Assembly: GCF_016811075.1 (NCBI RefSeq)
Contig: NZ_JAFBGL010000001.1
Location: 496,001-560,000, forward strand
Origin: Oceaniferula flava
Lineage (GTDB): Bacteria > Verrucomicrobiota > Verrucomicrobiia > Verrucomicrobiales > Akkermansiaceae
DNA length: 64,000 nt
Reading direction: 5' to 3'
Of the stretch, positions 1 to 64,000 are shown piece after piece. Position 1 is the stretch's first letter. Each line of letters starts with the position of its first letter. A program made the translations under genes and the position numbers. A model generated the notes under the pieces. It was not told where the DNA came from and made no database searches. It saw only the letters and a program-made list of their open reading frames with translations.

Positions 1-948
1 CCTCGCCTGGCAGCGTGTGGAGCCGTGGTGCAGCATCACGGTTTCGGTATTTTTCAATGCCCGGGCCTTGAAGCCGGGGATCGGGCGGGCGAGACGTTGC
101 AGGTGGATATCGACCGTATCTGTGGGAGTGCCGATATGGGGAGCGCAGAGGCTGTGGCCACGCTGTGCGCCGGTTTTCCCCGGGCCGGCAATGGGTAAAT
201 CCGGCACGTTGAGAGCGGTGCGCATGCCTGGCAGGGCGGTCTCGAGCGATTGATTGTGGTTCTGGATGTAACGAATCTTGGTCTCGAGCCCCAGCGGCTG
301 CAGCGTTAGGGAATCGCCCACATGCACCGCACCCCCACTGAGCGTGCCGGTGACCACGGTGCCAGTGCCCTTGGGGGAGAAGATGCGATCGATCGCCAAA
401 CGTGCCTTCCCCTCGGGTGGGTGCTGCGGGCAGTGGTGCAGGTTTTCTAACAAAACTTGTTGCAGAGCATCGATCCCATCGCCTGTGACCGACGAGACCG
501 GCACGATGGGAGCATCTGCGAGGGAGGTGTCCTTAAGTTCATCGCGCAGGACTTCGATGGAAAACGGCACGTCCTCGCAGAGGTCCGCCTTGGTGAGGGC
601 GATGACGATGTTTTTGATGCCGAGGTAAGAGAGGATGTGCAGATGCTCCTCGGACTGCGGCATCCAGCCATCATCGGCGGCGATGATAAAGATGGCGAGG
701 TCCAGTGCGCCGACGCCGGCCACCATGTTGTTGACGAAGTCGGCGTGGCCGGGGACATCGACAATGCCGATCTCGTAATGCGCCTCACCATCGGTCAATG
801 CCATGTGGGCAAAACCTAGCTCGATGGTGACACCGCGTGATTTTTCCTCCGGTAAACGATCGGGGTCCGAGCCGGTGAGGCACTTCACCAAGGAAGATTT
901 TCCATGATCGATATGGCCTGCGGTGCCTAAGACGAGATAGCTGCTCAT
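1..948 (-). CDS. selB: Selenocysteine-specific elongation factor SelB, N-terminal part (cut by window edge)
   Basis: Translation GTPase that delivers Sec-tRNA to UGA codons marked by a SECIS element. The 316 residues in the window open with an EF-Tu-type G domain: P-loop GHIDHGKS (residues 11-18), switch-I RGVTI (38-42), DVPGH (64-68) and TKAD (119-122). A beta-barrel domain 2 follows (RIFSPKGTGTVVTGTL). The N-terminus fits SelB rather than EF-Tu or IF2, notably the GTAGHIDHGKS stretch followed by DRLPEEKSRGVTIELGF. The frame is open to base 1, so the C-terminal winged-helix SECIS-binding domains lie outside. The start is the ATG at 946-948. It is transcribed in the same direction as the envelope operon behind it, with a gap of about 290 bp. 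Family assignment is confident. selA, selD and tRNA-Sec were not seen in the window. Confidence 0.92.
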   Translation of the reverse strand, partial: MSSYLVLGTAGHIDHGKSSLVKCLTGSDPDRLPEEKSRGVTIELGFAHMALTDGEAHYEIGIVDVPGHADFVNNMVAGVGALDLAIFIIAADDGWMPQSEEHLHILSYLGIKNIVIALTKADLCEDVPFSIEVLRDELKDTSLADAPIVPVSSVTGDGIDALQQVLLENLHHCPQHPPEGKARLAIDRIFSPKGTGTVVTGTLSGGAVHVGDSLTLQPLGLETKIRYIQNHNQSLETALPGMRTALNVPDLPIAGPGKTGAQRGHSLCAPHIGTPTDTVDIHLQRLARPIPGFKARALKNTETVMLHHGSTRCQAR

Positions 949-1242
949 GCTAAAGCTACGATCCGCGAAGAGTGGCTGTTAGGAAAGGGGTTTTTAGTGC
1001 GATTTTTTTTGCCACCGGTTCGCTGATGCTACGCAGACGATGGATGCGGCTTTGGCGACGCATTTTGTTGGGACTGGGGGACCACGGAAGATGTGGAATG
1101 CTCGGAAGGTCGCTGGGGGGGGGCGGCTTGTTTTTTTTGACCGCGAGTCTGGCGAATGGGGCGAGTTTTTATTGGATGGCGGTGGGACCACCCTACTACG
1201 CCGAGGCTACGCAGGGCTCGCGAAAGGGCTGGCTCAGGGGGA
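949..1242. other. Intergenic spacer between selB and the envelope operon
   Basis: About 294 bp with no convincing gene on either strand. Short open frames exist, but their translations are low-complexity and resemble no family. I looked for tRNA-Sec or another RNA gene next to selB and saw no cloverleaf. No strong hairpin with a T-run was found after the operon end at 1243, so how transcription ends there is unclear. selB may be read through from the operon or have its own promoter here. Confidence 0.5.
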
Positions 1243-2781
1243 TTAGCGGGCTGCTTGTCTGAGTTTGTTTTGCTCTTTGTCGTAGATGTGGAAATCGATA
1301 CGACTGAAGGCGTTGAGATCGAGCGAGACTTCGCCGAATGCTTGGCTGTAGCCGCTGATTTTTCCATCTTGGAAGGACGCGAGGCGGAGGGTGACGTGGC
1401 CGCCCTCGTGGAACCACGCGCGGACGTCGCCGGCGTATTTTCGTGGTTGAGCACCGGTGTCGCCGAGACTCAGGGACTTGATTCGTTTGAGGGGAATACG
1501 GATGGGGGTGTATTTGGTCTCGATGATCATGCGTCCGTCCTGGACCTTGCCGACGGTGCCGGGGACTTCATCGCCATTTTTCAGAATGATGCGGTGCGGG
1601 GGCAGGGCGTCTTTCTCGTCGGCATCCTGTTCCTTGTCTTGCCCGGCGGGCTGCAGGTCCAGCTGCTGATTGGGCAGGCTGGTGCCGTTCCATGGGACCA
1701 CGGCGATGTTGGAAATCTCGATGGGGTATCGTTTTTCACCGACAAACGACATACCGGTGCCCAGGTTCTCTGGATCGGGTGCCTGGGACTGCAGCACGCA
1801 GACGTGCACGTTATCGATGTAAACCGTGATGGTTCCGGACTTGCGATCGATATAAATGTCAAAGTGGGCATCGGTTTTATCGCGTGGCAAATTGAGTTGT
1901 TTCCAACGTCCGCCACGCGCCACCACGCCACCACCGTTTGCTTTCCCCCGGGTGCGCAGGTAAGCGTAGGAGCGGTTGAAATTAAGATCGTAGTAGGCAT
2001 CTGGTCGACCCTCCGAGACATCGCTGGAGTAGAGGTGCAGGCGGAAGCGCATGGAGGTGTTCCAGCGGGTGTCGAAGCTGATGTGGGCCTTCTCGGTGAG
2101 GCCGATATCGCGGCCGATGGCGCCGTCCGAGGTGGATTTCAGCGAACCGCTTTCGAATTCCCATGCCTTGTTGTCATCGGCAAATGTCCACTCTTTGATG
2201 CTGTTAGGCCCGTAGTAGCTGCCGGGGCCATTGCTGATGATCTGCAGGGACTGCACCATGGAGCGTTTTAGGCTGATGATGCCACCATACCACGTTTCCA
2301 GCTTCACGCTTTCGGGCGTGAGCTCGTGGAGGCTCCCGAAGAGGGTATCGCCCCGGGTTTCGCTGAACGAGGGTTGCAGTCTGACCCGGGCGACGGTTTC
2401 GGGGCGAGGTCGGTGTTTCCAGGTATCGAGCTGCAGCGACAGGATATTCTCCACGGGAAAACCGGCCTTTTGGCGCAGGCTGTCCGAGGTGAACTCGAGG
2501 TTGCCCTCGTCATCCATGCCGTGCGGCAGGCCGCTGAGTTTATCGCCATTGGTGAGAAAAATGCGCGACTTGACCGCTGGGTCGTCGGACGCCTGTTCTG
2601 CCGCTCCCTCGTCGGTGGCTGGCACGTGGCGAGGCTTGGCTAGATTTTTACCTGCCTGCTCGATCGCCTCAAGCACCTCATCGGCGCGGACGGCCTGAGT
2701 GCCGGCACAGAGAGCCATGAGCATGCCTGATAGAGCGAGGGCGCTGAACCGTGCTGAAATGGGGTGGAGTGAATCTTTCAT
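1243..2781 (-). CDS. Secreted 'NGD'-repeat / jellyroll protein, paralogue 1
   Basis: Function unknown; 512 aa. An N-terminal signal peptide (hydrophobic LALSGMLMALCAG, likely cut after AVRA) predicts export. Two small beta-modules with a turn motif come first (FLTNGDKLSG near residue 76, then a module ending LETWYGGIISLKRS). A central 200-residue jellyroll-like region follows (WTFADDNKAWEFESGSL to YIDRKSGTITVYIDN), resembling LamG/concanavalin-type folds. Two more beta-modules follow (ILKNGDEVPGTVG; EGGHVTLRLASFQDGKISG). The same order of modules occurs in the next two upstream genes, so this is the last of a tandem paralogous triplet. The spacing of 33 bp to paralogue 2 suggests one transcript. 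The start is ATG at 2779-2781 with no clear Shine-Dalgarno. The jellyroll call is inference from the pattern of strands. Confidence 0.85.
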   Translation of the reverse strand: MKDSLHPISARFSALALSGMLMALCAGTQAVRADEVLEAIEQAGKNLAKPRHVPATDEGAAEQASDDPAVKSRIFLTNGDKLSGLPHGMDDEGNLEFTSDSLRQKAGFPVENILSLQLDTWKHRPRPETVARVRLQPSFSETRGDTLFGSLHELTPESVKLETWYGGIISLKRSMVQSLQIISNGPGSYYGPNSIKEWTFADDNKAWEFESGSLKSTSDGAIGRDIGLTEKAHISFDTRWNTSMRFRLHLYSSDVSEGRPDAYYDLNFNRSYAYLRTRGKANGGGVVARGGRWKQLNLPRDKTDAHFDIYIDRKSGTITVYIDNVHVCVLQSQAPDPENLGTGMSFVGEKRYPIEISNIAVVPWNGTSLPNQQLDLQPAGQDKEQDADEKDALPPHRIILKNGDEVPGTVGKVQDGRMIIETKYTPIRIPLKRIKSLSLGDTGAQPRKYAGDVRAWFHEGGHVTLRLASFQDGKISGYSQAFGEVSLDLNAFSRIDFHIYDKEQNKLRQAAR

Positions 2782-2814
2782 GAAGTGAGATGCGTGGTTG
2801 TGCTCGCTAAGGGC

Positions 2815-4140
2815 TTATTTGCTTTGGGCGATGCTGCGCAGGGCTTCCGGTTTCAACGTGAACTGGCCGAGGATGGGGTGGTTCGCGCTGATGCTACCAT
2901 CGTCCAAGCGCGCTTGATTGAGCTGCACGGAGCCGGATCCGTGAAGGTGGGCGGTGAAGGTGGATTTGGGATAGGGGGTGACATTTTTCGCTTTGGCGAA
3001 ATACAGACTGCTGATCCGGCGATCCGGCACCATCAGGGGTTTGGTCGCGTGTTTAACATCCAGCTGGATCATACGCCGCCCCTCGCCGCCGCTGATCGAT
3101 GCGATATGACCGGAGATTTTCTCCCCTTCGCTATCGACCAAGACATCGGTGACGGAGTCGATGATTTTGGTCTGGAACCTCGACGGTTCGCCATCGTTCC
3201 AGTCGCTCACCTTGATATTGCTCAGCAGGGCGGTGGTGCCGCGGCTGGCGCGGTTGTTGAAAATGATGTGGTTGCCGTCAGCGGTGGTGAAGGTATCGGT
3301 GCAGGTGGCGGTTTTGTGGCCATCGATATACAGCAAGATTGTTCCCTCCACGCGATTGACCCGAAGATCGATGCTGAGTTTCCTACTTTTCACATCGTGC
3401 GGTTTGAGATCGATATTGGCCAGCAGTGCGGGGTGCTGGTCCTTGACGATGCGTTTGATCTGCATGCCGGCGGTGTTGAACAGGAACTCGTAGGTGTTCT
3501 GCTTAGTCTGGGCGGCATCGGTGCTGGCGCAGAAGCGGAAGACAAAATTCGGCGTATCCTGCCAAGCGAGGTCGAAGCGGAAGCGCACGTTGTCCGGCAG
3601 GTCGAGCTCGCGAGCCAATTGGCCGATCCCCTTGCCGGTGTAGACGCCGTCCTTCAGGCGCCACTGGCCAGAGGTGCTGTCCCACTCCGAAGGCTCTTCC
3701 GTGGCGGTGTAGATCAGTCGCTCCTGGGAGAGACCGAAACGCAGAGAAGTCACCTGCTGGCGCGGCACGGTGAACTGGCCGGCATACCAGGTGGAAAATG
3801 CCACCTTGTCCTGATCCATGGAGAGCACCTTGCACGGTAAGGTATCGCCATTGGCCAAGGTGATCTGCTCTGAATGCGGCTTCGGCACGCTGCCCTCGCT
3901 GGGGAAGGTCATGCTCTCGATGGCTTCCGCGTGAATCTCCAAGGGGCTGGCGGAGACGGACGACTGGATGGTGGTGCCGTCTTTCCCCATGTGGGTGATT
4001 TTGCCCGTGAGCACATCGCCATTGGTCAGCTGGATCACATCGGCATGGGCGCCACCGACACTGGCCAGAAAGAGGCAGGCAAGTCTTGACTGCATCGTGC
4101 TGGAAAGGTGGAGAGCGGGTGAAAAAAGGCGAGAGTTCAT
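2815..4140 (-). CDS. Secreted 'NGD'-repeat / jellyroll protein, paralogue 2
   Basis: Function unknown; about 441 aa from ATG 4140. A second ATG at 4095 would give a tidier signal peptide (MQSRLACLFLASVGGAHA, then D). Two N-terminal NGD modules are clear (IQLTNGDVLTGKI and ITLANGDTLPCKV), the second ending FSTWYAGQFTVPRQQV, which matches LETWYGGIISLKRS of paralogue 1. A jellyroll-like middle (WRLKDGVYTGKGIG to GTILLYIDG) and two degenerate C-terminal modules (GEKISGHIASI; GSGSVQLNQARLDDGSISA) follow. Only about 10 bp separates it from the stop of paralogue 3, so co-transcription is very likely. An in-frame extension to 4239 exists but would overlap the upstream gene, so I rejected it. Predicted location is periplasm or cell surface. 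Confidence 0.83.
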   Translation of the reverse strand: MNSRLFSPALHLSSTMQSRLACLFLASVGGAHADVIQLTNGDVLTGKITHMGKDGTTIQSSVSASPLEIHAEAIESMTFPSEGSVPKPHSEQITLANGDTLPCKVLSMDQDKVAFSTWYAGQFTVPRQQVTSLRFGLSQERLIYTATEEPSEWDSTSGQWRLKDGVYTGKGIGQLARELDLPDNVRFRFDLAWQDTPNFVFRFCASTDAAQTKQNTYEFLFNTAGMQIKRIVKDQHPALLANIDLKPHDVKSRKLSIDLRVNRVEGTILLYIDGHKTATCTDTFTTADGNHIIFNNRASRGTTALLSNIKVSDWNDGEPSRFQTKIIDSVTDVLVDSEGEKISGHIASISGGEGRRMIQLDVKHATKPLMVPDRRISSLYFAKAKNVTPYPKSTFTAHLHGSGSVQLNQARLDDGSISANHPILGQFTLKPEALRSIAQSK

Positions 4141-4150
4141 AGTGGGGAGC

Positions 4151-5608
4151 TTAAAAATTATCATCCCAGTTATCGAGAAGACTGTTTTTATTCGAGAAAT
4201 CAATGAGGTTAATATAATGCGCATCCAGGTTGATTTCACCTAGGAGTTTGGTGAGCAGCTTGGTTTTTCCCTGTTCACCCTGCGAGGGGACCCCGGAGAT
4301 GCGGCCGTAGGGGTAGATGTAGAAATTCACCGCCTTGGGATCGAGCTCGGTTTCCGGTTTCACCTTAGTCGAGGCGAGGTGGATTTCACCCACTTCGTCC
4401 ATGGGGATGAGCATTTCATTGTCGTAGGCGCCTTGGAAGCTGACTTTGCCATCGCGGATCGACTCAAACTGCCCGGAAAAGCGGTCGATGCCATTGTTCA
4501 GCAGGATGATATCGCGTTTCTCCGACTGCATGCTGCGGGCCGAGTCCTTGAGGCCATTCCAGTGGGAAACCACCACATCGCTGACGCGGATCTCCGACTT
4601 GCCGCTGTATCGGTTTCTAAAACCGAGGTGGCTACCGGTGCCGGCGTATTCCTCGCCGAGCGACCACTTTGCTTTGAAGGCACCGTTGAGGAAAAGCATG
4701 ATATTCTTCTTATTGCGGTCCAGGCGCAGTTCGATATTGGCTTCGCTTTCGGTCGACAGACCCAAGCTGGCCTGGCTGCCTTCCAAGCGGGAGTTCTGCG
4801 GTTTGCCGTCCTTATCGAAGGTGCAGGCGTAGAGGGATGCACTGTGGCTGGAAAGCGACAGTAAATAGCCGTGGCCGATGGTGGCTGCCATTTCCGTCTG
4901 ACTGGTCACCCGGGTGTTATACATTGGTGGATTGAAATCCGCGTGCAGTGCAATGGTGGTGTAAAGGGTGCCACGCCAAGCGAGGTTGAAGGAAACCCGG
5001 CAGGTGTCCGGCATGATGTCCTCACGGCAGAGGTAGTTGTTCTGGCTCACCCCGGAATACCAGGAAGTGCCGATCAATTTCCAATCGGCCGGCGGCTCTT
5101 CATCGGCCTTCTTTTCTTTCTCTCGCTCTTTCTCGACGGCGGGGTCGATGTAGCGGTAGTTCGGCACCGTTTTCCAGCCTTCCTCATTGAGTGGACCGTA
5201 GTAGACGAGCTTGCCACCGAAGGGGGTGGGGGAAATCTTAGCGATCGCCTCGCGTGGCAGTTCCAAGCCGCCCAAGTGATCTGTTTTCACGGTCACTGTC
5301 TTTTCGTCGGCCGTGACAATGGTCCCCGGGATCACATCGCCATTGGTGAGCGTGACGCTGGATTTTTGGCCGATGGCCTTGTGCGCCTTTCCGCGGTTGA
5401 GCACCACGCGTTGCAGCTTGGTGGTGGAAAAATGGATGGGCTCAGCCGCTTCCGGGTTCTTCCAGATCAGGGTCTCGGACTGGCCGAAGGAGAGAAACTC
5501 ACCGTGTAAGGTGTCGTTGTTGGAAAAGCGCAGCAGGTCCGGCGCGGCCGGGCAGGTCTGGGTGCCCGCGAGGAGGCCGAGGGCGATGATTCGAGTCAAA
5601 GGATTCAT
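4151..5608 (-). CDS. Secreted 'NGD'-repeat / jellyroll protein, paralogue 3
   Basis: Function unknown; 485 aa. The signal peptide is MNPLTRIIALGLLAGTQTCPAA. Modules in order: LLRFSNNDTLHGEF (first module, NND instead of NGD), VTLTNGDVIPGTI, a jellyroll-like region (WKLIGTSWYSGVSQNN to NIMLFLNGAFKAKWSL), then ILLNNGIDRFSGQF and a last degenerate module. A stretch with many E and K lies before the jellyroll. The start ATG (5606-5608) overlaps the TGA of the upstream cyclase-fold gene in an ATGA arrangement, which both fixes the start and implies translational coupling. It is the member of the triplet closest to the operon promoter. The NGD turn probably marks a small beta-barrel repeat. No catalytic residues could be recognised. 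Confidence 0.84.
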   Translation of the reverse strand: MNPLTRIIALGLLAGTQTCPAAPDLLRFSNNDTLHGEFLSFGQSETLIWKNPEAAEPIHFSTTKLQRVVLNRGKAHKAIGQKSSVTLTNGDVIPGTIVTADEKTVTVKTDHLGGLELPREAIAKISPTPFGGKLVYYGPLNEEGWKTVPNYRYIDPAVEKEREKEKKADEEPPADWKLIGTSWYSGVSQNNYLCREDIMPDTCRVSFNLAWRGTLYTTIALHADFNPPMYNTRVTSQTEMAATIGHGYLLSLSSHSASLYACTFDKDGKPQNSRLEGSQASLGLSTESEANIELRLDRNKKNIMLFLNGAFKAKWSLGEEYAGTGSHLGFRNRYSGKSEIRVSDVVVSHWNGLKDSARSMQSEKRDIILLNNGIDRFSGQFESIRDGKVSFQGAYDNEMLIPMDEVGEIHLASTKVKPETELDPKAVNFYIYPYGRISGVPSQGEQGKTKLLTKLLGEINLDAHYINLIDFSNKNSLLDNWDDNF

Positions 5609-6603
5609 TTTTCGTAGATAGGAAGAAAGCGGTAGTTGAGAGCGAGTGAGAGCAGGGCACCGGCGGTGCTGAAGGCATTGCCGTGGTTGCCGGCCCACGA
5701 GCCGTCCGGCAGCTGGGTCACCGAAAGCAGGCGGATGTTATCCTTGTTCCAGGCGTTCCATAGCTCCTCGTCTGCTTGGAAAAGGGCCTGCGACATGTAG
5801 TAGCGGAAGTAGAAGGGGTAGCTATTGTCCTGGGTGCGGATATTCAGCTTGAGGAACTCGGTGGACTTCTTGTAGCCCGCCTCGTCCTTCTTCTTGGCGA
5901 GTGACCAGCAGAGCGAGCCGATGGCGGTGAGAGTAAGGCGACCTCCCCCCTTGCTGGTGTAGCCGTAGGCACCATTCGAGCTGCGGCAGGTGCGCATGTA
6001 GGCCAGCCCTTTTTCAATCGCCTCGTCCGGCACCGCGACGCCTGCATTGCGTGCGGCGAGCAGGGCGACGATCTGGCAGCCGGACACGGTGGTATCGGCG
6101 TGGCGGGTGGTGGGGTCATAGCGCCAGCCGTGTTTCGGGTTCACCTTTTGAGCTTTGAGGATCAGGTCCACCGCCTTCTTCAGGGCGGGGGCGATACGTT
6201 TGTCATCGACCATGCCGTAGCACTCGGCCAGCGCGAGGGTGGCGAACCCGTGATCATACATTTGCGGCCCGATGTAGCCTTCCGAGCTTTCCTTTTGTTT
6301 CTCAAACAAGAAATTGAGCGACTTGCTGATCTTCTGCGCGTAGGGGCCGTAGTTGGGATCCTCACCGTGGGCGAGGAATGCCAGGGTGCAGAGAGCGACA
6401 ACACCTGGCCGAGTGCCACTGCCACCGCCCCAGGATCCGGATGCGTCCTGGCTGTTCGACAGGTAGCGCAGGCCGCGGGTGTACATGGTTTCCACCTGCG
6501 CTGGGATGGTGTCGTTCTGGCGGCGCGGAAGCGACTGCGCCTGCGCGAGTTCCGGCAGCACGAGGGCTGCCAGGAGGAGAGATGAGAGAATGAATTGTTT
6601 CAT
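5605..6603 (-). CDS. Secreted squalene-cyclase / prenyltransferase-fold repeat protein
   Basis: 332 aa with a signal peptide (SSLLLAALVLPELAQAQ). The body is a chain of alpha-alpha hairpins of the terpene cyclase / prenyltransferase beta-subunit fold. Visible QW-like repeats include LSNSQDASGSWGGGSGT (about residue 50), ILKAQKVNPKHGWRYDP (about 150), RTCRSSNGAYGYTSKGGG (about 210) and VTQLPDGSWAGNHGNAFSTAGALLSL (about 300). The DxDD catalytic motif of true squalene-hopene cyclases is not visible, so a cyclase reaction is not supported. Exported proteins of this fold are common in Verrucomicrobiota and Planctomycetota, where their role is not established. It sits between the Gly/Gln-rich protein and the NGD triplet, and its stop overlaps the start of paralogue 3 (ATGA). 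Confidence 0.88.
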   Translation of the reverse strand: MKQFILSSLLLAALVLPELAQAQSLPRRQNDTIPAQVETMYTRGLRYLSNSQDASGSWGGGSGTRPGVVALCTLAFLAHGEDPNYGPYAQKISKSLNFLFEKQKESSEGYIGPQMYDHGFATLALAECYGMVDDKRIAPALKKAVDLILKAQKVNPKHGWRYDPTTRHADTTVSGCQIVALLAARNAGVAVPDEAIEKGLAYMRTCRSSNGAYGYTSKGGGRLTLTAIGSLCWSLAKKKDEAGYKKSTEFLKLNIRTQDNSYPFYFRYYMSQALFQADEELWNAWNKDNIRLLSVTQLPDGSWAGNHGNAFSTAGALLSLALNYRFLPIYEK

Positions 6604-6660
6604 GGAACGTAAGTTCGGGGATCTCGCTATCGGGGAGACGGCGTGAGGACTGGGGATGGA

Positions 6661-7356
6661 TTATCGTTGGGTGGACTTCTTCGCGGCGCCGCGGTTATAA
6701 GCGTCCATAGCTTTTTGAAATTCCCGGGGCAGGGAGCTGCCGGCATTTCCTGAATTTTTCGGCACGCGGCGTTCGCCACCCTCGGCGGTGTTGTCCGGGT
6801 CGCCGGGTTTGCCACCGCCACCACCGGAGCCTTTGCCTCCGCCGCCGGCACCTTCGCCTTGCCCCTCACCTTCGCCAGGTTTTTTCCCCTGACCGGGTTG
6901 CTGGCCTTCGCCGACGTCTTTACCGCCTTCCATCATGTTCTGCAGCATTTCCATCATCCCTTGGGACTGTGGCTGACCTTGTCCTTCGCCTGCTTGCTGC
7001 TGTTGTTTTTTGGCGGCTTCAAAAATTTTCTCAATGACCTCGGTCTGGGTGGCGATGGTGGCGCCGCCGGTGTCCTTCAGCTCGAGCTGGTCGATGGCAT
7101 CGGCCATGATGGTTTCCACCTCGCGCAGGAGATCGATCACCTTGGGGTTGGTCTGTTCATCGATGAGGTCCTGCACATCGGCGGAGAGGTCGTCCTGCTC
7201 GTTGGCGAGCTTTTTCGAGCCGTTGCTGTGCTTGGCCATGCCTTCGGCGAGCGCCTCTTCGGTCGGTTTTTCCGGAGCCTTCTCGCTGGCGGGAGCGGCG
7301 ATCAGTGTCGGCACCACGAGGGCGGTGCAGAGGAGTGAGATGCGGGTCATTTTCAT
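6661..7356 (-). CDS. Secreted Gly/Gln-rich protein, partner of the DUF4175-like protein
   Basis: 231 aa, function unknown. The signal peptide is MKMTRISLLCTALVVPTLIAAPA. The mature N-terminal half is helical and acidic (LANEQDDLSADVQDLIDEQTN, then LLREVETIMADAIDQL). A well-defined block DTGGATIATQTEVIEKIFEAAK (about residues 97-118) follows, then a low-complexity QQQ/GEGQG/GGGG region and a short conserved-looking tail (SSLPREFQKAMDAYNRG). I recall comparable proteins beside DUF4175-like genes in Verrucomicrobiota and Planctomycetota, but could not check. It lies about 38 bp after the 932-aa membrane protein and before the cyclase-fold gene, in one direction. An in-frame ATG two codons downstream is an equally possible start. 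Confidence 0.82.
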   Translation of the reverse strand: MKMTRISLLCTALVVPTLIAAPASEKAPEKPTEEALAEGMAKHSNGSKKLANEQDDLSADVQDLIDEQTNPKVIDLLREVETIMADAIDQLELKDTGGATIATQTEVIEKIFEAAKKQQQQAGEGQGQPQSQGMMEMLQNMMEGGKDVGEGQQPGQGKKPGEGEGQGEGAGGGGKGSGGGGGKPGDPDNTAEGGERRVPKNSGNAGSSLPREFQKAMDAYNRGAAKKSTQR

Positions 7357-7394
7357 GAGGTCAAATGGGGATCAGAGCTGGGTGACGGGAGGGG

Positions 7395-10193
7395 TTAGCC
7401 GGCGGGAACAACGTCGGACGGGCGGGTGTCGGGTCGGGCTGCCTTCGGCAAAGCGGGGTGAGCGATGTCGGGGTTCAGGCTGCGGCGGAGATTTTCCAGG
7501 GCGCGGGTGCGGGAGCGGATGTCTTGCTCTTTCTGGATCATTCGCATGACCTTGAGCATGAACTCGAAATCTTTATCCTCGCTTTGCTGCTGGCCACCGC
7601 CGCCCTCACCGCCGCCGCCGGCACCACCTTGGTCACCCTCGAGCTGTTTGGCCCACTTTCTGAGCTGCTCGGCCCATTGTTTCGATTGGGTAATGGCGGC
7701 GAAAGAAAGGTTGGCGGAAACGCGGGAGGAGAGGATTTCCATCGCCTCGTCGATGCGGGAGTTCTTCATGGCTTCCACCAATTGCTTGTGCTCCTCTTTT
7801 TGGGTGCGGGCGTAGTAGTGGGCGAGATCCTCCTGGATCCAGCGCACGTCCGAAGCGGTCTGGCGCTGCTGATCGGAGGCTCCTTTGATGGTGCGCTGCT
7901 CCACAGGATCGAGCTCTTCGAACGAGCTGCCGATGACCTTGTCGATGGCATCGATGAAGGCGGAGGCGATACCGTCCTGCTCGTTGGCGGCCCTTTTGAG
8001 TCGATTGACAAAGGTGCTGGCCTCAAAGTTCTGGTTGGCCTCATTGGCGTCCTTGAGTGCCTGCTTCATCTTCTCGAGAGCCTTTTTCTGCTCCTCGACG
8101 GCCTTTTTCATGTCCTCCTTGGATTTCTCCTCGGTGTTGCGCTGGCTTTGGGCGTCTTGGAGTTTTTTCTCCACCTTGGGCAGATCCTCCTGGGAAAGTT
8201 CACGCATCGACTGCAGTGCCTTGGACATCTTTTTCAGCGCGTCCTTATCGATCTCGCCATTGCGCACCGCGTCTTTGAACAGCTCCTCCATTTTCTTGGT
8301 GAGTTCCTGCATGCGTTCCTTGTTGGCTCGCTCTGCGTCCTGCTGCTTCTGCAGTTTTTTCAAGTTCTCCTCGGACTGCAGGTCCTTGCCGTCCTTGCGC
8401 TCGAGGCGCTGGTTTTCATCGTTGAGGTTCTGCTCCTTGCGGGCGATGTCTTCGAGCTCGCCGATGGCGCGGTCGAACTCATTTTTCAGCACCTGCGCAT
8501 GTTCGTCACGGGTGAGAATGTAGAGCACGACTGGCTCGGAGTAAACCCGACCCCGTCCCGGTTTATAATCCTCGGTCCACGATCTCAGGGTCAGCTTCTG
8601 TGGGGCGATTTCGAGGTTGGCCGGGGAGAAGGCAAAGGGCTGGCTGATGGTGGTGCGGGAGGGAGAGCCTTGTTCCAGAGTCAGCTCGCCCTTGGCCGGC
8701 GTGCCACCGGTGGGCTTGGTGAACTCTCCCTGCCAGGAGATGCCGCAGGCTTTCAGACCGTAGTCGTCCTCGGCGAGCACTTCAAAATCGATGGTTTCCT
8801 CGGCCAGCATGATGTGCTGGCGCTCGATCCCCTGAATGTAGGTCGACGGCAACTGGTCCTGAGCCGTCTCCAGGCGCAGTTTTACCGGCTTGTCGGCCTT
8901 CAATCCATAAATATCGGTCCACTGCATGGGGATGACCAGCGACCGGCGGCCCATGGTGATGGGGGCGGTGGTCATCTGGCGGCTGTTGAGTTTCAGCGCA
9001 ATATCACGGGGTGGAATTTCTTTTTCCACTTCCACAATGGCGTCATTCTTGGGCTCGGTGGATGGTGGGGTCGGATGAGCTCCGCCAAATGGAGAACCGG
9101 CATCTGCCGCTCCAGCGTCAGGCTGGGGCAGTGATTCGGACGGCAGGGTGATGACCTGGGCACTGCCGGATGAAAGGGCCCGACTAGCCACCGCCTGGAT
9201 GGTCACCTCGCTGCCCTCGAGCACGGAGAGGAAGCCTGAGCGGAGGTCGGCGCTGATGTCCTCGCGTTCCAAGTAGGCCGGCAACTTCACTGCTGCGCGC
9301 AGGTTTTCAACGGCTGGACGGATGACGGGTTCGACCGGAAGGCTGGCGCGCGCGTCATCGGCCTCGATGTGGAGGTGGTCGGCTGCGCGTTGGGCGGGGA
9401 AAACGAAGGCGTATGCGCCATCCACCAACGAGGCCTCCACCCATTCTCCGTTGCCGTAGCGGGCGCGGGCGGTTTCAGGGCTGCGATTGGTGTCTGCGCT
9501 CAGTGGCACGCTGAGGGTGAAAGTTTCCCCGTAAGGAACGTGGTGGGGTGTGCTGATCCCGGAGAGGTCGAGCTGGGTGAAGGTGAAACGCTCCGTGTTG
9601 GCCAGCGGCATCAGCCAGCGCTTCAGCGCGTTGACACCTGCCTGTGGGGCGGTGATCAGTGCGGCGACCATGAGCAAGAAGAGCACCATGACCACAAGCG
9701 ACCACTTGCGGTGGCGGGCGGCAGGCAGGGCCTCCAAAAGATCTCGACCCGCGGCATCCGCGGCAACCGTGCGCATGGCAGCGGCGCGCAGGGCGGGGGA
9801 CAGGCTGTCTTTTCCTTCCACCTGATCCTGCAGTTCGACGGCACCGAGCAATCGATCGCCAAGTCTCGGATAGCGGCGGGCAATGAGCTTGGCCAGCTGG
9901 TTTTCACGACGGTGGCCGTAGACCCAGCGGCGAATCCAGTAGGGGGCGAAAAGGGCAAAAAGGGAAACGCCGACCAGTAAAATCACCAAACGCACCATGT
10001 TCGGCGTCTCGAACAGGCGATCGAGCCCAAACACCAGGAGGAAGGAGAAGAGCAGACCGAAAAAACCCGCCAGCACGGCCTCGGCAATCTTGATTTGCCA
10101 CAGCCGCTTTTTAAACCGCTCAAGCTGGTTTTGCAGTCCTTGCGGAATGGGTGCTTGGTGCGGTGGCTGCGATGAGGGTAATGGATCGGACAT
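7395..10193 (-). CDS. Large membrane-anchored coiled-coil protein (DUF4175-like)
   Basis: 932 aa. Two transmembrane segments lie near residues 37-57 and 66-88, and a third near 167-186 (VVMVLFLLMVAALI). They enclose a short cytoplasmic loop with ARRYPRLGDRLLGAVEL. A large beta-rich extracytoplasmic region (about 190-540) comes next. A long Lys/Glu/Gln-rich coiled coil (about 550-720) follows, and the C-terminal helical region contains a GGAGGGGEGGGG linker. The arrangement resembles DUF4175 / TIGR02302-type proteins, whose function is unknown. It is the first gene of the operon reading down to 1243. The similarity is recalled, not searched. The start ATG is at 10191-10193. A 558-codon open frame on the opposite strand is a GC-bias shadow. 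Confidence 0.88.
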   Translation of the reverse strand: MSDPLPSSQPPHQAPIPQGLQNQLERFKKRLWQIKIAEAVLAGFFGLLFSFLLVFGLDRLFETPNMVRLVILLVGVSLFALFAPYWIRRWVYGHRRENQLAKLIARRYPRLGDRLLGAVELQDQVEGKDSLSPALRAAAMRTVAADAAGRDLLEALPAARHRKWSLVVMVLFLLMVAALITAPQAGVNALKRWLMPLANTERFTFTQLDLSGISTPHHVPYGETFTLSVPLSADTNRSPETARARYGNGEWVEASLVDGAYAFVFPAQRAADHLHIEADDARASLPVEPVIRPAVENLRAAVKLPAYLEREDISADLRSGFLSVLEGSEVTIQAVASRALSSGSAQVITLPSESLPQPDAGAADAGSPFGGAHPTPPSTEPKNDAIVEVEKEIPPRDIALKLNSRQMTTAPITMGRRSLVIPMQWTDIYGLKADKPVKLRLETAQDQLPSTYIQGIERQHIMLAEETIDFEVLAEDDYGLKACGISWQGEFTKPTGGTPAKGELTLEQGSPSRTTISQPFAFSPANLEIAPQKLTLRSWTEDYKPGRGRVYSEPVVLYILTRDEHAQVLKNEFDRAIGELEDIARKEQNLNDENQRLERKDGKDLQSEENLKKLQKQQDAERANKERMQELTKKMEELFKDAVRNGEIDKDALKKMSKALQSMRELSQEDLPKVEKKLQDAQSQRNTEEKSKEDMKKAVEEQKKALEKMKQALKDANEANQNFEASTFVNRLKRAANEQDGIASAFIDAIDKVIGSSFEELDPVEQRTIKGASDQQRQTASDVRWIQEDLAHYYARTQKEEHKQLVEAMKNSRIDEAMEILSSRVSANLSFAAITQSKQWAEQLRKWAKQLEGDQGGAGGGGEGGGGQQQSEDKDFEFMLKVMRMIQKEQDIRSRTRALENLRRSLNPDIAHPALPKAARPDTRPSDVVPAG

Positions 10194-10601
10194 GATAGGA
10201 GGAGATGGCTGATTCTCGGACTTAAGCTATGGATACTGTGTGCGATGCGGTAGGTGGATGCAATGACTATTCACCGTGGGCCATGGAGTTGGATGACCCA
10301 AGGGCGGGCAGCCTCGGGGGAATTGACACAGCAGTCCTAGACGAGCTTTCCATGGTTTACGGTCTGTTCCCTACGGATATCTCATAAATGTAACGCCGTG
10401 GAGAGGGATTTTTTTGATAAAAGATGTCTTATTTCTCCGAGGGATGCAGCAGGGATGGTGCCAATCTGGAATCGGGAGGAGCAGAGGGGGGAATGGGTGG
10501 GGCGGTATATGGGCTTGCATATTATGGTGTCTCGACTATGCCGTGGCTGACTTTTGCGTGATTTGAAAACAGAGCCTGCATGGCGTGAGGAAGACCTCGG
10601 A
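10194..10601. other. Divergent intergenic region upstream of the envelope operon
   Basis: About 400 bp between two divergent genes, so promoters for both should be here. I saw no confident -35/-10 pair. A TTGACA at about 10323 on the plus strand has no good -10 box 16-18 bp downstream. An AT-rich stretch lies near 10408-10436, and a TATTAT near 10519 could be a -10 element for the cystathionine synthase gene. No open frame on either strand looks coding, and no RNA structure was recognised. Confidence 0.4.
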
Positions 10602-12023
10602 ATGCCGCTGCCAAAGACGCAGCATGCATGTTCGGTGTGCCTGCCTACCTGGGACTCTGTTCTCGGCTACGAAGAAGGGCGCGAAAAAGTCATCCAAAAA
10701 CTCCGCAGCGGCTACCCACGTTTCTTCCGCCACCCGGCGATTGCGAGGCTGTTCAAAGAGGCCACCTTGGCGCTCACGGAAAATGGCTCGAAGGCGGTGG
10801 TATTTCCCAACAAGGATACTGCGCAGCGGGCGCAACGCTTTGTGGAAAAACGGTCCGGATCCGCCTCCCGCATTGTCAGCTACGAGGGACTCCAGGCCCT
10901 GGTAGTCTCGGAGGCCGACTTTTCCGTGGCGATGGAATACTGGCGATACACCGGAGAAATCGTCAGTAGCCGACAAGCCGAGCGCATTCTACAGGGCAGG
11001 ACGCCCTCTGAGTTCAATCCGAAAAAGCTGCTCCGCAAGCTGGCGGGTCATGCCAAGTGCTCGGACAAACATATTTATCTCTACGAAAACGGCATGGCGG
11101 CACTCTTCGGGGTGTATCGCCTGATCAGCCAGCTGCGCCCCGGTAAGAAATCGCTGCAATTGGAATTTCCTTACGTCGATGCCATGCGGGTGCAAAAGCA
11201 CTTCGGCAATGGCGTGGTCTTCCTGAACGAAGCGGAAGGCGAATCCTTCGAGCAAGCGCTGCGGCGCATCAGCAAGGGCGAGTTTTCAGCGGTCTTCTGC
11301 GAGGCTCCGAGCAATCCGCTGCTGCGCACCGTGGATCTCGAGACCGTGTCCTCGGCCTGTCGCGAGGGCGGGGTGCCGTTAATTGTCGATGACACCATCT
11401 GCTCGGCAATCAATATCGATGTCTCCCGCTACGCCGACGTGGTCCTTTCCAGCCTGACCAAATGGGTCTCGGGCCGGGGCGATGTCATGGCCGGCCAGGT
11501 GCGGGTCTGTCCTCGCTCGCCATTTGCCTCTGATCTGCTGGAGTTCCTGGAAACCGATTGCCCCGGGCACTCGCGACTGTTTGCCTCGGACGCCCGCGTG
11601 CTGGCACGCAATGTCAACAGCTTCGCTCGACGCATGCGCGAGTGCAATCGGAACGGAGAAGCGGTCGCCGATTTCCTCCTCGCGCATCCGGCGGTGGAGA
11701 AAGTGTGGTATCCCAAGTTCACCACGCCCGAGCTGTATCAGGCGGTGAAGCGTGATGATGGCGGCTACGGCGGCTTGATTTCCTTTGTGCTCAAGAACCG
11801 CAAGAAGTCGCCCAGAGTTTTTGATGCCCTGCAGCTCTCCAAGGGGCCGAGTCTGGGCACCGATTTCAGCCTGGCCTGTCCTTATACCTTACTGGCTCAC
11901 TATGATGAGCTGGAATGGGCCGAAGGCTGTGGTCTCGACCGCAATTTGATCCGTCTCTCGGTGGGGCGCGAGGAGCAGGAAAGTCTGATCGAAGTGATTG
12001 GCAAGGCTCTTGAAGAGGCCTGA
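10602..12023 (+). CDS. Cystathionine gamma-synthase-like PLP enzyme, fungal STR2/Met-7 type
   Basis: 473 aa PLP-dependent enzyme of the Cys/Met metabolism family. It would join an activated homoserine to cysteine (transsulfuration towards methionine) in the cytoplasm. The schiff-base lysine is in SSLTKWVSGRGDVMAG (about K287), and the PLP-ring aspartate is in IVDDTICS (about residue 263). The N-terminal block HACSVCLPTWDSVLGYEEG and the GYPRFFRHPAIARLF segment are features I associate with fungal cystathionine gamma-synthases, which carry about 100 residues before the usual bacterial MetB start. ATG 10602 keeps that whole block; an in-frame TTG at 10554 is the alternative. Exact substrate is not deducible. 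Confidence 0.85.
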   Translation: MPLPKTQHACSVCLPTWDSVLGYEEGREKVIQKLRSGYPRFFRHPAIARLFKEATLALTENGSKAVVFPNKDTAQRAQRFVEKRSGSASRIVSYEGLQALVVSEADFSVAMEYWRYTGEIVSSRQAERILQGRTPSEFNPKKLLRKLAGHAKCSDKHIYLYENGMAALFGVYRLISQLRPGKKSLQLEFPYVDAMRVQKHFGNGVVFLNEAEGESFEQALRRISKGEFSAVFCEAPSNPLLRTVDLETVSSACREGGVPLIVDDTICSAINIDVSRYADVVLSSLTKWVSGRGDVMAGQVRVCPRSPFASDLLEFLETDCPGHSRLFASDARVLARNVNSFARRMRECNRNGEAVADFLLAHPAVEKVWYPKFTTPELYQAVKRDDGGYGGLISFVLKNRKKSPRVFDALQLSKGPSLGTDFSLACPYTLLAHYDELEWAEGCGLDRNLIRLSVGREEQESLIEVIGKALEEA

Positions 12024-12065
12024 TTTGCATAAAATGCACCCCGTGCTGCAAAATCAAACCATCTC

Positions 12066-12101
12066 AAGGGGAATTTTTTCCCCAAAGGGGTAACTTTTTT
12101 T
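12066..12101 (+). terminator. Probable terminator after the cystathionine synthase gene, with two competing hairpins
   Basis: A GGGGAA-tttt-TTCCCC hairpin (12068-12083) shares its right arm with CCCC-aaa-GGGG (12080-12090). The second is followed by TAAC and seven Ts (12095-12101). Only one can form at a time. The stop codon of the preceding gene is about 45 bp upstream, which suits an intrinsic terminator. The stems are short, so efficiency is uncertain. Confidence 0.5.
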
Positions 12102-12417
12102 CACCTCGTCGATCGCTCGCAAAGCCTTATAGATCAAGGCTTGCGGCTTCTTAGTATCCTTAGCATGTTTATAAACATTGTATTTAGCCCTTGCGCCAGC
12201 AGGCTTTGAGCTATATTTCACTCATGTCGCTGTGACATCAGATGAGATGATCCTTACTTCATTGAAAAGGGGGTTGATTTCAACTGATGGACATAGTCAA
12301 AATCGTGAGTTTGTGGCTAAAATGTCAATTTTTGCCAAACGCACCCCCAAAAACGCGACAAAGCGTTGAAACCACCCAGTATCAAGCAGCCTAATATAAA
12401 CCATTACCCATATTAAC
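12102..12417. other. AT-rich intergenic region
   Basis: About 315 bp, clearly more AT-rich than its surroundings. One plus-strand open frame (63 codons from 12178) begins with TTG, and its translation resembles nothing. I do not consider it a gene. The last 30 bases before 12418 contain TAATATAAAC, which could include a -10 box, but no matching -35 was found at proper spacing. The region presumably carries the promoter for the small protein at 12418. Confidence 0.4.
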
Positions 12418-12645
12418 ATGGCTAGAAATAAGACCAAATTAGCACTTCGAGTGAACGATGATAATCCGAACCATCACCTGTGGAATAACCGCGGCGTTTG
12501 GTGGTGTCACTTGACCGTTCATAAAAACGACGCCACCTCCGAGCGTTTGAGATTTTCCCTCAAGACCCGCGACCTCGAGAGTGCGCGTGACCGTCGCGAT
12601 CGCATTCTTCGCGACATTGCTGAGCACTACGAAGTGGCGGCATAA
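12418..12645 (+). CDS. Small basic protein resembling the N-terminal arm domain of a tyrosine recombinase
   Basis: 75 aa. The sequence has the look of the N-terminal DNA-binding (arm-type) domain of phage integrases: NRGVWWCHLTVHKN forms a three-strand sheet, then RLRFSLKTRDLESARDRRDRIL matches the common 'SLgTkdlkeArkrrd' helix. No catalytic R..HxxR..Y domain follows; the next frame is a helicase. It could be a free-standing DNA-binding protein derived from an integrase, or a remnant. Codons and the length of the open frame look normal, and a hairpin follows its stop. The start is ATG 12418; no Shine-Dalgarno is visible. The similarity is from pattern recognition only. Confidence 0.65.
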   Translation: MARNKTKLALRVNDDNPNHHLWNNRGVWWCHLTVHKNDATSERLRFSLKTRDLESARDRRDRILRDIAEHYEVAA

Positions 12646-12664
12646 ACCTTCTTTTTTTTCAAGT

Positions 12665-12702
12665 AAGCGGCAATATTGGGCAGAATCCCGATATTGCCGC
12701 TT
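12665..12702 (+). terminator. Long stem-loop between the arm-domain gene and the helicase gene
   Basis: Arms AAGCGGCAATAT (12665-12676) and ATATTGCCGCTT (12691-12702) are perfectly complementary, and inner GGG/CCC pairs extend the stem to about 16 bp around a 6-nt loop. A run of eight Ts lies before the stem on the plus strand, not after it, so it is not a textbook intrinsic terminator. It may act as a weak terminator, attenuator or RNA-stabilising element upstream of the helicase start at 12737. Confidence 0.5.
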
Positions 12703-12736
12703 CTCTTTATACACGGCTCCGCTAAATTCCAACGCC

Positions 12737-14746
12737 ATGGCGCGTGAATACCGGATAGCATCAGGCAAAAGTAAACCAGGCGGTTCAGGCATCGACTATG
12801 CCGCCGAACTCAACGAGCAACAGTATGCCGCCGTGGCATCCGCTCCTGGCCCAGCCCTTGTGATTGCTGGTGCCGGATCAGGCAAAACGCGCACCCTGAC
12901 CCACCGTGTTGCCTATTTATTGGATCAGGGTGTGGACCCTGGCAATATTCTGCTGCTGACCTTCACCAACAAAGCCGCTCGTGAGATGTTAGAGCGGGTG
13001 CAGCAACTGGTGCCCAGCGATATCAGCGCGCTTTGGAGCGGCACCTTCCACTCCATCGGAAACCGGATCTTGCGCCGACACGCCGACGAGTTAGGCTTCA
13101 CCAAGTCCTTCTCCATCCTCGATCGCGACGACCAGAAGTCGCTGATGACCGAGGTGGTGAAAAGCTGCAACATCGACACTGGTGGTCGACGTTTCCCCAA
13201 GGCTGATCTGTTGGCATCGATCTTCAGCCTGGCGGAAAACACCAGCGAAGACCTCAATGAAATCTTAGAAATCCGCTATCCCCACCTCGAAGAGTGGTCG
13301 GATGAAATCCACGAAGTTCAAAAGGGCTACCGGAAGAAAAAGAAGCAGACGAACTCGATGGATTTCGATGACCTGTTGATTCTGACCCTTAAGCTGCTTC
13401 AGGACGATGAGGATCTGCGCCATCTCTATCAGCGCAAATTCCGCCACGTGCTGGTGGACGAGTATCAAGATACTAACAAGGTGCAGTGTGATCTGATTGA
13501 TCTTCTGGTCGGTGAGAAGCAATACCTGATGGTGGTTGGCGACGATGCTCAGTCGATCTACTCCTGGCGTGGTGCCGACATGTCGAACATTCTCAGTTTC
13601 CAAGAGAAATACCTCGAGGCCCAAGTTTTCAAAATCGAGACCAACTATCGCTCCACCCCGGATGTGCTTGAGCTCTCGAATGCGGCGATCCGTCCTAACA
13701 AGCAGCAGTATGAAAAAGAACTGCGAGCCGTCCGCGAGCAGGGGATGACTCCTGCGCTGGTGCCCTTGGACGATCCGTCGATTCAGGCGGAATTCATCGG
13801 CGAGCGTATTGATGAACTGATCGGCGAGGGTGTCGAGCCGGAAGAAATCGCGGTGTTGTATCGGGCGCATTACCACAGCATGGAAATCCAGATGGAGTTG
13901 ACCCGACGTCAGCTACCGTTCCAGATCACCAGTGGCTTGCGTTTCTTCGAGCAGGCGCACATCAAGGACGTCTCGGCGATGATTCGTTTTGTGGTCAATA
14001 GTCGCGACGAAGTGAGCTTCAAGCGCATGGCTCTGCTGCTCCCGGGGATCGGGGCGAAGACCGCCGACAACTTATGGACGGCGTGGACCAACTCCGCCGC
14101 CGGACGCAGCGTCGAGGTTCCGAAGTCGTTTTCCGAAACCTTGCTGAGCTTCAAAGTGCCGGCGAAGGCGAAGGACACCTGGCAGCAACTCTGTCACACC
14201 CTCGACGAACTGGCGCCCGATGGAAAATTCGAGCGACCGTCGAACATGATCTTCAGCATCCTCGAGGGCGTCTATCAGGAATACATGAGTGTCAGCTTCG
14301 ACAACCACGAGCACCGGCGCAACGACATCGAACAGCTGATGCAGTATGGTGAAAGCTACGAAGATGTGCTCGAATTTCTCGCCCAACTTTCGCTTATGTC
14401 CTCGGTGGACGGTGATCCTAACAATAAGGAGAAAAAAGACGAAGGGGTGATGCTTTCCTCCATCCACCAGGCGAAAGGTCTGGAGTGGAAGGTGGTCTTC
14501 CTGGTCTGGCTGGCTGACGGCATGTTCCCGAACGGGCGCGTGCTGGAGTCCGATGATGAGGAGATGTTAGAGGAGGAAAGGCGACTGTTTTACGTCGCGG
14601 TCACTCGAGCCAAGGACCAGCTCTATCTGACCTATCCGATGACCAATCCGAAGAGCTACACTGGCGATTACATGACCCGGCCGTCGCGTTTCCTCGATGC
14701 CATTCCCACGGAGCTGACCGAGGAGTGGAAGGTGTCAGCGTGGTGA
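12737..14746 (+). CDS. Superfamily 1A DNA helicase, UvrD/PcrA/Rep type
   Basis: 669 aa ATP-dependent 3'-5' DNA helicase for repair or replication restart. Motif I (Walker A) AGAGSGKT is at residues 44-51, motif II DEYQD at about 241-245, motif III GDDAQSIYSWRG at about 269, motif V IHQAKGLEWKVVFL at about 575, and motif VI VAVTRAKDQLYL at about 620. The order of Q motif (LNEQQYAAV) and these motifs is complete, so the enzyme looks intact. The start chosen is ATG 12737, just before MAREYRIASGKS; an extension to 12581 would run over the small gene and the stem-loop. It is somewhat shorter than Gram-negative UvrD (about 720 aa) and close to Rep, so I do not assign a symbol. Confidence 0.93.
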   Translation: MAREYRIASGKSKPGGSGIDYAAELNEQQYAAVASAPGPALVIAGAGSGKTRTLTHRVAYLLDQGVDPGNILLLTFTNKAAREMLERVQQLVPSDISALWSGTFHSIGNRILRRHADELGFTKSFSILDRDDQKSLMTEVVKSCNIDTGGRRFPKADLLASIFSLAENTSEDLNEILEIRYPHLEEWSDEIHEVQKGYRKKKKQTNSMDFDDLLILTLKLLQDDEDLRHLYQRKFRHVLVDEYQDTNKVQCDLIDLLVGEKQYLMVVGDDAQSIYSWRGADMSNILSFQEKYLEAQVFKIETNYRSTPDVLELSNAAIRPNKQQYEKELRAVREQGMTPALVPLDDPSIQAEFIGERIDELIGEGVEPEEIAVLYRAHYHSMEIQMELTRRQLPFQITSGLRFFEQAHIKDVSAMIRFVVNSRDEVSFKRMALLLPGIGAKTADNLWTAWTNSAAGRSVEVPKSFSETLLSFKVPAKAKDTWQQLCHTLDELAPDGKFERPSNMIFSILEGVYQEYMSVSFDNHEHRRNDIEQLMQYGESYEDVLEFLAQLSLMSSVDGDPNNKEKKDEGVMLSSIHQAKGLEWKVVFLVWLADGMFPNGRVLESDDEEMLEEERRLFYVAVTRAKDQLYLTYPMTNPKSYTGDYMTRPSRFLDAIPTELTEEWKVSAW

Positions 14747-14808
14747 TGCCGTGAGCAAGGTGGCCCACACCTTTTCAGGCTAATGTGGTCGGCTCAGTCG
14801 TCGCCGAA

Positions 14809-15366
14809 TCAATCGATGATCTCGACACTGCCGAACACGTGGTCTCTGATGAGCTGGGTGGCTGCGGCGGTGGATTCGCCACGACTGATGATCTGGATCT
14901 GCCAGAGCTCCATGCCGCGGATGAAGATCAGCACGTGGTGGTTGAAGCTTTGGCCGTCTTTCTGATAGGTGAATGCGAGCTGGCGGGCTGGCAGTCCGGA
15001 GGCGGTGGCGGGCTCCTTGGTGCTGACGAAGGATGTGATGCCTGGCAGTGAGCGGATCTGGGTGATGGTGCCGTTTGCCGAATCGTCCAGGTCGATTTCG
15101 GCGGTGGTGTAGGTGCTGTGGATGATGCTGAGCTGTGTCGCGCCACTGACCACCTTGTAATTTTCAAACTTGGCCACCAGCGACTTCAGTCCCTCCGGCA
15201 GACGGATGTCGCCAATCACCGGCTTGTCGGGCAGTTCGAGGCTGAGTCCGGCGACTTCATACACGGTTAAGTGATTGTTGCTGGTGCTGTTAGTTTCTTT
15301 GTCTTTGCAGGAAACGAGACTGAGTAGTCCGAGAGCAATCGTGATGAGTAGAAGGTGTGTTTTCAT
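14809..15366 (-). CDS. Small lipoprotein of unknown function
   Basis: 185 aa. A lipoprotein signal peptide is evident (MKTHLLLITIALGLLSLVSC, lipobox LVSC), giving a lipidated Cys at about residue 20. The mature domain starts with a Ser/Thr/Asn-rich linker. It then forms a compact alpha/beta domain with LSLELPDKPVIGD near the start and QIQIISRGESTAAATQLIRDHVFGSV at the end. This resembles small periplasmic domains with a final helix, but I do not recognise the family. It lies downstream of the terminator that closes the metal-efflux operon, so it is probably a separate unit. The start ATG 15364-15366 is set by the signal peptide. Confidence 0.78.
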   Translation of the reverse strand: MKTHLLLITIALGLLSLVSCKDKETNSTSNNHLTVYEVAGLSLELPDKPVIGDIRLPEGLKSLVAKFENYKVVSGATQLSIIHSTYTTAEIDLDDSANGTITQIRSLPGITSFVSTKEPATASGLPARQLAFTYQKDGQSFNHHVLIFIRGMELWQIQIISRGESTAAATQLIRDHVFGSVEIID

Positions 15367-15432
15367 GTGTGTTGATGAAGAACTTAAAGGCTCCATGAGA
15401 AGGAGTCCAGAGGAAGTCGGCGGCAGGATTCA

Positions 15433-15464
15433 CAAAAAAATCCCCCTGTCCGAAGACGGGGGGA
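15433..15464 (-). terminator. Intrinsic terminator of the metal-efflux operon
   Basis: Read on the minus strand, a GC-rich stem (CCCCCGTC pairing with GAC-A-GGGGG) is capped by a TTCG tetraloop and followed by seven Ts and GTG. It lies about 30 bp after the stop of the His-rich lipoprotein gene. This is a strong Rho-independent terminator. Confidence 0.88.
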
Positions 15465-15491
15465 TGGTTGAATACGAGAGCCTAAGGGCGT

Positions 15492-16112
15492 TTAGTGGGC
15501 GCAGGTGCAGGCGTATTCCTGGTGGCCGCAGCTTGAGCAGTCGCTCATGTTGAGCATAAATTTGGCCCGCACCGGTTGCGCGTCCGAGGTGGTTTGCACC
15601 GTGACGATGGTGGGGAAATTATTGCCCTCTGGGATGGTGGCGCTGGACACGAGGACATTGGAGTCTCCTTTTTTCGTCGGGTTCAGCGTGGTCGGATTGC
15701 TGCGATCGCCGCAGATGACACTGACGGTCTGATTTTTGGGCGCGATGGCTTGGTTCTCAGCATTGAGGAAGGTGATTTGCACCTTCTTGTCCTTGGTTAT
15801 CAGGAATTCAGCATGGAAGTCAGGGCCTGTGATGATGCGTCCACCATTGGGGCCGGCCGGTTTTTCTTCGTGGCTGTGGCCTTCGTGATCGCCGTGGTCA
15901 TGGTCATGGTCATGACCATGGTGGTCGCCATGTGCGCCCGGTCCGTGGTCGGGCACTCCGTCGCCATCGTGGTCGTGGGGAACGGGGGCCTTGTGTTCTT
16001 CTGCGCCGTGATCATGGCCGGCGTGCGGGTCTGTATCGGTTTTTTTGTCGTCACAGCTCACAAAGGCAAAGCTTAGCGATGCCAGGGCGGCGAGGGTGGA
16101 TGTTAGTTTCAT
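15492..16112 (-). CDS. His-rich metal-binding lipoprotein of the RND efflux operon
   Basis: 206 aa. The lipoprotein signal ends in FAFVSC (Cys about residue 20). Residues about 30-85 are extremely rich in His and Asp (repeats such as HGDHHGHDHDHDHGDHEGHS), a likely Zn/Cu/Ni/Co-binding stretch. A globular domain follows, starting PNGGRIITGPDFHAEFLI. The extreme C-terminus is DCSSCGHQEYACTCAH, which adds four Cys and two His as a second possible metal site. It is the last gene of the operon after the RND pump, 93 bp downstream, and is followed by a terminator. Inferred role: periplasmic or outer-membrane metal buffer or chaperone handing metal to the pump. The function is not proven. Confidence 0.85.
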   Translation of the reverse strand: MKLTSTLAALASLSFAFVSCDDKKTDTDPHAGHDHGAEEHKAPVPHDHDGDGVPDHGPGAHGDHHGHDHDHDHGDHEGHSHEEKPAGPNGGRIITGPDFHAEFLITKDKKVQITFLNAENQAIAPKNQTVSVICGDRSNPTTLNPTKKGDSNVLVSSATIPEGNNFPTIVTVQTTSDAQPVRAKFMLNMSDCSSCGHQEYACTCAH

Positions 16113-16205
16113 AGTGGGTATATGTGTAGGGTCTATTGTATGTGAACGAGCGTGTGGTTATCCTACGCTCGGAGGAGGATTTGTCATTTCGAATATGTTG
16201 GGGAT

Positions 16206-19200
16206 TTACTGGGTGGCGGGGGCTTCGTTCTCCAGTGCGCGTTGCGCCGCTTTGCGACCAAAGGCCCAGAATACGGCGGGCGTGACTCCAAGGCCGAGGA
16301 AGGTGGATGTGACCAGCCCTCCGACGATGACGATGGCCACGGGATTCAATATTTCTTTCCCTGGTGCTTCCGTAGGGTTGGAATCCGGCAGGAAGGGAAG
16401 GAAGCCCATATTGACCACCAGCGGGAGCAGGGCGATGCCGGCGGAGAGGGCGGTCATCAGCACGGGGACGAGTCGCTCCAAGGTGCCTCGTTCAATCATC
16501 TCGCGGGTGAACCCTTCGCCTTCGTGTTTCATCAGGTGGAGGTAGTGGGAGATCATCATGATGCTGTTTCGCGCCGCAATGCCGGCGACGGCGATGAAGC
16601 CGACTAGGGTGGCGATGCTGATGTTGTTGAGGGTCAGATAAGTCAGCACGATCCCCCCGATCAAGGCAATGGGGATGTCCGCTAACACCTGCAGGGTGAA
16701 GACCGCTGTGCCAAAGTAGGAGTAGAGCAGAAAGGCGATGATGACGAGCACCAGCACCGACATCAGCGCGATCCGTTTCGAGGCCTCTTGCTGGGCGACA
16801 TACTGCCCCTCATAGCTGATGAAGTAGCCGTCGGGCAGATCCACTTTCTGGGCTACCTGCTTTTGTAAATCCTCGACCAGTGAGACGAGGTCTTTGCTGG
16901 TGGGGTTGATACTGACTACAAAACGGCGCTGGGTGTTTTCGCGCATGATGGTGTTCGGCCCCTTAGCCTGACGGATGTCGGCGAGGTTTTTCAAGGGGAT
17001 GCGGAGGCCGCTCGAGGTATCGATGTACATGTTCGCCAGACGTTCCGGCGACTCCCGCCACTCCTGGGGCAGTTTCACCACGACATCGAAGATGCGCTGT
17101 CCTTCGTAGATCTCGGAAACCGTTTCGCCGCCTAACAGGGTGGCCAAGCGGTCGTTCAATTCACCCGGGGTGATGCCGTAGGCCTGGGCCCGTTCGCGGT
17201 CGACTTCGATCCGCAGCTGGGGGATGGGAGCTTGCTGTTCCACCCGGGCTTCCTCCAGCCCGGGGATGGCGCGGGCGATGGTTTGGATCTCGGTGCCGAT
17301 GCGGCGCAGCTCGTCGAGGTCGTCACCCTTGATCTTGATCGCAATTTGGGCCGACACGCCGCTGAGCATGTGACCAATCCGGTCCTCCAGCGGGCTGCTC
17401 ATCGCGGAGAAGGTGCCGGGGAGGTTCTTGGCGCTCATGACCTGGCGGACTTCTTCCATGATGTCGCTGCGGCTGCGGTCGCTCTCGGAATCGAAATCGA
17501 CCTCGAATTCGACGGTGGAGACTGGCACCACGTGATCGCCCCGTTCGGCCCGACCGGCCCGGTAGCCGACGGTTTTCACCCCATCGATGGCCATCAGCAT
17601 CTTGCTGGCGGTATCGGCCAGCTCGGTGGTTTGCTTCAGTGAGGTGCCGGGGGCGGTGGTGGTGGCGATCACCGCCGTGGGCTCGCGGAATGAGGGCAGG
17701 AAATTATTGCCCATCTGCGGGTAGAGCAGAGCCGCCGTGATCAGCAGCATGGAGGCCGCGCCGATCACCGTGAACGGCTGGGCGAGGGCCACTTTCAGCC
17801 AGGTGTTTTTCAGCACCCATTTCATGGCCCGGACCAGTGCGCTCTCCTTGCTCTTCTTATTCTGTTTCGGGTTGAGCAAGAGTGAGGAAAGCACAGGGAT
17901 CACAGTCAGCGAGACGACAAAGGAGGCGGCCATGCTGACGATGGTGGCGATGGCAATGGGGGTGAACAAACGTCCCTCGACACCGCTGAGCGCCAGCAGC
18001 GGGATGAAGACCAGAATGATCAATGCCGTGGCGTAGAGGATGGAGCTACGCACCTCCGAGGAGGCTGCGGCAATGACCTCTAACTTGGGTGCCGGCACCT
18101 CGTGGTTGGCATTTTCCTTCAGTCGGCGGAAGACGTTTTCAACATCCACAATAGCGTCGTCCACCACCATACCAATCGCCACGGCCAGACCGCCAAGGGT
18201 CATCGAATTGACACTGAGGTCGAAGAGATCGAATACCAGGATGGCGATGCCGAGTGACAGCGGGATGGAGGTGAGCGTGATCAGGGTGACCCGGAAGTTC
18301 ATCAAAAAGAGGAACAGGATCAGGCAGACCATGATGCCGCCGAGCCAGAGCGCCTCAATCAAGTTGTGAAACGAGAGGTCAATGAACTCGGATTGTTTGT
18401 AAATGGGGGTCAGCACCACGCCCGGTGGCAGGCTTTTGCGTAGCTCTTCCAGAGTGGCGTCCACTTCCTTGGTCAGCGCCAGGGTGTCGAAGCCGGGGGA
18501 TTTGGTAATGCTGACGACGACACCACGGTCGCCATTGGCGGAGGCGTCACCGCGCATCGGTTCGATGCCCCACTCGACGCGAGCCACGTCTTTGATCCGG
18601 ATTGAGCGATCGTTCACCTGCTTGACCACGGTGTTGCCGAGGGCATCCAGGTCGGTGGTCATGGCCAGATTGCGGACCATGATTTCCTGGGTGCTTTCGG
18701 TGAGAAATCCGCCGGTGGTATTGTTCACCACGTGCTGTGCGGCCTTGTGGAGCTCGTCGAAGGTGATGTCGTGAGCGAGCATTTTCTCCGGATCCGGTTG
18801 GATCTGGAGCTGCTTGATCCCACCGCCCATGGAGAGCACCTCGGCGATGCCGCGGATCCCCTGGAGTCGACGCGCAATGGTCCAGTCTGCCATGGTGCGA
18901 AGCTCACTGGGCTCCATGCTGCCGCTGGGGTCGGTGATGCCTAACAGCATGATGTTTCCCATCAACGAGGCCACCGGGGTCATGTAGGGAACCACGTCCT
19001 TGGGAAGGGTTTCGGAGCTGCCCATGAGCCGTTCCTGGACGAATTGCCTCGCCTGATAGATGTCGGTTCCCCAGTCGAACTCAACAAAGATCAGCGAGAG
19101 TCCGACGTCACTGGTGGCCCGAAGTCGAGTCACCCCGGTGACGCCCATCAGGCTGTTTTCCAAGGGCACGGTGACCAAGGTTTCCACCTCCTCGGGGGCG

Positions 19201-19367
19201 AGGCCCGGCGACTCGGTGAGGATGGTCACCGTGGGTTTGGTGAGATCGGGAAGCACCTCCACAGGGAGCTGGGTGGCGCGGTAGTAGCCCATCGCGAGCA
19301 GCACCAGGGCGATGGTTAGAATGAGTCCCCGTTGCGCCAGGGAGAATCTGATTAGCTTGTTTAACAT
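16206..19367 (-). CDS. RND heavy-metal efflux transporter, CzcA/CusA family
   Basis: 1053 aa inner-membrane proton-driven pump, the usual length for this family. The N-terminus (MLNKLIRFSLAQRGLILTIAL, then GYYRATQLPVEVLPDLTKPTVTI) is typical of HME-RND proteins. TM4 carries GMVVDDAIVDVENVFRRL, with the acidic residues used for proton relay in CzcA. Two repeated halves each have a large periplasmic porter loop and about six TM segments. The pump should work with the adaptor (19395-20561) and the outer-membrane channel (20639-21901) as a tripartite exporter. Substrate (Zn, Co, Cd, Ni, Cu or Ag) cannot be fixed by eye; the His-rich neighbour favours a divalent cation or Cu. Confidence 0.93.
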   Translation of the reverse strand: MLNKLIRFSLAQRGLILTIALVLLAMGYYRATQLPVEVLPDLTKPTVTILTESPGLAPEEVETLVTVPLENSLMGVTGVTRLRATSDVGLSLIFVEFDWGTDIYQARQFVQERLMGSSETLPKDVVPYMTPVASLMGNIMLLGITDPSGSMEPSELRTMADWTIARRLQGIRGIAEVLSMGGGIKQLQIQPDPEKMLAHDITFDELHKAAQHVVNNTTGGFLTESTQEIMVRNLAMTTDLDALGNTVVKQVNDRSIRIKDVARVEWGIEPMRGDASANGDRGVVVSITKSPGFDTLALTKEVDATLEELRKSLPPGVVLTPIYKQSEFIDLSFHNLIEALWLGGIMVCLILFLFLMNFRVTLITLTSIPLSLGIAILVFDLFDLSVNSMTLGGLAVAIGMVVDDAIVDVENVFRRLKENANHEVPAPKLEVIAAASSEVRSSILYATALIILVFIPLLALSGVEGRLFTPIAIATIVSMAASFVVSLTVIPVLSSLLLNPKQNKKSKESALVRAMKWVLKNTWLKVALAQPFTVIGAASMLLITAALLYPQMGNNFLPSFREPTAVIATTTAPGTSLKQTTELADTASKMLMAIDGVKTVGYRAGRAERGDHVVPVSTVEFEVDFDSESDRSRSDIMEEVRQVMSAKNLPGTFSAMSSPLEDRIGHMLSGVSAQIAIKIKGDDLDELRRIGTEIQTIARAIPGLEEARVEQQAPIPQLRIEVDRERAQAYGITPGELNDRLATLLGGETVSEIYEGQRIFDVVVKLPQEWRESPERLANMYIDTSSGLRIPLKNLADIRQAKGPNTIMRENTQRRFVVSINPTSKDLVSLVEDLQKQVAQKVDLPDGYFISYEGQYVAQQEASKRIALMSVLVLVIIAFLLYSYFGTAVFTLQVLADIPIALIGGIVLTYLTLNNISIATLVGFIAVAGIAARNSIMMISHYLHLMKHEGEGFTREMIERGTLERLVPVLMTALSAGIALLPLVVNMGFLPFLPDSNPTEAPGKEILNPVAIVIVGGLVTSTFLGLGVTPAVFWAFGRKAAQRALENEAPATQ

Positions 19368-19394
19368 GGCTTGGGTCAGGTTGGGTTCAGGGGC

Positions 19395-20561
19395 TTATTC
19401 GGCGGACTCGCGCTCGCTCAGCACCTGCTTCATCGCGATCGAATGACGCACGCTGGTGACGACCAGTAAGACCAGCAGCAGACCGGTGGAGCAGGCCAGT
19501 AGGATGACGGTGGGGCTCAGGCTGGCTGAGCCGTCGTTGGGATTACTTTGCTTTTCCTTCGCCGTCCGCTGTTCCGCTGTCATCTCGCTGCCGTCGGCGT
19601 TGTGCTCGTGGCCGTGGGCCGCATCGAGCGCCTCCTTGAGTGAGATGCCGCTGCCGCTCGAGAAGCTGAGGGCGTAGGACCCTTTGGTGACCACTTCATC
19701 GCCGGGGAAGAGCCCCTTGACGATTTCCACATAGCGATCGTTGCTCTCCCCGGTTTCAACCGGCAGGCGGGTGAAGGCATTTTTAATGTCGAGGTGTTTG
19801 ACGTAGACGACGCGATTGGCTTCGTCGCCTTGCAAAGCTTCCCTGGGCACTGCCATCACATTTTTCCGGGTGGAAGTGACGATGGAAAATTCAGTGCGCA
19901 TGCCGGGGCGGACGCGGAGCGTTTGGTTGGGGACGCGGAAAATGGCGCCGATGGTTCCGCCTGCACGGTCGGCCTTGGTGTCGAACCTGAGCAGTTCGCC
20001 ATCGATCATTTCGCCGCCCAGCGCCGGGATGCGGATGTGGGCTTTGGTGCCTGGTTTGATCTGGCTGACCGCATCCTCCGGCACCTGGGCGGTGGCCCAG
20101 ACTTCGGTGAGATCGACGATGTCGAGCAGCTCCTTTTCCGGTTCCACCGGCTCACCGAGTCGGATGTGGCTGGCAAGCACCAGGCCATCGCGCGGTGCCT
20201 TGAGTTCGATGACCGGGGGGGGGCTGCCTGGCTGGCGGCTTTCCACCTTCACCAGCACGTCTCCCTTTTTCACTCGATCGCCCTCGAAGACCCGGACCTC
20301 GATGATCCTGCCGGCAATTCGACTGCTTAACACGGAGTGGTTCTGTGGCACTTCGCGGATATGTCCGACGGCGAAGATGGTGCGTTCGAAGTCCTTGGCT
20401 TCGACCAGTTCGTATTGGATGCCGAGGTTTTTAATGCCTTCGGGTTGCAGCGCGAGGAAGCCATCCGAGGGGTCGGTTTCGGTCGCGGCGGCGAGTGGTA
20501 AGGATAATAGGGAGCTGGCGAGCAGGCTGCGCGCGATAGTCGTTAAGGTGTTAGGAAACAT
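19395..20561 (-). CDS. RND efflux periplasmic adaptor (CzcB/CusB-like membrane fusion protein)
   Basis: 388 aa. A signal peptide (LLASSLLSLPLAAA) leads to the adaptor core. This comprises a barrel-sandwich lipoyl-like half (SRIAGRIIEVRVFEGDRVKKGDVLVKVES, about residues 80-110), its second half (LKAPRDGLVLASHIRLGEPV), a beta-barrel (VWATAQVPEDAVSQIKPGTKAHI) and a membrane-proximal domain. The helical hairpin is very short, as in some CzcB/CusB adaptors. Unusually, the C-terminus has a His-containing segment (HGHEHNADG) and a predicted transmembrane helix (VILLACSTGLLLVLLVV), which would anchor the protein. The gap to the RND gene is 27 bp. It links the pump to the TolC-type channel. Confidence 0.9.
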   Translation of the reverse strand: MFPNTLTTIARSLLASSLLSLPLAAATETDPSDGFLALQPEGIKNLGIQYELVEAKDFERTIFAVGHIREVPQNHSVLSSRIAGRIIEVRVFEGDRVKKGDVLVKVESRQPGSPPPVIELKAPRDGLVLASHIRLGEPVEPEKELLDIVDLTEVWATAQVPEDAVSQIKPGTKAHIRIPALGGEMIDGELLRFDTKADRAGGTIGAIFRVPNQTLRVRPGMRTEFSIVTSTRKNVMAVPREALQGDEANRVVYVKHLDIKNAFTRLPVETGESNDRYVEIVKGLFPGDEVVTKGSYALSFSSGSGISLKEALDAAHGHEHNADGSEMTAEQRTAKEKQSNPNDGSASLSPTVILLACSTGLLLVLLVVTSVRHSIAMKQVLSERESAE

Positions 20562-20638
20562 GGTAAAAAATAAGTGTTAGAATGAAGTGGCTTGAGCCCA
20601 ATGAGAGCGGACAAGCGGGTGGAAAAAAATCGGGCTGC

Positions 20639-21901
20639 TTAGCGGGCCAAGGCCGATTGGTAACGGACGCGTGCGAGGTGGAACTCGCGCAGGGCATCGA
20701 GTCGCGAACTCGCCAACCTAAGCAGCTGCTCACGGGTGCGCAGGTTCGCCTGCAGGTCTCCTTGGCCGTTGCGATACGCCTCATCGGCTAGGTCGGCCTG
20801 GGCCTGGGCGAGGGGCAGAAGTGTGTCGGAGACCTCCCTGGCTAGTTTAGCCCATTCCTGCATCTCCCGGTGGGCCGTTGCCGCCTCGTGACGGATATGG
20901 TGCGCCAGCGCTTTGGCCTCTTTTTCCTTCCGCTGTTTGCGGGCATCCGCCGCTTCGATGGCTCCTTCGTTTTTGTTGTAAAGGGGCAGGGGGATCTTCA
21001 GTCCGATGCCGACCGTGGTCTCGGTTTCGTAGCCCTCCGGTGCGTCCTCGCTGCGTTCGATGCTGCCGGAAATGGAAACCTCGATATCGTCGCGGCTCTT
21101 CGCCCGTTCCAACGCGGCGGCATGGTCGGCTTGTTGGATGGCGATCTTGGCCGCTTTCAGGTCCGGCCGATCGTTCGGGTCGACTGATCGGCTCGGGGTG
21201 CTGATTTCCGGGAGGTGGCCGGTGACGACCAGTGAATGGTTCACCGTCATACCTAACAGCGGCTTCAAGTTGCCCATCAAGGTGGCGGCCTCGGCGTCGA
21301 GCTGGCGGAGTTGGTTGCCAAGCTGGGCGGCTTCGAGTTTCGCCTGGCCGGCATCGAGGATGGACCCTTCACCTTTGGCGGCGGCGTTGCTGATGTACTC
21401 GGCGAGTTGGGTGCAGACCTTCAGCTGCTTTTGCAGCAACTGCTTGTGGTTGCGCAGGGCGAGGATTTTGACGGTGATCAGTCGGCTCTGCTCGACCAGG
21501 CGCCGCTCGACATCGCGCACCTCGGCTTCGGCCTGTCGCACGGCGGAGAGGGAGACGGCTTTTTCCAGCGCGAGCCGATTGGTCACCGGAAACTTGCGCG
21601 CGACGCCAATACTGAACGCGCGCTCGCGGAAGTCCTTGTTGTGCGAGGCTCCGAGTTCCAGCTGCGGGTTGCTGTGGCGTCCCGACTGGCGCAAGCGGCC
21701 ATAGGCCTCCGCGATCCGATAACGTGCTGCGGCGAGGTCGGGGTTTTGTTTTTTAATGCGGTCTGGAATCGACCCCAGAGAAACGACGAGAGATTCAGCG
21801 CCAGCGGAAAACGGGGCTGAGAGGGTGAAAAGGGCAGCGGTGAGCGCTGCACAGGCCATCTTGGAATGGGGGATGGCCGGGAGGAATGATGGGAAATACA
21901 T
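20639..21901 (-). CDS. TolC-family outer-membrane channel (CzcC-like)
   Basis: About 420 aa. A signal peptide precedes the mature sequence (CAALTAALFTLSAPFSAGA). The outer-membrane efflux protein pattern is present twice: RIKKQNPDLAAARYRIAEAYGRLRQ near the N-terminus with long helices after it, and in the second half DDIEVSISGSIERSEDAPEGYE with LKIPLPLYNKNEGAIEAADAR. The NPDL and LPLYNKNEG-type motifs are standard for CzcC. The preferred start is ATG 21901; ATG 21859 gives a shorter signal peptide, and the frame extends to 22015 only by running into the neighbouring gene. Together with the adaptor and RND genes it forms the tripartite exporter. Confidence 0.88.
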   Translation of the reverse strand: MYFPSFLPAIPHSKMACAALTAALFTLSAPFSAGAESLVVSLGSIPDRIKKQNPDLAAARYRIAEAYGRLRQSGRHSNPQLELGASHNKDFRERAFSIGVARKFPVTNRLALEKAVSLSAVRQAEAEVRDVERRLVEQSRLITVKILALRNHKQLLQKQLKVCTQLAEYISNAAAKGEGSILDAGQAKLEAAQLGNQLRQLDAEAATLMGNLKPLLGMTVNHSLVVTGHLPEISTPSRSVDPNDRPDLKAAKIAIQQADHAAALERAKSRDDIEVSISGSIERSEDAPEGYETETTVGIGLKIPLPLYNKNEGAIEAADARKQRKEKEAKALAHHIRHEAATAHREMQEWAKLAREVSDTLLPLAQAQADLADEAYRNGQGDLQANLRTREQLLRLASSRLDALREFHLARVRYQSALAR

Positions 21902-22030
21902 GAGATTGGATAGCTTAATCGACCGGTAGAAAAGGCGGCACCGGATAACCGCATAGGTAAACAAACCCACCGCCAGGGCACAGTGCTCCGGAGGCAGGGG
22001 GATGGGCGGTCTCACGCACGTGAAACCGGA

Positions 22031-22504
22031 TTAAGCCATCGACGGCCCACGCACAGGGGTCGTCTTGGTGACCAGGCACCGATGGAGCGAACGTAGTTCG
22101 GTCGGTGGGTCGGGGAGGAGCTCGAGGCGGGTGTCGGCCGCCACGAGGCTGGAGATGCGCTCGGCAAGTCGGCCGAAGTCATCGCCGAAATCGTCGAAGG
22201 GGACGATGTTAACAAGAGGAGGAGTTGGTAATTTGACGCCATCTTGGATGATCACGCTGTCGGAATCGATGATGAAGCAGAGCTGGCAAGGTGCCGGCTT
22301 GTCGTGGTTATTGTGCTCCTCGCCATCGTCCGGTGAGTGATCGTGGCACTGGTCCGCGGAAAGTGGGCAGTGGGCCGGGGAAGTGCAAATCGTCTGGCAG
22401 CACGAGGCTTCCGTGGTGTGGAACAGGCCAAACTGATCCGAGGCGCAGCGCCCGAAGGCGATGAGCAAGAGCATCACAACGATGATGGATCCGAAATTAC
22501 GCAA
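22031..22504 (-). CDS. Cys/His-rich exported protein, first gene of the metal-efflux operon
   Basis: About 157 aa from GTG 22504; ATG 22474 and a TTG at 22552 are alternatives. A hydrophobic signal or anchor segment (NFGSIIVVMLLLIAFGRC) is followed by a cluster of likely metal ligands: SCCQTICTSPAHCPLSADQCHDH, an acidic/His stretch (DGEEHNNHDK), then APCQLCF. The C-terminal third is acidic and helical, without recognisable family signature. Position at the head of the CzcCBA-type operon and ligand content suggest metal sensing, storage or delivery in the periplasm. That is inference. The start is uncertain because there is no good Shine-Dalgarno, and a promoter-like sequence lies almost at the start codon. 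Confidence 0.72.
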   Translation of the reverse strand: MRNFGSIIVVMLLLIAFGRCASDQFGLFHTTEASCCQTICTSPAHCPLSADQCHDHSPDDGEEHNNHDKPAPCQLCFIIDSDSVIIQDGVKLPTPPLVNIVPFDDFGDDFGRLAERISSLVAADTRLELLPDPPTELRSLHRCLVTKTTPVRGPSMA

Positions 22505-22511
22505 CACGCTT

Positions 22512-22543
22512 AAATTGCTTCTTGGCGGACCAAAGTCAAGCTG
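22512..22543 (-). promoter_or_regulatory. Possible sigma-70-like promoter of the metal-efflux operon
   Basis: On the minus strand TTGACT is followed 17 bp later by AATTTA, just upstream of the GTG at 22504. The -35 is good and the -10 is weak. If used, the transcript would begin at or very near the first codon. No dyad typical of a MerR-type regulator was seen between the boxes. Confidence 0.35.
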
Positions 22544-22752
22544 ATTTACCAATTAGCGATTTTGTTAGGACGCGCGGGATGGCGTGAAAAGAGTGGAAGT
22601 GCTTGGTGGAGAGCAAGGGGGCGAATTATGCACCCTCAACGGTGATAAAATTCAATGTGGATGCTTGCCAAGGGAGCACATTTGGAGATGATTACAACAT
22701 AGTGATACATTAATTGGCATTTATTATCGCCGTGTATCAGAGAACCCAATCA

Positions 22753-24156
22753 ATGACTATGTCCGAAGAAATCACTGAATTGACCGAAGCCGAATTGCCA
22801 GCCAATGTGAAGGCTCTTTGGCTCAAGGCACAAAGCGCTTTTGAATTAAAAAACTACACGTATGCGATCAGCCTGTGCCATGCCGTGTTGAAATCCGAGC
22901 CTGGTTTTTACGATGCCCGCAAGCTTGCTCGTAATGCCGCCGCATCTGAAAATTCGGGTAAGAAAAAGAAGAAGGGTCTGTTTGGTGGCAGCGGTCTATC
23001 GCTGATGAAAATTCCAGCGATGGGCAAAAAAGATCCAGTCGGCGCCATGGCGGCCTTGGAGACCGAGCTGGTCAAAGCTCCCTTCGACGGACAGGCGAAC
23101 GATTTGCTCTTCGACTGCGCGCTGCGCTTGAACCTTCTGAATACCGCAGCTTTTGCACTGGAAACCGTGCGCCGCGGATCTCCTGAAAATACTAAATTGC
23201 TGCATAAGCTGGCCGAACACTATCTGGCTCGCGACATGCCGGATGAGGCATCCGCTGTTTACAACGACATCGTCAAGCAGGACGCAGCTGACATGGACGC
23301 CGTCAAGGGGGCAAAAGACGCCACTGCACGGGCATCCATGAAGAAGCAGAAGTGGGAAGAGGCTCAAAGTTTCCGCGACGTGCTGAAGAGTTCAGATGAA
23401 TCAGCCGAGCAAGAGAATGCCAACCGTGCGGCAATGACGCGCGACCAGATGATGGAAAAACTGGAAACCCTTTCCGCGGCTTACGCGGGAGACAACCAGA
23501 ACCTCAGCCTGGTGAAGGATATCGCTTCTCTCTACGAGCAGCTCGAAGACTGGCCGAATGCTTACTCGTTCTTCCAGTATGCGTATGACCTTTCCGATAA
23601 GGATGTGGCCCTGCAAAGCAAGGCTGCTTACATGAAGGACAAAGCCGCTGAGTTCCAGATTTCTGAACTCAAAAAAGGTGTCGAAGCTGATCCTGAGAAC
23701 GAAGAACTTCGTCAACAGTATGAAGCTGTCATGGCGGAGCGCACCGGCGAGCAAGTTGAAGAGGCTCAGCAACGGGTCGACCGCAACCCGACCGATCCCC
23801 AGCTGCGCTACGAGCTTGGACTGGCGCTCTATAACTCCGGCGACTACAGTGCTGCGATCCCTCACCTGCAGCAGGCGACTCGTAACCCTCATATCCGCAC
23901 CCGTGTGCTCCTACTCCTCGGAAGAACTTTCAAGGCCAAGGATATGCACGATTTGGCGATCAAACAGCTTTCCGACGCACTGGCTGATCTGGTGGGTATG
24001 GACGGCACCAAGAAAGAGGTGCTTTATGAAAAAGGCCTTATTCACGAGGACATGGGCGACAAGGAAGCTGCGCTCAACAGCTTCAAGCAGATTTACGAGG
24101 TCGATTACGGCTATCGTGATGTGGCTCAGCGTGTGGAGCAATCCTACAGCTCCTAG
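22753..24156 (+). CDS. TPR-repeat protein of unknown function
   Basis: 467 aa from the ATG at 22753 (MTMSEEITELTEAELP). An N-terminal TPR pair (ALWLKAQSAFELKNYTYAISLCHAVLKSEPG) is followed by a basic Gly/Lys linker (SGKKKKKGLFGGSG). A long array of TPR-like helices then runs to the end (LRYELGLALYNSGDYSAAIPHLQQATRN; LYEKGLIHEDMGDKEAALNSFKQIYEVD). There is no signal peptide or TM segment, so it is probably cytoplasmic and a scaffold for protein contacts. A TTG at 22714 extends the frame, but the additional residues look non-coding. A terminator follows. It is divergent from the metal-efflux operon, with no evident functional link. Confidence 0.85.
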   Translation: MTMSEEITELTEAELPANVKALWLKAQSAFELKNYTYAISLCHAVLKSEPGFYDARKLARNAAASENSGKKKKKGLFGGSGLSLMKIPAMGKKDPVGAMAALETELVKAPFDGQANDLLFDCALRLNLLNTAAFALETVRRGSPENTKLLHKLAEHYLARDMPDEASAVYNDIVKQDAADMDAVKGAKDATARASMKKQKWEEAQSFRDVLKSSDESAEQENANRAAMTRDQMMEKLETLSAAYAGDNQNLSLVKDIASLYEQLEDWPNAYSFFQYAYDLSDKDVALQSKAAYMKDKAAEFQISELKKGVEADPENEELRQQYEAVMAERTGEQVEEAQQRVDRNPTDPQLRYELGLALYNSGDYSAAIPHLQQATRNPHIRTRVLLLLGRTFKAKDMHDLAIKQLSDALADLVGMDGTKKEVLYEKGLIHEDMGDKEAALNSFKQIYEVDYGYRDVAQRVEQSYSS

Positions 24157-24180
24157 TATCTCTCGCTAGCAAAGATTTCA

Positions 24181-24219
24181 AACGCCGCTCCGCCGTTCAT
24201 GGTGGTGCGGCGTTTTTTT
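24181..24219 (+). terminator. Intrinsic terminator after the TPR gene
   Basis: AACGCCGC pairs with GCGGCGTT around a 16-nt loop that may fold further, followed by seven Ts. It lies about 25 bp past the stop codon at 24156. It is placed to stop plus-strand transcription before the convergent gene ending at 24336. Confidence 0.8.
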
Positions 24220-24335
24220 GTCTGCGAGCCGTGCGTGCTGCAGTGTTTCCGCAGGGACAGTGGGAATTGGGCGCGCCAGGGAGAGCATTTTCCGGCAGCC
24301 GCTTGCACGCATCAGGGGTGCCCGCTGTCGGGGGC

Positions 24336-25277
24336 TTATTCCTTCATGCTCTTGACGAATTCACGCCACATCAGACGGGTGACGTAGAACTGCAGAAGAT
24401 CGTCCGGCTGCACACCTGCAGGATATTCCGGCAAGGGGGAGAAACTGGTTTCTGTGGAGAGGTGGTTGCGAATCAGGGCATAAACACCGGCGGCCACCTG
24501 GCTGGCAAGAAGCTCGGGCTGCTTGGGGTCGGCCATGAAGGAAATGGGCGGTGTTTCCGCAGTGGCGCCTTCACTGGTGCTGCTGGGACGGGTGAACCAG
24601 ATGGCGATGGGGATGCGTGGAGTCTTGATGCCGGAGCCCTTGCCAATAGTGGCTTGGGTATCGACTTTCACCACATTGCCCGAGGCGTTGTCGATGAGAG
24701 CAGCGGCCATTTTCAAGGCATTCTCGAGCACGGCTTTGTCTTGGATCGTCGCGCCTGCATGCAGGGTGAGTGAAATATCGGCTGAGGGGTCCGGGTTCCA
24801 CGGCGGCAGTGAGCCGCGGATGCGCTGAATCGCGCGGACTGCTTGCAGTCGTTCTTTTTCGTCAGGATTCGAGGTGTCGATCACTCGTTCCCAGGCCAAC
24901 AGCGCGCGTTGGAACTGGGCTTTGGTTTCGAGCTGGGTGGCCAGATGAATCATGGCTGCCGCACCTTTGTCGCCATAGGTGCCGTATTCGGACAGCGAGG
25001 GAGCCAGATTGAGATCGCCTGCGGGGATGATTTCCTCCTCCTGCTTGGCCGTGGCGGAGGACTTTGGCTTGATCGGAGTGGGGTCCGCTAACAGCGCCGC
25101 ATTGATGGGTTTCGGCGGCGGGGTGTTGGGTCGGCTCTTTTCCCACTCGATGGCGACTTCCGCCAAACGTTCAGGTGTCGGCGGAGCGGTGAAGTCTTCG
25201 TCTTTGGTTCCCAGATACCACACGCCGGCAGCGACGATGAGGCAGCTGGGGATGGAGAAGTATAAAGGAACACGCAT
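24336..25277 (-). CDS. Membrane-anchored protein of unknown function
   Basis: 313 aa. An N-terminal hydrophobic segment (SIPSCLIVAAGVWYLG) acts as signal anchor. A Pro-rich linker (PPTPERLAEVAIEWEKSRPNTPPPKP) leads to a predominantly helical extracytoplasmic domain. That domain contains a TPR-like helix pair (AAAMIHLATQLETKAQFQRALLAWERVID) and a C-terminal alpha/beta part (VKVDTQATIGKGSGIKTPRIPIAIWF). I do not recognise a named family. It faces the TPR gene tail to tail and lies downstream of rplS beyond that gene's terminator, so it probably has its own promoter between 25278 and 25365. The start ATG is 25275-25277. Confidence 0.8.
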   Translation of the reverse strand: MRVPLYFSIPSCLIVAAGVWYLGTKDEDFTAPPTPERLAEVAIEWEKSRPNTPPPKPINAALLADPTPIKPKSSATAKQEEEIIPAGDLNLAPSLSEYGTYGDKGAAAMIHLATQLETKAQFQRALLAWERVIDTSNPDEKERLQAVRAIQRIRGSLPPWNPDPSADISLTLHAGATIQDKAVLENALKMAAALIDNASGNVVKVDTQATIGKGSGIKTPRIPIAIWFTRPSSTSEGATAETPPISFMADPKQPELLASQVAAGVYALIRNHLSTETSFSPLPEYPAGVQPDDLLQFYVTRLMWREFVKSMKE

Positions 25278-25367
25278 GGGGAAAATGATGGGCTAGGAGC
25301 TCAGGGGCAGTGACGAGGAGGGTCGGGATGCTGTGCTGGGTAAGTCCATTGAGCGACCATCGCTGGC

Positions 25368-25400
25368 ACAAAAAAAGCCTCCCATGACAGGAGGCTTTTG
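25368..25400 (-). terminator. Intrinsic terminator after rplS (possibly bidirectional)
   Basis: GCCTCC pairs with GGAGGC around a short loop; the minus-strand copy ends in seven Ts and GTG. An A/T-rich flank also gives a Ts-after-stem arrangement on the plus strand (CTTTTG), so weak plus-strand activity is possible. It lies about 45 bp downstream of the rplS stop. Confidence 0.85.
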
Positions 25401-25445
25401 AAAATAAAAATAGCGTTCGATGAACGACTTTGAGTCGATTCCGAA

Positions 25446-25793
25446 TTACTCGCTGTCAGCGGACTTCACGAGAAGCGCACGCTTACCAACGCGGTCGCGC
25501 AGGTAGTTGAGCTTGGCGCGACGAACTTTACCACGGCGGGTGACTTCGATTTTGGCAACACGTGGTGTGTGCAGTGGGAAGACACGCTCGACACCCTCAC
25601 CGGAGGAAATTTTACGCACGGTGTAGGACTCGTTGATACCGCTGCCTTTTTTGCCGATGCAGAGACCAGCGAAGATCTGGATACGCTCTTTACCACCTTC
25701 GACCACGCGGCAGTGAACTTTCAGGCTGTCGCCCACGTTGAAGTCTGCGACGTCTTTGATTTGCTCCTTTTCGATTTTATCGATGATGTTCAT
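25446..25793 (-). CDS. rplS: 50S ribosomal protein L19
   Basis: 115 aa, the normal size for bL19, a structural protein at the 30S-50S interface. Family hallmarks are [32 protein letters not shown]-type N-terminal segments, [29 protein letters not shown] in the middle and the basic [20 protein letters not shown] end. The gene stands alone here: trmD and rpsP, which often precede rplS, are not upstream in this window. A dedicated terminator follows. The start ATG is 25791-25793, and the upstream 190 bp is the likely promoter region. Confidence 0.97.
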
Positions 25794-25989
25794 GGCTTGG
25801 CGTTAGGTTGAAAAATGGTTGAAATAGGGTGTCAGCAACCTGATCTGGCGCTGCGCGGGCGGGAGAACTATCTCATGGAACATGGGAATGCAACTGTTTT
25901 TTCGTCACTTTTCACGCTCCGAGGCGTATTTTAGCCAATTGTTTAGGAAATACGTCATTTTTATGAGATCGAGCCCCGCATTTTCAGGC

Positions 25990-28854
<2,865 letters not shown>

Positions 28855-28860
28855 ATTGCT

Positions 28861-28889
28861 ATGACTATAACACGGAGATCCGAGCGTGC
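28861..28889 (-). promoter_or_regulatory. Candidate acnA promoter
   Basis: On the minus strand CTGGCA and TATAGT are separated by 17 bp, close to the sigma-70 consensus. The -10 box lies about 8-14 bp before the acnA start, so the transcript would have an extremely short or absent leader. This fits the absence of a Shine-Dalgarno site, but is sequence inference only. Confidence 0.4.
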
Positions 28890-28927
28890 CAGAGGGAAGT
28901 CGTTAGTTTTGCTGACTTGGTTGAGGA

Positions 28928-28956
28928 ATAGGTCTCATCGGTCCTATAAGACCTAT
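28928..28956. promoter_or_regulatory. Inverted repeat upstream of acnA, possible operator
   Basis: ATAGGTCT (28928-28935) and AGACCTAT (28949-28956) are perfect inverted arms separated by 13 bp. The site is about 75 bp upstream of acnA and downstream of the acnB terminator, so it belongs to the acnA regulatory region. No T-run follows, which argues against a terminator. Arm length and spacing fit a dimeric regulator site; the regulator is unknown. Confidence 0.45.
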
Positions 28957-28997
28957 GGTGCAGTATTGTTAGGTAGAACTCAAAAAGTGCCGCAGCA

Positions 28998-29031
28998 CAA
29001 AAAAAGAGCGGCAGGAGAACCTGCCGCTCTT
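28998..29031 (-). terminator. Intrinsic terminator after acnB
   Basis: An 11-bp perfect stem (AGAGCGGCAGG with CCTGCCGCTCT) with a 4-nt loop is followed on the minus strand by seven Ts and GTG. It lies about 30 bp after the acnB stop and separates acnB from acnA. Confidence 0.92.
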
Positions 29032-29058
29032 GGGAAATGGGATCTCGGATGCTCGTTG

Positions 29059-31833
29059 TTAGGCGATGGCGACCAGATCTTCGACCGGTGGGGCGAAGGT
29101 GGTGAGGTCGATGCCTTCAACGGCGACTTTGTATTCCTCGAGGGTCGGGGTGCGGCCGAGGATGGCGGAGAGCACGACGACTGGGGTGGAGGATAGTAGA
29201 GACTCGCCTTTTTTCCGATCGGAGTCAGCTACGACGCGGCCTTGGAACAGGCGGGTGGAGGTGGCCATGACGGTATCACCTTTTTCCGCTTTTTCCTGGT
29301 TGCCCATGCAGAGGTTGCAGCCGGGGCGCTCGAGATACATCATGTTCTCGTATTCGGTGCGGGCGACTTGTTTCGGTGCGTTATCGTCAAACTCGAAACC
29401 GGAATACTTCTGGAGGATGTTCCAGTCGCCTTCGATCTTGAGCTCATCGATGATGTTGTAAGTGGGGGCGGCGACGACCAGTGGGGCGTTGAATTTGATC
29501 TCACCCTTGGCTTGCTCCAGGTTGCGGAGCATTTGCGCGAGGATCTTGAGGTCGCCTTTGTGCACCATGCAGGAGCCGACGAATCCGAGGTCGACCACTT
29601 TCTCACCGGCGTAGTGGGAGAGGGCGCGGATGACATCGTGGGTGTAGCGCTTGGAAACGTCGTCGTTGTTGACGTCCGGATCGGCAATCATCGGTTCGAC
29701 GATTTCCTCGAGGTCAACCACCAGCTCGGCGTGGTAATTGGCATTGCTGTCGGGCGCCAGTGGTGGTTTCTCACCGGAGCGGATTTGCTCGATGCGCTTG
29801 TTGGCTTTGTCGACCAGCCCCTGGAGGACTTTGATCTCATTGTCCATGCCCTTGTCGATCATGATCTGGATACGGCCCTTGGCGATTTCCAGCGATTCGA
29901 TGAGGGTTTCCGGTTGGGAAATACAGATGGATGCCTTGGCTTTCATCTCGGCGGTCCAGTCGGTGAAGGTGAAGGCCTTATCCGCTGGCAGGGTGCCGAT
30001 GTGGACTTCGATGACGCGACCTTGGAAGACGTTGTCGCCGAATTTTTTTAGCATCTGCAGCTGGGTGGCGTGCACCACATCACGGAAATCCATGTGCGGC
30101 TGCATCTTGCCTTTGAAGGTCACCTTGACTGACTCGGGAATGGGCATCGAGGCCTCACCGGTGGCGAGTGCGAGAGCGACGGTTCCGGAGTCGGCACCGA
30201 AGGCCACACCCTTGGACATGCGGGTGTGGGAATCGCCGCCGATGATGATGTCCCAATCGTCCACCGTCAGGTCGTTGAGCACCTTGTGGATGACGTCGGT
30301 CATTGCGTGGTATTCGCCTTTGGGGTCGCGCGCGGTGATCAGGCCGAACTTGTTCATGAAACTCATCAGGCGCGGAATGTTGGCCTGGGCTTTTTTATCC
30401 CAAACCGAGGCGGTGTGACAGCCGGACTGGTAGGCGGCGTCCACGATCGGTGAGATCACGGTGGCGGCCATGGCTTCGAGCTCCTGGGAGGTCATCAGGC
30501 CGGTGGTGTCCTGGGAACCGACGATGTTGACTTCGACACGGACATCGGAGCCGGCGTGCAGTGGCTGGTCTGTGGCGGTTCCGACGGAGTTGCGGTTGAA
30601 GATTTTTTCCACCGCAGTGAGCCCCTGACCGGCGTGGGAGATTTCTTTCGATGGCGCGTAAACGGTGGGCATCTCGGTGCCGAGCGTTTCAGCTGCGAAG
30701 GTTTGTAGTTTCTTGCCGAAGACGATGGCGTAAGAGCCGCCGGCCTTGATGAACTCGACTTTCTGCGGGGTGAGTGCCGCGGAGATATCGACCAGTTCCT
30801 CGCCGTTGCCGTAGAGCTTTTTGTCCTTGGTGTTGATGGTGAGCAGGGTGCCGGTATCGACGGAGTAAGTCTGCTCGAGCACAGGGTCGCCATTTTCATC
30901 GAGCACTGTTTTGCCCTCGGCGTCGGTTTTTCTGACCCAGTTTTTCAGGTCGATACCAATGCCTCCGGTCACGCTGACGGTGGTCAGGAAGATCGGAGAA
31001 ATGCCGTTGGTGCCGGCGACGATCGGGAAGATGTTGACGAAGGGAACGTAGGGGCTGGCAGGTTTACCGGTCCACAGTGAGACATTGTTGATGCCGGACA
31101 TGCGGGAGGATCCCACGCCCATGGTGCCTTTTTCCGCGATGAGCATGACGCTCTTGTCGGGGTGCATTTTCTGCAGCGCCTTGATCTGCTCCTGCGCTTC
31201 CGGAGTGATCATGCACTTGCCGTGTAGCTCGCGATCGGAGCGAGAGTGAGCCTCGCCACCGGGGGAAAGCAGGTCGGTGGAGATATCGCCTTCGCCGGCG
31301 ACGTAGGTGACGATCTGAATTTCTTCAGGCACCTCGGGAAGCTTGGTGAAGAACTCCGCCTTGGCGTAGCTTTCGAGAATGTCTTTGGCGACGGCATTAC
31401 CTGCCTTGTAGGCATTTTCCAGACGCTCCATGTCGGCCTCGTAGAGATAAACCTGGGTCTTCAGCACCTCGGCCGCATCCTTGGCGATGCCAGCGTCCTC
31501 ACCGAGGGCGAGATTGAGCAGGACCTCGATGGAGGGTCCGCCTTTCATGTGGGAAAGCAGCTCGAAGGCAAATTCTGCGGTGATTTCCGGCACGGATTCC
31601 TTGCCGAGAATGATCTCCTCCAGGAAGGTGGCTTTGGCACTGGCGGCGGCGGTGGTGCCGGGGAGGGTGTTGTAGATGAAGAAATCGAGGGAGTCCTTGC
31701 GGTGCTCGTTGTCGGTGTCTTTGATCTGCGCGATGATTGCGGCGATCAGGTCAGCTCCATCGATGGGCTTGGGGTGAAGGCCTTCACCTTTACGTTCTTC
31801 GATTTCTTTGAGGTAGTCTTGGTAAATGCTCAT
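29059..31833 (-). CDS. acnB: Aconitate hydratase B (2-methylisocitrate dehydratase)
   Basis: 924 aa [4Fe-4S] enzyme of the TCA cycle that can also act on 2-methylisocitrate. AcnB has a HEAT-like N-terminal helical domain, seen here in residues 1-160 (MSIYQDYLKEIEERKGEG; FAFELLSHMKGGPSIEVLLNLA). A swivel domain (GKCMITPEAQEQIKAL; GSSRMSGINN) comes before the catalytic core. Cluster Cys are in GFVGSCMVHKGDL and ERPGCNLCMGNQEKA, and the substrate loop is GGDSHTRMSKGVAFGADSG. This domain order is diagnostic and differs from AcnA next door. The start ATG is 31831-31833. A TTGACA lies about 60 bp upstream on the minus strand, but no good -10 box at normal spacing was found. Confidence 0.96.
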   Translation of the reverse strand: MSIYQDYLKEIEERKGEGLHPKPIDGADLIAAIIAQIKDTDNEHRKDSLDFFIYNTLPGTTAAASAKATFLEEIILGKESVPEITAEFAFELLSHMKGGPSIEVLLNLALGEDAGIAKDAAEVLKTQVYLYEADMERLENAYKAGNAVAKDILESYAKAEFFTKLPEVPEEIQIVTYVAGEGDISTDLLSPGGEAHSRSDRELHGKCMITPEAQEQIKALQKMHPDKSVMLIAEKGTMGVGSSRMSGINNVSLWTGKPASPYVPFVNIFPIVAGTNGISPIFLTTVSVTGGIGIDLKNWVRKTDAEGKTVLDENGDPVLEQTYSVDTGTLLTINTKDKKLYGNGEELVDISAALTPQKVEFIKAGGSYAIVFGKKLQTFAAETLGTEMPTVYAPSKEISHAGQGLTAVEKIFNRNSVGTATDQPLHAGSDVRVEVNIVGSQDTTGLMTSQELEAMAATVISPIVDAAYQSGCHTASVWDKKAQANIPRLMSFMNKFGLITARDPKGEYHAMTDVIHKVLNDLTVDDWDIIIGGDSHTRMSKGVAFGADSGTVALALATGEASMPIPESVKVTFKGKMQPHMDFRDVVHATQLQMLKKFGDNVFQGRVIEVHIGTLPADKAFTFTDWTAEMKAKASICISQPETLIESLEIAKGRIQIMIDKGMDNEIKVLQGLVDKANKRIEQIRSGEKPPLAPDSNANYHAELVVDLEEIVEPMIADPDVNNDDVSKRYTHDVIRALSHYAGEKVVDLGFVGSCMVHKGDLKILAQMLRNLEQAKGEIKFNAPLVVAAPTYNIIDELKIEGDWNILQKYSGFEFDDNAPKQVARTEYENMMYLERPGCNLCMGNQEKAEKGDTVMATSTRLFQGRVVADSDRKKGESLLSSTPVVVLSAILGRTPTLEEYKVAVEGIDLTTFAPPVEDLVAIA

Positions 31834-31913
31834 GATTTTGCAGGCGCGCGGAGATTAGTATCCGTGTCTAGTTTGTCAAGGTCGCGAGCCTGACGAGGTT
31901 GGAAATGCCACGA

Positions 31914-32405
31914 TTAGGGTGTTTTACGCACCAAGTCGGCGGATTGAAGCAGCCAAGTGTCCTCTTTGCTCCGCACCCAGATCAAGGTGGCATCGGCTTC
32001 GTCGCTGTAGCTTGAGCCCCCTTTGGTGGTGACGTGCATTTCAAAATGAGCGTGGACTTCTGCCTGGTTGCCTTCGAGATTGATGATCTCAATCTCGGTC
32101 ACCTCGGCGCGGGTGAATTGGCAGCTGAACCCGAGGTATTGGTGACCCGAGACCGCATCGTCCCGACCGATGTCGCCCTGGTAGTTTTCGACATCCACGG
32201 AACCCACAAAATCGGCATCGAGCAAGGCAGCAAAGTCCTGGCCCTTGAATCCCCGGGTTGCTTTGCTGTCACCTGCGGAAATGGTCAGCGTCTCAGCCAG
32301 TTCGCGGGTGTTACGCTTGATGACTTGACTGGCACTAAACCACCAAACCAGAAACCCCACAATCAGGGTAAAGATGACGGAGACGATGAGGAGTGGCTTT
32401 TTCAC
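31914..32405 (-). CDS. Small membrane-anchored protein of unknown function
   Basis: 163 aa if translation starts at GTG 32405 (MKKPLLIVSVIFTLIVGFLVWWF), which supplies a single N-terminal TM helix. The frame stays open up to 32582, but that extension lies inside the upstream gene and reads as out-of-frame sequence. The extracytoplasmic part is mostly beta-strands (VDVENYQGDIGRDDAVSGHQYLGF; EIEIINLEGNQAEVHAHFEM) and ends in DTWLLQSADLVRKTP. That overall look recalls small SnoaL/NTF2-like stress domains, but I cannot support a family. It follows the helical-repeat gene at 32437 by about 30 bp, suggesting one transcript. Confidence 0.7.
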   Translation of the reverse strand: MKKPLLIVSVIFTLIVGFLVWWFSASQVIKRNTRELAETLTISAGDSKATRGFKGQDFAALLDADFVGSVDVENYQGDIGRDDAVSGHQYLGFSCQFTRAEVTEIEIINLEGNQAEVHAHFEMHVTTKGGSSYSDEADATLIWVRSKEDTWLLQSADLVRKTP

Positions 32406-32436
32406 AAGGCGAGCTCGCGTGTGTAATAGCTGATTT

Positions 32437-33696
32437 CTAGCGACCTCTTCTGGTGCGGGTAGCGTTGTTGCGAATGGCTTCCGAGACGTTGTTGCTGTCC
32501 ATCCAAGCGGCTGCCGCATCGGCGTCGCGGCGGTGCCACTCGTTGAGCACGCGACTGTAATAGCGTGGTTGGTTCTCGACATTATTCAGCGTTGAGACTT
32601 TGGAAAGGGCCAGTTCAGGATTGCTGCGGGCCGAGCTCCAGATGAAGCTGCGCGCCACGCTGTCGTAGCCGTCGGTGCCGGCCATGGAGTCGAGCCATTG
32701 CGAAGCCTCTTCCGGTGATTCCTGAGTGTATTCTCCGATGAGCTCGCTAGCAGCACGCACCTTGTCGGCGCCGCTCAGGGTTTCTGTCCAGGCAACGGCG
32801 GACGCGACATCGTTGTCGGCCCAGGTGTCGGCCACTTCGCCAATGGCACGCTGGCGCTGTTCTTCATCACTAAGTGACATCACCCAGCTGGCAGTGGCTT
32901 CCGGATCTTTCTCGGCGAGGCTTTCTGCGAGTCGGGCCGTGGCGCCATTGCGCAAGCGTTCATCATCGAGGGTGTTCAGCCATTGCTGAGCTTGTTCTTG
33001 TCCTAGCTCGGCGATGTGGGGAATGATGGTGGCCAAGGCGTCGCCACGCTCGCGGCTGTAGGGCAGCGTGCCCATGATTTCGGTCGCTTGTGCAGGGTCG
33101 GTTTTCACCATGCCCCGGATCACGCCTACCAGCCATGGGTTGGCGCCGTCGCCATCATAGTGGCTTTCCGCCCACTGCAGGGCACCGGTCGGGTTATCAG
33201 CGGCCCAGCTGCTGAGAATGGTTTGGCGGGCAAAACGTGAGCCGGTATTTTCTTCGGCGTAGGCGAGGGCGCTCAGGGGATCGGACTTCGCCCAGGCATG
33301 CAGCAGCATTTCATACTCCGCCATGCGCTCGCGTGTTAGACCAGAGGCTCGGAAATCGGCGACCACTTGTTCAAAGTCGTTCGGGCCGAGTCGACCAATC
33401 AAGGCAAGTAGACTTTGCACCCTCTGGATGGGGTCGTCATCCTTTACGATGTTGGAAATATCGAGATCTTCTTTGGATGATCCACGGCCGGATGCTCCGT
33501 CCCGTCCTGCATTTCCACGGCGTGAGGATGATGCGTTGGATGCCGACGACCGGTAATACGATCGGGCGTTCTCCGGCACATCTGCAGTATCGTTTTTATC
33601 GGAATCGTTGGACGATTGGATTTTGGCTCCAACGATGTAAGCGATGCTCAGGCTGAGCACCCAAGCGGCAGGGATAAAGAGGTGTGTGGATTTCAT
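32437..33696 (-). CDS. Exported helical-repeat protein, verrucomicrobial type
   Basis: 419 aa. The N-terminal hydrophobic segment (LFIPAAWVLSLSIAYIVGA) is a signal or anchor. A Ser/Arg/Gly-rich low-complexity linker (SSASNASSSRRGNAGRDGASGRG) follows. About ten tandem repeats of roughly 35-40 residues then run to the end, with the pattern 'W..s.p..A..W....' (ALAYAEENTG; ALQWAESHYDG; ATASWVMSLSDEEQRQRAIGEV; EASQWLDSMAG). Such repeat proteins are abundant in Verrucomicrobiota and probably form a superhelical scaffold. No enzyme motif is visible. The gene probably co-transcribes with the small membrane protein downstream. The start ATG is 33694-33696. Confidence 0.82.
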   Translation of the reverse strand: MKSTHLFIPAAWVLSLSIAYIVGAKIQSSNDSDKNDTADVPENARSYYRSSASNASSSRRGNAGRDGASGRGSSKEDLDISNIVKDDDPIQRVQSLLALIGRLGPNDFEQVVADFRASGLTRERMAEYEMLLHAWAKSDPLSALAYAEENTGSRFARQTILSSWAADNPTGALQWAESHYDGDGANPWLVGVIRGMVKTDPAQATEIMGTLPYSRERGDALATIIPHIAELGQEQAQQWLNTLDDERLRNGATARLAESLAEKDPEATASWVMSLSDEEQRQRAIGEVADTWADNDVASAVAWTETLSGADKVRAASELIGEYTQESPEEASQWLDSMAGTDGYDSVARSFIWSSARSNPELALSKVSTLNNVENQPRYYSRVLNEWHRRDADAAAAWMDSNNVSEAIRNNATRTRRGR

Positions 33697-33806
33697 GGGC
33701 AGGGAACAGAGTAGGGGCTGTGGATTATGGTGCTACGTAGATATGTAGGAATGACTTTCAGATTCACAGTTGATAAAGGAGCGAAATCAACTGGGCGATC
33801 TGTGTG

Positions 33807-33812
33807 TATAAT
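33807..33812 (+). promoter_or_regulatory. Possible -10 box for the YlbF-family gene
   Basis: A perfect TATAAT lies about 75 bp upstream of the ATG at 33886. No -35 hexamer close to TTGACA was found at 16-18 bp, so this is a weak promoter call based on the -10 box and the position alone. Confidence 0.3.
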
Positions 33813-33885
33813 TTATGATCCCTTTGAATTTCAAAAATACACGCTCAGAGGTTGCCAAGTCCCCAACCACGGGCTAAGGGAAGAC

Positions 33886-34308
33886 ATGAGCATTTTTGCT
33901 AAAGATTCCGCTGTCATGGCGAAGACCAAGGAGCTGTGTGAAGCAATCGCACAAGATATCGAATTTGTGGCCCTGCAAGGTCAGGTGGAGCGTTTTCTCG
34001 AAGATGATGCTGCCAAGCTACAGTATCAATCCGTCCACGAGCGTGGTGAAGAGCTTCATCAGAAGCAACAAGCTGGTGTCGAACTGGGTGAACGCGAAAT
34101 TCAGGAGTTCGAATCCGCACGCAATGGCCTTCTTGAAAATGAAGTTGCCCGTGACTTCATGGATGCTCAGCAAAACCTCCAGACACTTCAACAAACCATC
34201 AGCAAATATGTCGGTATGACCATGGAATTAGGCCGCGTGCCTGAGGCTGAAGATCTGGATCAGTCCGGTGGCGGTGGCTGCTGTGGTGGCGGTTGCGGTT
34301 GCGGCTAA
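33886..34308 (+). CDS. YlbF/YmcA-family protein with a Cys-rich C-terminal tail
   Basis: 140 aa. The body is all-helical and matches the YlbF/YmcA (RicA/RicF) family: AKTKELCEAIAQDIEFVALQGQVERFLEDDAAK, then YQSVHERGEELHQKQQ and a final helix FMDAQQNLQTLQQTISKYV. In Bacillus these proteins form the Y-complex with YaaT, which controls RNase Y-dependent mRNA maturation and carries Fe-S clusters. Here the C-terminus ends GGGGCCGGGCGCG, a tight cluster of four Cys that could bind a metal or cluster. An AAGGGA Shine-Dalgarno-like site stands 5 nt before ATG 33886, which decides the start over an upstream in-frame ATG at 33727. Confidence 0.8.
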   Translation: MSIFAKDSAVMAKTKELCEAIAQDIEFVALQGQVERFLEDDAAKLQYQSVHERGEELHQKQQAGVELGEREIQEFESARNGLLENEVARDFMDAQQNLQTLQQTISKYVGMTMELGRVPEAEDLDQSGGGGCCGGGCGCG

Positions 34309-34375
34309 GCCATACGGATTTTCACCATCCTCCCTACATAGGTTCCCTTTGTGAGGGGGGCCGACTGATGATACC

Positions 34376-35995
34376 ATGATGAGTGCCAAAGAAGAGAAGC
34401 GGATTGCATTCAACGAACAGATGAATGCATGGGTTTCTCGTCAGGGACTGTGGTTTCAGCTTCGACACGCTGCCGAAGGGCAATCTTTGATGGCGCGTAT
34501 GACGCGTCTAGGTGGAAGATTGCTTTTGGTGGTGGCCTTGCTTGCTGTTGCCATATGGATCTATCTGTTCAATCGCATTGAGCGCGATGGTTTCCGGGAG
34601 GATGTTCGCATAAGCTTGGAGGAAACTTTCAGAGCTGAGAGCTGTGAGGTGGGCGAGATTCGCAAAGAGCGAGAGCTCGCGACGCTGGCTTACATCAAGT
34701 TGGAAGGATCCGAAGAGGCTTTTTACGAGCACTTGGATGCGCGCGGTGTGCGCACCAGCGTGTCACTTTTGGACGGTGTCTATGGCGCCTGGGATGGCAA
34801 GAGTGTGCTGATAAACCGCCTGGATATCGATCTCAAAGCCGGCGGTAGCGATGATGCCTCCGCTGCTAAGTCTTTCGCCGCTTTATTTGTTGAGCACGAT
34901 GGCTTTACCTTTGAACGTTTTGAAAGCCCGGACGCTAATCTGAAGTGGGGCTATTCCATTCGCAATCAAGGATACATTTCCAACAGCCAACTGAGCGCTA
35001 GCCGTGAAGGCGACGGCTGGAGGTTGCAATTTAAAGGAGGAAATTTTGGCCAGAACTGGCTGCGTCCCCTGAAAATTGAGAACATGGTGGTGATGTGTTC
35101 TCCCCGTGGCGTGATCATCGAGGAGGCACAGCTCACAGCGGAAGACGGCAGTGGCCGATTGACGTTCGATCTCGCTGTCGGATCCGGCAGCCAACCTAGC
35201 TTGAATGGCAAGCTGACTATCGAGTCGATGCCGCTCGACACCCTACTATCTCCCGCATTCAACGAGTGGATTAGTGGTTCCATCTCGGGCCAAGGGACGA
35301 TCAGCGGATCGACCAACAGTCAGCAGGGGGTGGTCTTCGATATTCAGTTCGAGCTGGAAGACGGCGACCAGTTGGTGGTGCGTGATAGCATCCCGATCCT
35401 TTCCGCGCTGACCGTGGTGGATCTCTACAATAGTTATCGGCGAGTGCCATTCGACCAAGGAGGTTTCCACCTGCGAAGCGGCAGCGATTTATTCCATCTC
35501 GATCAAATCGACCTTCAAGCCGGCGATTTACTCCACTTGGCCGGGGCCGTTACCGTGCGACCTCCAAGCATCAAGGAAATTGCTCAGGCTCTCAATATCG
35601 AGAATGTCGAGCAGGTGAAGAATATTTTGGAGAAAAACTGGAAATACCAAGATGATGTCTTGGTGGATACTCAGACAGGATCTAAGCTCACTGGTGCTAC
35701 CCCTCAGTCAGTCGAGCAAGGGAGCCAAGCTGGTTTGTCTCAACCGCAAGATGCTGTGGAGAGCGTGCTACGCAGCGCCATACTCAACGAGCGTGGAGTA
35801 AAGCGCTACGAAGGGGCGATCAAGTTAGGTCTGAAAGCGGATGCTTTCGATAAGGCTCCGAAACTGAAAGCTGCGTATCCGGTGGATGCTCAGACAAACC
35901 GAATTTGGATGCACACGCCGCTGGAGGGTCGCCTGCAAACACTTACGCTCAGCCAGGCCGAGCGGTTGTATTTACTGGGGCGGAAACGCCAATAG
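34376..35995 (+). CDS. Large membrane-anchored protein, possibly AsmA-like
   Basis: 539 aa. A TM helix lies near residues 48-67 (RLLLVVALLAVAIWIYLF) after a 45-residue cytoplasmic N-terminus. The remainder is beta-rich and extracytoplasmic: repeated strands such as LSASREGDGWRLQFKGGNFGQNWLRPL, and GRLTFDLAVGSGSQPSLNGKLTIESMPLDTLL. Further on is FQGGFHLR-like text ending in HLDQIDLQAGDLLHLAGAVTVRPP, which recalls the C-terminal region of AsmA/YhdP proteins that span the periplasm and move lipid. The resemblance is to pattern only, so the name is tentative. The start ATG is 34376, with a second in-frame ATG at 34379. It lies 67 bp after the YlbF gene in the same direction. Confidence 0.8.
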   Translation: MMSAKEEKRIAFNEQMNAWVSRQGLWFQLRHAAEGQSLMARMTRLGGRLLLVVALLAVAIWIYLFNRIERDGFREDVRISLEETFRAESCEVGEIRKERELATLAYIKLEGSEEAFYEHLDARGVRTSVSLLDGVYGAWDGKSVLINRLDIDLKAGGSDDASAAKSFAALFVEHDGFTFERFESPDANLKWGYSIRNQGYISNSQLSASREGDGWRLQFKGGNFGQNWLRPLKIENMVVMCSPRGVIIEEAQLTAEDGSGRLTFDLAVGSGSQPSLNGKLTIESMPLDTLLSPAFNEWISGSISGQGTISGSTNSQQGVVFDIQFELEDGDQLVVRDSIPILSALTVVDLYNSYRRVPFDQGGFHLRSGSDLFHLDQIDLQAGDLLHLAGAVTVRPPSIKEIAQALNIENVEQVKNILEKNWKYQDDVLVDTQTGSKLTGATPQSVEQGSQAGLSQPQDAVESVLRSAILNERGVKRYEGAIKLGLKADAFDKAPKLKAAYPVDAQTNRIWMHTPLEGRLQTLTLSQAERLYLLGRKRQ

Positions 35996-36005
35996 GTCAG
36001 GGCTG

Positions 36006-36908
36006 CTAGGAAGCGCTGAGGCCAAGCGAGGCGTAGACTTCACGAGTCGCCCGACTCTGGTTAAGCGTGTAGAGGTGAATGCCATCGACATCGGCATCGA
36101 GGAGCCCCGAACACTGCTCGGCGGCAAACTGAATGCCCACGCGCTCGACGGCTTCTTGGTTGTCTCCTGCGCGGTCGAGGGCTTTCAACAGGCGCGCAGG
36201 GAAGTGCGCCCCACCAGCCAGCTCAGCCATCCGGCGAAGCCCCTTGGTGGAGGAGATAGGCATGATGCCGGCAAGGATAGGGACGTGAATCCCCGCCAGA
36301 CGACAACGGTCGCGGAAGTCCAGGAAGTCGTGGTTGTCAAAAAACAATTGAGTGCAAATGTAATCGGCTCCAGCGTCGATTTTTGCTTTGAGATAGTCCA
36401 TTTCCAGCAAACGATTCGGCGTGTCCGGATGACCTTCAGGAAAGGCGGCGACACCAATGCCGAAGCCGCGAGGATCCGGGTGTTTGCCACTTTCGTTGAA
36501 CTGCTTGATGTGAGCCACCAGATCCGCGGCGTGCTGGAAGGCATCGCCGGAGCGATCATAGACGCCTTGATTCATCGGCGGATCTCCACGCAGAGCAAGG
36601 ATATTACCGATGCCAGCCTCCGCGTAGCGCTCAAGCGTGGCGGTGACCTCCTCGGCGCTGTGTGCCACACAGGTGAGGTGGGGGATCGGTGGGATGTCGG
36701 TGGTGTTCTTGATTTTCAAGACTAAGTCGTGCGTCAGTTCGCGGGTGGAACCTCCTGCGCCGTAGGTGACACTGACAAATGACGGATCGCAAGACGCCAG
36801 GTCACGGATCGTTTCGTAGAGCGCCTGCGCAGCCTTGGCGGACTTCGGAGGGAAGAACTCGAAGGAGAAGGTCGGCCGTTGGCTCTTGAAAATATCTTGA
36901 ATATGCAT
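36006..36908 (-). CDS. metF: 5,10-methylenetetrahydrofolate reductase
   Basis: 300 aa flavoprotein TIM barrel that reduces 5,10-methylene-THF to 5-methyl-THF for methionine synthesis. Signatures are FSFEFFPPKSAKAAQALYETI near the N-terminus, PSFVSVTYGAGGSTRELT, ILALRGDPP (about 106-114), DYICTQLFFDNHDFLDF and ILAGIMPISSTKGLRRMAEL. The length equals that of bacterial MetF. It converges with the preceding gene (10 bp gap) and is divergent from the EF-hand gene. The 146-bp region upstream was checked for SAM or SAH riboswitch-like folds and none was recognised; a TTGACA is present on the minus strand without a clear -10. The start ATG is 36906-36908. Confidence 0.95.
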   Translation of the reverse strand: MHIQDIFKSQRPTFSFEFFPPKSAKAAQALYETIRDLASCDPSFVSVTYGAGGSTRELTHDLVLKIKNTTDIPPIPHLTCVAHSAEEVTATLERYAEAGIGNILALRGDPPMNQGVYDRSGDAFQHAADLVAHIKQFNESGKHPDPRGFGIGVAAFPEGHPDTPNRLLEMDYLKAKIDAGADYICTQLFFDNHDFLDFRDRCRLAGIHVPILAGIMPISSTKGLRRMAELAGGAHFPARLLKALDRAGDNQEAVERVGIQFAAEQCSGLLDADVDGIHLYTLNQSRATREVYASLGLSAS

Positions 36909-37054
36909 GTCTGAGCAGTGTTATCCTTGAACAATCGCGGAAACGGAATAAAAAAATCCATACAGTCACAACTCCTCGCTCAGTTCGGGGTTATAAGCTG
37001 TGTCAAGAGTCTGCTAGGCACACTACTTGCTAACTCGGTTCAACCATCAAGAGT

Positions 37055-37963
37055 ATGAAATTCTCCATTCACCACTACCCCTCGGTCACCAAAACGATTA
37101 GTCGGTTCTCATCGTTGACCCTGTGTTGCTTGCTGTTCACTCCTGCTGCGGTCACGGCTTTGGAAAAACCGGATGACCGCCCCGGTGAGGAACTGCGTGA
37201 TGGGCGTGACGGACAGGACGGACGCGAGAGTCGTGAAGGGAAGAAGAAAAAGCGTGACGACGACCGCCGTGGGCGTGGTTCCAATTTCAAATCTCTCGAT
37301 ACCGATACCGATGGCTATCTGAGCTTCGAGGAGTTCTCGGCTTCAGAGCGCTTGGCACGTATCGAGGAGGAGAAACGTCGCCGACTTTTCAATTTCCTGG
37401 ATCGCAACAAAGACGCCAAGCTTGAAGAAAAAGAACTCAAACCTCGTGATCACGGTTGGCTTTCGGGTCTGTTGAAGGATTTTCGCCGTCTCGATCGAGA
37501 TCAAAGCGATGCCCTTGACTTGGCCGAATTCTCTCAGGCCAAAGAGGTCGCTGAAAAAGAGGAAGACGCCCGAGTGGCCATTTTCAAACGGATCGACCGC
37601 AATAAAGACGGCGTCATTCAACGCGAAGAGCTGAAAGGCTCCGGTCGATCGAAGTCACGTCACGATCTGGACTTTAAAAAATACGATACCAACGACAGCG
37701 GCGGGCTCGATTACGCAGAGTTTTCCAAGCTCCCATTCGTCGGTCGCTTGCCAGACGAGCGTCGCCGGGCTCATTTCGACCGGATTGATACCGATAACAA
37801 TGGTGAGATCTCACGTGATGAAACGCGTGCCGCGCCTCGGAAGTCGCCCCGACCTCCTCGTTTGAAAGATGAAAAGGGGCCCGATCGTCCTCGTCCCCCG
37901 CGTCCAGACCAGCCAGGACCACCTGAGCCCCCAGCACCCGCTGAGGATGCTCCATCAGAGTGA
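37055..37963 (+). CDS. Secreted protein with six EF-hand motifs
   Basis: 302 aa. A signal peptide ends around FTPAAVTALE. After an Arg/Asp/Gly-rich charged region there are six EF-hand loops: DTDTDGYLSFEE, DRNKDAKLEEKE, DRDQSDALDLAE, DRNKDGVIQREE, DTNDSGGLDYAE and DTDNNGEISRDE. Loops 1, 4 and 6 keep a Gly at position 6 and acidic residues at the calcium positions; loops 2, 3 and 5 are less canonical. The C-terminal tail is Pro-rich (PRPPRPDQPGPPEPPAPAED). Expected role: extracellular or periplasmic calcium binding, perhaps in matrix or surface assembly. Two paralogous membrane proteins follow in the same direction. The start ATG 37055 is set by the signal peptide. Confidence 0.87.
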   Translation: MKFSIHHYPSVTKTISRFSSLTLCCLLFTPAAVTALEKPDDRPGEELRDGRDGQDGRESREGKKKKRDDDRRGRGSNFKSLDTDTDGYLSFEEFSASERLARIEEEKRRRLFNFLDRNKDAKLEEKELKPRDHGWLSGLLKDFRRLDRDQSDALDLAEFSQAKEVAEKEEDARVAIFKRIDRNKDGVIQREELKGSGRSKSRHDLDFKKYDTNDSGGLDYAEFSKLPFVGRLPDERRRAHFDRIDTDNNGEISRDETRAAPRKSPRPPRLKDEKGPDRPRPPRPDQPGPPEPPAPAEDAPSE

Positions 37964-38050
37964 TCAGTGCTTCTGGATGCAGACTGCGTGCAATTTCGAT
38001 GAGCGCAGGCTTGCAAGAGGCCTGAAAATTCGTTGTTGTGTCGTATCCAT

Positions 38051-39349
38051 ATGAGCCAGCAAGACGGGAACAAAGATCAGCCTTCACCGATCAACGAAGG
38101 GAGCCCCAATTCTGGCAGCTCCACAAGCTCTGGGGCAGACGAAGGGAAGAAAGTCACTCGTCTGATTGCCAAAAAAGTCGAGGTCCCTGCGGACGAGAGC
38201 GCAGAGCCTAAGGCGATCCGGCCTGAACCTCGACAGCTGTCACCCGCTAAGGTTGAGGCCGTGCATGAGCCGAGTGAGGAAGAAACCGAAGAAGTCACAC
38301 GCTTGGAAGCAGCGGACCGGGCTGCGGCTCAGAAAGCCAAGCAGTCGGCACAAAAGCCACCTAAGCTAGCCAAGTTCGAAAAGCGTGAAGAGGCGACTAG
38401 CGAAGAACTGAAACAGGAAGTGCAGTGGGAGGAAAACCGGCCCGTAGGCTGGTGGATCGCCATTGCCGGCGGCATGTTATTAGTCGTGGTGATTGGTGCG
38501 GTGATGCTCAGTAACTACCTGCGATCATCCGAGCTGGATGATGTGGATGTGCCTGTGGTCGAAGTCGCCAGCACTGAGAGTGCTTATGCCGGCACGCCTC
38601 AAGAATGGTTCCGCAATCGTGCCGGCACCCTGGTGGACGAGGCTTCCGATGTGTTGCGAGCATACGGCGAAGCTGAGAACGACCGTGAAAAGAGCGCATG
38701 GGTGCGGAATCCGGACCGTTTTTTGGAGCGGGTGGCCACTTGGCCTAGATCGATTCAGCCCCGGCCTGGCGCCCATGACAAATCGAAGCCCGAGATCAAG
38801 GATACCGATTCCACCGGCTACCTCGTTCTGCAGACCGAAGATCAGGATTACATGCCGATGAGTGTCTATTTCGTGAGGGATGGTGAGCAATTGAAAATCG
38901 ATTGGGAGGCCAGTGCCGCCTGGTCAGAGATGACTTTTGAGTCCATGCGTCAAAAGCAACAAGCGAGGGAAGATCTTAGGAAATCGACCTCGTCCGTATC
39001 CACCGTCAGCTCTGTGGACCCAGAGGAGGCTCCCGCATTTCCCGGTGATATCTTGATCCGCTGCCTGATTCAGCGGAGAAATGAGTTCTACGCCGGTCCA
39101 TACAACGATGAAGAGCACTCGGCCTTCATGCTGGCATCGCCTGATCTCGGTCAGTCTTTCTGGGGCTACGTCGATCGTGACTCCGCACTGGATTTGGAAT
39201 TGCGGCGTCTTTTGGACCACGGAAGCTTCGTGGTTTCGCTCAAAAAAAATGTTCGAGTTACCCTACGTGTTAGAAGTGGTCAAAAAGATGCCTTGCCATC
39301 GCAGCTGGAAGTGGTGGAATTGGTTTTCCCCGATTGGGTGGCCCCATAA
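38051..39349 (+). CDS. Single-TM protein of unknown function, paralogue A
   Basis: 432 aa. A long hydrophilic, Lys/Glu/Pro-rich cytoplasmic N-terminus (about 130 residues) comes before one TM helix (WWIAIAGGMLLVVVIGAVML, about residues 135-155). A globular extracytoplasmic domain of about 270 residues follows. That domain aligns by eye with the one in the next gene: helix DVLRAYGEAENDREKSAWV with NTLIGFLNATDAAGKAQYV, strand QLKIDWEASAAW with EWKLDWKFMMRY, and VDRDSALDLELRRLL with VDSALGRQIIEMA. So the two are tandem paralogues with different N-termini. No known family recognised. The start ATG 38051 gives MSQQDGNKDQ. Confidence 0.8.
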   Translation: MSQQDGNKDQPSPINEGSPNSGSSTSSGADEGKKVTRLIAKKVEVPADESAEPKAIRPEPRQLSPAKVEAVHEPSEEETEEVTRLEAADRAAAQKAKQSAQKPPKLAKFEKREEATSEELKQEVQWEENRPVGWWIAIAGGMLLVVVIGAVMLSNYLRSSELDDVDVPVVEVASTESAYAGTPQEWFRNRAGTLVDEASDVLRAYGEAENDREKSAWVRNPDRFLERVATWPRSIQPRPGAHDKSKPEIKDTDSTGYLVLQTEDQDYMPMSVYFVRDGEQLKIDWEASAAWSEMTFESMRQKQQAREDLRKSTSSVSTVSSVDPEEAPAFPGDILIRCLIQRRNEFYAGPYNDEEHSAFMLASPDLGQSFWGYVDRDSALDLELRRLLDHGSFVVSLKKNVRVTLRVRSGQKDALPSQLEVVELVFPDWVAP

Positions 39350-39412
39350 TTAAGCCTCGCTTGCCAGCGCTCGATCTATTTTCAATACCATCATTATCCG
39401 TCTAACAATCTC

Positions 39413-40627
39413 ATGGCCAATTTGACCCGAGGACATTTCCATTGTTCCGAATGTAATTCACTTTTTGAGTCGGACATTGTGGATCCCGATGATCAGAAAT
39501 GTCCGCATTGCGGCAAATTACCGACCGGGAAAAAGCAGGGGAAATCTCTGCCTCGTGCGAATGTGGCCACTCTAGGCGCGGCTCACGCGGGTGGAATGTC
39601 TCGTAGTGGACTTACTCAAGACGCGTTGGAAATTCAGCAGGCTGCAGCCGTGGGGGATGACGCCAAGGGGCGCATCAAACGCACCAAACGGCGCGAAGCA
39701 CGCAGCAAGAAAGTCATCGTATTGCTCAGTGTGTGGCTACTGCTGATGGCTTTGACCGTTGGACTGGTCAAATACTTCGGGGATGAAGACGGTGAGGGGG
39801 AAGATCTCGCTTTAATTGAGGAGCGCGCACGGATGCAGCGTGAGGCTGAGCTGCTGGCCGCTAAGAATGTCATCAAGGAAGCGTTGCCCATTTGTAAGAA
39901 CACGTTAATTGGTTTCCTCAATGCCACCGATGCTGCTGGGAAGGCTCAGTATGTCTATCAGGGCCGTGAACTGGCTTCGCAAATGAGTCTCTATTACCGA
40001 CGGAACCCCAGTTTTTCCTCTGTCCGAAGTCAGGCACAAATCGTCAGGGCCGAGCTTTTGAAGGGGACAAAATATCCCACCATCGGCGCTATTTGTGCCA
40101 ACCAGCAGAAAGAGCTTTTTGAAGCGGCTTTCGTCAAGGTCGGGCCAGAGTGGAAGCTCGATTGGAAGTTCATGATGCGTTACGACGATCGTTCATGGTC
40201 GCTTTTCCCATCCGGAGACGAGGGTGACGAAGGCGAGTTCCGCCTCTACATGCGTGTCCGCGATTCCAACAAGAAGTTCGATCAGGAGGAAATCAGTCTG
40301 GTGTTCTACAAGCCGCAAATTTATCGCGACGGCGAGTTTCGCGGTGAGCCATCACCCACGGTGCGCGTGCCGGTGGACAGTGCGCTTGGGCGTCAAATTA
40401 TCGAGATGGCTGGTCATGAGGACGACATGAAAAAAGATGCCTACGGCTTCACTCTCGTCACGCTCGATCCTCCTGGTTACCACCGGGTGCGCGTCAAGAT
40501 GCGTCTACACAAGGATGGCTTGGAGAAGGAGTTTGAGCTGTTGGAAATCCTGGCACAGCACTGGTATGGCGCCGATGTGCTTAGCGAGGAGCTCGCGCCT
40601 GCCGACGCATCGGCGGCAGACGCGTAA
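39413..40627 (+). CDS. Zinc-ribbon plus single-TM protein, paralogue B
   Basis: 404 aa. The N-terminus is a zinc ribbon (FHCSECNSLFESD and QKCPHCGKLP, CxxC-x18-CxxC, about residues 10-36). A basic linker with SRSGLTQDALEIQQ and KRTKRREARSKK leads to a TM helix (VIVLLSVWLLLMALTVGLV, about 100-118). The extracytoplasmic domain is shared with paralogue A (38051-39349). The combination of a cytoplasmic zinc ribbon and a periplasmic globular domain suggests signal transfer or scaffolding, but no function is established. It is 63 bp downstream of paralogue A in the same direction and converges with aroE (gap about 4 bp). Confidence 0.83.
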   Translation: MANLTRGHFHCSECNSLFESDIVDPDDQKCPHCGKLPTGKKQGKSLPRANVATLGAAHAGGMSRSGLTQDALEIQQAAAVGDDAKGRIKRTKRREARSKKVIVLLSVWLLLMALTVGLVKYFGDEDGEGEDLALIEERARMQREAELLAAKNVIKEALPICKNTLIGFLNATDAAGKAQYVYQGRELASQMSLYYRRNPSFSSVRSQAQIVRAELLKGTKYPTIGAICANQQKELFEAAFVKVGPEWKLDWKFMMRYDDRSWSLFPSGDEGDEGEFRLYMRVRDSNKKFDQEEISLVFYKPQIYRDGEFRGEPSPTVRVPVDSALGRQIIEMAGHEDDMKKDAYGFTLVTLDPPGYHRVRVKMRLHKDGLEKEFELLEILAQHWYGADVLSEELAPADASAADA

Positions 40628-40631
40628 GTCA

Positions 40632-41549
40632 TTAGATCGCCGAGAGCAGGCCACGGCGCATATCCTCCGTCGGTGTCTTGCCGGGGAACCAGTATTCGTA
40701 GGCTAACACCCCTTGGTGAAGTAACATGGAGAGGCCGTTGGCCGTCTGCGCACCGGCTTGCTTGGCGGTGGCTAAGAGCTTGGTTTCCGCCGGCTTGTAG
40801 ATGGCGTCGTAAACCAGATGCTGCGCTTGGATGCACGCCGCTGGCAGTGGTAGGGGATCGCTATCCTTCATGCCCAAGCTGGTGGCGTTGATAATCAGAT
40901 CCACTTCTTGCGCAGCTTGCTCGATCGCCGGGTCCTCCGGACTGATAACGCGCAGCACGTCCGGGTTCTGGACATAGCGGTGGAGCTCTTCGGCCAGCGC
41001 TTCGGCTTTTGGCAGGGTGCGGTTCACCAGCAGTAACTGCGGGCAGCCGAGGCGGGCGCACTGGGTGGCAATTGCTCTGCCGGCACCGCCGCCCACGCCC
41101 AAGGTCATCACGCGTTGATCTGCGAGTTCCACCTGGAATTCTTCTTGGATGGCTCGCGCCAGTCCTGGGCCGTCAGTGTTGTGGCCTAGGGTCTGGGTGG
41201 ATGTTTCGTTGGGAAAGCGGATGGTGTTGACCACGCCGATCGCTTGGGCATCGGCACTGAGCTCGTCGCAGCATTCCATGGCCTCCAGTTTGTGGGGCAC
41301 CGTGACATTGCAGCCGATGAAGCCGAGAGCTTTCATCCGCTCGAAGGCCTCCGCCACCTGTCCGGGCTGAACTTCCAGTCGGATGTAACGCAGGTCGGCA
41401 CCGGCCGCATCAAGCGCCGCCTGATGCATGGCTGGCGATGCGGAGTGCGCCACCGGATAGCCAATCACCGCTAGGCGCGCGGCCTTCGTGGCCCCTTGAT
41501 CAAGCAGCAGCCGATCGCTCAGGTCAGAGATCTGATAGACGTCCTTCAT
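40632..41549 (-). CDS. aroE: Shikimate dehydrogenase
   Basis: 305 aa NADPH-dependent enzyme reducing 3-dehydroshikimate in the aromatic amino-acid pathway. Signatures are VIGYPVAHSASPAMHQAALDA (substrate-binding Ser pair), NVTVPHK with the catalytic Lys, GHNTDGPG with the catalytic Asp, the nucleotide loop GVGGGAGRAIA and INATSLGM. The length is slightly more than the usual 270-290 because of an additional N-terminal 20 residues. The start ATG (41547-41549) overlaps the TGA of gltX in an ATGA arrangement, so an upstream start at 41588 is rejected. Co-transcription with gltX and translational coupling are likely. Confidence 0.95.
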   Translation of the reverse strand: MKDVYQISDLSDRLLLDQGATKAARLAVIGYPVAHSASPAMHQAALDAAGADLRYIRLEVQPGQVAEAFERMKALGFIGCNVTVPHKLEAMECCDELSADAQAIGVVNTIRFPNETSTQTLGHNTDGPGLARAIQEEFQVELADQRVMTLGVGGGAGRAIATQCARLGCPQLLLVNRTLPKAEALAEELHRYVQNPDVLRVISPEDPAIEQAAQEVDLIINATSLGMKDSDPLPLPAACIQAQHLVYDAIYKPAETKLLATAKQAGAQTANGLSMLLHQGVLAYEYWFPGKTPTEDMRRGLLSAI

Positions 41550-42874
41550 GAAAGTTGCTCCACGGTGCGGTTGATACGGCGCACACATTCTTCTTTTCCT
41601 AGCAGATCGAGGATGGCTCCCAGATCGGGGCCTCCGGCTTGTCCGCTGAGCGCTACCCGCGTGGGGAACATCAGCTGGCCTGGTTTCGCTCCGTTGGCCT
41701 TGGCGGTTTCACCGATGGTGGACTTGGCCGCGGACCAGTCGTCCAGCGATGCGAATGCCTCGGCGAGCTGCTTGAGCAGGTCGGCGACAGCTTCGTTGCC
41801 GCGGACTTTGTCGAGGGCTTTGGCATCGTAAGCAAAGTCGGCGTTGAGGAAGAACTCGATGGCGGCGGGCACTTCGGTGAGCAGCTTCACCTTCTCCTGC
41901 ACGGAGGCAATGATCTCGGTGCTGTTCTCAGGCAGGGTCTCGTAGGTTGCTTGCACGTAGGGCATGGCGCGTTCGGCAAAGGCTTCGGGGCTCAGCTGCA
42001 TCAGGTGCTGCTGGTTGATCCAAGCGCATTTTTCCGAATCGAACTTCGCCGGCGAACGGTTCACGGCTTCCAGGCTGAAGCGATCGACAATTTCAGCCAT
42101 GGAGAAAATTTCATTTTCGTCCTTGGGCGACCAGCCTAACAGGGCAAGGAAGTTGAACACCGCCTCGGGCAGGAAGCCGTCCTTGATGTAGCCGTCGACC
42201 GATGCTCCTTGATCGCGTTTACCCATTTTTGAGCCATCCATATTGAGGATCAGCGGAATGTGACCGTATTGCGGAGGTTCCACGCCGAAGGCTTCAAAAA
42301 GCTGCAGGTGCTTGGGCGTGTTCATCAGGTGATCTTCACCGCGGATGGCATGGGTGATGCCCATTTCCAGATCGTCCACTACATTGACGAAGTGGAACAC
42401 GTAGGATCCGTCAGAGCGGCGCACCACCATGTCGGGGGTGTTTGATTCCTCGCGGTAGTCGATGGTGACTTCTCCACAGATCAGGTCCTGCATGGTGATC
42501 GGCTTGCGCTCGAAGCGAAAACGCCAGGCGCCATCGTCTTCATAAACGCGATCGCTTTCCTGCAGTTTCTTGAACCATTTGTCGTAGGAGGCCTTGCGTT
42601 GGCTTTGGTAATACGGACCGTATTCGCCGCGCGTCGTGCCGTCAGGGCGTGGGCCTTCGTCCCAGTCGAGACCTAACCACAGCATGGCGTCAAAGATCGC
42701 TTGGCGCGCTTCGGGAGTGTTCCGCGCCTCATCGGTGTCTTCCACGCGCAGAATAAAGCTACCGCCGAGCTTGCGCGCTAACAGCCAGTTGAACAATGCG
42801 GTGCGGGCACCACCCACGTGAAGGTAGCCAGTGGGCGAGGGGGCAAATCGTGTGCGTATTTGAGAATCTTTCAC
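41546..42874 (-). CDS. gltX: Glutamyl-tRNA synthetase
   Basis: About 442 aa class I aminoacyl-tRNA synthetase that charges tRNA with Glu (possibly also tRNA-Gln where GlnRS is lacking). The HIGH-type motif is FAPSPTGYLHVGGARTALFNWL and the KMSKS-type motif is DGSKMGKRDQG. Between them lies the expected GEDHLMNTPKHLQLFEAFG segment. The anticodon-binding domain occupies the C-terminal third. The start is probably GTG 42874 (MKDSQIRTRFAPS); GTG 42895 adds seven residues. The stop overlaps the aroE start. The enzyme looks complete. Confidence 0.95.
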   Translation of the reverse strand: MKDSQIRTRFAPSPTGYLHVGGARTALFNWLLARKLGGSFILRVEDTDEARNTPEARQAIFDAMLWLGLDWDEGPRPDGTTRGEYGPYYQSQRKASYDKWFKKLQESDRVYEDDGAWRFRFERKPITMQDLICGEVTIDYREESNTPDMVVRRSDGSYVFHFVNVVDDLEMGITHAIRGEDHLMNTPKHLQLFEAFGVEPPQYGHIPLILNMDGSKMGKRDQGASVDGYIKDGFLPEAVFNFLALLGWSPKDENEIFSMAEIVDRFSLEAVNRSPAKFDSEKCAWINQQHLMQLSPEAFAERAMPYVQATYETLPENSTEIIASVQEKVKLLTEVPAAIEFFLNADFAYDAKALDKVRGNEAVADLLKQLAEAFASLDDWSAAKSTIGETAKANGAKPGQLMFPTRVALSGQAGGPDLGAILDLLGKEECVRRINRTVEQLS

Positions 42875-42987
42875 ACGCGCGGTGTAGCGTCCCACCCCTG
42901 TCAGCGCAAGTGCTGAGCGTTATTTCGTGAATGTTAATAAAATTTTATTCCGGTGAAATAAGCATCGCGCAAGGTCGGTAATGGTTA

Positions 42988-44922
42988 ATGATCATCATGA
43001 ACGACTCACATCAGTTGAAAAAATGGCTGACTCCCGCAGGAATCCTGCTGGTGATTCTGTGTGGGCTCTATCTCGGAGCCGGGGCGATTTCGGTGAACCT
43101 TGATCAGGAAAGGGAAGCCGGCACGGAGCGATCGGTGCAGCGGAATGTTTTTAAGAGTCTGCTGCGATCTGTCGATCACTTGGTGCGAAGTTCTAAAAAA
43201 AATCCAAGCGAGGACGCGTTGGACGACGTTGAGTCGTTGGAAAAATCCTCGCCAGCTAGCAGAGTGCAGTCGTATCAAGCGGCCCTCGATCATCTCGCCA
43301 AGAAGCAGCTGAAGCAGGACAAAACCGCGAAGGGCGCAGCGAAGAAAAAAACGTCCACCGCCAAGCTAGCCAAGACCTTTCAGTTGAAACCCCAAGATTA
43401 CCTGCGAGGTGAGCTGCTCGCCGAGGCCTGTCAGATGGCCATGCGCAGTGAAGAACCGTGGCGGAATTTGATTCAAGTTTCCAGTGAGTATTCGCGCAAT
43501 AGCGACCTCGATGTCGCCCGTGACCTGCTCCTGGTGGCCGAGCGTTTGGCGGTCTACCCGGGCGATCCGGAGAGGACGTCGACTGCCGTGGCGGAGGTGG
43601 TGAAGGCGATGCTTTCGCAGCGTCATGAGGAGGACGCGTATAAGGCGCTGCAGAACATTAGTATCGCCACTGCGCGGGAATCTGCGATGAGCACGGTGGC
43701 CTCTTGGGCGGCTCGACAAGGTCGACTTCGCACGGCGCGAAACCTGGCCAGCAGCATCACCACCACCACCGTGAAGGATACTGTTTTAGTCGCGATGGCG
43801 GAGAGCGAAGCCGCGTATGAGAATTACACCCGCGCGATGCACACCGCGACCCGGATTGAAAGCGAGGACTTGAGTAACAACGCCTACCGCCGCATCGCCC
43901 TGAAGCGTGCCGCCGTGCTCGATTTTGCCTCAGCTGAGCGTGCAGTCAGTTATATCAACAACAATGACATCCGCGATGCCACGCTCGGCTCCATTGCCAA
44001 GCAGCGTGCTCGCAGCGGAGATCTTGAGGGTGGCCTGGGCATCATCACCGGGATCAACGACCCGATGCTCGCGGATGCCTGCCTCCGCATCCTCGCGGAT
44101 GAATTGGCCAAAGAGGGACGCTTTACTACCAGCTACTATGTCACCACCCGCATCAGCGATGAGCTTGAGAAATCCATGGCTTTGGAAAAACTCACGGTGG
44201 CTCAGGCAGGGGTAGGCGACCTGATGGGGGCCCTGGTGCGCGCTGATGCGATACCGATGGAAGGCATCCGCGAGCGAGCTCTTCGGTCGGTCTCCGCCGT
44301 CACCGCCAAGCTCGGTGCCGCCGGTCGCGCAAGGAATGTGGCCGTGAGTATCTGCTCGAACGAGGAACGCGCACGGGCCTACCGCAATATCGCCACCGCG
44401 GCGGCCGAGAATGGCGATCACACATCGGCATTCAACACCCTGCAGGAAATTGATGAACCCGACGAGAAGGCGCTGGCACTGGTCGAGCTGGCGCGCACCA
44501 CCCAGAACCAGGGCGATAAGCGTCGCGCGCTGGAATTGCTGGAGGGAGCAGGGCGGGAGGCTCAGCAGCTGACGTCCAGCGGCGACATCGATAGTATCCG
44601 CGCCAACATGGCCGTGGCCTATGCCGAGCGGTCCGATTCGGGGAAATCCATGGTGCTGGTGAGAAAGATCGAGGACCAAACGGTGCGTGATGAGACATTC
44701 AGAAATCTCGCCAAAACGCTGGCGGTGAACCATGATGTGCAGTCGGCACAGGCCTCGGTATTTTCTATCAGTTCAGAGCCCTTGCGTCGCTCCGCCGCCG
44801 ATAACGTCGCCAAGGCGTTGGCCAAAAGTGTCAAGCCGGAGAAGGCTCTGAAATACTCCAGATCTTTGTCCACCGGCAGACAGCGGATTGTGTTCTTGCT
44901 GGAGGTGGCTCGGCGGATCTAA
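42988..44922 (+). CDS. Membrane-anchored helical-repeat protein
   Basis: 644 aa. A short cytoplasmic N-terminus and one TM segment (GILLVILCGLYLGAGAISV, about residues 18-36) tether the protein. A basic Lys-rich linker (KTAKGAAKKKTSTAKLAK) is followed by about 14 helical repeats of roughly 33 residues. Their pattern is 'R..A...IA...A..G....A', for instance ARESAMSTVASWAARQGRLRTA, IRDATLGSIAKQRARSGDLEGG and ERARAYRNIATAAAENGDHTSA. Such repeats resemble TPR or Sel1-like solenoids and should fold into a superhelix outside the membrane. No active site is visible. ATG 42988 and ATG 42997 are both possible starts. Confidence 0.83.
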   Translation: MIIMNDSHQLKKWLTPAGILLVILCGLYLGAGAISVNLDQEREAGTERSVQRNVFKSLLRSVDHLVRSSKKNPSEDALDDVESLEKSSPASRVQSYQAALDHLAKKQLKQDKTAKGAAKKKTSTAKLAKTFQLKPQDYLRGELLAEACQMAMRSEEPWRNLIQVSSEYSRNSDLDVARDLLLVAERLAVYPGDPERTSTAVAEVVKAMLSQRHEEDAYKALQNISIATARESAMSTVASWAARQGRLRTARNLASSITTTTVKDTVLVAMAESEAAYENYTRAMHTATRIESEDLSNNAYRRIALKRAAVLDFASAERAVSYINNNDIRDATLGSIAKQRARSGDLEGGLGIITGINDPMLADACLRILADELAKEGRFTTSYYVTTRISDELEKSMALEKLTVAQAGVGDLMGALVRADAIPMEGIRERALRSVSAVTAKLGAAGRARNVAVSICSNEERARAYRNIATAAAENGDHTSAFNTLQEIDEPDEKALALVELARTTQNQGDKRRALELLEGAGREAQQLTSSGDIDSIRANMAVAYAERSDSGKSMVLVRKIEDQTVRDETFRNLAKTLAVNHDVQSAQASVFSISSEPLRRSAADNVAKALAKSVKPEKALKYSRSLSTGRQRIVFLLEVARRI

Positions 44923-44987
44923 CGCCGTGAGAAAAATGGCCACATTCCACACTTCACTTTGAGGGGGGAGGGCATAGCATCGCCCTC

Positions 44988-46352
44988 ATGTCCCAACCGA
45001 AGAAAAAACTGGCCGCGCACTGGCAGATCCTGCTCGCCCTCATTCTGGCCACCGGCACCGCCATTGTGTTCCGGAACATCAGCAAGACCGTCTCGGATGA
45101 TTCGCAGGCATACATTTTCATTCAGCACGCGATCACCGTGTGTGGCTTTGTTGGGGATCTGTTTATCCAGGCCTTGAAGATGATCATCGTGCCGCTGGTG
45201 GCCAGTTCCATCATTGCCGGGATCGCCGGTCTGGGCGGCATGGATGGTTTTGGGCGACTTGGTTTGAAAACTCTCGGCTTCTACCTCAGCACCAGCTTGC
45301 TGGCTGTGGTGGTGGGCCTGCTGTTAGTGAATACCATTCAGCCAGGGTTGGAAAATGGCCAAGCCGATCCAGAGATCCGCGCCGCGCTGGAAAGCCAGGC
45401 GCAGGCTGCTTCGAGCGAGGAAGTTGCCAAAGTGGAGGCCGCCGGTGAGCGCAAGGCAGGTGACTACGCGGATCTTTTCAAGAAAATGATCCCTCCCAAT
45501 ATTGTCGCCGCCGCCTCAGACAACGGTCAGTTGTTAGGGATGATCTTTTTCTCCGTGCTCTTCGCTCTCGCGATGACCCGACTCCCCACCGACAGCATGA
45601 GCCCCTTGTTAGGCACCGTGCAGGGAATCAATGATGTGATGATCCGGGTCACCCAATGGATCATGCTTTTTGCTCCCATCGGTGTCTTTGGACTACTACT
45701 GCCCACTATCTATAAGACAGGACCGGAGATCTTCATCAGCCTTGGGAAATACTTCCTCACCGTGCTGTTAGCCCTGGGCATTCACATGTTTGCCGTTATG
45801 CCTCTGGTCCTTCGTTTGGTGGGGAAAGTGAACCCCTGGGCGCACTTCCGCAGCATGCGCATGGCTCTGCTCACGGCATTTTCCACCGCCTCCTCATCTG
45901 CCACTTTGCCTGAGACCATGCACTGCGTGCAGAAGAACTCCGGCGTCTCCAAGCGGGTATCCAGTTTTACCCTGCCTCTGGGCGCTACGGTGAACATGGA
46001 TGGCACCGCTCTCTACGAGTGTGTAGCCGTGCTCTTCGTCGCCCAGGTGATGGGGTTTGACATGTCAGTCGGCACCCAGTTCGCCGTCGTGGTTACCGCG
46101 CTGCTCACCAGTATTGGGGTGGCCGGTGTGCCGTCGGCGAGTCTCGTTGCCATCCTGCTGATCCTCAACAGCTCCGGCATCCCCAATGCTAACATGGCGG
46201 TGGTGGCGCTGCTGGCCGTCGATCGCTTGCTCGATATGAGCCGCACTGCGGTGAATGTCTTTGGCGATTCCTGCGCCGCCGTTTGTGTCGCCCGCAGCGA
46301 AGGCGAGGGTGTTCTCGGCACTCAGCCAGCGCCCAAGAAGTCTCTGGTGTAA
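44988..46352 (+). CDS. Dicarboxylate/amino acid:cation symporter (DAACS family)
   Basis: 454 aa inner-membrane carrier of the GltP/DctA fold. The diagnostic segments are the hairpin FSTASSSATLPETM, the TM7 Na+/proton-site motif PLGATVNMDGTALYE, the second hairpin TSIGVAGVPSASLV and the TM8 substrate motif DRLLDMSRTAVNVFGDSCAAV. The Asp at the end of TM8 and the NMDGT motif are intact, so it should be functional. Likely substrates are glutamate, aspartate or C4-dicarboxylates. An unusually long loop (residues about 122-160, LENGQADPEIRAALES and following) lies between TM3 and TM4. A terminator follows directly. Confidence 0.94.
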   Translation: MSQPKKKLAAHWQILLALILATGTAIVFRNISKTVSDDSQAYIFIQHAITVCGFVGDLFIQALKMIIVPLVASSIIAGIAGLGGMDGFGRLGLKTLGFYLSTSLLAVVVGLLLVNTIQPGLENGQADPEIRAALESQAQAASSEEVAKVEAAGERKAGDYADLFKKMIPPNIVAAASDNGQLLGMIFFSVLFALAMTRLPTDSMSPLLGTVQGINDVMIRVTQWIMLFAPIGVFGLLLPTIYKTGPEIFISLGKYFLTVLLALGIHMFAVMPLVLRLVGKVNPWAHFRSMRMALLTAFSTASSSATLPETMHCVQKNSGVSKRVSSFTLPLGATVNMDGTALYECVAVLFVAQVMGFDMSVGTQFAVVVTALLTSIGVAGVPSASLVAILLILNSSGIPNANMAVVALLAVDRLLDMSRTAVNVFGDSCAAVCVARSEGEGVLGTQPAPKKSLV

Positions 46353-46387
46353 AACGACCGTTGCAGACTTCAAACGGTCGTTGTTTT
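46353..46387 (+). terminator. Intrinsic terminator after the DAACS symporter
   Basis: AACGACCGTT (46353-46362) and AACGGTCGTT (46373-46382) form a perfect 10-bp stem around a 10-nt loop, followed by GTTTT. It overlaps the position just after the stop at 46352. The short T-run suggests moderate strength. Confidence 0.8.
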
Positions 46388-46425
46388 GCGCTTAGATGAT
46401 TCAGGGCTAGGGTGTTGGGCTCCCT

Positions 46426-47175
46426 ATGATGAACGACCCCTCACACCACCCCCGCGCCCTGCACAGGCTCCCCAGCAATCAGCTCCAAGATCTCCCGGCC
46501 CCGCCAGCGGAGCCGATTCCTCGCAGGGCATTTTTGAAAACCTCCAGCCTCGCACTGGGAGGCGTGGCCGGTGCCTCGTGGTTGGGGGTGAAACATGGCA
46601 ACGCTTTTGAGCAGATCTGGAATCAGATGACGCAACATGGAGATGTCATCCAGGCGGCGCATCCGCATGCCTCCGAACCCGATGCCGGTCAGTTGATCGA
46701 ACCACGACCAGTCTATCAGCCGAAACCGCTGCCGAACCTTCCCCAGGTGAAGAACTACCGCAGCTATCTGGCCCAGCAGGAGCTGGACTACTTGAGCCCG
46801 GAAGAAATCATCCGACCGCATTTTAAATACCGCGCCGGTGTCTGCAGTGGCGTCCCGCCGAGACATCTCTGGAAGAATATGCTGCCCACCGCCAAGGTGG
46901 CGAACGAGATTCGTCAACGACTGGGGGTAAGTCTGCACACGGTGTCATCTGCCTACCGCTCGCCTGCCTACAATGCGCTCTGCCGTGGCGCGGCCAAGAA
47001 CTCGCAGCACATGCAAAACCGGGCACTCGATCTGAAGTATGCCTGCGCTCCCCGGCAAGCCTTCGACATGGCCTGCCAGGTCCGTCGCGAGGGGTTTTTC
47101 CGTGGTGGCATCGGCCTCTACTCCAGCTTCATTCACATCGACACTCGCGGTCGCAATGCCACCTGGGGTGCCTAA
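46426..47175 (+). CDS. Tat-exported M15/YcbK-like peptidase
   Basis: 249 aa. A twin-arginine signal (PRRAFLKTSSLALGGVAGA, about residues 32-52) predicts folded export. The C-terminal domain is an M15-type zinc peptidase (DUF882/YcbK group). It shows SAYRSPAYNALCRGA, then the ligand pair SQHMQNRALDLK (His and Asp) and the third ligand in FIHIDTRGRNATW (HxD). Members trim D,D- or L,D-bonds in peptidoglycan, so a periplasmic cell-wall role is likely. An insert with Pro-rich sequence separates signal and catalytic domain. ATG 46426 is followed by an in-frame ATG at 46429. The following sequence becomes AT-rich. Confidence 0.86.
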   Translation: MMNDPSHHPRALHRLPSNQLQDLPAPPAEPIPRRAFLKTSSLALGGVAGASWLGVKHGNAFEQIWNQMTQHGDVIQAAHPHASEPDAGQLIEPRPVYQPKPLPNLPQVKNYRSYLAQQELDYLSPEEIIRPHFKYRAGVCSGVPPRHLWKNMLPTAKVANEIRQRLGVSLHTVSSAYRSPAYNALCRGAAKNSQHMQNRALDLKYACAPRQAFDMACQVRREGFFRGGIGLYSSFIHIDTRGRNATWGA

Positions 47176-47379
47176 GGGTGGGGGGATACAGCTCTATGAA
47201 AGACAATTCCTCCGTGACTTGATCCGGTTGGGAACGCTATGTGGGGGATTTCTCTTGTCGGTATCCAAGCTAACAGAATAGTATAGGCAGCATAGAAACT
47301 GGGTATTCGCACCGGGCACCAAACGCGATGAAGTAAGTGCCTCACGCCCAGATTGACAAATTATTCAGTTTTGAAAGAT

Positions 47380-47865
47380 ATGAAGCTCTACCATGCCATT
47401 ATTCTCCTCATTGGAACTACATTGAACGTGAGCGCTGGCTGGTTGCCACGTCCGGTGCATGAAGTCCGGGCCTATGTGTATGACTACACCCAAGAAGCAG
47501 GTAATGTATCTCTGCTAAAAGGGGGTAAGTTGCACAAAGGCGTTATCAATCCAGCAGGAGAAAAATTGTCTGAGGCGCAGGTCGAGAGGCTGAAGAACGC
47601 GTTGCGCTCTAGGCAGAAACGGGTCATGGGGGCTTTTTGCTACATGCCGCATCATGGATTCGTTTTCTTCGATAAAAAAGGAAAGGCAATGGGACACATT
47701 GAGCTTTGTTTTCAGTGTGGTAACGTCGCAAGTTCTCCGAAGGGGCTTCCTGAAACCGAATGGGGTTGGACGCAAATTCGAAAATTGCTTGGAGAACTCA
47801 GAATTCCAATTCTCAAGGAGAACAAGGATTACACTAAGCTCTACGAGAAGAAGTCAGGTAAGTGA
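47380..47865 (+). CDS. Small secreted protein with CxP..H and CFxC motifs
   Basis: 161 aa from ATG 47380 (signal peptide MKLYHAIILLIGTTLNVSAG). A TTG at 47353 could add nine residues. The mature domain has GAFCYMPHHGFVFFDKKGK followed by IELCFQCGN, that is C-x(n)-PHH and CFQC, which may form a metal site or disulfides. I believe similar small secreted proteins occur in other bacteria, but I cannot name a family. The gene lies in an AT-rich patch, with codons unlike the rest of the window (more A/T in third positions), consistent with recent transfer. It is followed by another small secreted Cys-motif gene. Confidence 0.72.
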   Translation: MKLYHAIILLIGTTLNVSAGWLPRPVHEVRAYVYDYTQEAGNVSLLKGGKLHKGVINPAGEKLSEAQVERLKNALRSRQKRVMGAFCYMPHHGFVFFDKKGKAMGHIELCFQCGNVASSPKGLPETEWGWTQIRKLLGELRIPILKENKDYTKLYEKKSGK

Positions 47866-47916
47866 AAACAATGCCTTCTCTCTTGGAAGGGACTTCTCAT
47901 TATGCTTATTTGAACC

Positions 47917-48542
47917 TTGCGTGTTTGTCCATTGTTAGTGTTCCTGCTGGGATCTTTCTGCTGCTGTTTCTCTGCAGAGAGGAGCCAAACAATTGATTAC
48001 TCACCTCTGAGAACCCTTCCGGCGGATTCACCCAAGCTGAATAAAATTCTTACCGAGCTTGCTCAGAAACAAGCTGCAGAAAGGAACAATACGAAGAGAT
48101 TCAAAATCACGCAGCATATTGATCACAGTCATTATCTGGCCTACTCTCCCTCTGTGATGGGGCGAAATAATAGGCTCGGGATAATCAGGTTGGAGTTACT
48201 TGAGCGAGATTCCCTAATTGCCGACGATACTTGGATAACTGTCCACGCCACAGAAACTTCAAAAGTTTATCAGTATACCACGGTGCTGGGAGCAAAAAGC
48301 ACCGTGCCAATATGGAAAGAAGTAGAGCTTCCGGAAATTACCAACGATAGCATTTTACAATCACTTAAAAGAGGGAACCTCTATACGATTGAAAAATATT
48401 CTGACAAGATGGGACAGTGTAAAAAGTGTATCGGGTCAGGGAAGGCTTTGATGCCCGATCAGCTTCACGTAAGAAAATGTGTCAGGACTGCAAAGGGAGT
48501 GGCAAAGTTAAGATTAAACTATTGATCAATATCAGATGGTAA
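47917..48542 (+). pseudogene. Secreted CxxCxGxG protein, apparently frameshifted near 48475
   Basis: Signal peptide LLVFLLGSFCCCFSAE, mature domain of about 150 residues, then a zinc-finger motif CKKCIGSGK of the DnaJ CxxCxGxG type. The frame then reads LHVRKCVRTAKGVAKLRLNY and stops at 48525. In the -1 frame from AAAA at 48474-48477 the DNA encodes CQDCKGSGKVKIKLLINIRW and stops at 48542. That supplies a second CxxCxGxGK motif, as expected for a paired zinc finger. So one A seems to be missing, or a -1 frameshift is programmed. The start is also odd: the best candidate is TTG 47917, since an ATG at 47902 is followed in frame by TGA at 47911. The gene lies in the AT-rich patch. Confidence 0.65.
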
Positions 48543-48772
48543 TATGCAGATGCTATATCAGCATGTTTGTTGCCTTAGCATAATAGTTACTGTGATAGCT
48601 CTTTAACAAACATGACATTCTCAGCATATATGAAAGGGATCAGACTGAAACACACCGCAAGCCCTTCTCTCTTGTGTCTAACGTAACGACCTCTTCATTA
48701 CTTGTGGTCTAATCCGAACAGGAACGGCGTCCATCCAGCATGTGGAAGATGAGGCAGAAGTCCAGACACACA

Positions 48773-48801
48773 CAAAAGGCTCAGAAGTGAATCTGAGCCT
48801 T
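48773..48801 (-). terminator. Intrinsic terminator after tRNA-Val
   Basis: AAGGCTCAG pairs with CTGAGCCTT around an 8-nt loop (48776-48801) and ends in a short T-run followed by GTG on the minus strand. It lies only a few bases past the CCA end of tRNA-Val. Confidence 0.8.
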
Positions 48802-48808
48802 GAATAAA

Positions 48809-48884
48809 TGGTGCAGGAAGAGGGACTTGAACCCCCGACCGCCTCGGTGTAAACGAGATGCTCTACCAACTGAGCTATTCCTGC
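48809..48884 (-). tRNA. tRNA-Val (anticodon TAC)
   Basis: 76 nt with an encoded CCA. The acceptor stem is GCAGGAA with TTCCTGC, the D-arm contains AGCTCAGTTGGTAGAGC, the anticodon loop is TTTACAC (anticodon TAC, reading GUA), and the T-arm is GGGGGTTCAAGTCCCTC. All arms pair normally. It reads Val codons. A stem-loop precedes it and a terminator follows it. The 3' end faces the AT-rich patch, but no duplicated tRNA end that would show integration was found. Confidence 0.95.
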
Positions 48885-48890
48885 ACTGGG

Positions 48891-48914
48891 GTCGGCAACC
48901 GTGTGGTTGCTGAC
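48891..48914 (-). repeat. Stem-loop between ppk1 and tRNA-Val
   Basis: GTCGGCAACC and GGTTGCTGAC form a 10-bp stem with one G-T wobble around a 4-nt GTGT loop. It lies 7 bp upstream of the tRNA-Val 5' end and 46 bp past the ppk1 stop. No T-run follows, so it may be a processing or Rho-related element. Confidence 0.45.
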
Positions 48915-48960
48915 GACGCGCGTTTATTGGACGAAATCGGGCGCTTTGGCAAATCTTTTT

Positions 48961-51069
48961 TTACTCACTTGGAATATGAGGCTCGAAGGTGGTGCTGCGC
49001 TCGTGGGCGCGGGCTTTGGCATTGGCGCGCGCTTGCTCCTGGAGGTAGGCTTGCAAACGGAAGCGTTTCTTGCCTTTCGGCCGTTGCACTCGCTCGGAGC
49101 TGCCATCGGGTTGAATTTCAAAGGCGTTGCAGTTGTCCTTGAAGGCGGCCTCGAGGATTTGCAGGAGTTCTTTCCGGCTCTTTTTATCTTCGATGGGGAT
49201 CATCAGCTCCACGCGCTTGTCGAGGTTGCGCGTCATCCAGTCGGCCGAGGCGATGAATACCAAGGGGGAACCGCCGTGGTGGAAGGAGATGATGCGGGCG
49301 TGTTCGAGATAGCGATCGATCACCGAGACCACGCGGATGTTTTTCGCCTCCTTGCGCTTGCCGGGTTTCAGGCAGCAGACGCCGCGGACGTTGAGGTTGA
49401 TCTTCACGCCGTCGGCGGAGGCCTGATAGAGTGCCTCGATGATTTCCTTGTCCTGCAGTGAGTTGATCTTGGCGGTGATCGATGCCGGCTCTCCGGCTTT
49501 CGCACGTTTGCCCTCGGCGGCGATCAGTTCTAACAATCGAGGCTTCATATGCGTCGGTGCAGGCACCAGCTTGCTGAACCTAGTGAGCTTGGATCGACCG
49601 GTGACAGCGTTGAAGAAAAGCGAGGCGTCGGCGCCGTATTCGGGTCGGGCGGTGAGGTAGGAGATGTCGGTGTAGATCTTGGCGGTCGATTCGTTGTAGT
49701 TGCCGGTGCCGAGGTGGACGTAGCGTTTCAGCTGACCGTCTTCATTGCGGATCACGAGAGCGATTTTGGCGTGGGTTTTCAGTCCCTTGACGCCGTAAAC
49801 GATCTGCACGCCGGCGCGCTGGAGTTCCTCGGCGCGCATCAGGTTTCTGGCCTCGTCGAAGCGGGCTTTCAGCTCCACCAACACGGTGACCTGTTTACCA
49901 TTTTCGGCAGCTCTCAGCAGCGCTTTGATGATGCGGGAGTCGTCGGCGGTGCGGTAGAGCACCTGCTTGATGGCGATGGTGTCCGGATCGACCGAGGCTT
50001 CTTCAATGAATCGCAGCACCGGCTCAAAACTTTCGTAAGGGTGGTGCAGCATGACGTCGCGCTCGGAGAGGGTCTCGAAGAGGCTGACGCCGGGGTCGAT
50101 GGCGGTGGATGGCTGCGGCTCCCAGGATTCGTCGCGCAGGTCGTCGAAGCCGGAGGAGAAGGCCAGCGACATGAAATCGGTGAGGGCGAGGGGACCCGCT
50201 GTCTGATAGATCTCCGCGCTGCTGGCTTTGAACAGGGTGCGGATTGTTTTTTTCAATCGTAGTGGTCCTTTGGTGGGGTATTCCAGTCGGACCGTGTTAC
50301 TGGTCTTGCGCGCGGCGAGCACCTCTTCCATTTCGCCCGCGAGATCGATGGCATCCTCTTCCTGCACGGCAATGTCGCCATTGCGGGTGATCCTGAAGGG
50401 CAGGGTGGAGCCGACGGTTTCATCGGGAAAAAACTGCCCGGCAAAGAGCGCGATCACCTGCTCGATGGCGATCAGGTTTTCCGTGGATTTCTCCGTGTCC
50501 GAGTGCTCGACGGACGGCACGTGAATGAATCGCGGCAGGGTCTCCGGCACGGGGATCAGCACGGTGCGCGGCTCCTCGGATCCTTCTTCCTTCAGCTCGC
50601 AGGCGATGATGATGCGCAGTGAGGGCACGGAGGGTGGATCTTCGTCCAGCTCGCAGGCCAGTGGCGTGAGTAGGGGGTAGATCGAGTTGTGAAAGCGCTT
50701 GGTTAGGCTGTCCAGCTGGTGCGGGGTGAGCTCGCTGGCGGCGGTGAGCACCAGACCTTCCTCGGCCATGGTGGGCAGTAGTTCCTCGCAGAGCAGGCGG
50801 TATTGGTCCTCGTTCATTTGCAGCGCACGCTTGCGGATGGCGGCGAGCTGCTGGGTGGGTGTGAGGCCGGAGATGCCGCGCTTGCGCGAGCCGCCGGAGC
50901 GCACCAGATGCAGGCTCCCAACGCGCACTTGGAAGAACTCGTCCAAGTTCGATCCGGTGATGGCTAAGAACTTGAGTCGTTCGAGAAGGGGGAGCTCAGG
51001 GCGCAGAGCTTCATCGAGCACCCTCTGGTTGAACTCCAGCCAGGAGATTTCGCGGTTGATGAATGACAT
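48961..51069 (-). CDS. ppk1: Polyphosphate kinase 1
   Basis: 702 aa enzyme polymerising the gamma-phosphate of ATP into polyphosphate, usually membrane-associated. The PPK1 N-terminus is INREISWLEFNQRVLDEAL, then NLDEFFQVRVGSL. The catalytic core shows HHPYESFEPVLRFIEEA, IAIKQVLYRTADDSRI, LVELKARFDEARN and GLKTHAKIALVIR, whose His is the conserved autophosphorylated residue. RYVHLGTGNYNESTAKIYTD and the second site ARIISFHHGG follow. All hallmark segments are intact, and the length is standard. The Ppx/GppA-like gene lies 24 bp upstream in the same operon, so synthesis and sensing or degradation of polyphosphate are linked. The start ATG is 51067-51069. Confidence 0.96.
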   Translation of the reverse strand: MSFINREISWLEFNQRVLDEALRPELPLLERLKFLAITGSNLDEFFQVRVGSLHLVRSGGSRKRGISGLTPTQQLAAIRKRALQMNEDQYRLLCEELLPTMAEEGLVLTAASELTPHQLDSLTKRFHNSIYPLLTPLACELDEDPPSVPSLRIIIACELKEEGSEEPRTVLIPVPETLPRFIHVPSVEHSDTEKSTENLIAIEQVIALFAGQFFPDETVGSTLPFRITRNGDIAVQEEDAIDLAGEMEEVLAARKTSNTVRLEYPTKGPLRLKKTIRTLFKASSAEIYQTAGPLALTDFMSLAFSSGFDDLRDESWEPQPSTAIDPGVSLFETLSERDVMLHHPYESFEPVLRFIEEASVDPDTIAIKQVLYRTADDSRIIKALLRAAENGKQVTVLVELKARFDEARNLMRAEELQRAGVQIVYGVKGLKTHAKIALVIRNEDGQLKRYVHLGTGNYNESTAKIYTDISYLTARPEYGADASLFFNAVTGRSKLTRFSKLVPAPTHMKPRLLELIAAEGKRAKAGEPASITAKINSLQDKEIIEALYQASADGVKINLNVRGVCCLKPGKRKEAKNIRVVSVIDRYLEHARIISFHHGGSPLVFIASADWMTRNLDKRVELMIPIEDKKSRKELLQILEAAFKDNCNAFEIQPDGSSERVQRPKGKKRFRLQAYLQEQARANAKARAHERSTTFEPHIPSE

Positions 51070-51093
51070 GGTAGAAAGGGAGTGGGTGAGAGC

Positions 51094-52644
51094 TTAGTGG
51101 CCTTCGATCAAGGTGACGCGGAGACCGAAAATATCGTGAAAAAGGTTGGCCTTGGGAGCCATGGAAAGTCGTTCGGAGGAGGCATCGGCAATGCCTTTTA
51201 GCTCGATCACCAGCTTCTGCTTCACCACGCTGATAGAGATCTGGCCGATGCGGTTCGAGTGGCTGCGGTCCAGTGCATCGGCCACCCTGAGGATGGCGGC
51301 GAGTTTGGACACCCGCATCCGATCTGTGGAGCTCAGGCTGCGGTAGCCGGCGTGGGTCGATTTAGGGCCCGACTTCCGGTGATAGCGTGCGATCAGGGCG
51401 ATGATGGAAATATCACGCTGTCCCAGACCGAAGATTTCGCTGTGCTGGATGATGTAGTGTGAGTGCTTGTGGTGGGCGCGGACGCTGACGAAGTTACCGC
51501 ACTCGTGCACCAGGGCCGCGCATTTCAGCAGCAGGGCGTCGTGTTCGCCGAGCTGGTGCAGCGCCTTGGTTTGCTCGAAGAGAGTTTCGCTCAGTCGGGC
51601 GACCTGATGGGCGTGGGCCTGATGGACCTTGTATTTCAGCGCCAGCCCTTCCGCAGAGCGCACCACCTCCTCCTGGAAGCTGGCAGTGAGAGAAAAGGTC
51701 GCCGGAAGATCGACCAGTAAACCCCGTTCGTAGTCGCTGCCGGGGAGACGTAGGGTATCGACATCGAGGCTCTCGGCGATCGCCAAGTTGATTTCCAAGG
51801 CGGGCACCACCGCCTGGGCGGTGGCGTAATCGAGTCTGAACTTCTTCACCCGGGCCTCCTCGCTCATCGCCACGATCTCGCTGGTCAGTTCCGCCAGTGC
51901 CTGCGGGGTGCTTTTGGTTTTGCCGGGTTTGACCAAGGCGGTGGCGAGGTCTTGGATTTCGTAGCCGATGATGACCAGCTCCTCGATGCCGGCATCGTGG
52001 TAGTTGTGGTGGATCTGGTTCACCAGGCTGCCAATGTGCTCGCGGATGATCTTGCGCAGCTGCGGACCGCTGAGCTCGTTGCCGGAGATTGCCTCATTGG
52101 TGCGGTAAACTCCCAATCGGTAATTGGTGTAATCGGAGATACGACCCTTCTTGAACAGCAGGGCGCGGGTGTTGCCCGGGCCGGCGTGCACCACCAGGGT
52201 GGTGCGGGTTTTCATTGAAGGGGTGTCGAGCAGGCGGCGGCGGGTCTTGAGATAGATCAGCCGGGTCATTTCGCCATCGTCGAGGGTGTCGATCTGCATG
52301 CCGCAGCCGATTTGGATGCGATTCAAAAAGGCATCATGGTTGCTCGCCTCGATCAGAATGTTGGTGCCCACCGCACGGATTGGCGTTTCATCGGTGGCTC
52401 CCAATTCACGCAGTGCTTGCTGGTAACCTTTGAGGATTTTCACGCACTGCTCGATGGTGCTGCGGCGGATACTGCCGCGCTGGAAAATGTCGCGCGCCAA
52501 GGGTAGCGATTGTTCCAGAAACTCACCGGGTCGGGACGCGGCGTCGCCCTCGTTGCCGGCTCGGTTTTCGACCACCAGCATGGAAATGGAACTGGCGCCG
52601 ATGTGGATGGAGGCTTGAAGGTAGGGCGGAGTGGCTGATGTCAT
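51094..52644 (-). CDS. Ppx/GppA-like protein with degenerate active-site motifs
   Basis: 516 aa. N-terminal Ppx/GppA ASKHA-fold domains and a C-terminal HD-like helical domain (KCAALVHECGNFVSVRAHHKHSHYIIQ). Partner of ppk1, so exopolyphosphatase or polyphosphate/ppGpp-binding. Several motifs depart from active enzymes: the first phosphate loop is SIHIGASSISMLVV (His in place of the usual Asp), and the second is VVHAGPGNTRALLF where DIGGGST is usual. The HD pair reads HE. The catalytic Glu region DGEMTRLIYL is kept. This suggests reduced or altered activity. The start ATG 52644 is supported because the extended frame to 52773 reads as non-coding. The gene precedes ppk1 in one transcript. Confidence 0.85.
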   Translation of the reverse strand: MTSATPPYLQASIHIGASSISMLVVENRAGNEGDAASRPGEFLEQSLPLARDIFQRGSIRRSTIEQCVKILKGYQQALRELGATDETPIRAVGTNILIEASNHDAFLNRIQIGCGMQIDTLDDGEMTRLIYLKTRRRLLDTPSMKTRTTLVVHAGPGNTRALLFKKGRISDYTNYRLGVYRTNEAISGNELSGPQLRKIIREHIGSLVNQIHHNYHDAGIEELVIIGYEIQDLATALVKPGKTKSTPQALAELTSEIVAMSEEARVKKFRLDYATAQAVVPALEINLAIAESLDVDTLRLPGSDYERGLLVDLPATFSLTASFQEEVVRSAEGLALKYKVHQAHAHQVARLSETLFEQTKALHQLGEHDALLLKCAALVHECGNFVSVRAHHKHSHYIIQHSEIFGLGQRDISIIALIARYHRKSGPKSTHAGYRSLSSTDRMRVSKLAAILRVADALDRSHSNRIGQISISVVKQKLVIELKGIADASSERLSMAPKANLFHDIFGLRVTLIEGH

Positions 52645-52972
52645 TGGGAAATACGTAAATAGACCAGTATGGCTGACGGTGGAAGCATTATGCGTGCCGA
52701 AGTCATGGTGTCGCGGCGAAAAGAGTGACAAAGCTGATGCAAAAATCAAGATCCGTCGAATCGGTCGATTCAAGGTCGAAAAAAGCAGTCAAAAGACACA
52801 TTAGGCTTGATAATTACAGTAAAAAATGCTTTCCACTCCGTCCCGCATCGTGTCTTCTATGGGCACGCCCAATTCCTTCAGCCCAATTATACCTTCGGAA
52901 ACGACCATGGACCCATCGAACATTGTGCCGTTTGAGCAGTCCCAGCCCGTTTCCAAGTTTCCTGCAAAATCC
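52645..52972. other. Intergenic region between ppx-like gene and rpoZ
   Basis: About 330 bp, carrying divergent control sequences. The rpoZ reading frame is open upstream to 52826, and one in-frame ATG at 52907 could start a longer RpoZ. Sequence before that is low-information. A TTGATA near 52808 on the plus strand has no good partner. No RNA element was recognised. An antisense frame that continues to 52801 has an ordinary-looking translation but no family resemblance. Confidence 0.4.
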
Positions 52973-53176
52973 ATGAAAAGCAACCTAGTTGTCCAAGCCT
53001 CCGAGATCATTGAAGACCCGCAAATCCTTGTGAACGTTGTGTCACAGCGCGTTGCCCAGCTTAACCAAGGGCGCTCGCCACTGATCGATACTGTTCCTAG
53101 CATGGGGGCGGCCGACATTGCTTTGACTGAAATCATCGAAGGCAAGGTTGTGATTGCCAAGCCTGACGGCGAATAA
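52973..53176 (+). CDS. rpoZ: RNA polymerase omega subunit
   Basis: 67 aa from ATG 52973 (MKSNLVVQASEIIEDPQIL). Omega helps assemble beta' into core RNA polymerase. The family pattern is clear: LVNVVSQRVAQLNQGRSPLID matches the 'L..l.a.Ra.ql..G..pl' helix, and DIALTEIIEGKVV matches the conserved 'iAl.Ei.egki' end. An upstream in-frame ATG at 52907 would give an N-terminal extension of 22 residues that lacks family similarity. It is followed by smpB and birA in the same direction. Confidence 0.88.
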   Translation: MKSNLVVQASEIIEDPQILVNVVSQRVAQLNQGRSPLIDTVPSMGAADIALTEIIEGKVVIAKPDGE

Positions 53177-53245
53177 GTGGGAAGCCGGCGTGGCGCTGCC
53201 TGAGCTGGCAGACCATGACCGTGAACAATTCCCCAACATTATCTC

Positions 53246-53704
53246 ATGAGTGCCGACATTGCGAACAACCGGAAAGCACGCCGAGATTATCATATTTCAG
53301 ATACCTACGAGTGCGGCCTTGAGCTTAAGGGCACCGAGGTGAAGTCGATCCGCGATGGCAAGGTGAACATCGCCGATGCCTACGCGAGGATCGAGAATGG
53401 TCAGGCATTCCTTTACGGCTGCCATATCCAGCCGTGGCAAACCGCCGGCGATTGGTTCCAGCACGGAGTCACCCGCCCACGCCGACTGCTGCTGCACAAG
53501 AAGGAGATCATCAAACTGGCCGAGGAATCGGCGCAAAAGGGCTGCACCTTACCCTGCCTCCGGATGTATTGGAAAGGCGGTCGCGTGAAGGTGGAAGTGG
53601 GCGTCGGCAAGGGAAAGAGCCACTCCGATCAGCGCCAAGATCTGAAGAAGCGCACGGAAATGCGTGAGGCCCAGCGTGAAATGGCACGCTTCAACCGCCG
53701 CTAG
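53246..53704 (+). CDS. smpB: SsrA-binding protein SmpB
   Basis: 152 aa. SmpB binds tmRNA and positions it on stalled ribosomes for trans-translation. Hallmarks are ANNRKARRDYHISDTYECGLELKGTEVKSIRDGKVNIADAYARI-type N-terminal sequence, LLLHKKEIIKL and the basic C-terminal tail KSHSDQRQDLKKRTEMREAQREM. The length is standard. It lies 70 bp after rpoZ. The ssrA gene itself is not in the window. The start ATG is 53246. Confidence 0.97.
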   Translation: MSADIANNRKARRDYHISDTYECGLELKGTEVKSIRDGKVNIADAYARIENGQAFLYGCHIQPWQTAGDWFQHGVTRPRRLLLHKKEIIKLAEESAQKGCTLPCLRMYWKGGRVKVEVGVGKGKSHSDQRQDLKKRTEMREAQREMARFNRR

Positions 53705-53720
53705 TTCTTTTCCCCTTGAG

Positions 53721-54464
53721 ATGTTTGACATCGAGGAATTCGGCCGGATCGCTCCGCAGTGGGCGCAGCGATTGCGCTATCACTCCGAGCTCGGCTCGAC
53801 CAATGACGAGGCACTGCGACTTTGCGAGGCCGGAGTGGCCCACGGCACCGTGGTGCTGGCCGATCACCAAACGTCCGGCCGAGGTCGCCGCGGAGCTGCG
53901 TGGATGAGCCAGTCCGGTGCCGGTTTGCTCTTCACTTTGATTCTGCGGCCTCAGTTTGAAAAACAACACTGGCCACGCCTGGCCCTGGCTGCCGGCTGTG
54001 CCATTGCCCAAGTTCTGCAAGAGCTGTGTGGGCTGCCTGCGGAGGTGAAGTGGCCGAACGATGTCCTGATCGATGGCAAAAAATGCTGCGGTATCCTGGT
54101 GGAAACACGCGGTGATTACGCCGTGGTGGGGATTGGGATCAATGTCACCGCCTCGCCGGACGGTGAGGAATCGGTCGCGCTGGCCGATCTCACTCCACGA
54201 GCCGTTAGTCGGGAGGCGCTGCTGCGTGCTCTGCTGGACCGACTCAGCCAAAGCACCTTGGTCTGTGCCGACCATTTTCCAGAGTTGGTCGATCAGGTCG
54301 CGGAGATGTGTTATCTCACGGGAAAAACCATCGGCTTCAGTGCCAATGGGGAGTCGCTCAGCGGTCGCGCCCTGGGTATCAGTGAGGAGGGGGAGTTGCT
54401 TGTGGAAATCGACGGGTATGTCCGGCGGTTCATGCAGGCCGAGCTGGTGCGGGTGATCTCGTAG
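53721..54464 (+). CDS. birA: Biotin--[acetyl-CoA-carboxylase] ligase (no DNA-binding domain)
   Basis: 247 aa. Class I biotin protein ligase that joins biotin to the carboxyl carrier protein. Motifs: LGSTNDEALRLCEAG, SGRGRRGAAW (the adenylate-binding loop GRGRRG), VKWPNDVLIDGKKCCGILVET and VGIGINV. The C-terminal SH3-like lid is present (LSGRALGISEEGELLVEIDGYVRRF). The N-terminal winged helix of E. coli BirA is absent, so it should not repress transcription. The ATG at 53721 starts 17 bp after smpB; an extension back to 53664 would run over it. Confidence 0.93.
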   Translation: MFDIEEFGRIAPQWAQRLRYHSELGSTNDEALRLCEAGVAHGTVVLADHQTSGRGRRGAAWMSQSGAGLLFTLILRPQFEKQHWPRLALAAGCAIAQVLQELCGLPAEVKWPNDVLIDGKKCCGILVETRGDYAVVGIGINVTASPDGEESVALADLTPRAVSREALLRALLDRLSQSTLVCADHFPELVDQVAEMCYLTGKTIGFSANGESLSGRALGISEEGELLVEIDGYVRRFMQAELVRVIS

Positions 54465-54543
54465 CGAAGCCTGGCAGGGGCGGTGTGCGACCGCGCTTCA
54501 GTGAGCCGTCCACCCCGATGGCGCTATGCTCTGCGCGGAGGCA

Positions 54544-54582
54544 CAAAAAAACGCACCGACTCGATGAGGAGCCGGCGCGTTG
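54544..54582 (-). terminator. Intrinsic terminator after the thioredoxin-fold gene
   Basis: Read on the minus strand, AACGCGCCGGCTC and GAGTCGGTGCGTT form a long stem with one wobble region around a 6-nt loop, followed by seven Ts and GTG. It lies about 25 bp after the stop at 54609, between converging genes. Confidence 0.85.
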
Positions 54583-54608
54583 GGTTCTATTATTGGAAAT
54601 GGGGGAGA

Positions 54609-55526
54609 CTACTGAGCCGATTCCTTCATTTTCGCGAGGCGCGCTTTGAAGGCAGTGGCTTGTTTGGCGTAGTTGCTCTCAGGAGCTGCAGCGATGATTT
54701 CGTCCAGCACCACACCGGCTTCGTCGAACTTCTTGTTCGCCAGGAGTGGGTTCATTTTCATGGCGATGATCTGCTGCTTCTCTTCACCTTCGAGTGAGTT
54801 GTCGGCGAGGAATTTGTCGACACTGGAGAGGGCTTCATCGACCTTGCCGCTGCGGGTAGCCATCATCACCTCTTTGGCGAGGTTTTCGAGGGCTGCTTTG
54901 TGCTGCTGTTTGGCGACGTAGCCGGTCTCATCGTTAGGATCGAGTTTGGCGACTTGCTCGGTGAGCTCAGAATACTGGGAGTGGTAGTCTTCTGGGATGG
55001 TCTCAAGAGCTTTCACCAGTTGCTTGGCCTTGGCCACGCCTTCGAGGCTTTCAGCAGCTTTCAGGGCCTCGTCACGCTCGGTGCGTTTGGCGCGAAGTTC
55101 ATCGAGGTGAGCGACGTATTTTTCCGGTCCACCAGCTTGGTAGCCAGTTTTGGCGTATGGGCGGCCTTCGGAGTCGAGCAGCAGGATGGTGGGGAATCCA
55201 CGCACCTCATACTTGGCTTGCAGGGCAGCATTTTGCTCCTGAGTTTCTTTGCTCAACTTGGATTTGTCGCGTGGGAAATCGAGTTCCACGAGCACAAACT
55301 TATCGGCGACGCCAGTTTTGAACGGATCGTGTTGGAACACTTCCTTGTTCAATTTGATGCACCAGCCACACCAGTCTGAGCCGGTGAAATCGACGAGAAG
55401 GTCTTTGTTTTCAGCGGCAGCTTTTTTCTGAGCTGCTTTGAAGTCGTTCATCCAGTTTTCACCACCAGCAGTGGCAAAGGATGCGGTAATGGCCAGAGCA
55501 AGGCTGGCAAGTATGGTTTTTTTCAT
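54609..55526 (-). CDS. Secreted thioredoxin-fold protein with helical C-terminus
   Basis: 305 aa. A signal peptide (MKKTILASLALAITASFATA) directs export. The thioredoxin-like domain (residues about 25-150) carries FTGSDWCGWCIKLNKEVF, a CGWC redox site, and the cis-Pro in YEVRGFPTILLLDSEG. This fits the thioredoxin_7/DsbD-like group of periplasmic reductases. The last 150 residues are TPR-like helices (LENLAKEVMMATRSGKVDEALSSVDKF). The start is ATG 55526; the frame is open further upstream to 55976, but that part lies in antisense to holB and reads as non-coding. A terminator follows. Role inferred: disulfide exchange in the periplasm. Confidence 0.88.
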   Translation of the reverse strand: MKKTILASLALAITASFATAGGENWMNDFKAAQKKAAAENKDLLVDFTGSDWCGWCIKLNKEVFQHDPFKTGVADKFVLVELDFPRDKSKLSKETQEQNAALQAKYEVRGFPTILLLDSEGRPYAKTGYQAGGPEKYVAHLDELRAKRTERDEALKAAESLEGVAKAKQLVKALETIPEDYHSQYSELTEQVAKLDPNDETGYVAKQQHKAALENLAKEVMMATRSGKVDEALSSVDKFLADNSLEGEEKQQIIAMKMNPLLANKKFDEAGVVLDEIIAAAPESNYAKQATAFKARLAKMKESAQ

Positions 55527-55695
55527 GATAATGGGCTGCTGGGCAGCTGAATAGGTTGGTCGAGGATGGAACTGGTAGATTCTGACCTCTTGTTTAGTAT
55601 AACCGATGCCGAGCGGAGTGCTTGTTTTAATTTTTCTACTCTGTCGTGTGTTTTCAGATTGCCCTGAGGCGATGTCGCGGCAGGATGAGCCCGCA

Positions 55696-56712
55696 ATGGC
55701 ATACACGGCGGAAAAAGCCTTTGAGTTAATCGAGGCAGCACACCAAAGAGGCAGACTGGCACACGCCTTCCTGATCACCGGGGAGGCGGGCAGTGGCAAA
55801 TCCGAGCTCGCGGCCAAGGTGATCTCGCTGATCAATCCGCCCGAGCAAAGCGGCGGGATGAATCTGTTTGGCGAGCCGGAAGAGGTGCCGACCCCCGACC
55901 TGGAATCGCTCGAGGGCGATCTGGTCCGCATTGTCAGCCCGAAGTCGAAATCGCGCCGGATTGTGGTCGATGACATCCGGGAACTGGAGAAATCCTTCTA
56001 CGTGGCCTCCGCCACTGGAAAGTGGAAAGTGGGGGTGATTCAGCACGCCGATCGTATGGGTGTGGGTGCGGAAAATGCCTTTCTCAAAACCTTGGAAGAG
56101 CCGCCGGCCGATTGCTTGCTGCTGCTGCTCTCCGATGCTCCGGAGTTGCTTTTGCCCACCATTCTTTCGCGCTGTGTGCGTCTGCCATTGATGGCCAAGG
56201 CCGAGGGGCGGGAGGTTTCCGAATCGCAGCGGGTCTTGCTGGATGCTCTGGCAGGGCTGGCCAAGCAGGGGATGGGAAACATCGCCCAGGCGCTCACTCT
56301 CCGGTCTGCCTTCAGTGAGCTGCTGGTTAAACGCCGGGCAGAAATTGCCAAGCTGAATGATCTCGCACTGAAAGAAGAAACCGCCAAGTATAAAAACACC
56401 ACCGATGGCGAGTGGCTCAAGCACCGCGAGGATTATTATAAAGGGCATACCGAGTCCGAATACCTCGGCGAGCGGGAACGACTCCTTGAGGTCCTGATTG
56501 CCTGGATGGGCGATGTGGTGCGACAGAAATGCGGCGTGGAGCGGCTGGATTTCCCATCGCAAAAAGCCACCACCGAGACCGTGGCCAGCAAGCATGAACT
56601 GGCCGACCTGCTGCAACGCATGGATGCTCTGGAAAACTTGCGGACGAATTTGGAGACCAACGTGCAGGAGCAGCTGGCACTGGAAGTTGCCTTTCTCAAG
56701 GCCTACGCCTAA
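55696..56712 (+). CDS. holB: DNA polymerase III delta'-like clamp-loader subunit
   Basis: 338 aa. AAA+ family: AHAFLITGEAGSGKSELAAKVI gives the Walker A-like loop (about residues 28-36), GVIQHADRMGVGAENAFLKTLEEPPADC is the Walker B/sensor-1 region typical of HolB and DnaX, and LPTILSRCVRLPL carries the arginine-finger-like SRC. It helps load the sliding clamp. The C-terminal region is helical and longer than minimal HolB. No zinc-binding Cys4 site is present, unlike DnaX. Two candidate starts exist: ATG 55696 (MAYTAEKAFEL), preferred, and ATG 55672 with a close GAGG. Confidence 0.82.
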   Translation: MAYTAEKAFELIEAAHQRGRLAHAFLITGEAGSGKSELAAKVISLINPPEQSGGMNLFGEPEEVPTPDLESLEGDLVRIVSPKSKSRRIVVDDIRELEKSFYVASATGKWKVGVIQHADRMGVGAENAFLKTLEEPPADCLLLLLSDAPELLLPTILSRCVRLPLMAKAEGREVSESQRVLLDALAGLAKQGMGNIAQALTLRSAFSELLVKRRAEIAKLNDLALKEETAKYKNTTDGEWLKHREDYYKGHTESEYLGERERLLEVLIAWMGDVVRQKCGVERLDFPSQKATTETVASKHELADLLQRMDALENLRTNLETNVQEQLALEVAFLKAYA

Positions 56713-56743
56713 GACTGGTAGGTTTTTTCTTCCCCTAGAGATC

Positions 56744-57589
56744 CTAGGCTGAGCGCAGGGTGAGGATCGCCACCTCGGGGGCGCAGGCAAATCGCACCCG
56801 CTGACCGACCGTTCCCAGTCCGCGCGATACGAAGATCTTGGAGTCGTCACGGGCATACTCACCGTAGATGTAGTTTCTGCCGTAGCGGACTTTGACGGGT
56901 GCGTAGCCGATCAGTGGCACTCGGCATTGGCCTCCGTGGGTGTGACCGGAGAGCTGGAGGTCGATGCGATGGTTCGGGCGTAGGTGATCGAACACATCCG
57001 GCTCGTGCACCAGCGACAGCACTGGCTCGTCACGGTGACCTTTCCAGCAGGCGGCGGCATCCACTTTCCCCGACCAGACGGAATCGGTGCCGGTGATAAA
57101 CAGAGATTCTCCGCGCAGTTCGATGCGGCTTCCTCGGTTGGTTAGAAACTCCATGCCGACCTCTTGGAAGCCCTGCCGGTAGAAGCCCGGGCGCTGGCTC
57201 CATCCATCGTGGTTGCCCATGACGCCATAGATACCATGTTTGGCCTCGAGCCCACTGAGCACTTGCATCAGTGGGCTGAACACTTTGGAGGACTCCGTGA
57301 TGAAGTCGCCAGTGAGGGCGATGAGATCCGGCTGATGCGCATTCACGGCGGCCACCGCATCGGCGATCAGGGACTCGTCGCGGTCGGGTTGGAAATGGAA
57401 ATCGGTGAGCTGCGCGATCACCACTCCATCGAGGGCGGGCGGGAGCTTGGGCAGCACGATGTCCTTTTCCGTGATCGTGAGCCAGCCGGGCTCGACCCAG
57501 CGGGCGTAGGAGTAGGCCCCGATCGATCCCAGCACGCTGGCGCGAATGAAATTGCGCCGATTGAACACGCTGCCTTTTTTCTCGCTCAT
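56744..57589 (-). CDS. Tat-exported metallophosphoesterase (YkuE-like)
   Basis: 281 aa. The N-terminal SVFNRRNFIRASVLGSIGAYSY is a twin-arginine signal anchor. The calcineurin-type metallophosphoesterase core shows all five blocks: IAQLTDFHFQP (Asp, His), IALTGDFIT, VMGNHDGWS, and LQLSGHTHGGQCRVP near the C-terminus with a preceding His in SLVHEPDVF. The group includes YkuE-type periplasmic phosphodiesterases. The ATG 57587-57589 begins just before the signal; extension to 57784 overlaps the divergent deaminase gene. Substrate unknown. Confidence 0.9.
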   Translation of the reverse strand: MSEKKGSVFNRRNFIRASVLGSIGAYSYARWVEPGWLTITEKDIVLPKLPPALDGVVIAQLTDFHFQPDRDESLIADAVAAVNAHQPDLIALTGDFITESSKVFSPLMQVLSGLEAKHGIYGVMGNHDGWSQRPGFYRQGFQEVGMEFLTNRGSRIELRGESLFITGTDSVWSGKVDAAACWKGHRDEPVLSLVHEPDVFDHLRPNHRIDLQLSGHTHGGQCRVPLIGYAPVKVRYGRNYIYGEYARDDSKIFVSRGLGTVGQRVRFACAPEVAILTLRSA

Positions 57590-57635
57590 ATCAAATAACT
57601 CGACAATAGAACGTCGCCTGTGTTCGATTTTGTCC

Positions 57636-58082
57636 ATGGATAAGCAGCCCACTACTAGCGCGGAACGCATCAGCATCCCCCAATATGCCATGGCACTGGC
57701 GCACATCGCCAGCCTTCGCTCGGAAGATCCGTTTAGGAAAGTGGGCGCCGCGGCGCTGGACTTTGACAATCGCGTGGTCGGCACCGCCTACAATGGACTG
57801 GCACCCGGCTTCGATGCGCCGGTTGGCTTCTGGGACAATCGGGACGATCGGCAGAAGTTCATGCTGCACGCGGAGGTGAATCTCTGCAGCTTATTCAAGC
57901 GGGGCGAGGTCAAGCTGATCGCTTCCACCACCATGCCATGCACGGCCTGCATGCAGACTTTGTGTGCTTATGGGATTCAGGAAATTTACTACGGCGAGGT
58001 CTATCACGAGTCCGCCGCTCCGGAAATTGCCGAGACTTATGGGATCAAGTTCGAGCAAATCACCGACTACCCACTGGGATAG
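57636..58082 (+). CDS. dCMP/cytidine-deaminase-like zinc enzyme
   Basis: 148 aa. Zinc-dependent deaminase of the CDA superfamily. The zinc site is LHAEVN (HAE) plus TTMPCTACMQTLCAYGI (PCxxC), with the typical 30-residue spacing. The N-terminal SLRSEDPFRKVGAAALDFDNRVVGTAYNG stretch resembles dCMP deaminase (ComEB-like). Expected product is dUMP from dCMP for thymidylate synthesis. The enzyme looks complete. ATG 57636 is chosen; an in-frame ATG at 57546 extends into the antisense region of the phosphoesterase gene. Its stop is inside a perfect palindrome. Confidence 0.85.
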   Translation: MDKQPTTSAERISIPQYAMALAHIASLRSEDPFRKVGAAALDFDNRVVGTAYNGLAPGFDAPVGFWDNRDDRQKFMLHAEVNLCSLFKRGEVKLIASTTMPCTACMQTLCAYGIQEIYYGEVYHESAAPEIAETYGIKFEQITDYPLG

Positions 58083-58090
58083 ATCCCAGT
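58073..58090. repeat. Perfect palindrome across the stop codon of the deaminase gene
   Basis: ACTGGGAT (58073-58080), AG, ATCCCAGT (58083-58090). The stop TAG of the deaminase gene lies in the centre. It sits at the junction of two converging genes (the TPR gene ends at 58105). There is no T-run, so it is a weak candidate for a bidirectional terminator or barrier. Confidence 0.5.
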
Positions 58091-58104
58091 GCTAGGCTGA
58101 GCAC

Positions 58105-58893
58105 CTACTCCTCGATCTCTTCGGTGTCGCCACCGTAGAAGCTGCGGATGTAGCCGAACTCGATCAGCGTGTCCTGCCATGGGGCGAGCACACCGTCGTT
58201 GCGCCAGACGTAGCGGACGTTGCGCAGCATTTTCTCAGCCTCCATCTTGTCGCCCTCGTGGTAGAGGATGGCAGCGCGGGAGCAGTAGAAGTATGGGGAA
58301 TCATCCCAGATGTCGTATTTGTCGCGCATCGCCTTGGCTTCGTCCAGCTTGTCGAGCTTCAGTTTGCAAAGGAGCAATTTGAACTCACAGAGGCGCACCA
58401 TCGCCTTGTTGCTTTCAGGCAGCTTGGGGACGAGTTTGGTGAAGCGATCGTGGGCAGTCTGCCAGTTTTTCATCACGAAATCGACCTCCGCCAGGTTGAA
58501 CAGCACGCTGGTGTTGTCCGGGGCGATTTCCAGCACTTGTTGGAAAATTTTGTTCGCTTTGGCAAAGGAGCGGATCTCCACGTAGCAAGCACCACGGATG
58601 TTTAGTGCAGACGGATGATCGGGGAAGATCTGGTCGAGCTCATCGAGCTGCTCAAGGGCATCGAAGATGCGCTTCTGGTTGAACAGGTTCTGCGTCTTGA
58701 TCAGCTTCTGGTGGTATTCCTGACGTTTTTCTTTCGGCAGGTTGGAGAATGCTTGCATCATTTTCACCGCCTTTGAGCGGCTGTCTGAGGAGGCTTCCTT
58801 GGCTGGCGCTGGCTCGGCAGCTTTCTCATCTTGGGACCAGACGGGGGTGGTGAGGCTGAGCCCTAACAGGAGTGCGGAAAGATGGTATTTCAT
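58105..58893 (-). CDS. Secreted TPR-repeat protein
   Basis: 262 aa. The signal peptide is MKYHLSALLLGLSLTTPVWSQ. A charged Ala/Glu/Lys linker follows, then a helical domain of three to five TPR-like repeats: FDALEQLDELDQIFPDHPSALNIRG, FAKANKIFQQVLEIAPDNTSVLFNLAEVDF, and YFYCSRAAILYHEGDKMEAEKMLRNVR. It probably mediates protein contacts in the periplasm. No named family recognised beyond TPR. It lies downstream of nadD, about 120 bp away on the same strand, and may share a transcript. The start ATG is 58891-58893. Confidence 0.85.
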   Translation of the reverse strand: MKYHLSALLLGLSLTTPVWSQDEKAAEPAPAKEASSDSRSKAVKMMQAFSNLPKEKRQEYHQKLIKTQNLFNQKRIFDALEQLDELDQIFPDHPSALNIRGACYVEIRSFAKANKIFQQVLEIAPDNTSVLFNLAEVDFVMKNWQTAHDRFTKLVPKLPESNKAMVRLCEFKLLLCKLKLDKLDEAKAMRDKYDIWDDSPYFYCSRAAILYHEGDKMEAEKMLRNVRYVWRNDGVLAPWQDTLIEFGYIRSFYGGDTEEIEE

Positions 58894-59013
58894 AGCGGAA
58901 AGATGGGTGGTGAAGATGTGTGAGATGGGCGACGTGGCGGATGACCATCGATGCCAGTGGGACTATAAGCGCGGTTTGAGTGGCAGGTCAACCGCCAGCT
59001 TGCACCTGCTTGC

Positions 59014-59607
59014 TTAGGACGGGCGGGTGTATAGCTGGTGCTTGCGGATGTAGTGCAGCACATCGGGGGCGAGCCATGCGTGCAGTTGCTGGTCGTCGCC
59101 CTCCGCCACTGCGGCGCGGATCTGGGTGGCCGATGCCGGGTGGTGGCCGCTGATGACCTGCATCCGGTGGCCGTCACGTGGAGCCGGAGTTTCTCCGCGG
59201 GTGAACACGATGAATTCCACCAGGCTGGCGAGATGTTCGGAGCGATTCCAGCGTGGCAGCGCCTGCCACTGGTCCGTGCCCATCAGCCAGAACAGTCGGG
59301 CGCCGGGGAAGCGCTGCTGCATGTGCTCAACGGTGCGCCAGGAGTAGCTGGGCTCGGGGGCGGTGAGATCGAAGTCATCGACCAGCACCTTGTCCAATCC
59401 GGCGGTGGCCAGGCGGCACATGTTCAATCGGTCCGTGCCACTGGCATGTTGCACGCCGGTTTTATGCGGCGATTTTCTGCAGGGCAGGAAGATCAGCTGA
59501 TCGAGTGAGCACTCGCGGATCGCGGCCTCGGCGATGTGGCTGTGGCCGAGGTGGATGGGATCGAAGGTGCCACCAAAGAGGCCGATGTTCTGCGGCGCGG
59601 CGCTCAT
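59014..59607 (-). CDS. nadD: Nicotinate-nucleotide adenylyltransferase
   Basis: 197 aa. Nucleotidyltransferase of NAD synthesis, joining ATP to nicotinic acid mononucleotide. The N-terminal GLFGGTFDPIHLGHSHIAEAA (HxGH signature) and the FLPCRKSPHKTG segment are characteristic, as is the C-terminal ASATQIRAAV (the SxTxIR motif). Length is normal. ATG 59605-59607 starts 1 bp after the TAA of the small upstream gene (59609-59611), so the two are translationally linked. An open extension upstream to 59667 is ignored because it overlaps that gene. Confidence 0.93.
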   Translation of the reverse strand: MSAAPQNIGLFGGTFDPIHLGHSHIAEAAIRECSLDQLIFLPCRKSPHKTGVQHASGTDRLNMCRLATAGLDKVLVDDFDLTAPEPSYSWRTVEHMQQRFPGARLFWLMGTDQWQALPRWNRSEHLASLVEFIVFTRGETPAPRDGHRMQVISGHHPASATQIRAAVAEGDDQQLHAWLAPDVLHYIRKHQLYTRPS

Positions 59608-59608
59608 C

Positions 59609-59743
59609 TTAGCGGCCCATGGTCTCGGCTTCAGGTCCAGCGCTGAATTCGGTGGAGGAGCTACCATACCAAAGGACCCCCGCCGTTCCAGCGAACACGA
59701 GGAAGATAATCATAGCAATCAGAAGGCTGAGACAGGATTTCAT
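59609..59743 (-). CDS. 44-residue single-pass membrane protein next to nadD
   Basis: A short gene with start ATG at 59741-59743 and TAA at 59609-59611. The product begins MKSCLSLLIAMIIFLVFAGTAG, a long hydrophobic TM segment, followed by VLWYGSSSTEFSAGPEAETMGR. The stop is 1 bp before the nadD start, a spacing typical of coupled genes. I do not know a family; similar tiny hydrophobic proteins are often missed. It could be a real small membrane protein or a leader peptide that influences nadD translation. There is no good Shine-Dalgarno upstream. Confidence 0.6.
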   Translation of the reverse strand: MKSCLSLLIAMIIFLVFAGTAGVLWYGSSSTEFSAGPEAETMGR

Positions 59744-59794
59744 CACGAGAGGAAAACTAAGGGGTGATTGGGCAGGCGTCCAGAATATCCTATG

Positions 59795-61054
59795 TCAGAT
59801 GCTGGATCCACGCACCAGACGGGCAGCGTAGGCACCATCGCTGTCATCGCGGAAGGGCAGCGCCTGGTGCTCGGCATCGAGTTTCCACTCGGGGTGCTTC
59901 GCCACAAAGGCATCCATGAGTCCGCGGTTCTCTTCGGCGTCGATCGAGCAGGTCGAGTAAACGATCCGTCCCCCCGGTTTCAAACAGGGCAGCGCGTGGG
60001 TGAGGATTTTTTCCTGAATCTGGGTGAGTTCTTCGATGTCTTCCAAGCGCAGTCTCCAGCGGGCGTCAATCCTGCGGCGCAGCACGCCGGTGTTGGAGCA
60101 GGGGACGTCGAGCAAGATAGCGTCAAACTGACCGTGCCACTCGGCGGGAGCTGGCGTGGTCCAGTCGTGTGCCTGGGACTTGGCAATGGTGACTCCCAGA
60201 TTGGCCAGGTTCTCTTCCAGTCGGGGCAGGCGCTTTTCATTGCTGTCGGTGCAGAGGATTTCGCCACGATTCTGCATTGCCACAGCGATCATGGTGCTTT
60301 TTCCGCCGGGGGCGGCGCAGGCGTCGAGAACGCGCTCGCCAGGCTGCGGGGCTAGGAGTTCCACGCAGTGCCGGGTAGCGGGGTCTTGAATGTAGATCAG
60401 GCCTTCCTTCATCCACTCGCCGGGAGGCAGACCGTCAACCTGATAAAAGCCGTCCAGTCCGTCCACCGGAGTGGATTTTTCATAGCTGTAGACCGTTTCA
60501 CGCGCGCCTTCTTTGAGTTCGTTGACCCGACAAAGCACCGCGGCCGGTTGGTTGTCCCACTGCATCAGGGCGATGGCATCTTGTTTGCCGAAGGCTTTGC
60601 GCCAGCGGTTATACAGCCAGTCCGGATGGGAATACTGCAGGGCAGGTGGGAGGTCGTCCATTTCATCCATCAGGCGTTTGCGACGGACGATCGCCTGGCG
60701 CAGCACGGCGTTGATCAGTCCGCGCACCGGGGTCTTGGCGCAGTTGACGGTTTCATTCACCACCGCGTGATCGGCGATGCGGAGGATCAAGAGCTGACAG
60801 AGGCCGACCCGGAGGACGTCGCGCGTTTCGTGATCGAGCTTGCCACGGCGCAGTTTTCCAATCCAGTGGTCGAGCAGTCGACGGTGCCTGAGCACGGCGT
60901 AGACGATCGATTGTAAAAGCGCACGGTCTTGTCGGCTCAGGCTGTTGCGCCCGGCGTGACGTTCGATCAATGAGTCCATGTAAGTGTGCCCCTTGGCCCA
61001 GGCGCGGAGGGCGGAGACGGCGGCACGACGGACGTTACTGGCTTGGGATGGCAT
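59795..61054 (-). CDS. rsmB: 16S rRNA m5C967 methyltransferase RsmB
   Basis: 419 aa. SAM-dependent RNA methyltransferase modifying cytosine 967 of 16S rRNA. The N-terminal NusB-like domain (residues 1-140; SRQDRALLQSIVYAVLRHRRLLDHWI) precedes the catalytic Rossmann domain. Motifs are VLDACAAPGGKSTMIA (SAM), ILLDVPCSNTGVLRRR (motif IV Cys) and IVYSTCSIDAEEN (motif VI with the catalytic Cys). The enzyme is complete. The chosen start is ATG 61052-61054 (MPSQASNVRRAAV); a GTG at 61063 adds three residues. Confidence 0.93.
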   Translation of the reverse strand: MPSQASNVRRAAVSALRAWAKGHTYMDSLIERHAGRNSLSRQDRALLQSIVYAVLRHRRLLDHWIGKLRRGKLDHETRDVLRVGLCQLLILRIADHAVVNETVNCAKTPVRGLINAVLRQAIVRRKRLMDEMDDLPPALQYSHPDWLYNRWRKAFGKQDAIALMQWDNQPAAVLCRVNELKEGARETVYSYEKSTPVDGLDGFYQVDGLPPGEWMKEGLIYIQDPATRHCVELLAPQPGERVLDACAAPGGKSTMIAVAMQNRGEILCTDSNEKRLPRLEENLANLGVTIAKSQAHDWTTPAPAEWHGQFDAILLDVPCSNTGVLRRRIDARWRLRLEDIEELTQIQEKILTHALPCLKPGGRIVYSTCSIDAEENRGLMDAFVAKHPEWKLDAEHQALPFRDDSDGAYAARLVRGSSI

Positions 61055-61190
61055 GACGGACACAAACTAGGAGGTTTGGAAAAATACGAAACATAAAAGT
61101 CGAAATTCTATCGTGTGGGCAGGTTCTCCAAAATTCTCTCGTCCCCAGACTTGCGGGATCCACCTTCGCCACTTAGAAGTCCGTGTGAGC

Positions 61191-62186
61191 ATGTTTCAAA
61201 AAGTGGCCGCCGCGGCCTGTGCGGCCCTGATCGTTCTTATTTTTGTTGGAGCCATCGTGCGTGCCTCGGGGGCAGGCATGGGCTGCCCGGATTGGCCGAC
61301 CTGTTGGGGCTGTCTGATTCCGCCGACCAATGCCGATCAGATCGACCCGGCCAAGCTGGATATTGAAAAATACCGCATCAAGGCGGCGGCTCATGGCATT
61401 GATCCGGAGACGATCACCAAGGAGTCGATCATTGCAAACTACAATCCGCTGCACACCTGGATTGAATACATCAATCGCCTAACTTCCATGCCGCTGAGTC
61501 TGTTGACCCTGGCCACCTTCATCATGGCCCTGACGCGGAAAAGACATATCCGCAGCGTGGTGATTATGTCCACGATCGCCTTGCTGCTCTTGGGCATCAA
61601 TGGCTGGATGGGCGCCCGTATTGTCTACAGTGGGCTGAAACCGGGGATCATTACCATTCACATGGCCTTGGCGATTGCCATGCTCTGCGTGCTGGTCTTT
61701 GTCGCTTGGCGCGGTTGCGATTCTCCCTGGCGCCTCGCTGGATCAAGCTGTCGCGGCGGTTTGAATAAGCTCGCCTGGTTTCTCTTTGTGCTGGTGCTCA
61801 CCGAAGGTGTGTTAGGCTCGCAGATCCGCGAGAAGACGGATGAGTTGAAAAAAAGCCACGCCGCAGCGCCTCGCTCGGAGTGGGTCGGGGAGCTGGAGCA
61901 CAGCGCCACTTATCTGATTCACCGCAGTGCCTCCTGGGTCATCCTGATTGTGGCCGTGGTGTTTTTCCTCAAGGCGACGGCGGCTCGGACCGGAGCGTCA
62001 TGGCTGGAGAAGGTCATCCTCGGAGCGGTCCTCTGCCAGATGGTTCTCGGCCTGATTCTCGCTCAGGTGGGGATTTTACCCTTTGCCCAGGTTCTGCACA
62101 TCGGGCTTTCCTCGATCTTGGTCAGCGCCTTGTTCCTCTGGCTGCTGGCCTCCAGTCGTATGGACCTCCGTCCTTGGAACGGCTAA
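61191..62186 (+). CDS. ctaA: Heme A synthase (CtaA/COX15 family)
   Basis: 331 aa polytopic membrane protein, about eight TM helices. It oxidises heme O to heme A for aa3-type cytochrome oxidase. Hallmarks: FVGAIVRASGAGMGCPDWPTCWG at the end of the first helix, HTWIEYINRLTSMPL (the His and Glu of the first heme site), and later IHMALAIAM, YLIHRSASWVIL and LHIGLSSILV, which add the remaining His ligands. The GCPDWPTCWG loop has the paired Cys found in type-B1/B2 CtaA. The start ATG 61191 is chosen because the sequence upstream of it does not look coding. It is divergent from rsmB. Confidence 0.9.
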   Translation: MFQKVAAAACAALIVLIFVGAIVRASGAGMGCPDWPTCWGCLIPPTNADQIDPAKLDIEKYRIKAAAHGIDPETITKESIIANYNPLHTWIEYINRLTSMPLSLLTLATFIMALTRKRHIRSVVIMSTIALLLLGINGWMGARIVYSGLKPGIITIHMALAIAMLCVLVFVAWRGCDSPWRLAGSSCRGGLNKLAWFLFVLVLTEGVLGSQIREKTDELKKSHAAAPRSEWVGELEHSATYLIHRSASWVILIVAVVFFLKATAARTGASWLEKVILGAVLCQMVLGLILAQVGILPFAQVLHIGLSSILVSALFLWLLASSRMDLRPWNG

Positions 62187-62229
62187 GGATGTTGGTCAGA
62201 TAGGGCCGTCGAGTAGAATGTTACTCTAG

Positions 62230-62266
62230 AAAAAACGAGCCGCGTAACAGGTCGTTGCGCGGCTCG
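62230..62266 (-). terminator. Intrinsic terminator after ald
   Basis: On the minus strand CGAGCCGCG pairs with CGCGGCTCG around a 13-nt loop and is followed by six Ts. It lies 45 bp past the ald stop. Unlike several others in the window its tail does not continue with GTG. Confidence 0.85.
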
Positions 62267-62311
62267 ATCTGAGAATATAACCGAACAGTTTCCTGTTCTG
62301 AAAAATCCTGC

Positions 62312-63418
62312 TTAGAAGAGGGTGGTAGGATCGACCACTTCGATGTCGTGCGCATGGCCCACTTCCGCATGAGTGACATGGCCTTTCATACAGTTGATGC
62401 CGCCGAGTAGTTCTTTGCGTGATTCACAGGCAGCTTGCACGCCCATTTCAGCAATCATCATCGTCCAGCGCTGGGTGGTGTTGTTGAGTGCTTGGGTGGC
62501 TGTGCGGGCGTAGGCACCCGGCATGTTGGCCACGCAGTAGTGCAGCACACCTTCTTCCACGTAAGTGGGGTCGTCGTGGGTGGTGGGGCGGGTTGTTTCC
62601 GCACAACCACCTTGGTCCACTGCGATGTCCACCAAGACACTGCCTGGCTGCATCATCTTCAGCATTTCACGGGTGATCAATTTCGGTGCCTTGGCGCCGG
62701 GAACAAGCACGGCACCAATCACCAGGTCGACGCGCGGTAACAGGTCGGCCAGGTTAGCTTCGTTGGAATACACGGTGTGGGCGCCTTCCATGGTGATATC
62801 GAGGAATCTCATGCGATCGAAATCAACTTCCAAAATAGAAACGTCTGCGCCGATGCCGGTGGCAACCCGCGCGGCATTGACCCCGGCGGTTCCGCCACCA
62901 ATCACCACGACACGACCAGGAGCCACGCCGGGCACACCGCCAAGCAGGGTGCCGCGTCCTCCACGGTGTTTGGCCAGGTGGTAGCTACCGACGATGGCCG
63001 ACATGCGACCTGCGATCTCACTCATGGGCTCCAAAAGTGGCAGTCTGCCGTTGATCTCAACGGTTTCGTAAGCAATCGCCGTGCAACCGGTCGCGGCCAG
63101 GCTCTCGGTGAGTTCCTTGTCGGCCGCCAGGTGCAGGTAAGTGAAGAGGGTGTGCTTTTCGTTGAGCATAGCCACTTCGCTGGCCTGAGGTTCTTTTACT
63201 TTAACAATGAGTTCTGCCTCAGCAAACACGCCCTCGGCGGTGTCCACCATTTCAGCTCCCACCGCTTGGTAAAGTTCGTCCGGATAGCTTGCGCCAGCTC
63301 CGGCATTCTTCTGCACCAGAACCCGGTGCCCCCGGCGCACAAGTTCAGCTACGGAAGAGGGAATCATCGAGACGCGGTGCTCTTGATTTTTAATTTCTTT
63401 GGGAATGCCAATGATCAT
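62312..63418 (-). CDS. ald: Alanine dehydrogenase
   Basis: 368 aa NAD-dependent enzyme converting L-alanine to pyruvate and ammonium. Signatures are GIPKEIKNQEHRVSMIP (substrate Arg), IVKVKEPQ with the catalytic Lys, TYLHLAADKEL with the catalytic His, VVIGGGTAGVNAARVATG (Rossmann loop) and VLVDIAVDQGGCAETTRPT with the catalytic Asp. The length equals the standard. A good promoter stands upstream and a terminator downstream, so it is a single-gene unit. The start ATG is 63416-63418. Confidence 0.97.
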   Translation of the reverse strand: MIIGIPKEIKNQEHRVSMIPSSVAELVRRGHRVLVQKNAGAGASYPDELYQAVGAEMVDTAEGVFAEAELIVKVKEPQASEVAMLNEKHTLFTYLHLAADKELTESLAATGCTAIAYETVEINGRLPLLEPMSEIAGRMSAIVGSYHLAKHRGGRGTLLGGVPGVAPGRVVVIGGGTAGVNAARVATGIGADVSILEVDFDRMRFLDITMEGAHTVYSNEANLADLLPRVDLVIGAVLVPGAKAPKLITREMLKMMQPGSVLVDIAVDQGGCAETTRPTTHDDPTYVEEGVLHYCVANMPGAYARTATQALNNTTQRWTMMIAEMGVQAACESRKELLGGINCMKGHVTHAEVGHAHDIEVVDPTTLF

Positions 63419-63490
63419 GCGCGGAACATATTGCTAGCCCTCGAAAATTTGCCAGTGTTATTTCTTCCGTTTGAGGGTCTAAAAATAGCC

Positions 63491-63519
63491 ATTATATTTT
63501 GCATCAAAAAAACTTGCAA
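63491..63519 (-). promoter_or_regulatory. Promoter of ald
   Basis: Minus strand: -35 TTGCAA (63514-63519), a 17-bp spacer and -10 TATAAT (63491-63496), a near-consensus sigma-70 promoter. The expected transcription start is near 63484, giving a leader of about 65 nt before the ald ATG. Confidence 0.65.
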
Positions 63520-63604
63520 TGAAGCCGGAAATAGAAATACTCGCGCCGCTTTCGGCACCTGCCGACCGCAGCCGACTTCCCACCGGAGGTCGCAACAATC
63601 AATC

Positions 63605-63680
63605 GCCGGTTTAGCTCAGTTGGTAGAGCAACTGATTTGTAATCAGTAGGTCAACGGTTCGAGTCCGTTAACCGGCTCCA
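63605..63680 (+). tRNA. tRNA-Thr (anticodon TGT)
   Basis: 76 nt including an encoded CCA. Acceptor GCCGGTT pairs with AACCGGC, D-arm AGCTCAGTTGGTAGAGC, anticodon stem CTGAT/ATCAG with loop TTGTA-type containing TGT (reads ACA), T-arm ACGGTTCGAGTCCGT. Divergent from ald. A terminator follows at once. Confidence 0.95.
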
Positions 63681-63684
63681 TTTC

Positions 63685-63716
63685 TAAAAAGCCCCTCAAC
63701 ACGAGGGGCTTTTTTG
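63685..63716 (+). terminator. Terminator after tRNA-Thr (possibly bidirectional)
   Basis: AAAAAGCCCCTC and GAGGGGCTTTTT form a strong stem around a 5-nt loop, with six Ts and GTTG after it on the plus strand. The A-run on the left makes a Ts-after-stem layout on the minus strand too, so it may also close the gene ending at 63829. Confidence 0.88.
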
Positions 63717-63828
63717 TTGTCGGGTAATGGGGCCGAACGCAGTTTGAAGGCCTCCCCGGGCATCGGTGAACCCGGAAAGGGTGTTTTCGAAATGTTGGTA
63801 GTTGGACATGGGATGAGTGAATGGGAGG

Positions 63829-64000
63829 CTAGGCTAATCGGCATTGACGCCATTCGAGGGCTTCGGGCAGGGGATGGTAGGCTGTTTCCTTGGGAAGGAT
63901 GAGTGGTCGGTTTGATAGGGCGATGAGATCCCTTTCTCCGGCTTGACGAGAATCCAGTGATTCACTCACCAGCCAGTGAAAATCAGGTCCGGGAGCAATC
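63829..64000 (-). CDS. C-terminal end of an unknown minus-strand gene (cut by window edge)
   Basis: About 57 codons enter from the right edge and end at TAG 63829-63831. The readable part, FHWLVSESLDSRQAGERDLIA followed by a Pro/Leu-rich stretch and EALEWRQCRLA, looks like a plausible protein end, but it is too short to assign. The next terminator-like hairpin (63685-63716) is about 110 bp downstream. The call rests only on the open frame and amino-acid make-up. Confidence 0.45.
   Translation of the reverse strand, partial: IAPGPDFHWLVSESLDSRQAGERDLIALSNRPLILPKETAYHPLPEALEWRQCRLA

Follow-up and report, generated by a model that had tools for sequence, protein, structure and literature searches.

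A six-gene envelope operon of Oceaniferula flava as the putative downstream half of a MoxR-vWA operon conserved across Verrucomicrobiota

Six co-directional genes near one end of the window (the whole 64,000-nucleotide stretch of Oceaniferula flava contig C1 that was analysed) can be read, from comparisons of sequence and gene order, as the downstream half of an operon for a MoxR-vWA system, split in the Akkermansiaceae lineage. That the set belongs to a MoxR-vWA system is highly likely, and it probably represents the part of a Bat-like MoxR/von Willebrand machine that lies on the envelope side; such a machine would be expected to assemble, mature or maintain a component of the envelope.

The initial annotation had described a co-directional six-gene set with short gaps, and both its coordinates and its descriptions hold: all six ORFs lie on the minus strand, running from position 10193 to position 1243 of the window, and every gap measures 57 bp or less. 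The features of the locus are the following:

ORF6, 7395..10193, minus strand: 932-aa inner-membrane protein
ORF5, 6661..7356, minus strand: secreted Gly/Gln-rich protein, the C-terminal domain of ORF6 split off
ORF4, 5605..6603, minus strand: secreted alpha/alpha-toroid, squalene-cyclase/prenyltransferase-like
ORF3, 4151..5608, minus strand: secreted NGD small-barrel/jellyroll protein, paralogue 1
ORF2, 2815..4140, minus strand: secreted NGD small-barrel/jellyroll protein, paralogue 2
ORF1, 1243..2781, minus strand: secreted NGD protein with small barrels and a jellyroll (structure model)
Divergent intergenic region, 10194..10553, no strand assigned: presumed site of the operon promoter

In the order of transcription, ORF6 and ORF5 are separated by 38 bp, ORF5 and ORF4 by 57 bp, and ORF2 and ORF1 by 33 bp; the ATGA stop/start overlap that had been noticed in one pair is seen at the ORF4/ORF3 junction ('aaaATGAat' at 5608-5605). 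The start of ORF3 was corrected to 5608, instead of the GTG at 5698, and taking the signal-peptide ATG at 4140 as the start of ORF2 gives a gap of about 10 bp between ORF3 and ORF2. The upstream neighbour, starting at 10554 on the plus strand, is divergent; no consensus sigma-70 site was found in 10194..10553, and a promoter/terminator scan scored at or near chance level. Downstream, the next gene is selB (1-948, minus strand), after a gap of 294 bp. This gene, coding for the selenocysteine elongation factor, lies beyond the operon and suggests selenoprotein use in the O. flava genome.

The six-gene block is not a chance arrangement, since the same order recurs across the family: same-family loci keep ORF6-ORF5-ORF4-ORF3-ORF2-ORF1 and differ in their flanking genes, with two NGD genes in place of three in the two Akkermansia loci that were read. 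Homologues of ORF6 were detected in 141 of the 190 genomes of the order Verrucomicrobiales, representing 36 of 43 genera (E<=1e-5), and strong profile matches (E<1e-99) are present in further families, belonging to other classes of Verrucomicrobiota. A gene order confined to close relatives had been named at the outset as evidence against a conserved system; the order proved to be conserved into these other classes. There, BatA and BatB genes are found directly 5' of ORF6 in 15 of 17 loci, in seven families (L202-L217, L221), the two loci that lack the BatB-ORF6 adjacency (L210 and L216) both being on contigs shorter than 20 kb. The linked loci mostly display the full order MoxR-DUF58-BatA-BatB-ORF6-ORF4-NGD(1-4); many of the neighbouring genes almost abut or overlap. 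Within the order Verrucomicrobiales, the linkage is present in 11 of the 17 loci of families f2, f3 and f4, with L091 in divergent orientation. From this linkage in other classes and other families we therefore take the operon to be the second half of a once contiguous MoxR-vWA operon, for which the order MoxR-DUF58-BatA-BatB-ORF6 (with ORF5 as its C-terminus)-ORF4-NGD(1-4) is rather likely to be ancestral. Contiguity with MoxR-DUF58-BatA-BatB is absent in O. flava and, generally, in Akkermansiaceae and in family f6.

Two variations on this layout were observed. In a genome of the genus Akkermansia (G086; L218/L219), ORF6 is a fused protein of 1,068 aa and BatA/BatB lie only about 16 kb away; no MoxR or DUF58 gene adjoining BatA was found in this genome, the arrangement of which is possibly an intermediate of the operon split. 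Extra genes encoding secreted proteins of 280-853 aa are inserted between ORF6 and ORF4 in L087, L088, L093, L095, L097, L098, L100 and L102, with three such genes in L093.

The MoxR-DUF58-BatA-BatB half of O. flava was located on contig C10, at about 120.2-126.5 kb (L105), by reading around each MoxR gene and then scoring the candidates with HMMs built on the operon-linked genes. With these HMMs, the C10 genes score 579 (MoxR), 388 (DUF58), 535 (BatA) and 858 bits (BatB), against 361, 165, 57 and 138 bits, respectively, for the other complete MoxR-DUF58-BatA-BatB operon of the genome, a paralogue at 155 kb of contig C1. The MoxR tree likewise places the C10 copy inside the operon-linked clade (97/99), beside relatives from the order (97/95), and the C1 paralogue outside it. 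Pfam matches in the C10 half are AAA_3 (PF07726, 213 bits), DUF58 (PF01882, 148 bits) and BatA (PF07584, 68.5 bits). The Walker A and B motifs of its MoxR (GVPGLAKT and ADEINRA) are intact, as are the MIDAS motifs (D-x-S-x-S) of DUF58 (DASGS) and of BatA/BatB (DRSAS and DASRS); BatA and BatB are each endowed with three TM helices, two N-terminal and one C-terminal. BatB is followed by a sulfatase-like gene instead of an ORF6 homologue. Globally, the 3.95-Mb genome encodes eight MoxR genes (on C1, C2, C7, C9, C10 and C14), most of them in divergent subfamilies, and the second operon, at C1:155.8-165.3 kb (L004:3755-13301), reads MoxR-DUF58-BatA-vWA-coiled coil-DUF4159.

The two halves are nevertheless unlinked in O. 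flava, which counts against a joint machine, and we examined their co-occurrence in the 190 genomes of the order. Both halves are present in 124 genomes and neither in 57, whereas nine are discordant, seven having ORF6 only (several of these being partial matches or fragmented assemblies) and two BatB only, at thresholds that were set after the score gap had been seen (E<1e-25 for ORF6, E<1e-80 for C10-type BatB). In Akkermansia (genus g2), 14 genomes possess both halves, 12 neither, and none is discordant. This split was rejected as a case of many independent co-losses, the genomes without the halves forming one clade (99/100) in the gene tree (17 of 30 sequences); judging from this tree, the co-absence is probably a single joint loss. 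A Fisher test on the co-occurrence overstates independence, because elsewhere much of the co-loss is the loss of one linked locus; and because the Akkermansia co-loss is probably one event, the primary support for the association of the halves is linkage, followed by their joint retention once they had separated.

With the operon physically apart from MoxR in Akkermansiaceae and with secreted lectin-like jellyroll proteins among its products, one could also envisage a stand-alone exported complex or glycan-binding apparatus, the MoxR linkage seen elsewhere reflecting general envelope co-regulation only. Near-invariant linkage in the other classes, the fact that genomes retain the two halves jointly, and searches of Pfam and NCBIfam in which no catalytic carbohydrate-active domain was found make such an apparatus distinctly unlikely. 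The single exported complex of the initial annotation thus survives as a conserved unit of an anchor and secreted partners, but not as a stand-alone system of six components, given the MoxR-DUF58-BatA-BatB linkage elsewhere; and the statement that none of its members has a known job still applies to the six genes themselves, the set as a whole now having a recognisable partner machine. A defence or conflict system built on MoxR and vWA proteins was also entertained, such systems being reported to include MoxR-vWA modules (PMC7159879, PMC8195603), but it is very improbable in view of a phylum-wide distribution with conserved order and of the absence of a detectable effector domain. It was rejected, none of the ten proteins being matched by PADLOC.

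The large protein ORF6 suits the part of membrane anchor that had been assigned to it, in that three TM helices are predicted at residues 39-57, 69-87 and 164-182. In its structure model (pLDDT 82), tandem Ig-like beta domains (about 217-560) stand between the TM part and a long helical region (562-906). An HMM of ORF5 hits the last ~190 aa of every long ORF6 protein that was tested from other families and classes, and likewise the C-terminus of one Akkermansia ORF6 (best E 3.5e-48). Judged by these profile matches, the Gly/Gln-rich ORF5, although secreted as first described, is to be regarded not as a separate component but as the C-terminal domain of ORF6, detached through domain fission. 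As ORF5 possesses its own signal peptide in O. flava, the C-terminus of ORF6 is independently placed in the periplasm.

ORF5 carries a conserved terminal motif, LPREFQKAMDAYN. The corresponding pattern (hydrophobic-P-x(1,2)-aromatic-x3-hydrophobic-x2-F/Y/N, among the last residues) occurs in 52 of 62 ORF6/ORF5 tails, several of the misses being gene fragments, and in 7 of 837 other ORFs, a contrast that is descriptive, the pattern having been written after the tails were viewed. The motif is also present in the coiled-coil protein of the paralogous C1:155-kb operon. In L063, L066 and L080, ORF5 was read as two pieces, with the break in or near the Gly/Gln-rich stretch, which may be a sequencing error or a real break. 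A fold search with the whole ORF6 model retrieved generic Ig-type matches only. The layout of DUF4175 proteins, which we take to comprise a TM N-terminus, beta domains, a coiled coil and a Gly/Gln-rich end, resembles that of ORF6 and served as a lead only; assignment of ORF6 to DUF4175 was rejected, PF13779 having no match at the ORF6 locus or in 20 ORF6 homologues.

The cyclase-fold secreted protein of the initial annotation is recognizable in ORF4, which exceeds the Pfam cut-offs of both SQHop_cyclase_C (28.7 bits) and DUF6288 (29.8 bits), matches that it has in common with squalene/hopene cyclase and prenyltransferase toroids; the protein ends in a conserved NYRFLPIYE, as its alignment shows. 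Compared with squalene/hopene cyclases, however, ORF4 scores far below the equivalogs (22.6 bits for TIGR01507, against a cut-off of 431) and, at 332 aa, consists of one secreted half-size domain, as opposed to the full-length two-domain enzyme. ORF4 is probably not an enzyme of the squalene/hopene cyclase or prenyltransferase type.

The only matches of ORF2 in its own genome are ORF1 and ORF3, at 23-25% identity, in agreement with the three tandem NGD/jellyroll paralogues initially proposed; ORF1-3 are paralogues of one another, of a kind found only at this locus in the genome. Elsewhere, the three genes correspond to one to four separate genes or to one fused gene. The model of ORF1 (pLDDT 83) consists of two small five-stranded barrels, a jellyroll, and then two more small barrels. 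At the level of the fold only, its jellyroll resembles CBM66 and a putative glycosyl hydrolase (TM-score about 0.2-0.3 over the query); these are generic lectin-like jellyrolls, from which no function, including any relation to toxins, was drawn. Neither was a family name adopted for the NGD proteins, their NCBIfam matches (LB_137 and LA_0442 N-terminal) being weak and far below cut-off, and PHROGs returned nothing useful.

In families f2-f4 the NGD counterpart is one fused protein of ~1,100 aa, and the tails that were read end in a TlpA/ResA-like thioredoxin domain, which in L087 matches AhpC-TSA (74 bits) and Redoxin (67 bits) in Pfam:

Fused NGD protein with thioredoxin domain, loci L086-L091, L093-L095, L097-L100 and L102: C-terminal WCGPC or WCAPC

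This fusion speaks for a periplasmic location and gives the sole clue to chemistry. It also raises the question of a periplasmic redox/aerotolerance system, in which the MoxR/vWA machine and an NGD scaffold would serve thiol-disulfide chemistry carried out on proteins of the envelope; the thioredoxin domain would then be a subunit that is fused in some families and made as a protein of its own in others. The Bat genes, indeed, owe their name to aerotolerance, and a reducing-periplasm hypothesis is on record (PMC5700661). A redox role is nonetheless unlikely for the set: the NGD C-termini read from Akkermansiaceae and other classes are devoid of a thioredoxin domain, and deletion of all bat genes in Leptospira biflexa produced no growth, morphology or oxidative phenotype (PMC3557215).

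The reading that we prefer, an undescribed trans-envelope, ATP-driven MoxR-vWA machine distributed throughout Verrucomicrobiota, including Akkermansia, which would assemble or maintain an envelope structure with the toroid and lectin-like barrels at its periplasmic/outer end, stands at about even odds in this full form. MoxR hexamers and the cytoplasmic vWA protein DUF58 would hydrolyse ATP in the cytoplasm, and BatA/BatB would pass the resulting change through the membrane, their vWA/MIDAS domains facing the periplasm, as does that of the BatA-like BB0173 of Borrelia (PMC5700661), the three TM helices of which follow the same layout as those of C10 BatA and BatB. BatA/BatB would then engage the strut formed by ORF6, which would be anchored in the membrane and made of Ig-like and coiled-coil domains; this contact would possibly run via the conserved C-terminal motif now carried by ORF5. 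The toroid of ORF4, together with the small barrels and lectin-like jellyroll of the NGD proteins, would form an outward end that holds a substrate, or a cell-wall or outer-membrane polymer. Every contact in this chain (MoxR/DUF58 - BatA/BatB - ORF6/ORF5 - ORF4/NGD) is predicted from topology and gene order, and both the substrate and the biological role of the machine are putative. MoxR systems are reported to act in a chaperone-like manner in the maturation of specific protein complexes, and membrane integrity and cell morphology in R. leguminosarum to depend on RL3499 (PMC3893208); as with other MoxR systems, the likely outcome would be an envelope component assembled, matured or maintained. 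Given the L. biflexa deletion without phenotype, homology to Bat proteins does not by itself imply such a role in the envelope, and we put forward envelope assembly or maintenance as the biological role only tentatively.

Envelope systems encoded by MoxR-vWA operons are common and for the most part uncharacterised, with few periplasmic partners and substrates identified. For these systems the present set provides a parts list that is fixed across a whole phylum; the domain fission fixes the membrane side of the ORF6 C-terminus, the conserved terminal motif offers a target for mutation, and the thioredoxin fusion hints at the chemistry. Function is directly testable, since the set is present in Akkermansia and since genetics are available for Verrucomicrobium spinosum, in which mutations can be targeted and for which a saturated transposon library has been made (PMC12283558).

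No description of the gene set was found in searches confined to open-access papers. A close relative in the same genome, the C1:155-165 kb operon, begins with the same four types of gene and also encodes a TM/coiled-coil protein that bears this C-terminal motif, but constitutes a distinct subfamily, with a DUF4159 gene where the ORF6/ORF5 set has its toroid and NGD genes. The operon RL3499-RL3502 (cmdA-D) of R. leguminosarum is likewise MoxR-led and linked to membrane integrity and cell shape; the likeness lies in its published description, and the consulted parts of the two reports mention no toroid or NGD proteins (PMC3893208, PMC5700661). The Bat operon of Bacteroides, Leptospira and Borrelia also encodes a MoxR AAA ATPase, DUF58, a BatA N-terminal domain (PF07584) and membrane proteins of the vWA/MIDAS kind in which two TM helices lie at the N-terminus and one at the C-terminus, as in the C10 half. 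BatD, BatC and BatE are not among the Pfam matches of the seven genes of L211, the one seven-gene locus considered in this respect. In contrast to the Bat operon, no BatD or TPR protein is seen in the operon described here; ORF6, the toroid and the NGD proteins stand in that place, and in O. flava the set is distributed over two loci.
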